Shown in pieces: positions 1 through 64,000 of a DNA stretch of 64,000 bases. Numbering within the stretch: position 1 is the stretch's first letter; each line of letters opens with the position of its first letter. The notes beneath the pieces were generated by a model. The model did no database searches. It saw only the letters and a program-made list of their open reading frames with translations, and was not told where the DNA came from. This stretch comes from Cristatella mucedo. Taxonomy: Eukaryota > Bryozoa > Phylactolaemata > Cristatellidae. The stretch covers positions 1 through 64,000 of the forward strand of contig WPIO01000377.1 of assembly GCA_009760855.2 (NCBI GenBank). Direction: 5' to 3'. The translations under genes and the position numbers were made by a program.

Positions 1-262
1 CGTTCCGGTTACGTACAGCGACGTCATGACATCCCAGAACTTGATGACATTTAATACGACGTTGAAAACATCCATTCCTCACAGCATTTGGTGGGTCCTT
101 GTGGTGTTCCTGGTATGACGTAGGCCAATACCAACATTATGCATGTTGACTGAGCCTGTTAACACTAACCACGTGCATTCATGGTTCCTTTACAGCAAAT
201 GCAGTGCCTAGATAGAGATTAGTTCTGTTAGGGTGATATAAAAATGTGTTGTTATATTATAA
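1..262 (+). mobile_element. LINE-A 3' end (truncated copy)
   Basis: The first 80 bases translate to a degraded form of the reverse transcriptase C-terminus (an S-x-x-L-x-T-F-x-x-x-L-K-T pattern). The LINE-A 3' UTR follows: a GTGGGTCC-like motif, GCATG-rich stretches, and the terminal block in which GCCTAGA-like and AGAGATTA-like motifs precede a T/A-rich tail. The copy is old, with several substitutions and a shortened UTR, and it runs off the left edge of the window. Confidence 0.7.
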
Positions 263-879
263 ATATGCTGCGACTGACATGAGCCATGAATGCTCACGTG
301 AGCTACAGTCGTGCTAGCTTGTGAACCTGTCAAGGGACCCCAACTTTAAGCCTCTAGCACGCTACGGACTTTTATGCTTGATTATCCAGAGAACTTCGTA
401 TAATCTGTTCCTAGTCGTTATAATCCCAACAACCGCAGTACTTTTGGGGTGATATCAGTCACACTTCTTGCCTGAGTTGAGCGCTGCTTCAGAAGCATGT
501 CCATGGTCCACCTTATAGTATAGTCCAAATATATTCCACTGAACTCGAGATGGTATTCCGCAAAAGAACAGACAACCACGTTTGTGCTATGTTCTGCCTC
601 AGCAGAGGCCCACATGTGAGCCATGATTAGCAGCTGCAAGTAGTCAGACTTTACTGTAGATCGCTTTAATCTCGTCCGCATAGGAGATCACGGATGGTCA
701 GAGTTCACCGAGCAGCCAGAGTGGCATGCATATTTGCTACACTATTATATGTAGCCTCGCTCCTTTTGAGATTTAGTGTTTCAAATTGTTCTGAGGATAA
801 CTAGGGCTTGCCCTTATCAGTAAGTTTGTTTGGGGTCGATTCACTATGAGAGATTTTGATGTTTCCCTACCTTTATAAA
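263..879. other. no recognised feature
   Basis: Mixed-complexity sequence. An 87-codon minus-strand frame at 418-681 has no recognisable domain and is treated as chance. Confidence 0.5.
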
Positions 880-1135
880 ATATATAATAATAGCCCCACT
901 TTAATCAACGCGCCCTCATGGCACCAGAACTCAAGCTATTTCTAGACACTTTACATTTTGTCTGCAAGAAAAGCACGATCGAATGAGTTAGTGGTACGCA
1001 TGATCAAATGACAACCGTATACAAGGTTTACAGTGTGGCTTACGCACAATGTTTCAACATGTACATGATGACTAGTGAACACCCCAGTAACTATTAGCAT
1101 GCACAGTGTCACCACTCATACTCCCGTAAAGAGAC
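880..1135 (-). mobile_element. LINE-A 3' end, minus strand
   Basis: Reading right to left, the 3' UTR motifs appear (TGACACTGTGCATG-like, then a CAAGCATG-like segment), followed by the terminal hairpin block near 905-955 and an AT-rich tail near 880. The copy is diverged and holds no coding part. Confidence 0.65.
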
Positions 1136-2605
1136 GAGATCTGCTTCACCCCTTTCTCGTTTCAAGGCTCACACTCGGCAACGGAAACCCGTGGCATGTG
1201 GTCCTAACCGCGGTCCTTTGAAAATAAATCATTTTCAAGACTTGGTGTGCCACGATGTACTCTTCAAGAAACTTTCTGCGTACAGTAGCTTGCTGTAACG
1301 TAACGTACAACTTGAAATTACCCCTACACTTCGACTAAAAAGGTAAAGGTTAGATCTCCTCGCCCGTTACTTGACATTCGACCTCCTACTTACTAGATGG
1401 CGTTTACTCTCGGTATCCGGGCTCTTCACCGTATCGCGCTAGCACAGTTGCATATAGGCAGCGACTAGTTCACTAAGTTGTTACTCGTAAATAATTTCTA
1501 CGTCCCGTTTATTGCTGGAGACGATCCAGGTCCGTAGAAGTTGCGGGAAGCATGTCAACTCCAATATTCCCAAGCCCGCAAGGCAGCATGCGATATTGCA
1601 ATGAGCTCGGTTCCGTCATCTTATGCATGGTCTTATAAGCATTGTTCCGTTGCCGTTTGTGTGCTGGGTGACGTTAGAAAGTTTACCGTATCCTGGTCTG
1701 TAACGCTGCTCTAGGAGCTTATCTATTTGAGTTGTGGCTTGCACGCGAGGGCGCACAGTGTGTGCCCGTCTTAGTGTCATGTATCCATGCGTCTTCGTGC
1801 GTGCGTGTCGTGCGTGTATCTTACCGTGTCGGTGTTCTCTCTTAGTTTAAACCTTTGACACCTCGCTTCCCAAGAATTTCTTGTGCTTCGGATCTTGGCT
1901 GGAAGCCCCAAGGCATTTCTCTTATCTTTGCTCGTAATGAGCCCGGCAGGCTGCCGCGAGCTCCAGGGAGACCGGAATGAAGTGACGGTCACGAGTTTTC
2001 AGCTATGCAATTGCAGGCCAACTGCTCCGGGTTCTTTCCCACTATGACGGTGTTTTACAGTATGCCAATCCATGTCAACATGTGGGTGTAGAGTCATCGC
2101 TCCCAATCTTTCCTAATCTCACAAATACTGCATATCTATGCGATTTTCATGTTTTTTTTTTTTTCCTCTCTCTCTTTCGCGTGTTTCCTATTAGTGCTGT
2201 GGGCGCTTTTCATGAATATGCCAATTCCGGTAAGCTCATGTCAAGCAAGTGTTCACCTTCAGTTTTTGACTCGAGTCCAGCCGCACCACCAACATCAATC
2301 TTTGTCCTACCTTGTCCAGGCAGGGCCTGATAGTCATGCCCCTCATTTCTTTTTGCTCCCGCAGGGTCCACGAATGTGTGGCTGCGGCTTGTGCGCCGTG
2401 TATATACTATGTGTGTGGGGTGTAGAGTGTGTGTGTTGTGTGTGTGTATGTGCTGTGCGTAACGCGTGAGTACATTGGTATGTTTAGCTTATTGCCTCTG
2501 TTGTGGTTTGGTGGCTGCACCCTCATTATGGTATATATCATGGTAAACTAGTATGGAGCTAAGCCGTCAGTGCGGCATTTCTAAAGCGTTAAGCAGCCCC
2601 TGATA
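1136..2605. other. unassigned sequence with small GT-rich tracts
   Basis: No gene or repeat family is recognised. A T-run with adjacent CT-rich DNA lies near 2,151-2,175, and a degenerate GT tract at 2,409-2,462. Open frames here, including 2,082-2,469, are low-complexity or chance. Confidence 0.45.
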
Positions 2606-3740
2606 GATATCCTCGTGCCAGCCTTCGAGCACCTCAAATTCTCTCCACTCACTTGCCTGCAAATGCACTGATGACATGTCCGCACTATGGATAGTACTCA
2701 AATTTTCTAAAACTAAGCGATAATAAAACTAACTTACCAGTTATAGGAAAACCCGGTGTGATTCAGAGATTGGAAAGGCTGACTCTCTTCAAATTGGCTC
2801 TGCCAGCATATCTCCAGTTGAATCAGCCTCGAAAATTTAGGTGCCTTTATTTTCCAAAGCGACCTCTCGTTAGACGACCATATCAGCTCCACAGTCAAAT
2901 CTGCCTATATTTTCAGCTTCATAACATTGCTAAAAATTCGGGCTTGTTTAGATAAGGATACCCACGTCCAATGTTGGTCCATGCATTCGTGACATCTCGT
3001 CTCGACTTCTGGCAACTCACTGCTTACTGGCCTACCAGCATGTGCGATCAGGCGATTTTCAGCTGGTGCCAAACTCTGCAGCTAGCTCGTCTGTCGGCGG
3101 TGGGGTGTCTGTCGTGAGTCGTATCAATTGCCACATCACTCCACTTCTCGCCGAACTGCACTGTCTACCAGTCAAGCAACGGATGCACTTCAAAGGTTTT
3201 GTCACTCAATTTGATGTCCCCTTCATTCTATGGCCCTCCCAATTCATATCTCTCATATCTACTCCCACATCAGTCCCAAGCATCGTACCACCCGCCTTTT
3301 TCGGAATCCAACAGTCCTCCAAATACCATCGCACAAACCTTAAATCCTGTGGATACCGTGCATTTAGTTCGTATGCTCCCCAAAGCCTGGGACCTCCCTC
3401 CCGACCTGCGTCACGAAACATCCCCTGACCTGACCAAATTTAAAAAGAACTTGAAAAAAACACCTATTTAGGACAGCATTTAGTTGGTTCCCTGTGATTC
3501 GTCCCTTGATTGTGCTTATGCGTGCTGACCTGTGCATGCTGCCACTAACCACATTTGCATGCTGACCCTGTGTATGTCACGCCCTAACCATTGTTATTCC
3601 TTTTGTTTGCTTTTCAAGCATGATTTTACTTACTCATTCAATTGCATTTCACTTTGTGAGCAAATGTTAAGTGCCTAGAAAGAGATTAAGTTCTCTGAAG
3701 GCGCTGTATCAATTGCACTATTCTTATTATCCTAGCGGTG
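2606..3740 (+). mobile_element. LINE-A, 5'-truncated RT C-terminal half plus 3' UTR
   Basis: Starting near 2,606, the translation matches the region just after the YADD motif of the copy at 28,562-30,100 (a P-S-S-T-S-N-S-like stretch). It continues through the GKPxVIQxLERL-like block at 2,746-2,790. Further on are a PVKQR-like block near 3,170 and a segment resembling the GDRAFSSYAP motif near 3,350. The reading frame is broken several times. The 3' UTR spans about 3,470-3,735 and ends with AGAGATTAAG-like and GGCGCT motifs and a short ATT tail. This is a dead copy truncated inside the RT domain. Confidence 0.85.
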
Positions 3741-3904
3741 CAAAGCACAAGAATAGGCTGTACTCTCCTTGAAAGCTAGACCTTCGGTGACCGCGGAAAT
3801 CAGAGGCGGGAGTTACACCAAATCGTCCATATGAACCACGCTAATTGCCATGCAATTCACAATGCTGATGACCGCCTGTCACTAGCTTGTAACTATAGGT
3901 GACA

Positions 3905-3965
3905 TACTTTATTATAGCGCCCTAAGAGAGTTAAATCTCATCAAATGGCACTTTGCGAGTCCTAG
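3905..3965 (-). mobile_element. LINE-A/SINE-A 3' tail fragment
   Basis: A short minus-strand piece of the shared 3' terminal block (TAGCGCCCTAAGAGAG-like). No body is visible next to it. Confidence 0.45.
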
Positions 3966-4840
3966 AAAGAGTAGCTGGTCTAATCAAATTTGCTTGAGGC
4001 ATCTCTGCCTGGGCAAAATATCTTCCATCAACTAGTTTTCCTGTTGATCACAAAGGGTCAAACGTGTCCAAAGTTGATCGAAGAATCAAAGATTTTACTC
4101 CGTGGGACGACCGAGTGAGGCTCTCAGGGGCGGCGAGTGCAATTCCGTTAAAAGTCGTCTGACTAAGAGTTTCCACAAACGTCATGGGGCACAGCGTCAC
4201 TCGCGCGAGAAACTCCAGTTCTACGTGCAAGCGAGTGCCCGTGCTACTGCCAAGGAGGTCTGAATACGATACCTGCTGCGTTCGTGTTGTTTGCGTAGCC
4301 TACGAGTATATTATAATAGGAGCGTATTATCTGGGTCGCTGGATGATGCTTCGTAAAGATGCAGCTTTTTAGGCCGTCCGCAGTCAGCGGACTAAGACGC
4401 AGATCTACAAGAAACTCGCGCATTCTATCTATGACTTTCCGCCGACCTATCGATGCACATGCAAGCCGTCCATGCTTTGATGCAGCTGGTGCATTTTTTT
4501 GTGTGAAATGGCAATCCTAGAGGAATCATGCAAACGCAGGTTTAGTCAGAGGGACGGAGGGAGTCACCTGTGTTATAAGTGTGTCACTGTTGCTAGTAAG
4601 GTGTAGCCGCGAGTCTTTTCGTCGCAAGATTTTTGCTGATGGCTGCTGACCAGGTTGTTGGTCAGCTTTGCTGCACGTGCTTGTTTTTCACATTCAGCCA
4701 ACCAGAGCTCTTCTAGGATGGCCGATTATCTCGAGGTCACGGTCTGGTAGAGGTCGCGGCCTGGTCGAGGTCAAGGACGGGATTGAGGCGAGGAGTATTG
4801 CAGTCGATCGGGTCGAGCTCCATCGCTAGCCTCTCTGGTC
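3966..4840. other. no recognised feature
   Basis: No gene or repeat family is recognised. Frames at 4,048-4,230 and 4,184-4,372 overlap on opposite strands and look like chance. Confidence 0.4.
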
Positions 4841-4908
4841 TGCAGCTGACGTCTTGTCGATCTGCATTCACCTGCCAGGTCGATGTTGTTGAATGTCCTT
4901 TCCTGTTC

Positions 4909-4945
4909 TGACGTCAAAGAGCCGCCTGACTGATTGCTATAAATA
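4909..4945 (+). promoter_or_regulatory. CRE plus TATA box, candidate core promoter
   Basis: A perfect palindromic cAMP-response element, TGACGTCA, lies at 4,909-4,916. It is followed 21 bases later by TATAAATA at 4,938-4,945. A start site would be expected near 4,968-4,975, where the sequence becomes GC-rich. A second half-CRE (TGACGTC) lies near 4,847. Whether this is an active promoter is inference, since no clear coding exon follows. Confidence 0.4.
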
Positions 4946-5046
4946 GGCGTGTCTCGAGGTGTGGCCGCGTCGGGAGTCTTCAGCAGGCGGGTGTTTTCCC
5001 ATGGGCACTCCCTCTCGGAGCAAGGGCATTTCGAGCGCGAGCGAGC

Positions 5047-5060
5047 GGGGGGGGGGGGGG
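5047..5060. repeat. G homopolymer
   Basis: A run of about 14 G residues in GC-rich DNA just downstream of the candidate promoter. It could form G-quadruplex-type structure and is also prone to assembly length error. Confidence 0.9.
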
Positions 5061-5299
5061 AGGGGCGAGAGCATGCACCGCGAGGGGCAGGCACGCACTT
5101 ATGTGGCCTTCTTCGGGGCTTCGGATTTGTCGTCATTCTCGTGACTGCACTGTGGGCATAGAGCGCGCGTACAGTCAGTGCTCTTTAACCGCGTGCCAAA
5201 TTTGCATGGCAGTTTTCGAAGAAATGGCGACGCATTTCTCCGCTTTTCCTCGCTCTCCTCTAAAAACTATGGGCTCGCTGGCAGGGGGAAAAAACAGCT

Positions 5300-5308
5300 T
5301 ATAAATAG
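5300..5308 (+). promoter_or_regulatory. second TATA box
   Basis: TATAAATAG at 5,300-5,308 is followed by GC-rich sequence. It repeats the TATAAATAG found at 4,938-4,946. The two boxes, about 360 bases apart, could be alternative starts or a duplicated promoter. No open frame downstream supports a gene. Confidence 0.3.
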
Positions 5309-5309
5309 C

Positions 5310-6756
5310 CGCGAGAAAGACGGGAAAAAAAAGTTCTGATGATCGTCTCGCTGATCGTAACCGGTTGGGCTTTGGGTTCCTGGAGCTTTTAGACGTTCAA
5401 ACTCAAGGTCGAGGATGTAAAAAAACAACGAGGGAAAAAAACGCTTTTTGCGCCTGTCGTCAATTACCGATCAAGTAGGGAGTGCCCTAGAAGTTTTTAA
5501 GAGCGGGGAAATGTCTGACTCCGTGTGGGCCAAACGAAAAATATAAGTGTGTTGTGTTTAGGCAGCCCATTACAGAAATATCTTTCTGTTAATATAGTAC
5601 AGAAGTATTGTCACGCTCATTAAATTGTTATCTCAACGCGTTTTTTCACGGGGACTGACCAAAAAATGAATGCTTCCCTTGCAGACGTTCAATCCTGGAT
5701 TTTGGCCAGTTGTTTGATGACAAAAACGATGACAAAAAAAACAAAACTCTTAACACTTTATTACATGACAGCCTAAAGCGTGCCACGGAACTACCAGCTT
5801 CTCTTTAATTTAGTGAGATTGCTGAATTGTGACAGTCGCCGTGTGCTCGGAATTTAGCTGTCCTTCTTTGAAATCTTTTTCGGTGCTTGAAATTCTCATT
5901 CATAAGATTGCTTTCGAAAAAAACAAGTTATCACGTTGCGATTTCGTGTGCAACATTTGAAAAAAAACTTTCTACCCAAGGTGGCTGGGGCTAAGATCTA
6001 CTAGCTGTCTTGTCATGTCTAGGCTGGACTACTATTTTTCCGTTTTGGCCGGATTACGAAAAAAAGTGTAAATTAGGCGCCCACAGCCAGAGATGAATGC
6101 GGGGTTTGGTCAAAAGATCCAAAGGGCTCAGCCCTGCGGCTCCTTTGCTGATGGAGCAGCGATTGCTTGTGCCCGGACGATTCGACGGCTGCAGAGGAAC
6201 ATTAAAGAAACTCTGACTCGCAAGACGTGCCGTGGATGGCTCCTGCCCATATCAAGCTGATCTGCAGCAATAGTTTCAAAACCCCCTCGATGCACTCGGT
6301 TTTCCGAGGGACAATAGATAAATAAATAAATTATAAGTAAATAAATTAGCTGCTCGCCTTCTTTTTCCCTTCTTTCGCTGCAAGGTTTCATCTGGCAGCA
6401 GGAAAGAGGTTCTCCGGCAGGTCTAGGCCTCATAGGCTCATCAACTCACCACGTTAACATGGTACGAAATGACATCTCTCACAAAACTGTCGACTGACCG
6501 GCAAACATCCTTTCTAGCCGCCTTACGCCTCTGCGGCCATGCAAGTCCACTTCCTCCATTGAACCTTCTAACTAAGCTGTGCTACTCTCTCTCTCTCTTT
6601 CTTTATTGTTTGATATAAAGTCTGTAGGCCTTTTTGCTTGCGAACCGAAAGCCAGCGACGGGCTTTTGAATTTGGCCAGTTAGAAAGCTATCCAGCAGGG
6701 GACATGAACCCAAAGACACCACCACGTGACATCCATGTGGTAGCCTAAGTAGCCTA
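5310..6756. other. unassigned sequence with many short A-runs
   Basis: Between 5,310 and 6,070 there are repeated runs of 6-8 A. No LINE, SINE or gene is recognised. A TAAATAAATAAAT-type microsatellite lies near 6,318-6,345. Confidence 0.4.
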
Positions 6757-7011
6757 TATAATTATATAATTATATACAATTAATTATATATAATACTATA
6801 TAGTATATGAATTTATTTGTATATAATGTCTATAATTATATAATTCAGTATATAATATAATTATATAATTCATTTGTATAGCGCCCTGAGAGAACCTAAT
6901 CTCTATTCAGGCGCTTCACATCATACCTCGGGGCTCAAGCACGCGACCTCAGTGGAGCCAGACCTGATCGGGGCGAGGGCAACCTTAACCACTGGACCAA
7001 ATCAGCTTCGT
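6757..7011 (-). mobile_element. SINE-A with expanded AT tail
   Basis: The minus strand reads as a tRNA-derived SINE. A box A of the form TGGTCCAGTGG lies near 6,990-7,000, and a box B-like GCTTGAGCC near 6,945. The body ends at 6,871-6,920 with the same 3' hairpin block as LINE-A (GCGCCTGAATAGAGATTAGG-like). The 3' tail has expanded into about 110 bases of AT-rich repeats (6,757-6,870). Confidence 0.85.
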
Positions 7012-8202
7012 GCGGTCACAGAAGGAGAAGCATTCTATTTATTAATTTGAGCTCTAATTTAGTCTGACTTTAAAACTGCTTATTGCCATTTCCCCAACAG
7101 CGCCATAAGGAACGCAGTGTTAATTAAAAATAAAATAAAAGAATTTCCTGTACGTTAGCTGGCACGGTAAGCGATGTCATTCAGACTCAATACAAGTATA
7201 TAGCAGCATAACGCTCAGAGCCACAACTATCCGACTGCCACAGGCCGTCGTCTCAAAGAGAGCTTCTGCAGCTAGGTTTCTCTGCTTGTAGGTCCAATTA
7301 GGTCGGAAGTCATGTAAATTGGATTATATAAAGAAAGTATAATGATGTAACAAATGCCTGCTTCTTTGGCGGCTACGTCAAACGTGATCTCCAGTTCAAA
7401 GTCATTGGACCAAGCTCAAAAATCATGAAAATCGTGGGCATTGCATCGTTCTACTAACTTATTCTTAACTCAGGGTCACGAAATTTACCAAGTTTTACTA
7501 TGCTGTTTAATATACTTTTTAAGTTTATTAGTGGTTCTAGGTCTAGCGATGCCTATTAACTAGCGAACAGCTTGTATCTTCTATTTGCAGTTGCGAATGC
7601 CAAAACAAAGCGACGAGTAACAGCTCTATATCATTGCACCGTTCCTGAATTAAATGAAGACGAGTGTGCATATCGCCACCTGCTCTCAACCCTCAGTTTG
7701 TTTTTACTTCTCGCAGAAGGTCGGAAACCAAGTATATCTTACTGCGTGGATTCAAGGAATTCTGTTGGTAATGGCAAGGAAATTTTTTTCTGCTCTGATC
7801 GTCAAATCGTGTGCCGCGGGCTGTTTCATTGTAGCCAGCAGCGCCAAATGCGACACCCGAGATATGGCTATAGAGTCATTTAGTATTCTACGTGCTCCGT
7901 TTTTACATGCACAAAGAGGGTGCCTAATGACTGTTGCTTAGCCCACTGCGTTGGGACTTCGCTGCCTGTACACCTTGAGATGACTTGAGAGAATCACTCA
8001 GCGTAATTTGTCAGCGCCTATCTCGTTAGAAAAAAAACGCCCCGCGCTACTCACAGCATTTGCTACGTCCATGCAAATTATTCTTTTTCGCGCTAATGTG
8101 TGCTGACACTACTTGCTCTCACTTACCAATTGACCCGCTTCCTCTGCAGCACATGTAAGGTGCCTTTAAATAATACTAATAACAATGCTAATAGTAATAG
8201 AA
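7012..8202. other. no recognised feature
   Basis: Frames at 7,572-7,941 start next to a pyrimidine-rich AG (near 7,717) but show no recognisable domain. Confidence 0.35.
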
Positions 8203-8560
8203 TAATAATAACACATTATTTATAGCACCCCTCAGAGAACTTAATCTCTTTCTAGGCACTTTACATTTTACTGCAAAGGAAGCATGATTGAATGGTTAGA
8301 GGTAGCCACGCCCACTAAACAGTACGCTTAACATGACTGTAACATGCACAGGGTCAGCTTGCCAGCCAGCATGTTTAGCGGCAGCGTTCATAGTGTCAGC
8401 ACTCATAAGCACACAAAGAAACGAATTACGTGGACCCACTAGATGCTGTGGGTAAATAGATGCATTTTAAGTTTCCTTTTAATTGTGGTCAAAGTCAGGG
8501 GATGTCGTGACGCAGGTCGGAAGTGAGTTCCAGGCTTTGAAGTTCTCTTTAGTGCGCTTT
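8203..8560 (-). mobile_element. LINE-A 3' end, minus strand
   Basis: Reading right to left, the end of the RT ORF (an S-L-P-T-C-V-type stretch near 8,510-8,530) is followed by the 3' UTR motifs, the terminal hairpin block at about 8,225-8,275 and an ATT-rich tail at 8,170-8,215. It is a typical 5'-truncated copy of about 350 bases. Confidence 0.85.
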
Positions 8561-11371
8561 TACAAATATGGTATTATTATTTTCAACCGTTTTTTTTCTC
8601 CGCAAATAGGGACAGGGGTCTGATATTAATTTAACCTCTGAATATCCGCATTAGGACTTAGTTTTAGGGGATGTTCTTATTTTTTTCATGGAAAACAATC
8701 TGTTCTTTACTCGTGTACAAATTCATGAACCAAAATTTATATTGATTTTATTCAAATATAGTCATGTCATGTTTTTCTGGAAAATCGTCTAAATCTGCAA
8801 AACCTTTAATTCCTGCCTGAATTTCTAGCGAAATAATTTCCTATAGAATCATTGGACCTCCTTTCTCATGTCTAGCAATGGAACTCTCCTTAAATGAGCA
8901 ATTCTTGTCCATGTAGCCTGATTATAGTGCATTGGCAACACAACTGTCAGTTATTTTATTTCACGAATTCGTCCCTCAAGAAAAGAACTCTTTCAGGCCA
9001 GGCTTCAAAAACATTTCCACGCTGATTTCTCTCCACGGTCACTCATGTCAATTTAGTCATTGATTTCGATGTGCAAATGGTTCTTGAATGGTTCCCTTTT
9101 TCCTGCAAAATCAAGGAGTCTGCAGATAGGCAGTCATTCTAGCAGGAATCATTAAATTGATCTATGCCTCTCTTTGTGTCGTCTCTGTCTGTCTCTCCTG
9201 TCTCTCTCTCTCTCTCTCTCTCTCTCCAAGGAAGTTATTCATGTCTTTAGTGCGCTGTGCTGGCTGAATCCCAGACTAAGCAGTAGAACGCTTTTGGTCA
9301 CCTCTCAAAATAAGTGGAAGCATTACATCGACTCACTTCCTTATAAACGTGATGTCGTGCACCCTAGGCTTTTTTCGGTTTCAAGAATATAAACGCCTGA
9401 AACGCATTCAATCTTATCGTTCTTTGCCCTTACTGACGATTTTAGGCGTGGCTTTCTTTCCATCCTGACCGAATTTGCCAAAAATAAAGGTAACACGCGA
9501 ACTTTCGTAACCAGTGGAGTGGTGACGAGGTTGACGGGGCTTCCATCTGACCAATTGTCGTTTAACAACTTTGGCTAATAAACACTGTAGTTTAATTCTT
9601 CGCAATCATGTTCATCATCATTTTCAACCATCAAAATCAATAGGCTAATATGTACATGGAAAAGTTGATGCCGACAACAAATGACTCGAATCCAAGTGCA
9701 CGTTTAGCAAATTTTGATATCTTCCCGCTTGAACGGTGCTTTCGGTCATCTTAGAGATAGTACACAATGCTGAAGGAAACCATCCATCCAGTGGTGTAAT
9801 GCTTTGAATTATTCGGTGAATATTTCTAGCTAGGGTGCCGTTGCAAGTGCAAATGCTTGACTATCGGCCCTGCGCCAGAGTCTTTGCTTTCCTGTCACCA
9901 ATGCATTCACTGATGACGTCTTTCAGCTCAGGAAATAATAGTTGCCGACCTGATCCACACCTGCGCTTCTTAGCATTGCCCTCACACACCTGAGACGCGT
10001 AACTACCTAAGAAATCGCCGAGCCCTCCAGCAAAATGCTTGATTGCTCCCCCCACAGAAAGAAATGAGTGCGCCCACACAATACCGTGTCCCCACATGTG
10101 GCCCCGCATATTACCGGTAATACATTCTCCTATGTGCCCTCACATATCGTATATATGTAGTACCCAATACACAATACAGGACATGCACACATATGTGAAT
10201 ACACATACCGTAATTTGGGGGCACTATGTATGTGGGGAATGGATGTTCCCTACATTGCACCAAAAAAAAATAAAAAAGCACCATTTGCTCAATAACAAAT
10301 ACAATATTTCCCCAAAAAAATCTTGGGTTTCAGTGGGGTCAGCATTTGGTTAAACAAAAATGTACTGACCCCCATTGAATGTACTCCGAACCAGAGGTGT
10401 GCGTCCCGGGCTCCTTCCGTCGTCTTCTCTTTTATCCCTCCACGTGACCAAAACTCTCGAAGACGGCTGCAACGGCTGCTCCCTGCTGCATTACGAAGTT
10501 TTTCGATTTTTTAAGGCATATTTTTGGGGAAGGGCTAGACTTTTTTTCCTTGCATGATTAGCATGCTGGGGGTCTATTTTCGGTATATGGTCGTATTTCC
10601 GGGAAGATGCGGTATTACTGCTTTCTAGTGCTGTAAACTGGCAATTGAGTTCAATCGCTGTGAAAATAATGCTCGCTGTGATAATTGAAGTCCTGATATT
10701 GCCAGGAATGCGGGATACAGCCATTGTTACTAGTCTAGGCAATGTTAAAACGGCACAATACAAGGATCGCATGCAGCTTTTGCTGACCGTCCAAGCGATC
10801 CAGTTTCTACTTTCCAAGATTAAAAAAAAAATATTCTTTTGCTAGCTGTTTTCTTTCAGCTTTCAAGCACGAAAAAAATGTGCGGGGCTGTAATGCACTT
10901 AGCATAAAGAAATACTCTAAGAAATAATCAGAATCAGAGTAGTCGAAGGTAGGATGTCTAGCCTGAATAAGAAGTCTAGCTTGATATGCAGGCTGGAACG
11001 AGCAAATGTAAGTAATGTAGCAAATGCGAAACTGACGACAGAAAATTCTGGTTTAAGATGTTGGCATACAATTTAAGCGCCTTATCCCACCTGACCGGAA
11101 GACCTGAAGGCAGTGAGTAAGAGGGTTCAACCGGAATTTTCGCAAATGCCCAGACCAGCCTCAAAGTGGCGTCTCTAATTGAGCACTCATGTTGTCTAGC
11201 GCTTGTGCAGTTAATGAAAAGAAGAAAATACGAGTTGAGGTTGATTCTATACCTTTTTGATGCTCAAATATAGAATTAATATAGAATTAATAATATAATA
11301 TAGAATTAGATAATATAGAATTAGATGCTCAAAGTTGAAAGTGCAAGCTGTGCATATTCTTCGGTGATATT
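8561..11371. other. unassigned sequence with a (CT)n tract
   Basis: No gene is recognised. A (CT)n microsatellite occupies 9,200-9,227. AT-rich stretches and A-runs are common (for example 10,262-10,330). ORFs on both strands at 9,341-9,605, 9,861-10,353 and 10,323-10,845 overlap each other and carry no domain. Confidence 0.4.
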
Positions 11372-11500
11372 CGCCGTGATGGCCCACCGAAGAATGGAGG
11401 TTGCTCTTCACGACCTCGGTCCCGTGGTCAAGGGTTTGAATCCCTTGGGCGGGTGATCCTGTATTGCCGCTGCGAGTGGTGGTGATAGCCTTTAAGGATC
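11372..11500 (+). mobile_element. SINE-B
   Basis: A tRNA-like repeat with a canonical box B (GGTTTGAATCCC-like near 11,432). It continues into the family's GTGGTGGTGATAG motif at about 11,475-11,490. The same arrangement is seen at 22,970-23,126 (minus), 40,028-40,162 (minus) and 57,757-57,885 (minus). Confidence 0.75.
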
Positions 11501-11507
11501 GCACTGA

Positions 11508-11640
11508 TCCGCACTGGTTTGGTCCAGCGATTAAGGTTCTAGCCCAGACTGAGGGCTGCCCGAGGTCGTGGGCTCGAGCCCGGTGGCATACGTGAAGGAG
11601 CGAAACCCCTGAATCAAAAAGAGGGCTACTAAATAAGCCA
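11508..11640 (+). mobile_element. SINE-A, directly after SINE-B
   Basis: Box A (TGGTTTGGTCCAGCG-like) at about 11,514 and box B (GGGCTCGAGCCC) at 11,570-11,581 are clear. The 3' tail is degraded. It abuts SINE-B in the same orientation, giving a composite of about 270 bases. Confidence 0.75.
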
Positions 11641-12170
11641 GTATTTCTTGTAGCGGATATTTGTGCTGCTATTCGTTCCACTTTAGCCTCCACTTTGTCG
11701 CACGATTCATTGCAAAATTGAAAAGTGATTGAAAGTGAGTTGACTTCAATGAGTGCTAATAACTTTTTAAAGCAAATCTCAGCCCACAGTGAGTCGGCTT
11801 CTTTCTATACGTGCTCATCTGGACGACGGGAGAGGAGTACAGCACCACACGGCACTATAAATGGTCTCAATACTCCAGCGATACTCCTTTTCCGATCGAT
11901 GGCCACACCTTCGTATTCGAGTCGCTTCCACACACTGGACACGGAGCTATGCAGTACACCTAGCATTTTCTCATCGTGAGTCTTCAGCTCTGTTCTACGT
12001 TTCTCATTCTTCGACTTTGCTTACTAGGTATGTTTATCATGAGGCAGAACCTGATTGAAAGTCATGGCTGCATGGCTCAGCAGTTAACGAGCAGGCAGGC
12101 AGCAGAAACAAGCAGCAACGGAGGATCCACAGCTCGCATGCGCGCGACCGCATGCAGTTGACTCACCTCT
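11641..12170. other. no recognised feature
   Basis: Overlapping frames at 11,725-12,161 show no domain. Sequence just before 12,170 becomes more GC-rich and leads into the splice-acceptor-like site at 12,180. Confidence 0.4.
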
Positions 12171-12180
12171 TCTCTTGCAG

Positions 12181-12408
12181 TGAGCATGGCCGCGGACGGT
12201 TCGCCGCCCTCCGTGACGATGCGCTCCCACGATGAGAGGTGGACTTTCGCTGGGGCGTGCGCCTGCCGAATGATCCTCAGTGCGTGCACAGGGTGGGCGT
12301 ATATAATGCAACCCTCAACCTACCGTGGTGCCTGAAATACATAACAATTCAGTATAGATATCGTCTGAAGTACAAGCTCGACGGCGACGATGCGGCCGTG
12401 ACTGGCAG
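12181..12408 (+). pseudogene. exon-like segment, frame broken; product unrecognised
   Basis: A strong splice acceptor (branch-point-like TTGACTCAC, then CCTCTTCTCTTGCAG) ends at 12,180. A donor (GGCAG/GTACGC) begins at 12,409, giving a segment of exactly 76 codons. Near its start, ATG at 12,186 sits in a good Kozak setting (A at -3, G at +4) and opens an Ala/Ser/Pro-rich N-terminus. From 12,236 a different frame reads like folded protein, with FRWGVRLPND, then VHRVGVYNATLNLPW and YRLKYKLDGDD. The two frames join only across a duplicated AG near 12,236, and the second frame has TGA at 12,233. It is therefore either a pseudogene, an assembly error, or two alternative exons. I do not recognise the domain. 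Confidence 0.35.
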
Positions 12409-12481
12409 GTACGCGCAGGTAGCCTCGTTTCGTCGACAGAACGGCTCTGTAAACCCACGAGCAAGGCGTTTATCTGTCACA

Positions 12482-12872
12482 TAATAATAATAATAATAAT
12501 TCACTTGATAAAGCGCTTTCATAGAACTTAATTTCTCTCTAGGCGCTTTACATTAGCTGTAAAGTGAAATGCAATTGAATGGTACGTAAAAATCATGCTT
12601 GAAAAAAAACAAACAAAATGAATAACATGGTTAGGGGTGACATGCACAGGGTCAGCATGCGAATGTGGTAGGTGGCAGCATGCACAGTGTCAGCACGCAT
12701 AAGCACATCAAGGACGAATCACAGGGACCCACTAAATGCTGTCCTAAATAGGTGTGTTTTCAAGTTCTTTTTAAATTTGGTCAGGACAGGGGATGTTCTG
12801 ACGCAGGTCGGGAGGGAGTTCCAAACTTTGGGAGCGTACGGACTAAATGCACCGTCTCCAAAGGATAAGACG
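12482..12872 (-). mobile_element. LINE-A 3' end, minus strand
   Basis: One of the best preserved 3' ends. Right to left it shows a GDGAFSPYAPKVWNSLP motif, the TxFKxNLKTHLF-like end of the RT ORF, a complete 3' UTR of about 240 bases, the hairpin block at 12,505-12,560 and an (ATT)n tail at 12,482-12,500. It lies between the two exon-like segments at 12,181-12,408 and 13,615-13,770, as an intronic insertion would. Confidence 0.9.
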
Positions 12873-13403
12873 CTCTCGCTCTCTCTCGCGCTCTGCGAGT
12901 TGCTTGTCTCCGGATGCTCGCTGCGAGTCGTCTGCTGCAGGAGGCGAGAGACTGCGAGGTGTCGCAGCAAATCTCAGTGTTTCAGCGATTGGCATTTCGC
13001 ACGACTCGCTCAAGTGCCGTACTTTTGAAATGCTTACTCTTCTTATCAGCACGCGGATGGTCTAATTGATCTAATGGTCTAATCTGAATTTACTCGAAAG
13101 AACGCCGCCGGCTTGCACTATTTCGAACAGCAGCAAAAAATTGAAGATGAAAGCTTCCACTCTTCAGGAGCTTTTGGAAACTATGGGCGAACCGAAACGC
13201 ATCCGGTAGTTTTTTTATCTCGCCTTTCGCACCTTTCGTCGTTAATTTTTGGAGCACGTGAGAGTAGGGGCAATGAATGCAAAGCGCCAACCAGTAGAAA
13301 TTCAAGTTCGCCCCGAGACGTGTCGCGAGCGCTGCTGCCTTCAGCTTTCCAAAATAGTGCTGGTGCTTCGGGTACTTTCGGTGCCCGTGGGCTGGGTCAC
13401 TGG

Positions 13404-13414
13404 CCCCCCCCCCC
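13404..13414. repeat. C homopolymer
   Basis: A run of about 11 C residues in GC-rich DNA. Confidence 0.85.
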
Positions 13415-13614
13415 GGTTGCCACGCTGTCGAGGCATAAGGGTTCGCGCTGAGTTCCTCGCGAGCGCGTGTCGAGTACCAAGCGACGGCTTCCTATCTCGC
13501 TCGTAGCTCCAATCCAGAGGCCAATCCGTCGTAGGTCAAAAGAGCTGAGCTGGGGCTGCGAGGCGTGCGGGTACGAGACGAACTGCAGCCACGCGTCGTG
13601 CCGGACGCGGCTGA

Positions 13615-13770
13615 GCTCGCTCCACGGCCGGCTTTCGCTACGACCTGCAGCTCGAGCGTGCGCCGCACCCCTACGAGATCATGGAGCAGGGCAGCGTGAA
13701 GGGTACCTGCGTGCACGGATTCACCGCCGGGGTCGGCCGTGACATTCAGTTTGAAAGACCAACGACAGCG
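13615..13770 (+). CDS. exon-like open segment; product unrecognised
   Basis: An open frame of 52 codons with a protein-like composition. It includes GFRYDLQLERAPHPYEIMEQ and GSVKGTCVHGFTAG, and ends at a good donor (ACAGCG/GTGAGC, GT at 13,771) in phase 0. An in-frame TGA at 13,612 means the exon would have to start after that, at an acceptor I cannot fix; AG at 13,649-13,650 is one option. It lies 1.2 kb downstream of the exon-like segment at 12,181-12,408, on the same strand and in the same GC-rich island, so the two may be exons of one gene. No family is recognised. Confidence 0.3.
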
Positions 13771-13791
13771 GTGAGCACCGGACGGCTTGCT

Positions 13792-13813
13792 GAGCTCGCC
13801 TGTCGGCGAGCTC
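13792..13813. repeat. 9-bp perfect hairpin
   Basis: GAGCTCGCC, loop TGTC, GGCGAGCTC. It sits 25 bases before the CAG tract. Confidence 0.7.
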
Positions 13814-13837
13814 CTCGCTTTCGTGCGTGCTCTTATG

Positions 13838-13838
<1 letters not shown>

Positions 13839-13904
<66 letters not shown>

Positions 13905-13924
13905 GCAGCAGCAGCAGCAGCAGC
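13839..13924 (+). repeat. (CAG)n trinucleotide repeat
   Basis: About 21 uninterrupted CAG units (13,839-13,902), an interruption that shifts the register, then about 7 more AGC units. Frames give poly-Ser, poly-Ala or poly-Gln. The interruption converts a poly-Ser frame into poly-Gln. Confidence 0.95.
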
Positions 13925-14031
13925 TATATATCGGGAAAACGGAGAGGTGAGTGCGTGAGTGAACAAGTGCTCTCGATAATGCTGGCGCTGACCGTTCCAG
14001 GAGCCTCGCTAATGTCTGCAATCGCTGTGTG

Positions 14032-14037
14032 GAAATA
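14032..14037 (+). terminator. possible poly(A) signal
   Basis: AATAAA about 110 bases after the CAG tract, at the end of the GC-rich island. It would fit a 3' end for a plus-strand transcript, but this is weak evidence alone. Confidence 0.2.
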
Positions 14038-14059
14038 AAACAAAAAAATTTATCTCGTC

Positions 14060-17000
14060 GCACTCCAAAGTCAAAATGCTAGATATTAAAGGAAAAAATT
14101 CGTGATTTTTTTTCCCGCGGGACTTTTAAAATAGTCACGATTTTCTCCGTCATATTCGCGCGCGTACGGCACCAATTTAGCTTAATCGATTCACGTTACG
14201 TCGTTCTTTTCGCTGGCATTCGAACGCTTGTCGGCAAGTTGAGAGCGACCTACTGCGCGTCTTAAGTTGGCGCAGAAAATCGCAAAAAAGCCGCACCCTT
14301 GCTTTGCTCCAGCTGCAGCCCACTGTCTGCCAACTCAACTCGTTGAACAGACAATGTCAAACCTGTGCGTCCAGCGTCTTGACGAGCGGACTGAGGTCGC
14401 CATTTTTGGGGTTAGTTACGTCCGAATTGTAGTCGCACGGGCTCAAAGGAAAAGACATTATTTTATTAGAGATGCCGAAGCTTTTAGGTGAAGGAGGAGG
14501 AGAAAAAAAAATGAAGCTTTAACCTCGACCTTTCAGATCGGCCTACTGAAATGCGAAAAGGCACATCAGAAAGTGCAAAGCCGGCCGCCGGCGTTAAGGG
14601 CACCTACGTAACCTAGGCAACCAATTTTTAGTTACGCCTGTGACGGCAGGAGGGCCCGTCGAGTAAAAAAACCATCTTGCTTTCCTCTCATTCTCTTCTT
14701 GCAATACGAGATATTGCCGGGCATTTGGTAGATCCATGTACTAAAAACTCCATGCACCGCTTTAGCCACATTTAAAATGCGTAGCCCTTTTTTAGTGTTT
14801 GGTCGGGAAAAAGCAAGAAACCTGCTTATGCATTTTCTAAAAAATCCTTACTCTGAGTAAGCGCAAGTAAAAAAAAACATCAAGTTGGAACAGCGTCTAA
14901 ACGACAAACCGAGATCTACGTAAGTGGCCCGACCCTAGCCAATTTTTCGTCACGAAGCGCGAGCAAATGCACTGTGGCCCAATGAATCGGCTCCACAACA
15001 CCGAGTCGCACAGCCTGCAATCTGGCGGGACGCTCGGACTCTGGATCAAGGTCAAGGTATCCACGTCCAAGGAAGCCTCTATTTAACGCAGTAAAATCTT
15101 TGCTTAAAATGTTGCATTAAGTTTTTTACGGCGACGGCGGCGAACTTCTGCACTCTGTCCGCAGGCGGCCGACACAAGTACTTCCGTTAATTTCAGGAGT
15201 CCTGATAGGCCACCGGCCACGCTTTCATTTTTGTGACAACATACAAGGTCACTCTAAATTTTACATTTAAATTTTATTTTTATTATTAAATTTTATATTT
15301 ACATTTTAGTTATGACTGGTGCTCGCTCGCGTGCATTTACTCGCTATGTTTCGCACTTATGTTAGCGTATCTAGGATGGCGCATTAAATGGCGCGGAGAA
15401 AAAAAGGTCCGACTTGCGTGGGGGCGTTTAAAGGACTTTGATCATTCCAGCTCCATCGGGTGGAGTGGTGATAGACCCCAAGCGGCTTCACCATAACAGG
15501 ATGTGCAGGGGGCTGCCGCAGGCGACAATGCAAGCCTCAGCCTCAGATGCAGGCTGGTGACGGCGTATTGGAGGGTGAGTCACTACTTGCGGCCAACGTC
15601 CGCGGCAATGGCGGCGACAGGAGAAGCTCCGAGCGTGCGAGCGTGCGCGCGAGATTTTAACTTATGGACGGAAGCTGGACGCGCCAGTGCCTGCGTCCAT
15701 CTGCACCGGTAGCTGGGCTCGCCTCGAATGCTTGGGATGCGGCAAGCCACGGCCCCAAGCTGGAACCTAGAGTGGCATCCGTTGATTCGTCGGGATTACT
15801 TGAAACTGTCATCGAAAACTCGTGAAAACTAATGGAAAGCTCAAGCTTTCCTTTGGAATGCGTGCCTGAGATTCACGCTGGCCTTGCTGGTGAGCTGACC
15901 CCTCTCTACTACTGAAGTGCCATCTTGAAGTCCTTCTTTAATGTAGCAGTTTTGACGACAGGAAAAATAAAGAACAAATTTCAGCTATGTTTTTAATTTT
16001 TATTTAGCATAAAACGAATTTGAAAAAATTCTCCGTTGTTATTTTTTTCCTTTTTGCTCCCTTGCGATAGTCAAGCACATGTCAATCTATTGCGTTACTC
16101 GCTCTTTTTGTTTCAGATCCATTGCTATCAAAGAGTGACACTTTCTCTCACTTCTGGCAATTGATCTCTTTTGCCCTTGATTAGAAAATTTAACATAAAT
16201 TGAGAAATAAAGTTTTCCAACTGCACTTATATTCGTATGAGCTCTCCGTCAACTGGTCAGCGCCGGCTAGCGAATCACTGCCGACTTTTGTTTCCGTGCG
16301 AAGAACGGAACGCGCATATAAAATTACTGTACATACTTTCGATGCTGGTGGAAAACTTGTCATAGGGAGGAATGGCGTTTTTTTGCCTAAATTAACATGC
16401 ACATTAGCACATACTTGCATTCAGTGCTCAGTTTCTTGCTGTCATTTGTTTTTGTTAGCAAACATGCGTGCTATTTTTGCTTGAAGGAAGTCCTACTTTT
16501 GAAGAGAGGGCGGAGTCATAACTAGTTATAAGGTAAGCAACCACGCCTTTCTTTGGTATGCACCTAATGCATATTGTATCTTGAGACCCAAGTTTAGTGA
16601 ATATTATGGATATCGAAGAATTGGACGTGTTGGCAGAGTCATCAAAGTACCTATATGTCTAAGCAAAAACAAGATTAGCTGGTTTGATAAATCGTTTTAT
16701 ATAGCGGCAGAAAGTTTTTTTTGAGCGATTTTTTTTTCCCTCCCGCTTGCGGGTGGACACCAAAGAATAGCATGCTGCAGGAGTCTAAACCCAACCAACA
16801 ACCTGAGTCGTGAAGAGCGATTACTTAGCTCTAGGTTAACAACCAGGGCTGGATACTCATTTTCGGATGTATTCACTCTTATTACTACCATCTACCTTTC
16901 CGTTTTTTTAATTTAATAGAATTAATAATCTTCCATTTTATAGCACAGTAAGAGAATTATATTGAGCAGTAAGAGACTTTAAATATGTTTCCAGAACTTT

Positions 17001-17989
17001 CAAACTTTCAGCAGCTGCCGAGCTGTAACCCGCCAGCACCTCTGCCTCCTGACCCCATTTGTCAAGGTCAAAAAACCCTTTCCTCTGGAAAGCCGAAAAA
17101 TCACCCAAAGAGACACAGCGCTTGATTTGTATGAATTTCAATAGAAAACAATACTGTTACAGATACAATCTCGTGCCTTAGTGTGTCAGGTTTAACTAGA
17201 AGAAGATTTTTTTTTTTACCATTTCTCCTAAATTTCTGATGCAAGTAATGGAAGAATGGTTAGCCACGCTGTCACTTTTCTCTACTACTTGCTGCTGGCG
17301 TCGGTCACCGGAGGTTCGGGAATTTTTGTGCCAGACACATAGTCAGCTGTTGATGTTCTCAAAAAAGAATTCCTATTTTCTGAGAGCCTATTTTTGGAAA
17401 TTACAGAGAGTAAGTAGTTTCGTTTGCTCACAAAATCTTCGCCGAGTAGACAAGTATTGGGACTCGGTACGCAGAAGGAAGGCCGCAAAGCTTGGCAGCA
17501 CGGTCAATTTAGCTGCTTTTGGCGAATGAAGATTGCTCCATCGCTTTCTGTATTCATACGCGCAGCCGTAAAGACTCAGCCAATGATTCTTAAAGAAGTC
17601 TTGTCAAAGGAGGCGTGAAAGTCTTCAACTTCATCTGAGCCACGGGAGGCTTTACAAGAGGCTTTAGAAAGAATTGGTTGCATAATATAGATATCAAATA
17701 AATAGATAAATATTCTTATACATAAATAAATATATATTCTTAGCGACCATAGCGTATATTGCCGAAAAAGGCTTAACCGTAGATAGCCTTGAATGTGAAA
17801 AGTGGCTAAACTTGTGTCGACTGATTCGATATCAGGTAATGATTCGCACACAAAATTCGGGCCACAATTGAAGAGCAGAAGAAGGTGCCTCAATACTACA
17901 ACTTTTTTTTATCAGTCGAATCCATAGATAGAACAGATAATTACATGCACACGCATATGTAAACAAACGAACCTATAAAAATATCTATA
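14060..17989. other. unassigned sequence
   Basis: No transposon or gene is recognised. A strong donor-like GTGAGT lies near 15,576 in moderately GC-rich DNA. A TTTTA-rich patch lies at 15,250-15,310. A degenerate LINE-A-type tail may be present on the minus strand near 16,935-16,965. Overlapping opposite-strand ORFs at 16,190-16,484 and 17,239-17,618 look like chance. Confidence 0.35.
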
Positions 17990-18570
17990 TGTGAGCGTCG
18001 CAGTTGCCACATCACACCACTTCTCACCGACCCTGTACTGGCTATCATTCAAGCAACGCATCGACTTCAAGGTTTTGTCGCTCACTTTTAGGTCCTTTCA
18101 TTCTTTGGCTCCAGCCTACCTATTAGATCTACTCCCCCACCAGGCTAAGCATAGTACCATCCACTTTTCGGAGTCTAACTGTTTACGTATATCTCTTACA
18201 AAACTCAAATCTTTTTGGAGACCGTGCCTTTAGTTTCGTATGCTCCTAAAGTCTGGAACTCAGTCCCTACTTATGTCACGACATCCCTTGACTTAACCAC
18301 TTTTAAAAGAAATATGAAAAAACGCACCTATTAAACCGCACCTATTAAAAACGAACCTATTTATCACAGCATTTAGTGGGTCCCTGTGCTGAAACAGTGC
18401 ATGCTGACCCTGCATTTCATGCCTAACCATGCGATTCTTGTTGTTTATTGAGGATGCCACTACTAACCATTCAGTTGTGCTTCCTTTGCTGTAAATGGAA
18501 AGCGCCTAGAAAGATATTGTGTTCACATTGGGGTGCTTTATCAAGTGTTTCATCATTATTATTGTTATTA
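17990..18570 (+). mobile_element. LINE-A, RT C-terminus plus 3' UTR
   Basis: Opens at the block encoding SVAVATSHH and the FKQRIDFKVLSLTF motif, as in the copy at 28,562-30,100. It continues through YLLDLLPHQAKH to the end of the ORF, then the 3' UTR, hairpin block (about 18,495-18,545) and ATT tail. Frames are broken after about 80 codons. A local duplication of the CACCTATTAAA segment occurs near 18,330-18,360. Confidence 0.85.
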
Positions 18571-18658
18571 TTATATGTATATATTGTGAATGTGCCCTTA
18601 TATGAATATCTTTTCAATACCGGCATGCGTATATACAAATAAGGTATATACAAAATGA

Positions 18659-18663
18659 ACTAT

Positions 18664-18717
<54 letters not shown>
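18659..18717. repeat. (TA)n microsatellite
   Basis: Nearly pure TA dinucleotides for about 59 bases, followed at 18,811-18,840 by a second (TA)n tract. Both lie close behind the LINE-A tail at 18,570. Confidence 0.95.
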
Positions 18718-18719
<2 letters not shown>

Positions 18720-18808
18720 AACATACTTGACATACAGGCTTTCACTGGTTCATACATAAAATATATGTATACATATATATGTATAAAATATATATATGTA
18801 AACACACA

Positions 18809-18840
<32 letters not shown>

Positions 18841-18842
<2 letters not shown>

Positions 18843-20100
18843 AGCAGCGCACCCAATGCATGCGTTTTAGCTCGACTAATGATATACTCGCATACCTCAT
18901 CGCATTATTTTGCAACACGAGTCACCCAAATGCAATCTTGCTTTGGATTGCGTGTACACTTTTAAGAGGAAACAGTAGGGCATTGCTGTAACTATATTAT
19001 TTCTATTCAGTGCGGCCTACTTTATGGAAAATCAAAGTGATGGATTTCGACATTTGAGACCGTATTGCTTAGCACGAGCTGTGCATTAGATTGAATAGAA
19101 GCAAGCAGGAAACTTTGTGACTTATACAAGAACGCGATGCTGGAAGAAAAGGCAATGCTTTAAATTTGCTAAGAGGAATGAGGGAATATGAATCTTTCGG
19201 CAGATATCTTATTTTGTACATACGAGTTCGAAAACTAAAAGCCTTCGGCTTAAACTCACCAGAAAAATTAGGGAATAGGGTATCGCAGTGAATCGTTTTG
19301 CAATGTGAGACACTGTCACCAGTGGACGCTGGGCAATGCTATCACAGGTGTGCACTGACACAGGGCAGAGCAAGTCGTTTTCTTTTAGAGGTATTGGCTT
19401 TGGCCTCAAACACTGTTTTGAAACCATCGTGTGCTCCGACGGCTTTGCTGGCTGCCAGTCAAGCTCCAGGTGTGCACAATGTAGGTGTGGCGATCTCTAG
19501 GTGCGTGCAGGATGTGCATGTGCAGCACCTATACTCTAGGTGCGAAACCTCTAGGTGTGCATATTAGGCCAGCTTGTAGCTATGTCAGGATTTGGGCGGG
19601 CCGGACTTACATGTACAACCTCTAGGGCGTGCTCGTGTGGCGAGCCCTAGAGGTGCAGGATCCGAGGTTACAGGCTACAGGCTACATCTGAGGTTACTTG
19701 CCAAGTGCTTCATCTATTGTTCAAAGTGAATAGCAAAATTAAAAAGATACTCGAACAGGAAGAAATTTTTCAATATTTTGGCAACTGGAGATTTTGTATT
19801 AATCCTAGCTGTTGCTCAAAGCATTTTATGATGCTGATTTGTGTAGGACCCGGTCCTTGACGATGGCACTGGATGGTGCTAAACTATTATGAGGTACAGC
19901 GTCACTAAAGAGAAAGAGTTACTTAATGTGCTGATAGTTGGACTTAAAACTTACTACTTCCGAGAGATAAAGTCATTATGCGATCGTGACTCTGCTCTGA
20001 TATCGGAAGGCGTCAAACGATAGCAATATAACGAGCTAATTCCTTATCCGAATCAAACATTTTGTGATAATAACAGTAGTGACAAAATTGAAATGTAATA
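18841..20100. other. unassigned, with a CTCTAGG motif cluster
   Basis: No gene is recognised. Between 19,460 and 19,655 the sequence CTCTAGGTGYG, or close variants, recurs at about 19,494, 19,535, 19,549 and 19,620, and ends in a hairpin at 19,619-19,653. Confidence 0.4.
19619..19653. repeat. inverted repeat, CCTCTAGGG hairpin
   Basis: CCTCTAGGG pairs with CCCTAGAGG. An inner CTCG/CGAG pair adds to the stem, with a 5-base loop and one bulge. Confidence 0.7.
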
Positions 20101-20114
20101 AGTAAAGTAAATTT

Positions 20115-20215
20115 AGTTTTGCATCCAGAGAGAACCAAATCCCTTTCTAGGCACTTTGCATATGCCGAAAATGAAGGATATCAATTGATTAGGGACAATA
20201 CGCACAATTTCAGAA
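20115..20215 (-). mobile_element. LINE-A 3' tail, minus strand
   Basis: Terminal block (ATCCAGAGAGAACC-like, then TTTCTAGGCACTTTGCAT) and a short stretch of UTR. No coding part. Confidence 0.65.
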
Positions 20216-20367
20216 TGCCTAGAACATAAAAGACAGTACATACCGATTGAGTAAGCTCCGACTATGCAATCGCATCTCGTGTTGGTTTTTTGGAGAGAGT
20301 GGGCTGCAAAACAAGGAACTTTGGGTATTCAACCACATAACAATCCGAGCTGACCTCGAGTCTTTGA

Positions 20368-20655
<288 letters not shown>

Positions 20656-20844
20656 CTTAACTCCTAGGCTGCTACTAACAAGACGTTTAAGCTGTGCTCC
20701 TGTAAATATCTTTGTGTATAGGTAGGTATGCGTGTGAAGGTATACAGGCCTTATATATACGTACATCTACCTGTATAGAATGCATGTACAAGAATTTAGC
20801 TGAATATTCTGTAAAATTATATATATACAAATCTTTTTATCTCT

Positions 20845-20935
20845 ATAATAATAATAATACATTTGCATAGCACCGTCAGGAAACTTAAATCTCTTACTAG
20901 GCACTTTACATTTGCTGCAAAAGATCTAGATACTT
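20845..20935 (-). mobile_element. LINE-A 3' tail, minus strand
   Basis: (ATA)n tail at 20,845-20,860, then TAGCACCGTCAGG-like and TACTAGGCACTTTACATTTG, the terminal block of LINE-A. Confidence 0.75.
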
Positions 20936-21747
20936 TTAATATGCTGGAAAATGAAGCACATTAACAGATCAGTAATAATTAGGGCTGTTCCAAACTTTCG
21001 CTTCGGGGCTGAGCAGTGAGGCAAGTAGCGATTCGGTATTATGCATAATAGTGGTTGTGTGTTTCCAAATGCGAATGGTGGTGACGTGACAGCTGTTTCT
21101 TCAAACGCGAGTGCTAAAATGACTGAACTGAAGTTGCTCTTTCATTAACATAATACACATATCGGGTTTATTTCGCTGGTGAATGACACAAAATTACTCG
21201 CCAAATAACTGCTTAATTTTAGTTTTATTAAGTTAAATTAAATTAAATTTTGCTTACAGTTTTACATTTTTTAATCTTTTCTTTAGATCTATTCTGTACA
21301 CTGCATGTATTAAGCCGAATAGGTAGATGTTTAAATTACTTGTATTCGGCAGAAAAAAAAGCGAAAATTAACTAGTCGGTACAGCTCTAGTAGTATTTAG
21401 CAATGACAGTTTCTCGAGTAAGAAGCACAGTACAATTCGCAAGAAAGCGGCGATGGCTGTAAAGAGATGGCGGATGTCGAGCTTCCTTTTAAATTTCGTC
21501 GAGTAAATGGTTGGCTTGATGTAGATTGAGTTCCACGTTTCGGAACCATGGGTACTGTAGGTATGGTCTCAAAGGGGGCCGCGGACTGCACTGAAATCTC
21601 CTGCTAGGGTTGGGCCTAATCGCTGCATTGCACTGGAAAGAGGTACATCAAGGTGAAAACGGTTGTACACGCCAGAAGGACTGAGTGATACATTATATCA
21701 AGTGCTGTCGGAAGGTCCAACACAGAACTGGAGGACTCTACCTAGAC

Positions 21748-21934
21748 CAGCGGTTCTCAACCTGTGGGTCGCGACCCCTACGGGGGTCGAACGACACTTT
21801 CACAGGGGGTCGCCTAAGACCACCGGAAAACACGCACTTCCTCATTTGCAAACAACAATTTTATGGTCGGGGGTGGCCAAAACATGAGAAACTTTACCTA
21901 AGGGTAGCGGCATTAGGAAGGCTGAGAACCACTG
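21748..21934 (+). mobile_element. SPIN-like hAT MITE with perfect target duplication
   Basis: A 187-bp non-autonomous DNA transposon. The left end reads CAGCGGTTCTCAACCT and the right end, reverse complemented, CAGTGGTTCTCAGCCT, so 14 of 16 positions match. It is flanked on both sides by ACCTAGAC (21,740-21,747 and 21,935-21,942), a perfect 8-bp target-site duplication as made by hAT transposases. Inside are the GGGTCGCGACCC palindrome (21,766-21,777), CCTAAGACCACCGGAAAACAC, and GGCATTAGGAAGG near the right end. From memory, this layout matches the SPIN (Space Invaders) hAT MITE consensus with part of the middle deleted. No transposase is encoded, so it depended on one in trans. The orientation given follows the usual SPIN listing. 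Confidence 0.88.
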
Positions 21935-21942
21935 ACCTAGAC

Positions 21943-22969
21943 TCACATTCCTGAGAAGGTAATTAAATACTAGCAGAAGTGCTGACTACGCAGCAGCGTG
22001 ACTAGGTCCAAGTCCTGAGTAGAATTACCTTGCCAGGTTCAATATTTCAATAGATTTTAGCTGGTCTCCCAATTCTTGCTATAGTGTCTTTGCTGGGATT
22101 ATGAGGGAAACTGGGTGTGAATGTCAACAAAGTTCTCCACCTGCACAGACATTGTATGCGAAGCCTAAATGAACGCACGAGCAGCTGTAGAATCTCATCG
22201 AATGACTGAAAGTCGCCAATCTGCATTGCCCACATAAACACAAATTCTGTCTAGAAAAAAGTAAAGTCACAAAGCAGTTCATTCCACCTGTAATTCACAC
22301 GCGTTTGTATCACTCTAGGTTGTAGTTCACAGTTCCACATCGACGCCAGAAGAGTACGTGATCGCAGGAAGTGCTCAGAACTTCAGCCACTGTCATCGTG
22401 CCGACAGCAATGTGACGATAAGCATTAGGCCAGCTACAGCGGGAGGTGCTGGCGATGACCATACCGTTAGAAGGCTGTCAATTCCCCCAGAGAGCATGCC
22501 GGTTGAGCACTGCTTTGTCCTGCATGCGCTACAACAGTGCTCTGCCCGAGCGGTGTCGCTGCGTGTCGCCGTGTGCAGCCACCCAATCGATGTGCCGTTG
22601 CAGTCAAGCCCGTGGACGACATAGTGGTAAGAAAGCTCAACTCGTCCCACGGTGGTACTCAGCTGGAGATGGAAGTTTGAAGGCCACGCCTACATTCATT
22701 GCATTTTGGTGTACCAGCTTCGAGTACAGCTTGCCAGGTTTGGTGCTTTCGGGCGCACTCGGCGATTGCAATGACAGTATGAATGGCAAATGAAAGATAG
22801 CGTCTCAAAGTGTAGCAAATGCTTCGAATCTATTCGCTGCATCGAACCTTTTCATTACGTCTACCGCGATGTGCTTTTACAGTCCTTTTTTGTGCTGAAG
22901 TATGAACTTGAGCAGAAGCTATAAGCCTATAAGCCTTTAAAATAAATAAATACTAGCTGATTTAACAGC
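21943..22969. other. no recognised feature
   Basis: Overlapping frames on both strands at 22,358-22,793 show no domain. A short CTATAAGCC tandem lies at 22,920-22,940 and recurs at 23,130-23,165, on either side of SINE-B. Confidence 0.4.
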
Positions 22970-23126
22970 CTATTTTTGTATAGCGACAGAAAAATCCTTA
23001 GCGGCTATCACCACCACTTGCAGTGGCGATAAAGGATCGCCCACCACAGGATTCGAACCCATGGCCTCGGGGCGAGGTCGTGAAAAAGCAAACCACCTTA
23101 CCTAGTGAGCCATTATGGATCACCGC
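22970..23126 (-). mobile_element. SINE-B, reference copy
   Basis: On the minus strand: a tRNA-like head with a GGCTCACTAGG box A-like motif, a canonical box B (GGGTTCGAATCC near 23,050), then GGTGGTGATAGCCGCTAAGG and an A-rich end. It is about 155 bases and is the clearest copy of this family in the window. Box B is intact, but the head does not fold as a clear tRNA cloverleaf, so it is called a SINE and not a tRNA gene. Confidence 0.8.
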
Positions 23127-23444
23127 CTGTAAGTCTATACGCCTATAACCCTATAAGCCTATAACCCTCTGTGGCTTTGAAGGTCAGATCCGATTCCTGA
23201 GAAGGCGCCATCAAAACGGGACTCGAAGCATACAAATCCTGGAAGCGAAGTAGCTCTGCTGTACTAATGCAGGGGAGGATTCGATGTAGCATGTAAACAT
23301 ACTAAATGTTACAAAGCAAACGGGTAGATAACTCGCCACTGCCGAAGCGGTGTAGGTCGTAGCTTAGTCTGAGATTTCGGAGTGTAGTTGCTAACGCCAA
23401 CTGTCATCCAACGAGCCCCCCTTAAACTGGTCGTATCCCATGGA

Positions 23445-23575
23445 TAATACTACTACTATACTACTGCTATACTACTACTACTAATATATTTGGTATAGCG
23501 CCCCTAGGTAGCTTTATCTCTTTCCAGGCAAGTTACAGCATTATAAAGATAGCATGACCAGATGCAGGGCTTACT
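23445..23575 (-). mobile_element. LINE-A/SINE-A 3' tail with (ACT)n tract
   Basis: A (CTA)n microsatellite at 23,448-23,490 precedes TAGCGCCCCTAGG and TCTCTTTCCAGGCA, a diverged minus-strand terminal block. Confidence 0.6.
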
Positions 23576-23739
23576 TTTTTACTTCTTTTCGCCATTTATG
23601 TACATCCTCCTGCCGATATGATTTCTATGCACAATCTAGAATTTTATTTTGATTGCCACATAACTGTCACAGATTTCACATTTATGTATATACATTTTAT
23701 CCTTTATCTTCTTACAGAATGCCAAACTTTCTCAACTAC

Positions 23740-24448
23740 CTTTCAGTAGATATAGCCTACATTTTCAGTGACATGGCAGCAGACTTTCTACAAAACTGAA
23801 TGACAATAAAAACAACTCACAGTTACAGGAAAGCCTTTTGGTTATCAGCAGTTTCAAAGACGAACTTCATAATCCGTTTGACCGGCATATATCATGTAGA
23901 ATCCGCACGTAATCTGGTATCTCGTTATAAAGTCACCTTTCACTAGATGACCGCTTCAGCTCATCAGTCCAAGTTTGACTATTTCTCAGCCATCCCATCA
24001 CAGCAAAATCTGGCTTGCTTTAGAGAAGGAAACCACATCCCAGCAGGTCCTTCTATTTTTCTGACATAGACCGTCTAGACTAGACATACTTCCGTGACTC
24101 AGACTACTCGCACGTCTGCCTCTCTGCGTGGTAAGACGCACGTAAAACTGGTGCATCCGTTAGTCCTGTCTGTCGTGAACGCCGAAACCATGATATTGCA
24201 ACCGCTTTCTCACTAACAAACACTGGCTTCCCATCAGAGGCGTGTCGACTTCAAGGTTTTGTCACACCACTTTTAGGTCCCTTCATTCTCTAGCTACAGC
24301 CTACCTATGCGAACTACTTCTCAATCAGGCTTAGCCATCATAATACCCGCTTTTCTGACTCAAGTTGATTTAGCGTTTAGCTTTGCTTTCGAACAAACCT
24401 CAAATTCCGTGGACACCCTTTCTTTATTAGTTTGCTCTCAAGGCCTGG

Positions 24449-24483
<35 letters not shown>

Positions 24484-24605
24484 CCTCACTTTCTCTCTAT
24501 ACTGACGTCACATAAGCCACTGACCGACCTGAAGCCATTTAGAAAGAAGCCACAGATCCTCCTCACAGCACTTAGCAAACTCACAGCACTTGCTGAGAGT
24601 CCCTG
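23740..24605 (+). mobile_element. LINE-A, strongly diverged RT fragment
   Basis: Translation follows the best copy piece by piece with many stops. It starts with a DMAADFLQN-like block near 23,770, then a short GKP-like block at 23,830. A LISPSLTISQ-like match lies near 23,960-24,000, and FKVLSHHF and LIPSFSSYSL-like segments near 24,250-24,300. The end of the ORF is near 24,540-24,570. A (CT)n tract (24,451-24,480) has grown inside it. The canonical 3' hairpin is missing, because a LINE-B tail on the opposite strand follows at 24,643. Confidence 0.65.
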
Positions 24606-24642
24606 GTGATTGCTCTTTGTAATGTCATGTAATGTATCTCCA

Positions 24643-24720
24643 TCTGTAACTCCAAAAAGCCCCTAAGACTAGGTGGGTGCTACGCAGGAGAGTTTTAGTC
24701 GTGTGCTTAAGTATACCTAC
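24643..24720 (-). mobile_element. LINE-B 3' end fragment, minus strand
   Basis: CTGTAACTCCAAAAAGCC and GGTGCTACGCAGGAGAGTTTT match the 3' end of LINE-B as seen at 34,497-34,560 (minus) and 41,290-41,355 (plus). Confidence 0.6.
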
Positions 24721-24767
24721 ACTGTGAGTTTTATCACTGAGAGATTGCCGTAAGTGCTCTGCAGCAT

Positions 24768-24985
24768 ACGCATTATGCCCAGAAAGAGATTTAGTTATCT
24801 TAGGGCACCAAGCAAATGCACAATAAGTGTACATAGTGTCACTCGGGTCTTCTTGCTCAACAGCTGACAAAAGGCTGGTAGCACGCATTCAGGGCTGAAG
24901 TCTGGGTGTTCACTGCTTCCTGTACAACAGCTGCGTTAAGTGCAAAGAAAGAGATTCAGTTGTTTGATTGTGCTGCAAGAAGGTC
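24768..24985 (+). mobile_element. two degraded LINE-A-type tails
   Basis: Terminal-block sequences (CCCAGAAAGAGATTTAG near 24,778, and GCAAAGAAAGAGATTCAG near 24,938) about 160 bases apart in the same orientation, without recognisable bodies. Confidence 0.45.
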
Positions 24986-25980
24986 TTATTGCAATTGTTA
25001 ATATAAAAGTCAAAAATAAATAATTCCTAATCTGACGGAAACAGAATGGTGGCAGTGGGGTTGCAGCTAGTAAGTAGCCAACATCAATAACCAGATAGCA
25101 GGCTGAACTGCAACTGGCAGCAGTTAGTAGCTACTACCAGGATCCACCTGCTGTCAAGAAATTGCTGCACTACTGATAATGTTTATGTTTAGCAGCACAT
25201 TCACTGCTCATACAACCGAGCTTAAGGTCATCGTAAGCCGGTTTCTGGTCTGCGTCTGGCAAACCTTTAGCGCTCAAAAGTGACGAATTAGTGGAAACTT
25301 GGGCTACTAAAAGTGGAGGGCTTGCTGCGCTGCATCAGCCAAATTTTCATTTCAAAGGTGAAGGTAAAGTTACCGGTTCTTTTTGCCCTGCGGTCTACAA
25401 ACTAGTCTGCCTCAGAAGTTTCTTATTTAACATTAGCGGTAACTCAAAACAGATTGGCAGTAACCAGAACCGACTATTTGTATCTTACCTTAGCGACAGC
25501 TACTGTTTCGCTGGCTACCAGAAGCAATGATACTCTCGAGGCAGCGCACGACTTGCACTGAAAGTTATGAGGCAACATTCTTTATCGCATGGATGGCGTA
25601 ATGCATTAATTTTATTTTTAATACCAGAATTTCCGTAGCCATTTTCCGCACCTCAGATAAGAAGTCGGGGGATAGCTACCCCAATTCAAAAGCAACAATT
25701 TCTCAGAATTTTAGTGGCAAGATGTTGCTATAAAAGGACAGATCTATAACTTTCCAAATTGCTGCCTATTTTCTAAATATCTCTTCCTTTGTATTTTGTA
25801 CAGGTATTTCCCAAGGTTCAATTCATTTTCAAAGTTATGCTCGCTTATAGAAGTCGTTCAGCACAGCCTTAAAAGATGTGATTGCAAACTGGTCCACGAA
25901 AACGCGCATGATCGAATGACTCGCATAGCATCCGTCACTTATATATTCTAATTTAAGGGAATTTAATTTAATGTGACGTT
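24986..25980. other. no recognised feature
   Basis: One plus-strand frame at 25,291-25,530 has no recognised domain. Confidence 0.4.
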
Positions 25981-25984
25981 ATAT

Positions 25985-26095
25985 ATACCTCCACCAGTAG
26001 CTCCATAAAGCCTCTTAGACGAAGCGGTTGTTACGCAGAAGAGTTTTCCTACAGCGTATTCAAAGTCCAAGCTGTATTCAGTGCTCCAGGTGACT
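25985..26095 (-). mobile_element. LINE-B 3' end fragment, minus strand
   Basis: CCAGTAGCTCCATAAAGCC followed by GGTTGTTACGCAGAAGAGTTTT, the reverse complement of the LINE-B 3' terminus. It is truncated after about 110 bases. Confidence 0.6.
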
Positions 26096-26894
26096 GCAAC
26101 CAGGTTTGCCTGCGCCAACAGACGTCGTCCTACAGCAGACCTACCGCCCCGGTGCCGCTTTAATCTCTGCTTCTAAGCGCCGTGTGCGAACTGCTACCCG
26201 TCACACCGTACTGGCCGATTTGCCACGTAGCATGCCCACGTTCACGCGGCTTGCTTAAGCCGCTGCGGCCGGCCTGCCTGATTTTAGGATATCCAGTGGA
26301 GACCTCTCTTCCACGCGGAGAGGCCGCACCGCAGAAACGATCGCTATCATACGATCCTGCAGTTCGGACAACCTGCAAGCTCAAGAGCATTCGCCATCGG
26401 CGCAGTGTCTGGTCATCAGGCAACGGTTTTTACAACGTACCGGCATGTGTCCTACAGCCAGCCGAGGAGTATGTAGTCGGCGCTCGCTCGAAGATGTGTT
26501 ACTGAGTTGAAGTCCGTAGTGTCAACACAGCTGCCTGCCACCGAATGTCATCTGCTTAGAGAGCTCCTGTCGCCCATATCTTATCAACATAACAACTAGG
26601 GACGAGCCTAGTGTCACTCTCAATTTGCAGGACCTCACCTTTGAGTTTGTTTCCCTTTAGCATCGCTTGATAGTGTGGTGTGCATGCTATTCTAAGCGCG
26701 ACTTGTCATTGGATGAGAACACTGCCTCTACGTAAAGCCGGGTCTACTTTGAGCTAGTAATTATTATCGCTAAAATAGGCGTCAGCTTTGGACAAGAGTG
26801 CGGCAGCAGCTAAAATAGCTTACAATTTTTATGCAACGTCGCGTCACGATTGCTGCAAATCTCTTAATTTAGATTTTCTCAGCAGCTCGATGCT
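26096..26894. other. no recognised feature
   Basis: A GC-rich patch at 26,130-26,300 has frames open on both strands (26,160-26,423 minus, 26,182-26,505 plus). Neither shows a known motif. Confidence 0.4.
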
Positions 26895-27420
26895 CGTAAT
26901 TGCATGCAGCTGCTGCAAAGCTCAGCAGCTTGTCTGGTTCTGTCGCCGCTTCAAACCGCGTAGCAGTCACACCAGCATCACTTCTGTCTAATCTCCATTG
27001 GCTCCTCGTAAAATGTAGAATTGACTTCGCGATTTTCGGTCTCTCTGTCTGTCTGGTCGCTTCATTCTCCTGCACAAGCCCACCTGTCCTGCCCCCTTTT
27101 TCGTGCCAATATACTCTACGACCACCCACTCCTCAGCTTCCGGTCGTCTGGCCGTCCCTCGAGCTAAATTGAAATCTACCGGTGATTGGGCCTTCAGTTT
27201 GAGTGAGACTTTTATGAAGTCTGGAGCTCACTTCTGGCGTCGGTAACTACCTGCAATGACTCGGCATCCTTTAAGGCTCAACTGAAGTCGCACCTGTTCC
27301 GCTCAGCTTGCCCCTTGTTTGAGCGAACTTTTTGCATTTTTCTCCCGCATGTGCTGTGCATCCTAACCTATGCATGAATCTTGGCTCGTTGCTTGTCAGA
27401 CTTGTCCCACTAGCCGGTGA
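26895..27420 (+). mobile_element. third LINE family, RT C-terminus
   Basis: Translation contains LLSNLHWLLVKCRIDFAIF, the conserved LxxLHWLPVKxRIDFKI block of L2/CR1-type reverse transcriptases. A KLKSTGDWAFSLS-like segment follows (family motif K-S-x-G-D-R-A-F-S). A later stretch, SFKAQLKSHLF in a shifted frame near 27,268-27,300, marks the ORF end. Its sequence differs from LINE-A and LINE-B and its 3' UTR lacks the LINE-A hairpin. It is inactive, with several frameshifts. Confidence 0.7.
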
Positions 27421-28147
27421 CACCGAGACTCTCTTCTTTCCCGTGCTTTAGCGCGTGTTTGCCGCGAGCCTAATGCCTGCTCGCTTTGGCGCTTGTCTCA
27501 GCAGAATACCGTGCAAGTATTTAGCCTTTGGGTGCCGATTCTCTTTCAGTGACTTGTATTTAGATAGAGACTTGATTCTCACCACAGGGTACTGTAAAAA
27601 TGAACAATTATTACTTTCTACAATGCCCATACCGTTATGAACACCTAATAAAGTCCCATCGTGTTAATCATTTCGCCATTTCGTGACTTGACTATATTTA
27701 AAATTGAGCTAGACACCCATCTGCTAATAACACCGTTTGCTTCATCCGTGAGAATTATCCTTAATGTACATTCGTGTGCTGAAATCGGATACATTACTAT
27801 CACTAAATCAGCGGTATTTTTAGTTTTTTTAACATATGTAAAGTACCAAACAAAGTAGCTAGTTCCTTAAGGATACTGTAGGAATATGTTATTATAATTA
27901 TTATTATTATCTTTCTATCATATCGCTTTCGCCCAAATTGTATATGCTGCCAGCCGCAGCTTTTCAGTGATCTTTGTCTTGGAAAAAGGTTAAGTAATTA
28001 CAGTTTCAATTTCCATACTATCATCAAACTCCAAGTGTATGCTACTCCTAATCCGTAAGGAACTAAAACTTTAAAGTTAAGGTTTTGCTAATTCAATAGC
28101 CTCATTGATTTATCCGCATAAGAGCCTTAACGACTATTACTTACCCG
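27421..28147. other. no recognised feature
   Basis: AT-rich sequence. Frames at 27,448-27,858 have no domain. A (TTA)n patch lies near 27,893-27,912. Confidence 0.4.
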
Positions 28148-28250
28148 TCTTGCGGTTGGCCACAAAGAATCGCCTACTGAAGTGCTCGAACCCACGACCT
28201 GGGTTTTGTGGAGATAGCACACCTTTTTCCTGGGCTAATAACCGACAGTT
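28148..28250 (-). mobile_element. SINE-B-like fragment, minus strand
   Basis: Box B-like GCTCGAACCCACGACCT near 28,178 with flanking similarity to the SINE head. The copy is partial and diverged. Confidence 0.45.
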
Positions 28251-28561
28251 ACGTGTTTATTCCTGCTTGTGCGAACGCAAGATTTCCCTGGCCTTCACTA
28301 AATAAAGTTCCTCAGTAGTAAAAACTTATGCAATATATGCACATTGATGTACGTCCCCTGTGTAACATGCACATATATGCTTATACAACAACATCACGTA
28401 AGTATAGTACTGTGAGCACATCGAGTAACGAGATTACAATATTAATTGTATCAAGTAATCATAATACCTTCACATAATAATATTAATCAATTATAATAGT
28501 TGCAATAGTAACAGGCTGCAAATATAGCCTATTTCAACCGACACAATATGAGTTGGCTAAT

Positions 28562-30100
28562 TTATATAATAATAATAATAATATTGCACTTGATAAAGCG
28601 CCCTCAGAGAACTTAATCTCTTTCTAGGCGCTTTTACATTTGCTGCAAAGTGATACGCCAATAGAATAGTAAGTAAAATCATGCTTGAAAAACAAACAAA
28701 ATGAATAACATGGTTGGGGGTTACATGCACTGGGTCAGCATGCAAATGTGGTTAGTGGCAGCATGAACAGTGTCAGCACGCATAAGCACATCGAGGACGA
28801 ATCACAAGGACCCACTAAATGCTCACCTAAATAGGTATGTTTTTAAGTTTCTTTTAAATGTGGTCAGGTCAGGGGGATGTTCTGACGCAGGTCGGGAGGG
28901 AGTTCCAGGCTGTGGGAGCATACGAACTAAATGCACGGTCTCCAAAGGATTTAAGGTTTGTACGAGGTATTTCTAGACTGTTGGATTCCGAAAAGCGAGT
29001 GGTACGATGCTTTGCCTGATGGGGTAGTATCTCTGAAAGATAGGCTGGGAGCCATAGAATGAAGAGACCTAAAAGTGAGCGACAAAACCTTGAAGTCAAT
29101 CCGTTGCTTGACTGGTAACCAGTGCAGGTCGGCGAGAAGTGGAGTAATGTGGCAACTGCGACGCTCACGACAGACAAGCCTAGCTGCAGAGTTTTTGCAC
29201 CAGCTGCAACCAGCTGCCCAATCGCCTGATCGCACATGCTGGTAGGCCAGTAAGCCCCAGCAGTGAGTTTGCAGAAGTCGAGACGAGATGTCACGAAATG
29301 AATGGACCAACTTGGACGTGGTATCCTTATCTAAAACAAGCCCTAATTTTAGCAATGTTTGTGAAGCTGAAAATAGGCGGATTTGACTGTGGAGCGATGT
29401 ATGTGGTCGTCTAACGAGAGGTCGCTTTGGAATATGACACCTAGATTTCGAGCTGATGCAACTGGAGATATGCTGGCAGAGCCAATTTTGAAAGTCAGGC
29501 CTTTCCAATTTCTGAATAACACTAGGTTTGCCCATAACTAGTAAGTTAGTTTTATCATCGTTTAGTTTTTAGAAAATTTGCTGCCATCCATGATCGGATG
29601 TCATCAATGCATGCAGCAAGTGAGTTGAAAGAATTTGAGGTGCTCGAAGGCTGAGAGGGATCAAAGCAAAGGTACAACTGAGTGTCATCCGCATAGAAGT
29701 GAAAGCCTAGATTGTGCTTGGCAATCACATCAGCGAGAGGGAGAGTATAAACGGTGAAAAGGACCGGACCTAGCACAGAGCCCTGAGGTACTCCATATTT
29801 TAGAGGTACTTCGATGATCTTTGTCCATTCACATCAATACTCTGGAGTCTTCCAATGAGATAGGACGTGAACCACTGCAGACCAGTGCCAGTGATGCCCA
29901 GGCGAGATGAGACGGCGCTCTAGAAGTACTTTGTGATCGATGGTATCAAAAGCTGCCGAAAGATCGAGCAAAACAAGAAGAGACACTCTACCCATGTCTG
30001 CATTCCTAAGTAGGTCGTTGTATGCCCGAAGCAATGCTGACTCTGTGGAGTGATTAGCTCTAAAGCCAGACTGGAACTTACTAGCAAGGTGTGAGGTAAT
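28562..30100 (-). mobile_element. LINE-A, longest copy: partial reverse transcriptase and full 3' end
   Basis: A non-LTR retrotransposon copy of about 1.54 kb, truncated at its 5' end inside the reverse transcriptase domain. Right to left, a KFQSGFRANHSTESA block lies near 30,040-30,095. RT motif A, LLDLSAAFDTIDHKVLLER, is at 29,925-29,975. Next come a LGPVLFTVYTLPLADVIAKH block and the catalytic-centre box FYADDTQLY near 29,680-29,780. Then follow GKPSVIQKLERPDF (29,500-29,535), LLADLHWLPVKQRIDFKVL near 29,090-29,145 and a GDRAFSSYAPTAWNSLP motif near 28,900-28,960. The ORF ends at about 28,830. The 3' UTR of about 230 bases carries the terminal hairpin near 28,585-28,640 and an (ATT)n tail at 28,567-28,582. 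The coding frame is split by at least three frameshifts, so the copy is dead. The sequence places it in the L2/CR1 group. The apurinic endonuclease domain and ORF1 are absent because of truncation. Confidence 0.93.
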
Positions 30101-30330
30101 TTATGATTTTTTGGGATTTCATTTTTATTCTGCATTACATGATTGATTATTTGTCATTTTCAAGGTATGTCAATCTGTGATTCAGTTTTTAGCATCCCAT
30201 CTGAAGCCCCCTCCGAGCATCGAGTTTTGTACCTCGGATGAATATTTCTCTCACGTGACTCACGAGCATAGCCCCACAAAGACCACACTCTCCACAAATT
30301 ATTGCTATAAATATAAGTAAATAAATAAAA

Positions 30331-30469
30331 TTCATTGGTATAGCGCCACCAATAGAACTTTTATCTATATTCAACGTGCTTCTCGTATGCCATGGGGGCT
30401 CGAGCCCACGACCTCGGGGGGGACCTTGATCGGGGCGAGCACCTTAAACCACTTGGCCAAACCAGCGCT
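30331..30469 (-). mobile_element. SINE-A, minus strand
   Basis: Reverse-complement box B (GGGCTCGAGCCC at about 30,398-30,409) and box A (TGGTTTGGCCAAGTGG, 30,448-30,463). The terminal block lies at 30,339-30,380, with a (TAAA)n tail at 30,313-30,331. Confidence 0.88.
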
Positions 30470-30711
30470 ATCAACTCATTCCCACTGCAGAACGTCTGCG
30501 GTCGCGCCGGATGTCAAAACTACTGCTTCCCTTGCACATGTCGCTAAAAAGTCCAATCATGAGTTTTCTCCGACATTCGCGGGTCGACCGTGGCAGTCCC
30601 GCCTCCGGTCCCGCAGTTGGCACCCCCTTATTTTCCAGGACGTTGGACAGTAAGTTGTGCTTCTGCTGACCCAGCAGTTGCAGAACGTATCCAATTTGCA
30701 ATTGGCAACGT

Positions 30712-30774
30712 AATTCAGGTGGGCTGTGCGAATGGTTGTCTTAGACACAACCATTCGCACAGTACTCCTGAATT
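30712..30774. repeat. long near-perfect hairpin
   Basis: AATTCAGG (30,712-30,719) pairs with CCTGAATT (30,767-30,774). After a symmetric 4-base mismatch, CTGTGCGAATGGTTGT (30,724-30,739) pairs perfectly with ACAACCATTCGCACAG (30,747-30,762). The loop is 7 bases. A second small palindrome, CCAATTTGCAATTGG, lies just upstream at 30,691-30,705. The size is compatible with a microRNA precursor or a foldback element. Confidence 0.85.
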
Positions 30775-30892
30775 GGGCTAGAGTGCGTAAAATGGAATTT
30801 GAAAAAAGACTTCGAATCACAGAATTTAGTGAGAAAACGTAAAGCAGTCTCGATAGCTGTTCAACCCATCAAGGCTGATCCATGTTGCACGG

Positions 30893-30985
30893 ACGTGCTC
30901 CTGTGTGCCTCTGAGGTTAGCCACCTCTGCCAGCCTTTCAGCACCTCAAATTCTCTCAGCTCCCTCGCAACTTGTACTGTTCGCC
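30893..30985 (+). mobile_element. LINE-A internal RT fragment
   Basis: Translation gives CQPFSTSNSLSSLATCT, matching QPSSTSNSFNSLAACID of the best copy just after YADD. The piece is isolated, with no tail attached. Confidence 0.6.
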
Positions 30986-31116
30986 CCTCAGATGAGCAGC
31001 AAAGGTTGATCCCATTTATTGACGGTCAACCATTGTTATAGCTTCAGGCAAAAGCTAGCCACTCAGAAAGTTGAAAGCCTAATCTTCGGAATTTGCTGCC
31101 ACCAGAATAACCATAA

Positions 31117-31425
31117 TACATTTGATGTAGCACCCTCAGAGAACTCACTCTCTTTCTGGGCACTTTACATTTGCTGCAAAGGAAGCACGAACGAATGGTT
31201 AGTGGTAAACATGCTTCAATAAACAGCAAGAATAACATGGTTAGAGATGATATGCACAGGTTCAGCACGCAAGTGTGATTAGTGGCAGCATGCACAGTGT
31301 CAGCACGCATAAGCACATAAAGGACAAATCACTAGGGCCCACTAAATGCTGTGATAGATACGTTTCTTGTTTCTTGTTTTTTAAATGTGGACAAGTCAGA
31401 AAATGTCGGGACGAAAGTCATTGCT
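31117..31425 (-). mobile_element. LINE-A 3' end, minus strand
   Basis: Almost complete 3' UTR. The terminal block is at 31,128-31,175, with TGCACAGTGTCAGCACGC and GCCCACTAAATGCTG motifs further along. The last codons of the RT ORF are near 31,370-31,410. Confidence 0.85.
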
Positions 31426-31437
31426 ACCAAACCATCT

Positions 31438-31526
31438 GCTAATGCTTTCTACAAGTGCTTAGATAGAGATTCGGCTCTCAGAGGGGCGCAATATAAATGT
31501 ATTGTAATTATTATTATTACTATTAT
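31438..31526 (+). mobile_element. SINE-A/LINE-A 3' tail with (ATT)n
   Basis: AAGTGCTTAGATAGAGATTC and GGGGCGCAATATAAATG, then (ATT)n to 31,526. It is in the opposite orientation to the LINE-A end immediately before it. Confidence 0.7.
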
Positions 31527-31549
31527 TCGCCCCCACCGGCCCCCGTGAA

Positions 31550-31707
31550 GACATTGGCCAATCAGGGCACACACACTCAACCCTGTGCCGACATTGGCTA
31601 ATCGGCGCACACCACCATGTGCAGACATTGGCCAATTAGCACACTAGTCTGCTCAGACATTGGCTAATCAGCAGCACCATCGCCGAGTGAAGACATTAGC
31701 CAATCAG
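31550..31707. promoter_or_regulatory. five CCAAT-box palindromes in a cluster
   Basis: The 16-base unit GACATTGGCYAATCAG, or a one- or two-base variant, occurs five times, starting at 31,550, 31,590, 31,624, 31,656 and 31,692 (spacings 40, 34, 32 and 36). Each carries ATTGG and CCAAT or CTAAT, so a CCAAT box is present on one or both strands, and ATTGGCCAAT is a perfect palindrome. Spacers differ in sequence while the units are conserved. CCAAT boxes are bound by NF-Y, and clusters at about three helical turns are typical of histone and cell-cycle promoters. The GC-rich island at 32,740-33,720 lies about 1 kb downstream with a LINE-A copy between. Confidence 0.65.
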
Positions 31708-32284
31708 TACAATACCCGAAGTGCTGGCGGTAAAAGTTAGGAGAGGTCTAAAATTGCAGTAGCTTTGACTTTAGAGCTCCACCAGCATTTCTCAATTCTA
31801 GAAGAAAATTTCGGCGATGCAGGACCTTTTGACGACAGTCCCCTTTTTGAGTTCAAATGCGACGAAAGTTCCTTTCAAAACAGCTATTGCAGCGGGTTTC
31901 GTGCGATTTTTCAAAACTAACAAACTTAGACACCAACCATAAACAGCGAGTTATTGCTACAGCGAGCATCGCAGCTATCGGGCGATTAACGAGCTGAGTG
32001 CATCGATAACTCTAGCAGCATGGCGCCAGAGGGCATGCCAGATCAGGAGCGCGGGCGAACCGGCGGCTGCTAAAGGCGAGGCGGCCAGCTATTTCGCCGC
32101 CACGCCCAAAACGTTAAGTTTAACTACTGCACGACAGCGATCGCACTCTTATCGCCTATATCCCTAGGCTCGCCGGCAAGCAGCCAACCTTTCTCTCCGT
32201 CAGCGCTTACCAGCCCATGTTAATCAGGGGCTGGCATAGGCACTCAGGCTAAGCCAGCGACGGCTAGAGCGCGTTTTTCGTTTT
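31708..32284. other. unassigned sequence between CCAAT cluster and LINE-A
   Basis: A CpG-bearing patch lies at 32,000-32,110. If the CCAAT cluster is a promoter, a transcript would start here. No TATA box or open frame longer than about 50 codons stands out. Confidence 0.35.
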
Positions 32285-32707
32285 ACATGCTACCTACAAA
32301 CCTTAAATCTTTTGGAGACCGTGCATTTAGTTTTGTATCCCCCAAAGCCTGGAACTCCCTCCCGACCTGCGTCAGAACATCCCCTGACCTGACCACATTT
32401 TAAAAGGAACTTAAAAACACACCTATTTAGGACAGCAGCATAGTCGTCGGTCATTGTGGATTCGTCCTTGATGGGGCTTATGCGTGCTGATACTGTGCAT
32501 GCTGCCACTAACTACATTTTGCATGCTGACCCTTGTGCATGTCACCCCCTAACCATATTATTAATTTCGTTTGTTTTTTCAAGCATGATTTTACTTACCA
32601 TTCGATTGCATTTCCCTTTGCAAAAGCAAATGTAACAGCGACTAGAGAGAGATTAAGTTCGTCCGAGGGCGCTTTTATCAAGTGCCATTATTATTATTAT
32701 TATTACC
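32285..32707 (+). mobile_element. LINE-A 3' end
   Basis: NLKSFGDRAF-like start, the PKAWNSLPTCVRTSPDLT segment near 32,335-32,395, the 3' UTR, terminal block (GAGAGAGATTAAGTTC near 32,643) and (ATT)n tail. This is a typical short copy. Confidence 0.9.
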
Positions 32708-32739
32708 TACATAGGACTAGGCTGCCTCCGCTCGCTCGT

Positions 32740-33720
32740 TGTGCTTGCAGGTCAGCCGCCTTCGCTGACTTACTGGTCAACGTGCTGGCAGCCGAACGGC
32801 GTTCAGACCCGAGCCGGCGCTGCTAGTTGCAGTGGCAGCCTCTGACCTGCGCCGAGTGCGGCGGCGGGCTGGCTCATAATTCTATCACTTGGCCGTCTGC
32901 AGCAACCGCAGCAGGCCGCCGTGCGTCGACCATCATGTTCCTCCCAACGCCACCGACTTCGAGCTCCCGAGCGCTCCAGCCGGGAACTCGCTACAGCGTC
33001 ACTCTCAAGGCTTTTCTTGCATCAACGGCAACGCACGTCATCCAATCTGCTAGCGGCAGCGTGGAGGACGTGCTAACGCAGCGGGCTCAACGAGGCGGGT
33101 CGTCGCGGGCATAGCTGCTGGCGCCACGTTTTGGCACCACTGCGATGCTCATTGGCATCGCTTCTGCTGCGGACGGTGGCTCAGAGGCTTGCTGCGGACC
33201 CGTGCGACAGAGCATCGTCGTGCCGACGATCAGATCCTCGCGCGGCCGGGAGACGGAGACAACGACGTCTACTCGTCTTGTCAGGATGCCTACTTTGCTG
33301 CCGCCGGATAGGCCGGGAGACGAGCTGGGCGCAGCGGTCGCCGCCGACCAACGCCCGACGTCAGGATCTGGAAAGTCGACTCGGACCTAGCCTTCGAGGG
33401 CATGCACCAGTGGAACAGCAGCTACCCGGAGCTGAACTCGGGGCACCTTCTGCACGGACGACTATCCACTGCTCCACTCGCCGGCCTCGCTCGCAGCCAG
33501 CGCCCGATCCGCCGCGGCCGCCGCAGACAAAGCAGCCGGCTCTGTTGGCCCCAGCACCGCTCCGTCATCCGCTTCATCGCGCCTGCGTAGCAGCTGGTCA
33601 CTAACTGAGCGCCCATGTTCAGCGTCCGTTAGCCATCGAACCCATGGGGCAGAGACCAGAGGCCGTGACCGACGTCCGCGGGTGACCTATCGTGGGCGGC
33701 CCGCGACTCGCAGCTGTTGA
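32740..33720 (+). pseudogene. GC-rich gene-like island with a broken fibronectin III segment
   Basis: About 1 kb of GC- and CpG-rich sequence with open stretches that read like protein but change frame. Near 32,945-33,075 one frame gives PNATDFELPS and, after a one-base shift, LQPGTRYSVTLKAF. Together these match the E-F-G strand region of a fibronectin type III domain (L-x-P-G-T-x-Y-x-V-x-L-x-A). A GSVEDVL-like stretch follows. Further on are DNDVYSSCQDAYFAAA (about 33,262-33,310), then RIWKVDSDLAFEGMHQWNSS (from about 33,363) and, in another frame from 33,436, an Ala/Ser-rich stretch that stays open to the stop at 33,718. The Cys, Trp and Asp content suggests an extracellular or receptor-type protein, though the family is unknown. 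It may be a decayed gene, a processed copy, or real exons with sequencing indels. Confidence 0.35.
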
Positions 33721-33749
33721 CTAGGGCTTAGCCAAAGGGGGCGAGTGGG

Positions 33750-33761
33750 CCCCCCCCCCCC
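33750..33761. repeat. C homopolymer
   Basis: About 12 C residues at the edge of the GC-rich island. The next 100 bases are ACAC/ATAACACA-rich (33,790-33,870). Confidence 0.85.
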
Positions 33762-33789
33762 GCCGGCGCCGCTTCTTTGCACCCACGGG

Positions 33790-34486
33790 ATACACAAAAA
33801 CATAACACACATAACACATATAATATAAACACACATAACGCTATGTAATAATAACACACATAACCCACAAATAACTACTACTCGTGAGCAAAACTTGCCG
33901 TTCGATCCAGCTGCCATTGTCGTGGTCGGCTCGAGCAGAGTTCGTCGAAATCGGCCGAGCAGAGCGGCTGCACAGGACCGTATTTTTCTTATAAAGCCGA
34001 AGCACCATTCGATTTGGTTGGATTGGCGACTGTCGAGTATTTTTTTTTGTTTTTGTTTTTTGTAAGGAACTGCCGATATGACAACGCCTGCCGTTTGAAG
34101 TCTTTTTGGGGGCTTTGTGCTGGTGGGACGGTTCACCAGGCCACATCGGTCTTCGTTGTATAGCCCGTATTTGTGTCCTTGCAATTCCGCAGGACGCCAG
34201 GCAGGCTCGCTGTGCTGATCATCGTCGGCGCCTCATCGCTACTCAGCGCTGGCTCGTCTGTTGGACAAATAATGTCATTATAACTCTATTATATGGACAG
34301 ATTAATTACCGCTGATGTCCTTCGGCTGGTCGAAAAGGTGTCAGTTTAGGCTGTTTATGCGCCTTTGCATGAAAGTTTTTGGCTTTCCATTTGCAACTAC
34401 CCTCACACCCACCGTTGCTGTGCATGACAAGTTCTTGGCTGGCCTGTCGGGTTTGCTCTCACGTAAACTACTGCGATGTAATGTGC
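33790..34486. other. ACACA-rich patch and unassigned sequence
   Basis: CACATAACA-type low complexity lies at 33,790-33,870, with a T-run at 34,043-34,062. Minus-strand frames across it (33,687-34,184) are shaped by this bias and are not called genes. Confidence 0.4.
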
Positions 34487-34487
34487 C

Positions 34488-34930
34488 GTCTTCCGTCTGT
34501 AACTCCCACAAAGTCAATAAGTACCAGGACCGTGTGGGGTGTTACGCAGGAGAGTTTTGTATAGCGAACTCACAGCCCAAGCGGCTTTTGGTATGCATTC
34601 GGTAGCCAGCAGACTTCGTCTCACACAACAAAGAGAAAGTGAGAAGCACAACAGAGTCAGGAGAGCAGTTGAGGTAGTGAGTAGCATGGAAGAACCAGCT
34701 CAGGACCGCTGAAAAGGATGAGCCATAGTCGGCATTAGTAGGAAAGTAGTTGTCGTTGCGTAAGAAATTGTGGAAGCGAGTTTCCACAGTCCTAGGACCT
34801 GCAGAGCTAAAGCTTCTGTCGCCAATGGTCCCTTTAAGCAGAGGAATGGATCAGCTAATTTATTGTCCACACACAGGACCTGAGTGAGGGCGCAGAAGAG
34901 GCTGAAACTGGTGCAAGCAGTGTTCAGCTA
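34488..34930 (-). mobile_element. LINE-B, RT C-terminus and 3' end, minus strand
   Basis: Right to left: DNKLADPF-like residues, then a short GDRSF-type block (34,800-34,820), LRNDNYFPTNADYGSSFSAV, and HATHYLNCSPDSV with a GYRMHTKSRLG-like end. These match LINE-B at 40,965-41,357 on the plus strand. The 3' terminus reads GGTGTTACGCAGGAGAGTT (minus complement) and ends near 34,497. One frame stays open for about 80 codons, so it is younger than most copies. Confidence 0.8.
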
Positions 34931-35349
34931 GGTGACTTAGATGAAGCACGAACACCACTTTTCAACTCCTTCGGAGACCATGACTTTACTTCGCATGCTC
35001 CAAAAGCCCAAAAATTTCAAAACCTTGACATATATTTCAAAGTATTCTAGAATTACACAGAACAACAACAATAATAGTAATGATAAAACATTGACATTTT
35101 TGTATAGCAAACCTCACAGAACTTAAATCTCTTTCTAGGCATTTTACAGATGCTGTAAGGGATGCATGTAAATTTGTCAATTGAATGTCCAATTGAACAG
35201 CTTGTGTCGGCAGGCATAAGCGTACGAAGGACAACCCAGCAAATGCTGCGTGAGGAACCGGTGCAGTTTTTGACTTCTTTTTAAATGTTATCAAGTCAGG
35301 GGCATGTCGTGACGTCAGTGGTGACTTAGGTGAAGCATTCGAACACCAC
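34931..35349. mobile_element. LINE-A insertion between direct repeats, with inverted halves
   Basis: GGTGACTTAGATGAAGCAC...GAACACCAC at 34,931-34,958 recurs at 35,320-35,349 with a one-base change and a two-base insertion, giving a direct repeat of about 28 bp. Between the repeats, 34,961-35,045 encodes the LINE-A FNSFGDHDFTSHAP segment on the plus strand. The next part, 35,060-35,318, is the rest of the LINE-A 3' end (VTTCPDLITFKKK, UTR, terminal block, (ATT)n-like tail) on the minus strand. The two parts are adjacent in LINE-A but face opposite ways here. Confidence 0.65.
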
Positions 35350-36600
35350 GATCCACCGCACCACACAACCTTACGAAAGCTACCCAGCCTGGTAAAACAG
35401 TCTAGACTCTCCGCAAGCATGCCATCTAAGCGTATAAAGAGGCTTACTCTTACAGGAGGAGAGTTCGAATTGGGGCAGTTGTAAGTGACTTCCTCCACCC
35501 AACCACCTACAGGGAGTAGAAAATGTTCTGATAAGGTTCGGTGCTGCACGTTTTGGCCACGTACTGATAAGCGTGGCGTGCGGCTTCCTCATCCGGTCAG
35601 CAACAAGGCCGCAAACGCAGCGAGCGTAACGGTGCCAGTCTCAGCCCACGCGAGACGAATACTGACGACGCCTGAACCTTTTAGCACGGCGGCAACACGC
35701 AATAGTTGCTGCACCAATTCGCGCAGGTGCGCCGAGTGTGTAGCCGGTGCGCGGCAGCGACGAATAGCACCCTCTATCACACATATCAGTGTTCGTATTC
35801 ATAATTTAGATTAGTCTATTTGTCAGGCAGCGGACGGTTGCAGGCGTTTCAACGACGGCCGTGACTTACCACCGACGGTCCTCTGGCCTAGAGCTAAAAT
35901 CGGCACTCCCAATGCCAATGCCGAATCCTGAATTAAAAACTGTCCACCTATTTATGGCGCCGGCTTTTATTATGCTTCAGTGATAGATTATCGCATAAGT
36001 GTGAATAATTATATCATGGCCGCGAGATGATGAAGAAAAGCCCTGGCGGGAAAGGATCACGTGACCACATGGCCATTCACTGATTCCTTCAGCCCAATCA
36101 GCGGGAGGACCCAGCTGCAAACCAAAAGCAATAAGCACTCTCCCCTCCCTGGTTTTGGCTCCTAGGTCGGGCGACGTGATGGCGATTCCACGCCCATAAC
36201 GCCTGACGGCGTTTTTTTTGCAGAGCAATCGCGCCAAAGTCATCCCTGGTAAGATAGAACGGGTATTGGTAATATAAACTTACCTCGAGCAGACGCAGCC
36301 TGTCATTTTCCGCCGTATTCTCTCATACTTCTCCTTCATGCCTGTGCCTATTGAGCTGGAAGGCTAAATTTGCCTTAAAGGCTAAAAAGATTACTAATCC
36401 CAATGGTGGGAGCTCGGGTTTTTATCCAGGGGGGCTCATTTTAAATCCAGGACTATTATAAAATATACTTTTTGTACTAATATATATTATAATGTGTAAT
36501 TTCCCCTCATATCCTTATTAAATTTTATTATTTATAATATTATTTCCCGCTAGTATTATAGCCCAGTAACATTGGGCTTACGACAAACATAGCTATACTA
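35350..36600. other. no recognised feature
   Basis: Moderately GC-rich with frames on both strands at 35,380-35,814, none showing a domain. The direct repeat at 35,320-35,349 is its left edge. Confidence 0.35.
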
Positions 36601-36754
36601 ATATTTTTCCTATAAGATGAAGTTTCTTACGGGCTGACGCATCAATGCAGCCGCCCACAGGGCCTGGCCTACTTCGTACACTAGCTGATCTGGTCTAGCA
36701 GGTCCGTTATTCCAGCCTGCTCGCGCCCAGCCGTCGCTCCTTTCTGCTGGTGGT

Positions 36755-37240
36755 TTGGACATAATTAGCGGTCCCATTTCCTCTCGCTTGAAAGGACAGT
36801 TGGCGACAGAGCCTTTGTGAGCCTCTGGCCAGGTCCGCAGTACCTTGTGGAACCCCTCGCTTCCACGATTTCGTTTACGGCAACGATACTCTACTCTTCG
36901 CTGCACCCTGCCACTAATATGGGCCACATCTTTTTCAAGGCGGAGTCCGCCCGTTTTGTATCTGTCTACTCAGTTTCTATGTTTAGGGCTGGCACTACCA
37001 GTCTTGGGAATGAACGCCGGTCAAATATGGCTCTTTCCTTATCTCGGCTATGGCTTTAGTCCCCACCTAGGTTCTCCTGTTGTTTGCTTGAGACACGAAT
37101 TCTGTTGTGCTACCGATGGCGTACGGCGAAAGCCTCCGTTATGCTGGTGACTGGCACTATGAGTCAAAACGTCTTCCTGAGCTAACACACCGCAATGGTC
37201 TTTATGACTTTGTGTCTGATTTACAGAGCTGAGGAGAACA
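36755..37240 (+). mobile_element. LINE-B, diverged RT C-terminus and 3' end
   Basis: ERTVGDRAF near 36,795 and a frameshifted WNPSLPRF-like block match the LINE-B GDRSFSSAGPRLWNSLPRF region. The copy then runs through a strongly altered stretch to the 3' terminus, CAATGGTCTTTATGACTTTGTG, at 37,193-37,214. Confidence 0.55.
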
Positions 37241-38019
37241 TTAACTAGTAAATAAAAAAAATCAATGATTTTCCTAAGGTATACTAATATTAGTCCAAAA
37301 TATTTTTATTATTATTACCTTTACTAGAGGCGCTACAGTTGTCTATGTGAGGAGTGATATGGAGGGTGCATGGCGAAGCGTTGTGGACTTTCAGTGATGT
37401 ATTGACGGCCCGAAATCAAGTAGGAAAATTTAGGGTGCGATCTAATTTTAATCCGACTCGAACGTCAATGCAGGCTCCTCGTCTAGTGAAAAGTAATGTC
37501 GCCAGGTCATAGAGGTCCTACGTTGGAGTAAGTAGGTCATGACTCCAGCGATGGCTGGCCGTCAATCGTGGGTTGGGGGGATTATGGGTTGTGGCTAGGA
37601 TCAGCTGCCCCGCCGCTGAGTTGTAGGGTGAGGGCAAAATGCCCCTGCCCCTCACCTGGATCCACCACTTGACTTGTCAATTAGACCCATCCTAACCGCC
37701 TCTTCGATTACGATGTTGCATTGACCCTGTTTTGCTTAAATGGCCGCTTTGAAAAGTTTACTTGTCTAAAACGCATTCCTGGTCGTCGACAAAGTCTATT
37801 TCCCTCCGAAGACGTTGGCGCGGCTCCAGGACACAAAGTTAAGAAAAACCCAACCAAGATCAAGAGAGATCAATGTAATGTAAACGTCCCACCAATTCTC
37901 GCCTCCTTTGTTCTTCTTATGCAATCAATATCTTTAAAGCGATATGTGAACGAGAGATGGCTCGGCAGCTAAACGATTGCTTCAGTTCACGAGCTCCTCT
38001 CTAGCAAGTTCAAATCGGA
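37241..38019. other. no recognised feature
   Basis: A plus-strand frame at 37,721-37,972 has no domain. A TTATTATTA patch lies near 37,306. Confidence 0.35.
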
Positions 38020-38290
38020 GGAATTTAATGCTAACTAATTTCACAGAACCTGCTCTGCTTCAGGCTGACTTACCTTTAACCTTCTGAATGATGCTGATCG
38101 GGGGCAGATCTCCTATCTGCTGGACTCTCCTAGATCTCCGGAAAATATTGATATACGGTATCTTACTGTCTATGGGATGCCTCTCGACTTTGTGAATATT
38201 CCTGAAAATCTGTGCCTAAACTGGTGTATGTCTTATCTTAGCGGGAGAAAACAGGTGGATTGTGGATTTAAACGGATGTAGGAGTTGTAT
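38020..38290 (+). mobile_element. LINE RT fragment, motif A to B region
   Basis: LNDADRGQISYLLDSPR-like residues match the NDLL-x-D-x-G-x-x-S-L-L-x-L-D-L-S block, and CMSYLSGRKQVDCGFKRM matches the W-F-x-S-Y-L-S-G-R-x-Q-V motif that lies between RT motifs A and C. Several stops are present. It could be the 5' part of the same LINE-A copy whose 3' end is at 38,600-38,905. Confidence 0.55.
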
Positions 38291-38599
38291 GCCGGCGAGC
38301 GCCTTAAATAGAGTGAGCTACCATCAGGGGTCAGAGTCGTGAGGGGCACCCTCAGGGGTCCGGTGCGTCAGGGGTGCGCATCTGTTACACTCGGCATAAC
38401 CTTCCCTCTAGTTTAGTGTTCTAGTCCGAACACAACTGAGGCAAGCCAACCTCTCCGAATAAACTTAATTTCCAGCCGATCAGTTCAATTCCAATGCAGG
38501 GCTTGAATCGATGGCAGTCGCACTCTTGGCATGGCCGACCAAACCTTTACTGAAGCCTTTAGAGGTGATGAATCAACCTAGAGATTTATTGGCAAGCTA

Positions 38600-38905
38600 G
38601 TGTCCTACACACAACTCACCTATTTATGACAGCATTAGTTAGTGGATCACCTGGGATTCGTCCTTTGTGTGCTTATCGCGTGCTGACACTGTGGCATGCT
38701 GTCCTTCTACCCCCCACTTGCAATGCTGACCCTGTCGGCATGTCACCCCTAACCATGGTTTAATCATGCTGGTTATCAAGCATGATAGCCATTCACCATT
38801 CGATCGTGTTGTTTCCTTAGCAGCAAATGGGAAGCGCCAAGAAAGAGATTGAGCTCTCTCTGAGGGCGCTTTTATCAATGTGTTGCTATTTTACTAGTAT
38901 TATTA
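38600..38905 (+). mobile_element. LINE-A 3' UTR and tail
   Basis: HLFMTA-like end of the ORF near 38,612, GGGATTCGTCCTTTG, CATGCTGACCCTG-like motifs, the terminal block (GCGCCAAGAAAGAGATTGAG near 38,833) and an ATT-rich tail. Confidence 0.88.
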
Positions 38906-38949
38906 GAAATCTGGGAGACGAGTTATGATTGTTTCATCTCGCATCACTT

Positions 38950-39300
38950 TGGGGCTAGCGACTACTACCGTAGGCCCCCGAGCGTACGCTAAATCAAAAT
39001 GCAGCTCGCCTCGTCACAGGGAAAATAAAAACTTGCCAGCACCTTTCAAGGTTGTTTTACATTCAGGGTAAAATTTTTTCCAACCAAAATCGGGGGCTTG
39101 CTTGAAGGAGAGTATGACAGCCAAACTGTTTCTGGCTTTGACATCATGCAGTCTAGATTATTTCAATTCCCCATCTTCCCTCCTTCGTCTTGAAAACTGG
39201 TTTCGGATTCGGCCCATGCATCTGAACCTGTGTATCAGTAGCGCTACAGCTGCCAATGTCGCCCTAAATCCCTCCTCCGAGCTTCAAGCGTCTCCTGTCG
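38950..39300 (-). mobile_element. possible LINE RT remnant, minus strand
   Basis: On the minus strand a frame contains SKPETVW...PPILVGKNFTLNVKQPWKVLASF. This resembles the KKTEV...P-x-I-x-V-x-x-x-x-L-x-V-x-x-F-x-Y-L-G stretch after the RT palm of several LINE families. It is the weakest transposon call here. The 216-codon plus-strand frame at 39,102-39,752 overlaps it and shows no domain. Confidence 0.3.
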
Positions 39301-39921
39301 GCCAAGCATCCGAATCGATCCTTCCAAAGAAGCCTCCCCCAGACTTAAACTTCGCATTCACTCCAATTCAATTGGCCTTTCATCCATCCTGGCACCTCGA
39401 TTCCGCCAGGTCATGGGCTGTGAACTATCGACGTTTTTTGGCACTTTCCTTCCCCCGCTTTTTTTTTTTTTCGATACTCGGCCACCATGGTGTTCCTCGC
39501 CTTTTTCCAGCGCCCTTAAAATTGTCAAATCTTTGGAGGATGTGGTTCCTTCAAGTTTTTCAAATGCATTGTAGGTTGTTCTGGGGGTCCTCCTTCGGGC
39601 GGCTTAGGTTTACCATCTTAAGCGATCTTTGCGTCCATTTACGTCACGGCAAGAGACGCAAACATTCTCCCATCTTCCAGTTTTTCCATCCGAGCCCGGA
39701 TGGTTCCCTCGTTCTTCCTTTCATTTCAGTTGGCGTGTTGCGTGGTGCTTAAACTTGTGGCTGGATTCTTCGCTTGTGTTACAAGCAGATAAGTTCCCAC
39801 TAATCAGGGCGGCCTCATGTTGCGCGTCGTCTGGCTTTCATTTTAGCGTGTGGCATGCTACTCAGGCAACCTCTGGAATTGGCTTTTTACATGCTTGTCC
39901 TGGGCATATACAGAGCCTTGT
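39301..39921. other. no recognised feature
   Basis: Covered by the right part of the plus-strand frame at 39,102-39,752. Its composition (frequent Phe, Leu, Ser) fits pyrimidine-rich DNA, and no domain is seen. Confidence 0.35.
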
Positions 39922-39992
39922 GTTTTTTTTTTTTTTTTTTTTTTTTTTTTTGTGTTATTTTTTTTATTTTTTTTTTAATTGTTTTTTTTTTA
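39922..39992. repeat. poly(T) tracts
   Basis: About 29 T residues, a short break, then further T-runs. On the minus strand this is an A-rich tract of the kind left by a poly(A)-tailed retrocopy, though no body adjoins it clearly. Confidence 0.85.
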
Positions 39993-40027
39993 AGCTGATT
40001 CACAGGCTCTTTTGGTAACGACGAGCG

Positions 40028-40162
40028 CTTTTAACGGCGGGCTAATCCGCCATCGCTTGCAGAAGCAATAAAAGATAGGCCAACGCATGATTCGACACCC
40101 ACGAACCTCGGTGACCGAGTCCATTGAAAAGCAACCGCCCTACCCAGCATCGGGCCGGCTGA
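40028..40162 (-). mobile_element. SINE-B, minus strand
   Basis: CCATCGCTTGCAGAAGCAATAAAAG matches the Y-G-C-C-A-C-T-G-C-A-A-G-T-G-G block of the family in diverged form. ATGATTCGACACCCA is a damaged box B. The head ends near CATCGGGCCGGC. Confidence 0.6.
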
Positions 40163-40911
40163 GCGAAAGCTTCTGCTGTTGCCAAACGGTCAATAATCTT
40201 AGACTAGGTGAACAGATTAATACATCAAGCCATTGAGGAACCCTCATGAGCCCGGGGACCGACCTGGAAACTGAGCAGCAGTTTTGTGAATAGGTTAAGA
40301 AAGAGCCAGGCTATGGGAAGGCTTTAGGGTCGGTTGTAAGACTTGTATGCGTTTTATTTTAGTTATCGGCCACACTCGTAGCTCCTTCAGTAAAGGTAAC
40401 ACATGGCCTGAACCTTTATGGGATTTGTTTAATAGCCTTGTAGCCCTAGTCACCACACGGCTGCAGTGAGCTCAACCCACCCGAGCGCGTCCATTTTTTA
40501 GTAGTTCTGCAAAACCTGCATAATACGTAGTCCAGCCTAGGCAGAACCAAGATCTAGCGGGATGTTTTGTTGGGCACTTCCACGGTAGGAGGACGACCGC
40601 TTTAATCTTAGAATGGTATCGGTCGTGCTATAGGTCCGAGGCAATTTATCTTGAGAAATCGTTGACAGGGTAAGCGGGTTATTAAAGAGAGGCACATACA
40701 TTCTGAGCAATTGGTGACGGTCACCACACCAGCCTCCACCTATTAGAAAAACAGTTTTCCTATTCTAGCCACAGTCAGGGCGTGTTCCAAATTAGTAGAA
40801 CGCCTCTGTTTTATGAATCATTTAGTTTTGTAATCGGATCGTTAGGGGGCGCTCTGCTATTCCCCACCCAGCACCGCCGTGCTCAGGCCATGCCGCTCGC
40901 TGGGCACGACA
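40163..40911. other. no recognised feature
   Basis: No coherent frame or repeat is seen. Confidence 0.4.
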
Positions 40912-40958
40912 GCTGAGTTCTCTGAAAATACTTTATTAAGTGTATTATTATTATTACG
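40912..40958 (+). mobile_element. LINE-A 3' tail fragment
   Basis: CTGAGTTCTCTGAAAATACTTTATTAAGTG-like end followed by (ATT)n. Confidence 0.55.
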
Positions 40959-40964
40959 ATCACT

Positions 40965-41357
40965 AGTTTCAGCCTCTTCGCGCCCTCAGATCCCGTATGG
41001 ACCATAAATTAGCTGTTATATTCCTCCGCTTAAAGACCGTTGGCGACAGAAGCTTTAGCTCTGCAGGTCCTAGACTGTGGAACTCGCTTCCACGATTCCT
41101 ACGCAACGACAACTACTCTACTGCTGTCAGCTATGGCTCACCCGTTTCAGCGGTCCTGAGCTGCTACTTCCATGCTACTCACTATCCTAACTGCTCTCCT
41201 GACTCTGTTATGCTTCCCACTTTCCCTTTGCTGCGTGAGATGAAGTCTGTTGGATACCGAATGCGTACAGAAAGCCGCTTAGGCTGTGAGAGCGCTATAC
41301 AAAACTCTTCTGGGTAGCACTCACATAGTCTTAATGGTTTTGTGGAGTTATAGACAA
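40965..41357 (+). mobile_element. LINE-B, best 3' end copy
   Basis: An open frame of 106 codons (40,997-41,317) carries TVGDRSFSSAGPRLWNSLPR and then FLRNDNYSTAVSYGSP, HATHYPNCSPDSVML and GYRMRTESRLG. The first part is the conserved R-S-F-S-x-A-x-P-x-x-W-N-S-L-P motif at the end of L2/CR1-type reverse transcriptases. The remainder is a family-specific C-terminus. The 3' end reads GAGCGCTATACAAAACTC, then GTCTTAATGGTTTTGTGG, and ends near 41,357. Other copies: 34,488-34,930, 36,755-37,240, 44,325-44,440, 52,640-52,880 and 58,225-58,475. Confidence 0.85.
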
Positions 41358-42351
41358 AGATGCATTAAATTAATTACATGAGTTGTGTGAGAATGTCAGG
41401 CTAACCTTTGGCGAATATATCCAGATGCAATTGTCCTAGAATTATTGAAATGCCCGAACTCAGCGGGCGGGCGATGGTCAAGTTAGTAGTTGGTTAGATG
41501 GGGGAATGTCGTACATTTTCTGTCCAGGAACTTTTAATCCAGAGGTTTCGGCTATAGTCAAACTGACATTTTGCGTCCTTCAATGCAACAGCGATAGCTT
41601 ATTAGCAAGCTATGAACTGATTTCGATGAATATACAGAGCCGTGCAAGTAGAATAGCGAACTTAACTTTCCCATACAAAAATCAGGAGCGACGAACTGCA
41701 CCTCAATCTCTCCCAGACAGCCGTCGACAGCCCTCTTGCAAAAATAAGGCAAACTGAAAGTAGTGCCAAGTGTATCGAGAAACGGGCAAATTATATGCAA
41801 TTTTTAAGACGCTCAATCGAGAGGTTTTCTGGTGCGACGTGCAAATTCCGGAACGGCATTCCCGGCGCCGTCGGATAGCGAGCGGACACAGGGCGAGCTG
41901 ACTATGTCTCTCAGCAACGGGTGATGCGCCGAGTACCCCTCTCGGCCATCTCAGCCACGGCTGATTAGCTACGCACTGCAAATCTTGCAATCAGGTGACT
42001 CGGTTAACCAATCTGACGCTTAGCCTATGAAGTGGCAGTTGTTGGTTGCTGTTATCTATATAATCTAGTAGTATCAAGCTCTCATTTGTATGTCTCTTTG
42101 ACTCATTGGCATTTATTTATTGGATATTAAAACTGTACACATTTAATACCCGGTGGCAGCTACTAAGCACACCGCCTCACAATCGCAACACGTACACGCC
42201 GATTTCCGCTAACCTTATCAAGCGTGCTGATATTATCGATGCTACCAATAATCATATGGTCGTGCTTCTTTTAAAGCATATTTTTAATAATTTGAACGAG
42301 AGCAAGTTCCATTATTTATTTTCTTTGCAAATGTATTGTTATTACTATTGC
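41358..42351. other. no recognised feature
   Basis: Overlapping frames at 41,506-41,800 and 41,703-41,990 face both ways and have no domain. Confidence 0.4.
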
Positions 42352-42506
42352 CGAGCTGGTTTGGTCCAATGGTTTAGGTACTCGTCCCGACCAGGATCTG
42401 GCTGAGGTCTTGGGGCTCGAGCCTCGAGGCATATGTGAAGAGCCTAAATAGAGATAAGTTCTCTTGGGCGCTTTACAAATAAATTATATTCATATTTATA
42501 TATATT
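42352..42506 (+). mobile_element. SINE-A, intact layout
   Basis: Box A GAGCTGGTTTGGTCCAATGG at the start and box B GGGGCTCGAGCC at about 42,413. The terminal block AGAGCCTAAATAGAGATAAG...GGGCGCTTTACAAAT lies at 42,440-42,481, with an AT-rich tail to about 42,506. Confidence 0.9.
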
Positions 42507-44040
42507 AGTATTATTTGCGTTTCAGCATGCTCACACTTCATCATGTGACCTTAAAATGCCAGCTTCTTGTGTTGCATCATCATCGTTAGCTTAGCAATGG
42601 CAGACAGGAATTTCCGGAAACTGAAAATGGTGGAATTATTAGTACCTTGGTGGAGAATTCCGTGGCTGAATTGTCCGTGCCGAAATGTTGATGACCCAGT
42701 CGACCCAAATGAGCAGCCCCGCCAATGAAATCTGAATTCACCGTGTGCGTAGATAAACAATTTAGGATTACAATACCTTTAAAGTACTTAACACTCATCG
42801 ATATTTATTATTACTGAAACAGGACCACACTAATTCAACGTAGACCACCTAAAATGGACGTGCTTTGCACTTTTGGTAACGATCGCGTATCGTGTAAAGC
42901 AGATCTAGCTTATTATGAAATAGGACCAACTTTATACCTATAACATATTACTATATTTTATCATCACTCACGAAACGCACTCTCACTCAATTTTAGCGGT
43001 GCTCAATACTCCCGAGAGGCTTTGACGGATGTAGGGCCGAAGATAGTGAGCTCGCACACCAGCGAGGTACAGTTTATTTCGCGCTCAGCAATGGACCCCG
43101 TCGTCGGTGACGGCGTATCATCTACCGGTAACTACTCGATTGTCTGGTCGTATTGACCGCCAAATCTTTCAAATAAATGCCATTCTTTGCTTCTGTGCAA
43201 CAGTAAATGTTACTTGCCTGGATGGAAATGCATGCTTCGTCTGTAGATACTGGGAAATCGCACCTAGCGGAGTCGTGCGTGATTAACCTACCATGCAGCC
43301 ACCAGCCCTCCCGGCGATAATGGAAACGAGACCGTGGACGATCAAGGTGATATTCAACAAAGAAACTATGATGTTACTTTTCAAACTGGATGCACAATTG
43401 GTAGCCTGAAGAAGCACCTGGAGACGCTTACGGGTAGGGAGCAGTGAGCGGTCGCAGTCCTTTCTACGCCTGCATTGTGCGCCAGCCATGCCGAAGGTCT
43501 CAGCAGACTCCGTGGTTTCTCAAAAATTGCGTCAGATATTTTCCTCAACATTTATCACGTACTAGAAGATGCGGCTGGGCCACTAAACGACTGTTTCTAG
43601 AAACTCTCCTCCCTCCACCAAGAGCGAGCTTCTGGTATTTTGCCGTATCACGCCTTCACTATCGCATCTCGCCATCACGTTCATTACCTCGCGAGTTAGT
43701 GAGGCACACACCATCCACAATCAGTATGCGCTCACGTCGTTGAAACTGCGTGTCGAGTCAGAGTGCACGGTCCGTGAGTGAGAAGCAGAAAAAGACACTG
43801 AGCCTGTGCCGTCGTGGTGAATATTGCCGCTGACTTGGTCTTTACATGCAGTGTATCAAGTCACGTGCTTTAATGCTAAAGCTGCAGCGGTGGTTCCCCT
43901 CGAGGACTCAGCAAGACGATTTCGGCTCCTGTGGTGCTTAGTTTCGCTGCAGTTCACTGGTCTCGGCTCAAGTGTTCTCCTCTAAATTTGTTGTCCAATG
44001 CTATCACCGGGAGGCTGTTGGCGATAGAAGCTTTTGTTTA
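42507..44040. other. unassigned, with weak exon-like starts
   Basis: An ATG at about 43,092 in GC-rich DNA opens MDPVVGDGVSSTG, followed by GTAACT at about 43,130, a donor-like site. On the minus strand, 43,283-43,489 contains a hydrophobic stretch (NIIVSLLNITLIVHGLVSII) that could be membrane-spanning. Neither is supported by a second exon. Near 44,020-44,035 a short piece resembles LINE-B (GGCGATAGAAGCTTT). Confidence 0.2.
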
Positions 44041-44054
44041 AAATGCAGAGCTCA

Positions 44055-44200
44055 CTGTGCAGCAAATGTCAAGCGCCTATAAAGAGACTCCTTGAGTTCT
44101 CGGAGCGCACTTTGATGCTGTGAATGTAAGAAGCTCCTACTGAAAGGATATTGAGTTCTCTGAGGGCACTTTATCAAGAAGTGCATTATTATTATTTATC
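44055..44200 (+). mobile_element. two tandem LINE-A-type 3' tails
   Basis: Terminal block at 44,055-44,113 (AAGCGCCTATAAAGAGAC...GGAGCGC) and again at 44,133-44,195 (CTACTGAAAGGATATTGAG...GGGCACTTTATCAAG with (ATT)n), same orientation, about 75 bases apart. Confidence 0.65.
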
Positions 44201-44324
44201 AAGTGTTATTATTGCATCGCATAATTTTTCATGCACCATCGTTTACATGCGCATCTTTCCAGCTGCTGAGCCCGGGCCCCACACCTGCGCCACAACTCAC
44301 ACCACTTTTCTCGACTTGCACCGG

Positions 44325-44440
44325 CTCAGCTGTGCTCCTACATGTTCCCTCTGTTGTCCGAGATTAAAGTCTTTTGGCTACCGTATGCACACCGGAAAGC
44401 CACTTATTCTTTTAAGTGTTCTATAGAAACTCCAGCATAG
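44325..44440 (+). mobile_element. LINE-B 3' end fragment
   Basis: GATTAAAGTCTTTTGGCTACCG and TGCACACCGGAAAGCC align with GATGAAGTCTGTTGGATACCG and TGCGTACAGAAAGCC of the reference copy at 41,235-41,280. Confidence 0.6.
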
Positions 44441-44499
44441 CAATTCCTGCTTAAGCTGCTTGTCTCGAGCCAGCACAATCTTTAAAGCGATTTGGCCAA

Positions 44500-44600
44500 G
44501 GTGATTTAAGATTTATTTCTCTATTATATTTTAAGATTTATTTCTATTTATTTCTTATTTATTTCTTTATTTAAGATTTATTTCTCGTTCATTGGAGGAA
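44500..44600. repeat. TTTATTTCT tandem tract
   Basis: The motif AAGATTTATTTCT and shorter TTTATTTCT pieces recur about five times. Confidence 0.75.
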
Positions 44601-44770
44601 GTAGGTGGTACAAAACTTGTACAGTCTAAATAAATTTAAGTATACTTGGCTTTGTGGAGTGATGAAACAGATTTAATCTTCTGGCCCAATATATATGTAA
44701 TTTCAAATATATATATCGCACGAAAATAGTGCTTATACGTTTAGTGAGTGTTCTCTTCGCTCACCCCATT

Positions 44771-44945
44771 CTCTCTCTCTCTCTCTCTCTTTTTGCTTCT
44801 CTCTCTTTCTCTCTCCCCACTTGCTTGCTTTCATTCTATAATGGGATGCGCTAGTGGCATCAGACACGATGTAGTGTGCATGTAGTGTGCATGCATCTTT
44901 AGTGTGTTCTCTCTCTCTTTAACTCTCTCTATCTCCCTTCTCTCT
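44771..44945. repeat. CT-rich microsatellite region
   Basis: (CT)n at 44,771-44,815 and again at 44,910-44,950. A TGTAGTGTGCA duplication lies at 44,870-44,893. Confidence 0.85.
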
Positions 44946-44954
44946 CTCTCCATT

Positions 44955-45300
44955 GATTTTTCGACAGCTTTTGATACTGTTGATTTACGCAAGGCCTTTT
45001 GAGTGCCTCTGATCTCGCCTTGGCATCACTGGTGCACCGAAATCGTCCAGGTTCCATCTCAGTTAGAGACTCGAGAACATTGTAGTCAATGGCAATAGTC
45101 ATTTAAGAAACCTCTACGTAAGTACATGATTCCCAGGGCTGTGTGCTTTGTCTGCTTCTTTTCACAATCAATAATCTCTCTCCCTCTCTCTTGTCGATGT
45201 AACCTCCAAACACAATCTAGTCTTCCACTTCTGTGACGATGACACTCAGATGTACTTATGCTTATTGTATGACGATACTAACTTACTAGTTATAGGCACA
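44955..45300 (+). mobile_element. LINE-A-type RT fragment, motifs A to C
   Basis: FSTAFDTVDL (motif A) near 44,958-44,990. A SVLCLLLFTINNLS-like stretch lies near 45,140-45,180. HFCDDDTQMYLCL near 45,225-45,265 is the YADD-type catalytic box, with the Tyr-Ala changed to Cys-Asp. Frames shift between the pieces and a CT tract has expanded inside. Confidence 0.7.
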
Positions 45301-46244
45301 AAGTGTGATGTCAGTCTGGAGAGCTCTCTGCTTTGGCAGCATAGAAACTGGAGGCACGGTCTCAAAAGGATTTTGAGATTTGTCATTCCCTAGCTTATGC
45401 TTGTGACAGCTTTCAAGAGCATCAAGGGGATTTCTAGCACAAGCTTTTCTACCTTGGTAGTGTGCATTAAATGTACACTCGTAGTCCTTTGTATCATTGA
45501 TTGTGCACAGTTGTGTCTGCTCGTGCTTATTGTTGTTGCTGTGTACTTGTTGTTATTGTCTCCTAAGCTAGTGCAGCAACTAATGAGCACGTTTGCTCGT
45601 TTTGCCTCCATGCATTTGGCAGCTGCAAGCTCATGGTTGAAGGTGCGTGAAACATGTCTTAACTAGGGAATGAGATTCTGGCAACTGCCAGTAGAATTTG
45701 TGACTGAGTGGAAGTGAGGCAGTCGAAGTCTAGAATCCGTTGAGTAAAGTTATAATGGCCGTGTAGCGGACATTGGTAATCCGCTCGTCCGGTCGTCTTC
45801 GGCTGTGTGATGGGTGTCCAGTCCCTCTTGCTGGGGAAGTTGTTGTGAATCCCATCTAGATTCTAGTCTCATAAAGCATCATGTGGACACCATGACCTAG
45901 ACTTGGCCATTCTATGGCTACAACGTTTAGTATTGAGCAGCGTGCGTCACTGGGCTTGTTGGTTTGTGCCTAAAGGCCTTGAGGCTGTCAATATGTTGCC
46001 CGCACTTTGCACACAAACACACTCACACGCACACACTTCGCACACTGCACCTCACACTGCATTGCACTGCATCAACATATATACAAACACATACACATTC
46101 ACAGTAAGGATGTCGGCGAGCATGGCCACACCAAAGCAGATGAGAGCCACTTCTTCTTCCTCACGTAGTAAAAGCATGCTGGTTGCTTCTAGTGGCCAGA
46201 ATTGTGAGCTGCTTCTTTGGCTTTGCGCTGTTCTGCACGCAAAC
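45301..46244. other. unassigned, with a CA-rich patch
   Basis: A (CA)n-rich stretch lies at 46,014-46,105. Opposite-strand frames at 45,390-45,666 show no domain. Confidence 0.4.
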
Positions 46245-47103
46245 GCGTATCATGTAGAGTTTATTCGTTGGCAGACTGCTGTTCCAAGTTCACACGAAGT
46301 TCTCACTATGTATATGCTCCCTCTTGCCAACGTAATCGTTGTTGCACAATCCAAGCCTTCATTTTAACGCATGAGCCCATCACCAGCGTCCTGAACTTGC
46401 CCACCAGTAGCTTGTAAGCCGATAAGCTGCACTTGGATGGCAGCAAAAGTTTTTCGAAATGACGATAAAAGCCTACCTATACTTATACCAAACCTTACAA
46501 AAGTCTAGTGTCACCTTACAGAAACTGGAGCTTAACCTTTGCAATTGGGCCCAGCTAACGCATTGACTTAAACCCCTGCAGATTCTGAGGTTCAAAATTA
46601 TCTTTTGTTGAGTTTAGACAGCCTCCCAAAGCCAAGTACGCATGCAGCTGCATGACATTGCAAAATGTCTGCTTTGGATAATGATCTCACACCCTAATTA
46701 GTCTCTCGACATTTTGTTACGTGCTGCAGATCCTTGTAACTGACTTCTTTGCAGCTCTTGTTGCTTGTGCTCACAAGATTTTTACAGCTGATACACAACT
46801 GTGCAGCAAGGCTTGGTCTTGGTAAACGTTGCAAATGCCATATTATGCCACTTCTTACCGATCTGCACTGACTCTGCATCAGAAGCAGTGAATCTACTTT
46901 AAGATCTTGGTCACCTCTTTGTCATGTCATTTGCTTGCTCGATTTTACCCATCTGTAGGAACTTACTCATCCAGACTTCTTCAGAGTTCAGACATCTCTG
47001 AGCTCGGGTCGTTTTGCTTTGTGCCTAACTCTGCAAATTAAAAGTGCTCTAGAAAGAGATTGAGTTCTCTGAGGCGATTTATCAAGTAGTATTATTATTT
47101 TTA
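46245..47103 (+). mobile_element. LINE-A, diverged copy with tail
   Basis: VLTMYMLPLANVIVVAQ near 46,295-46,345 corresponds to VLFTVYTLPLADVIAKH. DGSKSFSKR-like residues near 46,440 fit the W-M-A-A-N-F-L-K block. HYATSYRSALTLHQKQ near 46,850 fits HITPLLADLHWLPVKQ. The terminal block AGTGCTCTAGAAAGAGATTG...GGCGATTTATCAAG lies at 47,042-47,090, with an (ATT)n tail to 47,103. Many stops are present. Confidence 0.75.
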
Positions 47104-47300
47104 TTAACCAACCTCACATCCTACGAAGACCTTGCCTTGAGTCCCGTGCTAAAGCAAGCTGGAGCACACATTACCGACAGACAATATGACGACCCATGAT
47201 TTGACAACATTTATAAGAAGGCTAAAACCTAGCTGTTCCTCACAAGTATTGTTATGATTGTGGTGTATGTCCTTGTGCATGCTGAAACTGGAGCATGTCT
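47104..47300 (+). mobile_element. second LINE-A piece joined to the preceding tail
   Basis: NLTSYEDLALSPVLKQAG and IYKKAKT-like residues match NLKSFGDRAFSSYAPKAW...FKRNLKT. The GTGCATGCTGAAACTG UTR motif follows. It starts directly after the (ATT)n tail at 47,103, so one copy is inserted next to another in the same orientation. Confidence 0.6.
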
Positions 47301-47706
47301 TATCAATCCCAGCAAGTGCGTACATGCTTAAACTTCATGCCTTTCTAGCTGCTGCGATTTTATTGCTGCGCGAGTCATATATGTCTAAGTCACATCATGA
47401 AAAGCGCATTCAACGCTAGCAAGTCATCTCAATATGGACAAGTCTCGGGCTTGGTTCTCACTAAGAATTGTCCGATCTGTATTCCACAAAGCTCTTGGCC
47501 TTACTTGCTAATTACCTGCTCTGCAAGCTTAATGCTTTGGTGTCACTTGCTATGCAGACGCACTCCTGATATGTTGCTATCAGTGATATGTTGCAACCAT
47601 AATTTTCAGCGCTGAATCTTGGCTCAAAGATTGCTGTACAAAATATTCGTGCCTTCTTCACCGAAAGCATCACTTTGATTAAAGATAAGTAAACCTGGAT
47701 GCCTCT
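47301..47706. other. no recognised feature
   Basis: One plus-strand frame at 47,397-47,615 has no domain. Confidence 0.4.
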
Positions 47707-47795
47707 GTTAATAATAATAATAATATTGCACTTGATAAAGCGCCCTCAGAGAACTTAATCTCTCTAGGCAGCTTTACGCATTGCAGAGTTTCAGG
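47707..47795 (-). mobile_element. LINE-A 3' tail, minus strand
   Basis: (ATA)n at 47,708-47,723, then TTGCACTTGATAAAGCGCC and CAGAGAACTTAATCTCTCTAGG, close to the family consensus. Sequence after 47,795 is unrelated. Confidence 0.8.
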
Positions 47796-48084
47796 CAGCT
47801 TTAGAAAGTCCAAATACACTGTGCATAGCCCATCATCAACATATTTTCCAGTTTTCATAATTGAAATGGGAAATGTGATTTGAGTCTTGGGGATTGTGTC
47901 AACAATGCATTGTCTCATTCCTGCTGTTGTTGGACAAATCGTAGATGAACTGCGCTTCCTACCAAATGAGTACATCCATAGGCCAGACGTTAGCATAAAA
48001 TAAGGGCAAACCCAGAACGCACGATTCAGCACAAAAAGGCACTCCGTGGGTGCCTCGCCATAACTGCTTAAGAGCATGGATCAT

Positions 48085-48155
48085 AATCTATTCAGTAAGG
48101 TGCTTGCTCTTCACGACCCAGGTCGTGGTTTGGAGTTCTTTAGCAGACATCGTCA
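48085..48155 (+). mobile_element. SINE-B-like fragment
   Basis: GTAAGGTGCTTGCTCTTCACGAC followed by a CAGGTCGTGGTTTGGAGTTC box B-like site. Confidence 0.45.
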
Positions 48156-49176
48156 CTGCTGAAAGTTGGTCACACCTCTTTTTCAGCCGTATAAATCGAG
48201 ACCGATCAAACTCAGTACTTTTTACTTTCTCATTTGGTAATTTCTTGAGCTACCTGTATCTCAGTGGGATATCCCTGACTTGCTTGAGTCAGCTAAATAT
48301 GATTTACACCTCTGATTTTGGAGGCTCGTTTACTTACTGATCGTGACTCAGCATTTTCATTCTAGTGGTATGATATCCTTTTGCACTGACGCAAATTCAA
48401 GTCCTGCTGACTGCTAGCTACCTCACATATTTTCTATATTGGGTCTCAAGACACATTTTAGCAAGGGTGTTTCTCTGTGTCATGAATATTTTCGAGCTAG
48501 TTTGAGTCCTGATGATCTCCACAGCACTGTTGCACTTGTTTTCGTTCGGGCATACTTATTTTTATAGTGTTGACCAAATTTAGCATGCTCCCCGGAGCAA
48601 CTACAGCGCGTGCTCCAAATGGAAACTGATCAGAATTTTATCTCATGCACATGTCGATTATAATGACATCGGCATTAGCGGCATTTCGTTAGCATAACTT
48701 TCCCTGCCATTGCTGCTGCCTTCACCACGTGACCATATTTGGCATGAACTTCTTGTTATCCTCGGTATGTGTGGCGTAGGTTGCATGGAAAGTAGAGCCG
48801 CTTCCTTAAGAAATTCGTTTGGCACCAGAATGCTACCCTCTGAGTGACCTCTCTTGATAGTAATAGTAAGTCTTTTGTGTAATGCCCCAAGAGAATCAAA
48901 TCTATGAGAGAAGCACTACTACCTCGTAGTCGTTGTGTTGTAGGGGTTCCGGCTGCAACGCCGAAAGTGATGTTTAAAGGTATTACTTTTGACTGATGTT
49001 AGCATTGACTGCATTGTCCATCAAAGTGTTGGCATGTGCTCTGTATTAGAGCCATACCTGGTATTCGGCATGCCCTACTGCCAAAACAATGCAGCAGCTG
49101 CCTAATTCGAGGGCGCAGCTAGGGACCATCTGTCGGGATCAATCTCTGCCCGAATGGGTGTTCCAGTGTGTCTGCG
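48156..49176. other. unassigned; one weak LINE-A-type tail
   Basis: At 48,868-48,920 a short minus-strand terminal block is possible (TGCCCCAAGAGAATCAAATC). Otherwise nothing is recognised. Confidence 0.35.
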
Positions 49177-49280
49177 CAGAAGCTGGCAGTGTTTGTCTTG
49201 ATCTATGTACGTGTACCATACGGTGCCCAGAAGTGGCAGTGTTTTTGTCTTGATCTATGACCGTGTACCATACGGACGTG
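49177..49280. repeat. 51-bp tandem duplication
   Basis: CAGAAGCTGGCAGTG...GTACCATACGG at 49,177-49,227 recurs at 49,228-49,280 with a few changes and small indels. Confidence 0.9.
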
Positions 49281-49282
49281 CC

Positions 49283-49340
49283 GAGTCAAAGCTTCTGCTG
49301 CCGACTGTCTTAAAGCCGAGGAATGGCTGCATGATTTTAT
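49283..49340 (-). mobile_element. LINE-B fragment, minus strand
   Basis: GAGTCAAAGCTTCTGCTGCC and AAAGCCGAGGAATGG match the GAGCTAAAGCTTCTGTCGCC and TTAAGCAGAGGAATGG region of the copy at 34,800-34,850. Confidence 0.55.
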
Positions 49341-49767
49341 TTGTATCTTCTCTTTGTTGCCTTTCCCTTGCTAGTGAAGCTTGCTTGTGCCTATATTTCT
49401 AAATGCTTCCAGTATTAGTGCAATGTGCACAGAAAAGAGGTCTAATTCTCTTTGCTATGCCACATTTCTTTAGATTATTATTAGCCCTGTAATCCGAATG
49501 CTTATGGGAATTAGCACCACTCGGCAAAGAAAGACTATGTGAAGGAAGTTGCACTCTAGGGATATCTAAAGAACATTGTCGTTTCACAGCCAATAAAGTT
49601 TCTGACATGGAATGGCTTTCTGGCCGAGTTTATGCACTGCATGTTTATGCACGTGCATGTTGGCTTTAGCACTCTAGCCTCAAGCGATGATGTACTTGCT
49701 TTGCTTTTACATACTTGATGTCCTGCATGTCACTAACCCTTGAGTAGTAATTCTCTGGCAGCCAGTC
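49341..49767. other. no recognised feature
   Basis: A terminal-block-like GAAAAGAGGTCTAATTCTCTTTG lies near 49,432. No other feature is recognised. Confidence 0.35.
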
Positions 49768-50030
49768 ATAAAACGCTGAATAGAGATAAAATTCTTTTGG
49801 GGTGCTGCAAACTGACAGCAATATTACACATTTATATGCAATTAGTGTGGTGGGTGGGTGGGTGGTGGTGTGTGTGTGTGTAGTAGTAGTGTGTGTGTAG
49901 TGTGGTGTGGTGTGTGTGGTGTGTGGTGGTGGTGGTGGTAGTGTAGTGGTGTGGTAGTAGTATAGTAGTGTGTGTGTGTAAGTGTGTGTGTATAAAAAAA
50001 AAAAAAAAAAATGTGTGTGTGTGTGTGGGT
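49768..50030. repeat. SINE/LINE tail followed by a long GT/GTGGT tract and A-run
   Basis: A degraded terminal block (CTGAATAGAGATAAAATTC near 49,778) leads into a GT-, GGT- and GTAGT-rich tract at 49,845-50,028. The tract is broken by an 18-A run at 49,993-50,010. It has grown from a retrotransposon tail or next to one. Confidence 0.8.
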
Positions 50031-52639
50031 TTCTGTACACCCAACACCAGGCACATGCCTCTGGCACAACAGTTGAACTCGCACGAATATAGCCTGCATG
50101 GCTCGAAACAGAGAAACGTCGAATTAGCTGTCCTGCAGCTGCTGCTGATAAGTAATTATTATAGTCTGTTCACCATGCCAATGTCTTACTACTCACAACT
50201 ACTCTGGTTCACTGGAAACCTGATGACTGCAGATCTTGACTTTGGCACATTGAGTGTCTGTCGCATTTTATAAAGATTAAAAGGCGCTTCTCACAGGAAA
50301 TATGGTTAGTTAGCTATAAACTAGGTGCCACCCAGCCATGTCACTCAGCCACAGCCTGGGCGAGACTTTCTTTGCGCTGTTTTCTGTGGCTGTCATTTGC
50401 ATATAGAGTCTGAAATGTCGTTGTTTCTCTGTTGCACAGCAAATGAGATTGGTTGTCATCTATGATCGCACTGCTGCTGCTTTTTGTGGGAACACTAAAA
50501 TACCTCATCACAAAGAGCTCTCATTACGACTACATTTCCGTATTCCAATTACTTGTGCTGCCATGCTTGGACAGACAAAGAATGTGACTGCTTGAGGTTT
50601 GCAAATGATCTCTATTATCATCCATTTTCACTGATTAATGCTGAAACATTAGAATGCCTTGACAAACAATGAGGTCGAATTGCTTGACAGCAACGCTGAC
50701 GTTGATTTTGTGGTCGTGTTTTGACGTTATTTGTAGTTCATACCAGCTTAGTTATCGGGAAGTAACACTTGAGATGGTTGGTATAAATCAGCCTTCATTG
50801 ATGCCGAAAACGCATATACCAACAATGAAATGAAATAAGCGCTTAGCTCGCTAGAACAGCTAGCGGTCCACTCATACGTCATATCAGATTTCCAACTGAG
50901 AGTACAAATAAATGTTAGGTCATTATCTTGCTGCCTAATATAACGATACCCAGCTGGGCTTTAGCTGAAACTGTTTGCTGATCAACAGTCTGATCTCGAA
51001 TCCACGAAACGACGGAGTTACTGACAGGCGGATGAGGCATGCCTGACTCCAGCCAGTGAGCTGGACAAGATCACGCAGACAAGATTGGCAATTCTACGCT
51101 GTCAGACAGGCGTCACAAGAGTCGAGATGCCCAGGCTCAAATGCATCCATAGTACGTGTTTGCTTGATTCTCAGTGTCTTTAAATGCCATCTTAGCACAA
51201 ACAGATGTCGTAGACAATCCTCTGTGGTCAGCCAGTGCCACAGCAAAATAGCGCTGTGAGGATTTTTTTGACTGAATGCTAGAATGGGCAGTTGCAAGGA
51301 CAAGATAACCAACATTAGTAGTTCTACATTGCTTGCCAAAGATAACAGATTGCAGTGCCAGCTGTATTTAACCATTGTTTGTATTAACACATTGGTTTAT
51401 ATACAAAATCATGTAGACGATATGCCAGTATTCCGGAGCAAATTTAGCTCCTGACTCACTCGTATTAAGCACAGCCTGCGAGTATTATTGAGCACGGATG
51501 GAATCATTTCAGTTATGGCCTAGTTTATCGCGGTCCAGTATACGACAAAGATTAAATGCTGACATGCTTCAGTTACAGCTCGATATGAATCGCGCAATGA
51601 ATAGATTTAATGGATAACGTTACGGTTCTTCGATAACCGACCAGCTGAACACAGCTTTGTATCGCAGTTATTAAATTGAATTATTTTTTCATTCCGTCAA
51701 TGATAACTTAGCGAACACAGATCTCTCGTGCTTTAGTATTTACGGAATTGGCCACACTCATGATCACGAGTCGGCTATCAACTCCTTTGTCTACTTTCTG
51801 CTAGTTCGACCAGTCGATGTCTGCATGTGCAAAACTGATGCCTAAAACATGACCATTTCTCGAAGAGTTCATATCACGACGTGCATTTTGATTATCTTTT
51901 ATACATCCAAAATTATCTGTGCTAAAGAAAATATTCTTGAGGCAACCGTTTTTTGGAATTCATCAACCACTCAGTTATAAGCGTACTAAACGGTAAAGAT
52001 GCACAATTTATTATCTCTCACATTTAGTAGCATTTCGATTTCATAAAATTCGCACAATATACTTGTTAATTAAGAAAGCATATTTCTGAGCACTGAATGT
52101 ATAGTTTATCACTGCATACATACATATATACATTATTATATAGCAGTTAAACACACGTAGTTTAGTTGCAGTGTTAAAAAAAGCACCATTATTAATGAAA
52201 TACAAGTAGCCGTCAGCTTTGCTGTGCTGATGCTGCATACTGTTTCTAGCTTGAGATTGATTACACACCAGCCTCCCCTAGCATTGAAGCAGGTGGTACA
52301 CAGCTCAAGACAGCTGCCTGCGAAAACCAAGCAAACGCAAAACATTGGGGTCTACTGTCTATCAGCAGTGCAGTTCAGTGGTGTTTCTGACTTACTCTGA
52401 TTGCTGTTCAAGAACACCTTTGTGTGTTAGTGATTGCAGACCATTCAATGTTGTTAATGCTTTCTGACATTGCAGCACACATAATATAAAGTCTGGCTGG
52501 GGATTGCCTGTGGTCACTAGTTCGTTGAATGCATTTGTCATTGTTCGTCAATTATCAGAGCAGCCAATGCGTGATCTCCGGTCAACTCACAGGCATGACT
52601 GAGTTCAGTGGCTGGATGATTTTCGGTGTTGGTTTCAGA
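50031..52639. other. unassigned sequence
   Basis: No repeat family or gene is recognised. Frames at 51,056-51,390 face each other on both strands and frames at 52,041-52,345 are minus only. None shows a domain. Confidence 0.35.
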
Positions 52640-52880
52640 TTTCAGCAACAAGTGGAAGAGCAAGCAGAGTCAGTGGAGCACAGTGCAGTGAGTGCTATTG
52701 CACTAGGACGCTGAAAGATGTGGCCATAGTCGGCAGCCGAGCAGTAGATGTCTTACAGAATCTCGCTGAGTCTGTCTAGACTCCGCAGAGCAGTTTGTCG
52801 CCAACTGCTTGGTGAATGGGACAGCCAATTTATTGTCCACAGAGCACAACTGAGGCTCAGGGCTGTGGTACGAAGGAGCG
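52640..52880 (-). mobile_element. LINE-B fragment, minus strand
   Basis: GCCATAGTCGGCAGCCGAGCAG, GACTCCGCAGAGC and ACAGCCAATTTATTGTCCAC align with the minus-strand copy at 34,660-34,880 (GCCATAGTCGGCATTAGTAG, CAGCTAATTTATTGTCCAC). Coding sense is lost. Confidence 0.65.
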
Positions 52881-55560
52881 CGGGCTTGGGGTCAGCGTAT
52901 AGGTCCACAGCCTGCATTTCAGCCACCACCATCTCTAGCTCTTCAGCAGAGACAGTTTCAAATGCCTGTGCAGCCGCACTCATAGTCCGCTGTAGTGGCA
53001 TGGGTTTGCTTTTGTGTTAAAAGGGGAATTACAACATCGCCGCATAGTTGCCTCATGAAGCCACTGTGGGAGACAGCTTCTAATCTGGGATAGATCTGAT
53101 AATGATAGTAGTCTTCTTAATGAAGCTGAGTTCCTCAGGCAGCCAGAACACGACACCTGTGACATGAGCACGCAGAAGGTCGCACACAGCATCACTGTAT
53201 CCGCCGCCACTGCTAGTGCCCCAGAGGCAGTCTCGGCTTGTCGTCATTTACTATGAAAGCCTGACATCCAGGACGAATGACACCAGAGATGAGCTGAGCA
53301 GCTCCAATAATACATGACAAAGAGAGGATGCTGCATAGAACACAATTCTCAATAACACATCGTCAGACCGTTAACTAGACACTTATACAGAGAAGGAAAT
53401 GTCAAAAGATTGCTGCCATCGCAGAATTGCACAGTGACAACAGAGGTACTTCCACCGTGCTTTATGAGTGCTATTATGATTTGCCCTTCTTAAGATGTGT
53501 AAATTTGTCTTCCATTCGTGGCTCACTGGAACAGCACTATGTGGGTGGGATGAAGGAGAGCCATGATGCAAAGCAAGGGTTTTTTGGTACGTTAGCCATC
53601 ACATGTAAGGGGAAAGAGATTGAGGATGCTTATACAAATCAATTATAATATTTGCTCACTTATTTTCAGGACAAATCACGAATAAAGTCTATGAACACCA
53701 TGAAAAATATTGGACTCACACAAATCCTGCATCGAATTAGCACACGACCGCCAGTCAGTACACTTGACACCAAACACCTTCAACAGCGGTAATATCGCTA
53801 TTGACAACAGCTATTATATTTTTTCTGTTGAGCCTTATCGATATTGAAGAAATTGGTGCCGCCAAAGGACATGCAGCCATTTTGAATAGTTCTTGACACT
53901 GGTTGTCAAAATTAGCGTACGCATACTATTATTACAACTACTTCTTAGGGCTGACCATTAGCAAATGATGGGGAAAGTTGTTAGTTCAGAAGTTCACTTC
54001 GTAGTAATAAAGCACTATCGCCGGGTATGCCAGCGTTCGGCCGAGAGATATCACAGCTAATTTACACCAAATAGCAAGGCATCCTTATGCCTGTGGTTAC
54101 GACGCGCCGGCTTCATGGCCTTATCACGCTTGCCATCGCCAACCTGGGGCCTTCGTGGCATCTCTGCTTCACATCTTCGACCGTCATCGGCTCGACCATC
54201 TCCCTTCATTTGCTGCGCCACACGTGGTAAGAATGCTGCCTAGCTAAAAAGATTTTCCGAGTCCTCACTCTAAAGCTTAGAAAAACAGCTTTTACAATCA
54301 AAAACTGAAGTATGCAGTCAGTTGGGACAGTGATTTCCACAAGACAAGTGAGCAATTTCCTGCTTGCCGATTCTAACCATCTCCCAGATTTATCAGCTGA
54401 CTGAAGCTGCCTTCACTGAAAAATGCCTGCATATGCACTATTAAGCCCCCGACTGCAGTTATTGATCGCACCTGATCTCTGTAGATTTCTCTGCATGCAT
54501 GGTGTCATTCGTGCTTGCAAAGAGCTCTCCTCACTCTCTCATTACTGGCAGACAGCACCGCTCAGCAGCCAGGTTTTAAATACAGCCCAGTTCGCGCGCA
54601 CATCGCCCACAGCTAGCCTTCACACTCGGATCTCTATCTGACAGTAACTTTCGCACCAATGCCACCAGCTCACTGTTGCTGCACCTCATTTGCTGCTTCC
54701 TAAAACCACTAGTCATATTTACAGAATAAGGTTAGTTGTCAAATTTCAGAGGGCTCTGACTATGAGCTGCGATGACTCAAGCTGTGTTCCAATACAGTTG
54801 ATCACGGATGACAGAGTAAAGCCTCTGACTCACATGCTCTGGTTGCCACGCCGGTCCGCGCAACAGCTCAGCCTGCTCGGTCATATAATGCATCATACTA
54901 GCTGCTCACCGGCTCACCTTTACATTTACTTCATGGGAATTTGTGGCTGCGACATCACTTGCACGACATCTTCCTGTTGATCGAGGCACATCCTTTCGGC
55001 TTCCATGCTACCACTATCTGCTGATTTGGCTTCCTGATATAGGTTCATTTTCTTTTTGATGTATGAAATGTTTGTTGCTTGTGCTTTTTTGGTCTGAGCT
55101 CGTGGGAAGAGCTTACGAAGTTTCAGATGAAGACATTGCACAGGAACCATTGAAAAATTTAGATGCACGGGTATTCATCCAGCTTGATGAGCATTGGTGT
55201 AGGTGGCAGAGGAGCCAAAATGAATAAGAAGGGTCAGCAGAATAGACGATGCCATCTATTACAGGTGCTCGTGTCTGCTTGAGGTCGAGTAGACATGCAT
55301 AGCCTTCCTGTCGCTTGCACATATCTCCTGGGCAATTCTTTTTTCGTCAGAGATAGAAGATTGACAGCTTGATGCGCTTGTTGGGAAGTAGATCAGCAAA
55401 TAATGTCCTCGTATCTGTGCCTTATAAATGATAGAACTCCTGATGGTGCAAGCTGGTAGCCTGATGACGCTCATGGGTGGCATACGTGGAGGAAAGGGAT
55501 GGCTGCATGGCATACAACAAGCTCGGCCTTGCTTCCTCGATCACGTTCGTTGACCTCGAT
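52881..55560. other. unassigned; several short frames
   Basis: No repeat is recognised. Minus-strand frames at 54,926-55,513 lie head to tail and include NISYIKKKMNLYQEAKSAD and PVIDGIVYSADPSYSFW, which look somewhat protein-like and could be a frameshifted remnant. No family is assigned. Confidence 0.25.
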
Positions 55561-56189
55561 CAGCTGGCAGTGCGCCTAGTGGCAGCCGCGCACATCAAAG
55601 AGGTCTCATATCGCACCCGAGTTGGGGCAGGCTGAGTGCGTGGTTGAGCCACGACCAGCTGTCACACCTGGCACTGGTCGTTGGTGCTGCCAGTGCTGCT
55701 GCAGTGCTCAGCACAATGTTCAGGGTGGGACAGTGGCCACTGCTGATAACAGTTTCGGTCGCCTTGTTGTAAATAGCGCAACAGGTCCATGGTGGACTGC
55801 CCAAACCTGCCGGTGCCAGCTGCCGTGTTCTCCCGCCTGCCTCAGACATTCCTTCACCACCATTAAGATGGTCAGCGAAGCGATTGAGGGTCACGAGGAG
55901 AACACATATGAGGGCTGAAGGACCGGCGGATGGCAGCAGCAGTGGCAGCAGTTCCGGTTAATCCAGATCTGGGATTCTGCCGCACCACGCCCAGCACTCT
56001 TTCCTTCCATACGGCTCCATCGTCGCTGTTGCTGTGGTTTTGACCGGAACGAGGTGTCACGGTACTGGATCTAGCCAGGCCGGCACAGAGCGTGGAGGCC
56101 ATCATGATCACCATACTGGGAGCGGCTGGCTGCAGGCGCAGCAGCAGCCAGACCCGACGAGCAAGCACGGTCGTCGATGATGGATTGCC

Positions 56190-56290
56190 GCACGGTGTCG
56201 GCCGAGAGACTGGCAGCTCACTGCGCCAGGACGCCATCAGCTACGTGGCACCCGTCTCTTGACAGTGAGCGCCTGTTCTCTGATGCCTGA
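56190..56290 (+). pseudogene. possible hAT transposase C-terminal remnant
   Basis: The frame ending in TGA at 56,288 reads LAAHCARTPSATWHPSLDSE, then RLFSDA. hAT transposases and domesticated ZBED proteins end in a dimerisation domain whose hallmark is L-A-x-x-Y-L-x-x-P-x-T-S-x-x-S-E-R-x-F-S-x-A. The match is to that motif only. Upstream sequence (55,900-56,190) does not give a clear continuous match. Confidence 0.3.
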
Positions 56291-56337
56291 CAGAGCTGAA
56301 ATGCCCCGACGGCTGCTCGGGTCGCTCGCCTGCCCTG

Positions 56338-56682
56338 GTGGCAGACACCCTGCCAGCAGACCAGGCCTACGGCTCATCGCCGACTGCGCCGGCGCCGGAG
56401 TTACAGCCGCCGGCCGGCATGGAGAGGATGCCGACCAAGAGAAAGCAGCAGCAGCAGCAGCAGCAGAGCCATTCCACTGTGCAGACTTTCCCCATAGGGG
56501 CACTTAAGAAACAGTCACCCACGCCACGGCACATTAGAGCGCCGAGCCGTCTGGCCGAGCCTGCCAGCCGCATGCAGCAGGCGTGGTTGTTGGCGCCGAG
56601 CATGCTGCCTCACTCAGCTGGCAGCTGGGATCAGCTCATTTCTGTAACTAATTTGTTGGAGAGATACCGAGGATATTGCTAA
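56338..56682 (+). CDS. open frame with a (CAG)7 poly-Gln tract, doubtful
   Basis: A 114-codon frame, rich in Pro, Ala, Ser and Gln, with MPTKRKQQQQQQQSHSTV encoded around the CAG repeat at 56,445-56,466, then FPIGALKKQSPTPRHIRAP. It overlaps minus-strand frames and no domain is recognised. Composition is compatible with a disordered segment of a nuclear protein, but a chance frame across a CAG repeat is equally likely. Confidence 0.15.
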   Translation: MADTLPADQAYGSSPTAPAPELQPPAGMERMPTKRKQQQQQQQSHSTVQTFPIGALKKQSPTPRHIRAPSRLAEPASRMQQAWLLAPSMLPHSAGSWDQLISVTNLLERYRGYC

Positions 56683-57756
56683 TGGATTTGCACAGCTGCA
56701 TGCCGCTAGCCATCTCAAGTAATAGTGACAACAGATCTGAACGGTTAGAATTAGTGTGTGGCTGGGAGTTTCACCCTGTCAGCCTTGGGAAATACACTCC
56801 ACGTTACATAAATGGAGTGCCACGACAGCTGGTCATGCACTTGTTAGAATCGTTTCACACTCATGCTGGAATAATGTGATTGCTCAAACAGTTGCCTATA
56901 AAGATCTGTAAGATGGAGGCACAGTGCAAACTCAGCCTAAACAAGTAGTAATGTAGCTGAAAGTCTATAAGCCAGTAGATATTTATGGGATCATAAAGAC
57001 ATCAAAGATAATGTCGGAGTTTGAGTTGTGAGTTGCTGCGAGCAGCTGTAGATCAAAGGACAGGTTCACAGGCACCAGCCAGTTTAAGAGGTGGGTGAGC
57101 CAAGACAGTGTGACGCACTGCAACATTGGCAGCCGATGAGCAAATAATTAATTAATTTAATTAATTGCCGTATGGACCAACTTGACATAGTTTCCTCTGG
57201 CAGTCACCAGCTGGCGGCCCACATATGGCCGATGGCGGCACTCTGACAGCGGAGCACATGATCGCTCGCGAGCAACAACAGGATCACTGAGGCAGCAGGC
57301 AGCCAGCCCAGGTCGCTGCTCTCACTAACTCAGTAAGTTGGTTTCATCGTTCACTGAGGCCAGTTTGGCCAGGAATGTCAGCACAGCAGTGACTTCCGGG
57401 AGACTGACTTACTGAAAAGGTACAGCTATCATCTGCATGAAAAGGCCTATTGTGCTGATCAGATCGTCAGTATCATAAACACATTGAAAAATCAAACGCA
57501 GAGCCTGCCATTCATTAACATTACTCTTTCTGATAATTGCTGCTGTTTGTTTAATGTCCAGCAGCCCCTGGAGATAAGAAACAGGTTGTGTCAGAGCAAG
57601 ATGCCGAATGACTCAGGGATCGTTAGGATCAGACGTTGGTCGATATAATGGTTACCCCAGGCTGTTTGCTGTTCTGGTCAGCGAAAGCACAGCACGCGCC
57701 GTAACATGTCGTGCTGACAGCCGCTCACTTCAAAGCCATTCAATTGCTGATTAAAC
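56683..57756. other. no recognised feature
   Basis: An AATTAATTAATTTAATTAATT microsatellite lies at 57,143-57,166. Otherwise mixed sequence. Confidence 0.4.
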
Positions 57757-57885
57757 AGCTCTTTTGTTTAGCAGAAGAGCCTTTACGGTTATCACCACCG
57801 TTGCAGCGGCGATAAACATTGCGAATCGAACCCGGACCGAGGTCAGCAATCGCCCACGCGCGTGCCATGGTTACCAAGACCGCCT
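57757..57885 (-). mobile_element. SINE-B, minus strand
   Basis: TTACGGTTATCACCACCGTTGC, GCGAATCGAACCCGGACCGAGG (damaged box B) and CACGCGCGTGCCATGG give the family layout, somewhat diverged. Confidence 0.7.
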
Positions 57886-58224
57886 TCAGCCACACCCGAC
57901 TTCGTCCGCACAGTTGCCCACAGCGGCTTGCAGTTTAACTAGCTCTTTTGTTGCACCTGCTTGATTATTAGTAATTCTTTTGCCAGTGCTGCCAAAGATA
58001 TATACTGACAGCGACCATGGCGTTGCCGGCTCCTCAAGTCCCAGCACGTGCTGGCTGAAAGAGGCTTGCTTGAGTGAGGCAAAGCGCGAGGCCTGCCAGC
58101 TTGCTCGGTGCTCTCGAAGGTATCAGCTCAGCCTGGTTATGCCTCAGGTTCAGGTGACACTCCACTGACTCAACCCATGCTAGCTATGACAGAAGCTGGG
58201 CCTTGCAGTCTCAGATCGTGAGCT

Positions 58225-58475
58225 TACGCAACTGTTGGGTCTTGGCCTCCAACTGCCGACTCATGTGGTCATCTATCTGAATCAAGCACATTTCTCATGC
58301 CACTCACTACCAACTGCTCTCCTGACTGTTATGCCTCACTTTCTGTTCGTGAGACTGTCTGTATTGCACATCGTAGCTGAGCTGCTTTTGGTGAGTGCGC
58401 TATGCTTCTGCGTAACACTCAATACAGTCTTTATGATCTTGTGGAGTTACCGGACGGAGATAGCGAGGCCACATT
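58225..58475 (+). mobile_element. LINE-B 3' end
   Basis: CATGCCACTCACTACCAACTGC and CTGACTGTTATGCCTCACTTTC match the HATHYPNCSPDSV region of LINE-B. The 3' terminus CTGCGTAACACTCAATACAG, CTTTATGATCTTGTGGAGTT lies at 58,408-58,448. This gives the cleanest view of the family's terminal bases. Confidence 0.75.
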
Positions 58476-61400
58476 GCACATGGGCAAAGAGAAGAGCCAG
58501 CTTTGCTTCGCTTGGTCTGACGGCGATGAGACATTGACCAGTCCGGTTGCCTGCCTAAACCAGGCAGCCACGGTTTAGACCAATCAGCTAAGCATATTTC
58601 AGAGATGTCAACGGTGCCACCAGAAAGTAACCATGAAAGAACCTTAGACGATCCATTCTTTCAACGATTTATACTCTCTAGCTGATGCAATATCTAGTAC
58701 AGTTTACTATTTTACGCAGATCGCACACATTGCACGCTGCTACTCTCAACAGCACAGTGAATGTGAGCAGCCGACATTCGTGCTGATGATTAAACCACTT
58801 AATAATGTTTAAATGAGCTCAAGAATCGAAAGCTTAACCCTCCAAAGGGCCCTTTATGCTTTCTGTTTAAAATGAACATTTACTAGATGACCGTCACAAT
58901 CAATAATGGCATACTGGCTCGCATAGCATTTGGGAATAGTCAAAAGCCAGCGATGACAGCTGGTTGCGCACTTGGCACACATCTAGATCGTACCAGATTC
59001 ATCGGTCTTTTCGTTAAGCAACAGTCAATATATCTGTATAGCTGTTCCCAAGATAGAGCCACCAGCAGGCTGTTGAGCAGATCATGATCTGTCGCTCAGG
59101 TGAGCTGCCTTGACCTCGGCTGCGGCGAGCACTTTGTCACTGGCCAGCTCAGGCTGCCATCTGCATGTAAACGCTGCAGAAGCCACACTTATACGTCGTT
59201 CCTTTGACTACTCTGTTTCGAGGGCAACGATTTTGCTGCCCACATCATTGTTATTCTTCATTTGTTCATATCGTTACACGCCATGATCACTTAAGGAAAT
59301 GAACTTTCACGGTTGCAAGCTATGTTTCCAATGATCTAGGAATTGTCAAGTCGCCTGTCGACTGAGTAGTCAATTCGCGAGCATGCATCTTTCCTGAAGG
59401 ACAGTATTGCTGAACAGTCATCACTCAACGATGCTTTTGCTTACATGCCGAACTGAAAGGAGAATGAGACTAGTCTCCTGGGGTGTGTTTTCGATCTAAG
59501 CGATGCCAGGCGTGCCTGATCGCTAGTGTCGACAGCGCAGGCCTCATCGAGCTCGCCTGCTGCAAATCTGCAACTGCACTTATTTGTCAGTCTTACCATT
59601 GTCACGTGTCACAAGATAAGGAATTGTCGTTGCAGTTATTACTGGAGAGCCGTGGCAGGCTCGCTGTCGTTCAGCTGTATTACTGCTTTTCGTAGACCAG
59701 ACACAAGATTGCGAAAATCGTAATAGCTCAGCTCGCATTTTACATATCGGCTACCCTGAAGAAAGACATGTGCCACAGCAATTGATAAACGAGAAAGGGG
59801 GAACGTGACCGCAAGCTGAACGTTTTCGCATCGGCCATTCCACTCTCGCCTACACTTCCAGTTCGATAAGGTGTCTGGGTCACTCAGAATCGACGGCTTA
59901 TTTAGTGATCTGCTCGCCTGAGATCAAGATTGTAAAATCAAAGAGTTGACCTTAATTACCATTATTGGTATTCTTTTAACAAAGACGTACTGGGTAGCAG
60001 CTGCAACCCAGCCAGCCTAATGTAGTGCTCCTTGCGACTAACTTGGAAGGTGCTATGTAATAAGCATAGGATTGTTCATCGGGGATGTATTGCTTGGGGA
60101 TGGACTGCTTCTCGGGGGCTGAAACACTTGCTTGGGCCGACTGCCTGCCCAGGGGGATCCGGTGTACCAGCCGCTTTTCCGGTGTCGTACTGATTGCACA
60201 TGCGGCGGCGCCCGAGCTCGAGTTACCGGCGACATTGCAGCTGCAATTTAGCTACTTTGTTATGAGTACTATCCCAAATCGCTCACCCGGCGCGCTGAAG
60301 GAGACGTGGCTTGCTACTCGGTTTCACTCATCCTTCACAGAGCAGCGTAGCTTCAGACATGCAGGAAATGAAGAGTAGCCATCGACGCGCCGAATGAAAA
60401 ATGCTCGAGGAACGATGATCAGTGCATCGTACGCGACCTGAACGTCGATCGAGCCCTTCTGCAGCAGTACGCTACTGTCCGCGTACAGAATCTCGTAAAT
60501 ACAGCAGATAATACAGGTGGTGGTATGCAGCATAGTTGAATGCAATGAATGATAAATGCAGCCCAGAATCAACTATAAATGCATGCAGATATCAATATCA
60601 GATAAGATCAGGTTGAGAGCTGACACGATAATTTTGGTGCTTTACTGTCTTCGTACATTATTTCCTGAATAAGACATATAACATAGGGAAACAGCGGTGG
60701 CACTGCAAGAGCATGATGATAAGGATTTTTATGACAAAGAATACAGGCATGCACATACACTGCACATCACACATCAGTGGTGAGTAATGTAGCACGTTGA
60801 ATAATACTTGGACAAAAGAAGAAGGGATGTCCCTGCAAATGTCACCATTCCCAATGTACTCAGACACCAGATGCGCTAGTTGACCAGGATGGATATATGT
60901 TTCTGTGGTACCATCAGCGAGTCGATATCAGAAGCAGTGAGACATAGCAGTAGAAGTGATCTACGTGGATCTGTTGAACGTACAAGTGGAAGAAAGCCAC
61001 GCCCCGGCGAACAGAATGGCAGGGTACAGCTGATTGCCATTAGTAGCCAGTGCGGCAGGGAGCATTACGGTCGTACTCGTCAGATCTTCCGACCTCCGGT
61101 CACAGCCTGCTGGCGATTAGTACGGGGAGACGGAAACCGCGTCCACAACCTGCTGCCTGCATATGGCGCCTGCCGTCGACGTAAAGTCAATCTGTGGTGA
61201 TAAGCAGATTGATTCAGCGCAACGTAGTTAACGGAAGCACACAGTTAACGCAGCCAGTTTGCTGAATCATTGAGCTCATTGGCCCACACCAACCCTCCCC
61301 AGCTATGCAAGCCTGGGCTCCTTTTCCAGCCTGCTTTCACCCAACATCTCCAAGCAATGTGCCCACCACCTTCCTTCCTGTGCTGTCCTGCCTCGCCTCC

Positions 61401-62640
61401 TCAGCTAACTGGCTTACCGCTCAACGCTCTGCAGCTGCCCGGCCTGTCATTCCTGCAAGCTAATAGCAGACAAATGCTTTCTAGAGCGATCTGCAGTAAC
61501 AGTTGTTGTGTCTACTTCTTCTCTCAGCCAGTCATCACCACATCAGAGTCAAAGACATTTGTCTCAGCCGCATTGCTAATACTCACTGTCTCTGTTTGAT
61601 GACGCAACAAGCCGTCTGGGTCTCCGATGTTACCATTAAAGATGCAGTGGCCACAATGCTGGGACAGCCAGAGGCCTCTTGCCGAGATCTCAGAAAGAGA
61701 GAGATCATCTGAAAGCATGATTACGTGTAGTATCGGCATCCGCACCGAGTGTCTAATCGTACACGCAGCGTCGCGCAAGTTGACACGATAATAATAATAC
61801 ATATGCCGAGACCAATCTTCAGGGCACTTTCACTGAAGATATCATACTTCTCGGGCTACAGACGCCAGCAGGCGTTGCCCCTTTTATTTTCGCCGCTGAG
61901 ATGTGCCGATACACGGTTATCGGGCAGACAATATACTAATCAATTTATCCAGTTCGAACTACTTATTGGCGCCGGCCAGCTGACTAAAAGCCGCCGCTTA
62001 GGACGACGATTCACTGTACGCTTTCAGCCACCGATCATGGCGGCATGACTTGGCGCGCAGAAAGAGATCGGGCCTCTGAGGGCGTTACAGAACATGCACA
62101 TTGCAATAATGTCGCTGTGCCCAGTAGCGGCTTGAGTCGCTTTTCCGTGCACCGCCTATCGCGAAGTCGAGCGGCATTGCCACTGCTTTGTTGCTCATTT
62201 ACGCATTCATTTGCTATAAATTAGTCACAGCCTATTGTTGTGAACTGAACAGACGGATATGCTAGCACCAGAACACCTGTACGATGGTTATTGTGGCATC
62301 AGCAGACTAACACACATGAGGACATAATGTGAGCCATGTCTCATTTTCTTCACCTGGTCAATGATCTTCCTGACGCACGTCACCTGCAGCTTCTCGAGCC
62401 TCTGACGTTCTTCAAAGCTTCAGTTTGCGTCTGAAACGCCGCAGTATGCCCGCAAGAGCTGAACCGAAGTCGCAGATCAGGATGCCTGAGCACGTTGTTC
62501 ACAACCATACCACAGCTAGCTCTTTATCTGGTGATCACGACAGCTCTACTCGAGGCCGAAATATGCAAACCATAGTACCGGTGCCCGAATGGCGATTGGC
62601 AGTGGCACAAGCGACAGCCCGAAAGGCCAGCATCGCTCCC
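58476..62640. other. unassigned sequence
   Basis: No gene or repeat family is recognised. Frames at 59,483-59,723, 60,085-60,378, 60,880-61,200, 61,270-61,599 and 61,749-62,048 are short and overlap frames on the other strand or each other. A small plus-strand terminal block (AGAAAGAGATCGG...GAGGGCG near 62,060-62,090) is the only trace of the LINE-A/SINE-A tail. Confidence 0.35.
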
Positions 62641-62643
62641 ACA

Positions 62644-62719
62644 ATGTTTCATGTTCATGTCTGTGCAAAAGTGACATGCTCGATAAATAAATGCAGTCGC
62701 ACGCACGAACATGAAACAT
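62644..62719. repeat. 13-bp inverted repeat with 50-base spacer
   Basis: ATGTTTCATGTTC at 62,644-62,656 and GAACATGAAACAT at 62,707-62,719 are perfect reverse complements. Confidence 0.8.
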
Positions 62720-63725
62720 GGGGCACATAGCATTACCTATTAGGGCGATAAGGCGACCTTTCAGGTAATGTCAGCTTGTACCCTTTACTTAATCGCACCT
62801 TGTTATTACATATGGGTATACATATTATACATCAACTTACCTACACCAGTAATAGTATATGTATATACAGATATGCATTCAACCGGTACCTATAGTTTGG
62901 CATACTCGGCTACCTCGAGAGTAGGAGTGATCGCCGTCTTAGCATACGGAGCTAGCGCTGTGGGCATGGATGCATGGATAGCATCAATTGCCAGAGCATC
63001 CTGATCTCACGCCGACTTACTCGCGAGTTCTGGACGAGTTGATCGTCTGATGCGGCAGCGCCATCATTAAGCCCCGAATTCCAGTTCCTTCTTTGCGGAA
63101 CCTTCTGCGAACGTTTCGAGAAAACTGGAGCGCAGGCTGAAAACTTTGGAAAGAGCGTCAGCAAAATTAGAGGCTCGGAGGAGCTGCCAGGAGGCTCGGC
63201 GTCGCGTCAGGAGAGATCGTGAGCCAGAGATAGAGGCCGAGGAAAAAGAAAAATATGGGCGATTATGGGCGCCGCGTGCGTGATGGTCCGTTCCAGAATC
63301 ACTGGCCGGTGCCCGAGTCTTCTCCCAGAGATCAACACTTTTCTTTTACCTTTAACTGGGCATCTTGCATTAATTTTTCGAATTACACAGTCAGGTCTGC
63401 CATGCTGCTTGCACGCTCTATATAATCCTCATATTATGTATTACATTAGCTTCTCATTTAGTGCAATAGCTAGGGGATGCCTTTTTATTAGCCATCGTAC
63501 AGGTGTTCTGAATGCTAAGCATATCCGTCTGGTCAGTTCACAACAATGGGCTGGCTGTTAAATTTACGCTAGTTTTACATAGCAGGCACAGTGTATATAA
63601 AGTGTATAAAAAATAGTATATACAAAGCAGGCAGCAGTATACGCTTCGGCTTGCGATCACTTAGGCAGTTGTACAATACCTGCACGGAAGAAGCGACTTC
63701 CAGAAATGCACTATGGACAGTGACG
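62720..63725. other. no recognised feature
   Basis: AT-rich with TATATA-type patches at 62,820-62,870 and 63,590-63,640. Frames on both strands at 62,768-63,561 show no domain. Confidence 0.4.
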
Positions 63726-63835
63726 TGATATAATAATAATTATTACTAATAATACATGTTCTATAGCACCCTCAGAGAGCCCAATCTCTTTCTAGGCACT
63801 TAAATTAGCTGCAAAGGAAACATGATCCGGTTAAC
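63726..63835 (-). mobile_element. LINE-A 3' tail, minus strand
   Basis: (ATA/ATT)n at 63,732-63,752, then TAGCACCCTCAGAGAGCCC, TTTCTAGGCACTTAAATTAG and CTGCAAAGGAAACATG, the terminal block and start of the 3' UTR. Confidence 0.8.
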
Positions 63836-64000
63836 TGAAAGCGTACGAATAGTCGGTCATTATTTCGCAGCAGCTTTGGGTCAACAATGGCCAGCCGGTT
63901 AGAATTAGTTCAGGCTAAGGTTAGAATTAGTTAAGGCATAATCAATCTGCCTGCGTGCCCGTGAGTGTATCGGCCATGCGAAGGAGCTGAAGAGGAATAA

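What the first reader, a model, noticed from the sequence alone, without database searches (positions are those of the whole stretch)
21740..21942. SPIN-like hAT MITE in an apparent invertebrate genome, with intact 8-bp target duplication
The 187-bp element has 14/16-matching terminal repeats starting CAGYGGTTCTCAR, an internal GGGTCGCGACCC palindrome, a GGCATTAGGAAGG block near its end, and a perfect ACCTAGAC duplication on both sides. These are the hallmarks of the SPIN (Space Invaders) hAT family as I remember it. That family is known from several tetrapods and a few invertebrates, including a triatomine bug and a pond snail, and is attributed to horizontal transfer. If the host is an invertebrate not known to carry SPIN, this is a new host record. 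The flawless target duplication, next to heavily decayed LINEs, suggests a younger insertion.
Basis: partly seen in the sequence, partly recalled or inferred. Interest (0 to 1): 0.85.

Follow-up and report, generated by a model that had tools for sequence, protein, structure and literature searches.

The report
SPIN transposon relic in lophotrochozoan genome
A 187-base stretch is a short, non-coding copy of the SPIN jumping gene, a family known for crossing between unrelated animals, and over a thousand such copies appear to sit in the genome of an unnamed invertebrate that probably belongs to the wider mollusc and worm lineage.

Summary
Window 21748-21934 is a 187-bp inverted-repeat element, ends matching 14/16, with a perfect ACCTAGAC duplication. 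A search of the host genome (572 Mb) gave 2,017 first-look candidates; 40 were scored, at 84-100%. A longer copy, L132 (about 314 bp), also carries the interior of recalled rodent URR1A (156 columns, 86%). Duplications centre on TA. So it is a SPIN-derived non-autonomous hAT MITE. The host is an invertebrate, probably lophotrochozoan by its mitochondrial contig; species and class are unknown. No molluscan haemocyanin match appeared, an uncontrolled negative. Near-identity to tetrapod SPIN implies horizontal transfer, resting on a recalled reference. 'Younger insertion' fails: the window copy is 10.0% from consensus, the median of 20 other copies 9.25%. No transposase with SPIN ends was found; the Buster-type copies whose ends I read belong to another family, but only part of the candidates was scored. 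Known kind, probably a new host, unproven.

The parts
21748..21934 (+). SPIN-derived non-autonomous hAT MITE, 187 bp
21740..21747 (.). left target-site duplication ACCTAGAC
   Evidence: family target preference nnnTAnnn
21935..21942 (.). right target-site duplication ACCTAGAC
21748..21763 (+). 5' terminal inverted repeat, CAGCGGTTCTCAACCT
   Evidence: 14/16 with the 3' end
21919..21934 (-). 3' terminal inverted repeat, AGGCTGAGAACCACTG
21748..21833 (+). 5' SPIN arm; 81/86 columns identical to recalled SPIN; host consensus 85/85
21854..21934 (+). 3' SPIN arm; 69/81 identical to recalled SPIN; host consensus 80/81
21834..21853 (+). short core between the arms (about 20 bp), left by internal deletion
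   Evidence: the longer copy L132 has the URR1A-like interior here instead
21766..21777 (.). GGGTCGCGACCC subterminal palindrome

Best explanation
The element is a miniature, non-coding derivative of the SPIN family (hAT superfamily, Buster group as I recall it). It kept about 85 bp of the 5' end and 81 bp of the 3' end of a SPIN transposon and lost the transposase gene. It was moved in trans by a transposase that binds the terminal and subterminal sequence, cuts the element out and joins it to a new site with an 8-bp staggered cut that prefers nnCTAGnn, leaving the duplication seen here. It amplified in this genome to roughly 1,300 or more copies in a burst and then decayed to about 9% per copy. 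Shown: anatomy, duplication, target preference, copy family, star-like divergence, agreement of the host consensus with recalled SPIN ends, and one longer copy with the recalled SPIN interior. Inferred: mobilisation in trans, loss of the autonomous partner, arrival by horizontal transfer.
For: Recalled SPIN arms and URR1A were typed; the host consensus was built later from 38 genome copies and agrees with the arms at 85/85 and 80/81 bases, although the window copy differs from them at 16 aligned bases plus one inserted base. Longer copy L132 (about 314 bp, C11): 156 columns at 86% to recalled URR1A (E 7e-48), including an interior stretch that the 187-bp form lacks, score 105 against a maximum of 27 in 300 mononucleotide shuffles. 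Recalled MER5A aligns to the window element only at its ends, with scores inside the shuffle range. 2,017 first-look candidates, 40 scored. 338 exact copies of an internal 16-mer against 0 for the reversed control; 10 of 38 sampled copies carry it, so about 1,280 copies (biased sample). Duplications of 32 of 40 copies: T at position 4 in 57/64 and A at position 5 in 57/64 half-sites; 13 of 32 exact, 24 of 32 with 7 or more of 8 matching. Median pairwise distance 11.2% against 5.9% to consensus: star-like.
Against: No SPIN-ended transposase copy was found. Of 69 places examined (40, 9, 20), 68 are the 187-bp form or a decayed piece of it and one, L132, is longer but still too short to code for a transposase. 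The reference SPIN sequences are recalled, not taken from Dfam or Repbase. In a minority of copies the flanking octamers match poorly: 8 of 32 tabulated copies have 6 or fewer matches, and 5 of the 20 have 2 or fewer.
Confidence: 0.95

Rival explanations
1. A vertically inherited, unrelated hAT family that merely shares the CAGYGGTTCTCAA end common to Charlie/Buster elements.
For: The terminal 13-16 bases are shared by several hAT families; recalled MER5A matches there.
Against: The host consensus matches recalled SPIN over 165 of 166 terminal and subterminal bases, and L132 carries the recalled URR1A interior. Such identity across phyla is not expected for a non-coding sequence inherited vertically for over 500 million years.
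Confidence: 0.03
2. Contamination: the copies come from vertebrate DNA in the assembly.
For: SPIN is best known from tetrapods (PMC11614815, passages; PMC4054807, passages).
Against: Copies are spread over many contigs of up to 24.8 Mb. Flank composition (GC 45.7%, CpG ratio 0.81, GpC ratio 1.32) is close to that of the window. Most copies share a core not seen in the recalled tetrapod element.
Confidence: 0.01
3. The MITE is a SPIN derivative but was amplified by the transposase of another Buster-type family resident in this genome (ends CAGGGGTGTCCAA), that is, cross-mobilised.
For: 69 scored Buster-type transposase matches, 28-34% identical to recalled TcBuster. The 9 flanks from 6 of these that were fetched are 91.7-96.2% identical among themselves and carry a different terminal repeat. 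No SPIN-ended transposase found. Some of their sites also look like nnnTAnnn (by eye).
Against: The terminal repeats differ strongly beyond the first bases, and hAT transposases usually need their own subterminal motifs (recalled). Only 69 of 890 candidates were scored and 6 of those 69 had their ends read, so SPIN transposases may have been missed; the longer copy L132 shows that rarer SPIN forms exist here.
Confidence: 0.07

Closest known systems
SPIN (Space Invaders) non-autonomous elements of tetrapods, e.g. rodent URR1A / SPIN_NA (recalled)
   Same: Both arms: 85/85 and 80/81 bases identical between host consensus and recalled SPIN; the longer copy L132 also shares the interior of recalled URR1A, 156 columns at 86%; TA-centred 8-bp duplications.
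   Different: In 68 of 69 places examined the interior is replaced by a core of about 20 bp or is missing; the host is probably a lophotrochozoan.
SPIN in Rhodnius prolixus (SPIN_NA_12_RP, SPIN_NA_13_RP; PMC11614815, passages seen)
   Same: SPIN MITEs in an invertebrate, explained by horizontal transfer.
   Different: Rhodnius is an insect; the host here has a mitochondrial gene block that I recall as lophotrochozoan. The sequences could not be compared.
SPIN-like hAT of the snail Biomphalaria glabrata, about 1,000 copies (PMC5440852, passage seen)
   Same: Lophotrochozoan host, hAT with significant identity to SPIN, similar copy number.
   Different: The host here does not show the heterobranch snail mitochondrial order as I recall it; sequences not comparable with the tools at hand.
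SPIN in the pond snail Lymnaea stagnalis (recalled; no paper seen)
   Same: Lophotrochozoan host of SPIN.
   Different: Not testable here.

Membership tests
SPIN (hAT) | Terminal inverted repeats CAGYGGTTCTCAACCT | tested here: met
   Window 14/16 between its two ends; consensus ends CAGCGGTTCTCAACCT / CAGTGGTTCTCAACCT, 15/16.
SPIN (hAT) | SPIN-specific subterminal arms | tested here: met
   Against recalled arms: window 94% and 85%, host consensus 85/85 and 80/81. The reference is recalled, not from a database.
SPIN (hAT) | SPIN interior in longer copies | tested here: met
   One longer copy, L132: interior aligns to recalled URR1A. The genome-wide search for more such copies did not complete.
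SPIN (hAT) | 8-bp target duplication, TA in the centre (Buster group, recalled) | tested here: met
   Window ACCTAGAC 8/8; 32 of 40 copies tabulated: T 57/64, A 57/64 at positions 4-5.
SPIN (hAT) | SPIN transposase in full-length copies | tested here: inconclusive
   No transposase with SPIN ends. Buster-type transposases whose ends were read (6 of 69) have other ends. Of 75 weaker PF05699 matches, 20 had about 1 kb downstream read: no SPIN 3' arm, only one 17-base match in L108 at E 0.02 taken as chance. 69 of 890 and 150 of 766 candidates were scored.
SPIN (hAT) | Very high identity between distant hosts | tested here: inconclusive
   165/166 to a recalled tetrapod sequence; no named SPIN sequence was on hand. 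Scans of viral contigs, genome contigs, phages and plasmids gave no SPIN copy.
MER5A / other hAT-Charlie | Match beyond the terminal repeat | tested here: not met
   Only 22 and 15 terminal columns align; scores 27 and 25 against shuffle maxima of 28 and 26. MER5A is recalled; no other Charlie family was tested.

The most novel reading that the evidence does not exclude
A lophotrochozoan lineage not recorded for SPIN carries a SPIN MITE family of well over a thousand copies whose arms are virtually identical to tetrapod SPIN, beside rarer copies that keep the tetrapod-type interior, with no autonomous SPIN seen. This would make lophotrochozoans repeated recipients or a bridge in the SPIN transfers, possibly with amplification driven by a resident Buster-type transposase.
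Probability: 0.35. Interest if true: 0.65.

Novelty: new member of a known kind. Interest (0 to 1): 0.47.

Why it matters
SPIN is a textbook case of transposons passing between animals of different phyla. A further invertebrate host, outside the insects, adds a point to the map of those transfers. Once the host's ecology is known it makes the question of who carried SPIN testable: feeding, parasitism or a shared habitat with infected vertebrates. The copies here (about 9% diverged) can be dated against host neutral divergence and compared with the dates of the tetrapod invasions.

Tried and rejected
Host identity: 20 window ORFs against Pfam gave only one reverse-transcriptase fragment. Rfam on the window gave nothing; ARAGORN found no tRNA. 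Solenogaster molluscs were considered because of the mitochondrial contig and rejected: the mitogenomes in that paper are 15-17 kb, complete ones with 23-31% GC (PMC11488289, abstract and passages), against 21.0 kb and 44.5% here. Molluscan haemocyanin PF14830 gave no match, but none of the 14 control genomes rang either, so this is no proof of absence.

External SPIN copies: exact patterns in viral contigs and genome contigs, and blastn in phages and plasmids. The only hits were 10 viral contigs sharing 15-18 bases with the element at that place, taken as chance. A literature search for printed SPIN ends listed 33 papers; from titles and abstract openings none is about SPIN, and none was opened. 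Searches with SPIN plus lamprey, Lymnaea/Rhodnius, bivalve and Buster terms gave nothing that could be tied to this host.

Autonomous partner: (1) PF05699 gave 138 matches; 63 score 69 bits or more. 30 of those were fetched; they are near-identical copies of a hAT with other ends...GGTACAGCCCTA, in the 9 printed. (2) Recalled TcBuster protein gave a CAGGGGTGTCCAA family. (3) Patterns for SPIN arms not followed or preceded by the miniature core gave 6 and 3 sites; all 9 were read and are still miniatures, one (L122) without the core; L125 and L126 are 98.6% alike over 797 bp and so probably one locus twice. A genome search with its interior did not complete.

Rows dropped: the duplication table holds 32 of 40 copies. 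Left out are L012 (same insertion as the window's) and L018, L031, L032, L033, L037, L038 and L040 (best duplication needed a shifted end); of these L031 is 8/8 and L018 7/8 with the shift, the other five 4-6 of 8. L020 was kept although its right end was shifted by one base. The 38-copy consensus is drawn from copies most like the window copy and so favours low divergence; to offset this, 20 sites were picked by hand from the 100 listed of 338 exact 16-mer sites. Of these 20, 11 show 7 or 8 matching bases in the flanking octamers and 5 (L132, L138, L142, L144, L147) show 2 or fewer; L132, L134 and L147 align to the consensus only in part.

Full report
Observation. Both end patterns occur once in the window and in 0 of 100 dinucleotide shuffles at up to 3 mismatches. 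There is no second copy in the window.

What it is. It matched the SPIN arms at 81/86 and 69/81 columns, scores 145 and 102 against maxima of 27 and 29 in 500 shuffles, and MER5A only at its ends, within the shuffle range. The host genome was then searched: 572,011,866 bases in 688 contigs; the window lies on contig C307. There were 2,017 first-look candidates; 40 were scored, at 84-100%. All 40 were read. The consensus of 38, leaving out the window copy and its counterpart on C60, is also 187 nt long and agrees with the recalled SPIN arms at 85/85 and 80/81 positions. The window copy had departed from those arms at 16 aligned bases and one inserted base, so this agreement was a real test, although the reference remains a recollection.

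A longer form. Of 69 places read (40, then 9, then 20; at least two pairs are probably one insertion seen twice), 68 are the 187-bp form or a decayed piece of it. The exception is L132 on contig C11, about 314 bp long: its 5' arm is followed not by the short core but by an interior that aligns to the recalled URR1A interior and 3' end (156 columns, 86%, E 7e-48), and it ends with the SPIN 3' arm. It is too short to code for a transposase. It shows that SPIN with the tetrapod-type interior was in this genome, and it strengthens the assignment. Whether more such copies exist is open: the search did not complete.

Anatomy of the family. Tabulated duplications (32 of 40 copies; rows left out are told under Tried and rejected) have T at position 4 in 57 of 64 and A at position 5 in 57 of 64 half-sites; 13 of 32 are exact and 24 of 32 have 7 or more matches. 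This is the nnnTAnnn preference that I recall for the Buster group of hAT elements. CpG sites in the 38 copies are changed more often (78 of 833, 9.4%) than other sites (345 of 6,253, 5.5%). An internal 16-mer occurs 338 times exactly, with 0 in the reversed control; 10 of 38 copies carry it, which suggests about 1,280 copies (biased sample).

Age. The 38 best matches lie a median of 5.9% from consensus and a median of 11.2% from each other, as in a star-like burst, but they were chosen for likeness to the window copy. Twenty copies picked by hand from the 100 listed of the 338 exact 16-mer sites have a median divergence of 9.25% outside that 16-mer. The window copy has 10.0%, and 8 of the 20 are more diverged. 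The window insertion is therefore of ordinary age for its family. It is present on both C307 and C60. Five pieces of C60 were compared with the window: three are about 97% identical, one 86-94%, and C60:1-9500 has no collinear match; C307 is probably an alternative-haplotype contig (inference). An intact duplication is expected about 19% of the time at 10% divergence and does not show youth.

Host. COX1 was found on a 21,008-bp contig, C688, with TGA inside the frame. Read with code 5 (TGA=W, AGR=S), its long frames translate into recognisable mitochondrial proteins; names other than COX1 are by my own reading, not by a search. On one strand the order is nad1, nad6, cob, trnS2, nad4L, nad4, trnH, nad5, trnF, with trnT on the other strand (the tRNA calls come from ARAGORN in its mitochondrial mode, 44 predictions, clearly more than are real). 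I recall that block as the ground plan of molluscs, nemerteans and phoronids; arthropods and vertebrates differ. cox3-K-A-N-atp6-cox1-I-nad3 lie on the same strand and nad2 and cox2 on the other. The host is thus an invertebrate and most likely a lophotrochozoan. Molluscan haemocyanin gave no match, with no positive control. Flanks of copies have a composition close to the window's (GC 45.7%, GpC ratio 1.32), which together with the spread over many long contigs speaks against contamination.

Mechanism. The MITE has no coding capacity and must have been moved by a transposase in trans. None with SPIN ends was found. A young hAT family with intact frames has other ends. 69 scored Buster-type transposase matches (4 of 69 without stops) led, in the 6 whose ends were read, to another family with terminal repeat CAGGGGTGTCCAA: six 3' flanks and three 5' flanks. 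Of 75 weaker PF05699 matches, the downstream side of 20 was read, with no SPIN 3' arm. Nine SPIN-armed copies chosen for lacking the usual start or end of the core were all still miniatures. Either the autonomous SPIN has been lost or decayed, or it was missed, since only part of the candidates was scored; L132 shows that such pattern searches do miss longer forms.

Known and new. In print, as seen here: SPIN in Rhodnius (PMC11614815, passages), a SPIN-like hAT of about 1,000 copies in Biomphalaria glabrata (PMC5440852, passage), 385 SPIN elements in the painted turtle (PMC4054807, passages). Lymnaea is recalled. My searches found no paper that could be tied to this unnamed host, which is no proof that none exists. 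The finding is a further member of a known kind, probably in a new host.

Noticed in passing
L132 positions 37-251 and L150 (C11, about 1656836-1657150): A longer SPIN copy of about 314 bp that keeps an interior matching recalled URR1A, unlike the 68 other places read. Its number in the genome is unknown.
   Followed up: partly
L055-L084 (host contigs): A young hAT family, not SPIN: 63 of 138 PF05699 matches score 69 bits or more, many in frames of up to about 640 aa without stops. The fetched copies are mostly 98-99.9% identical to L060 and the 9 printed end in ...GGTACAGCCCTA; looks recently or still active.
   Followed up: partly
L112-L120 (flanks matches): A Buster-type family with terminal repeat CAGGGGTGTCCAA; 69 scored transposase matches, 4 of them without stops; flanks 91.7-96.2% identical; some TA-centred target sites by eye.
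   Followed up: partly
L089, L090, L091 (contig C688): Host mitochondrial contig of 21,008 bp, 44.5% GC, with a 2.1-kb exact direct repeat, a 1.8-kb exact inverted copy and genes on both strands.
   Followed up: partly
L086 (C166), L087 (C83), L088 (C549): Broken or partial COX1 stretches on nuclear-sized contigs, probably nuclear copies of mitochondrial DNA.
   Followed up: no
window 30712-30774: A 63-bp hairpin: 28-nt arms, 89% complementary, 7-nt loop.
   Followed up: no
window 20380-20530, 42356-42505, 30306-30468, 11511-11597: SINE-like repeats with a tRNA-like head (GGTTCGAG-type box, by eye) and a tail resembling the 3' end of the window's L2-like LINE (AGAGATTAAGTTCTCTGAGGGCGCTTTA then ATT repeats).
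   Followed up: partly
window 1-64000 (C307): The window contig (64,036 bp) is probably an unpurged alternative haplotype of C60: of five pieces compared, three about 97% identical, one 86-94%, one without collinear match.
   Followed up: partly
L122: A SPIN MITE copy whose two arms join directly without the 20-bp core.
   Followed up: no
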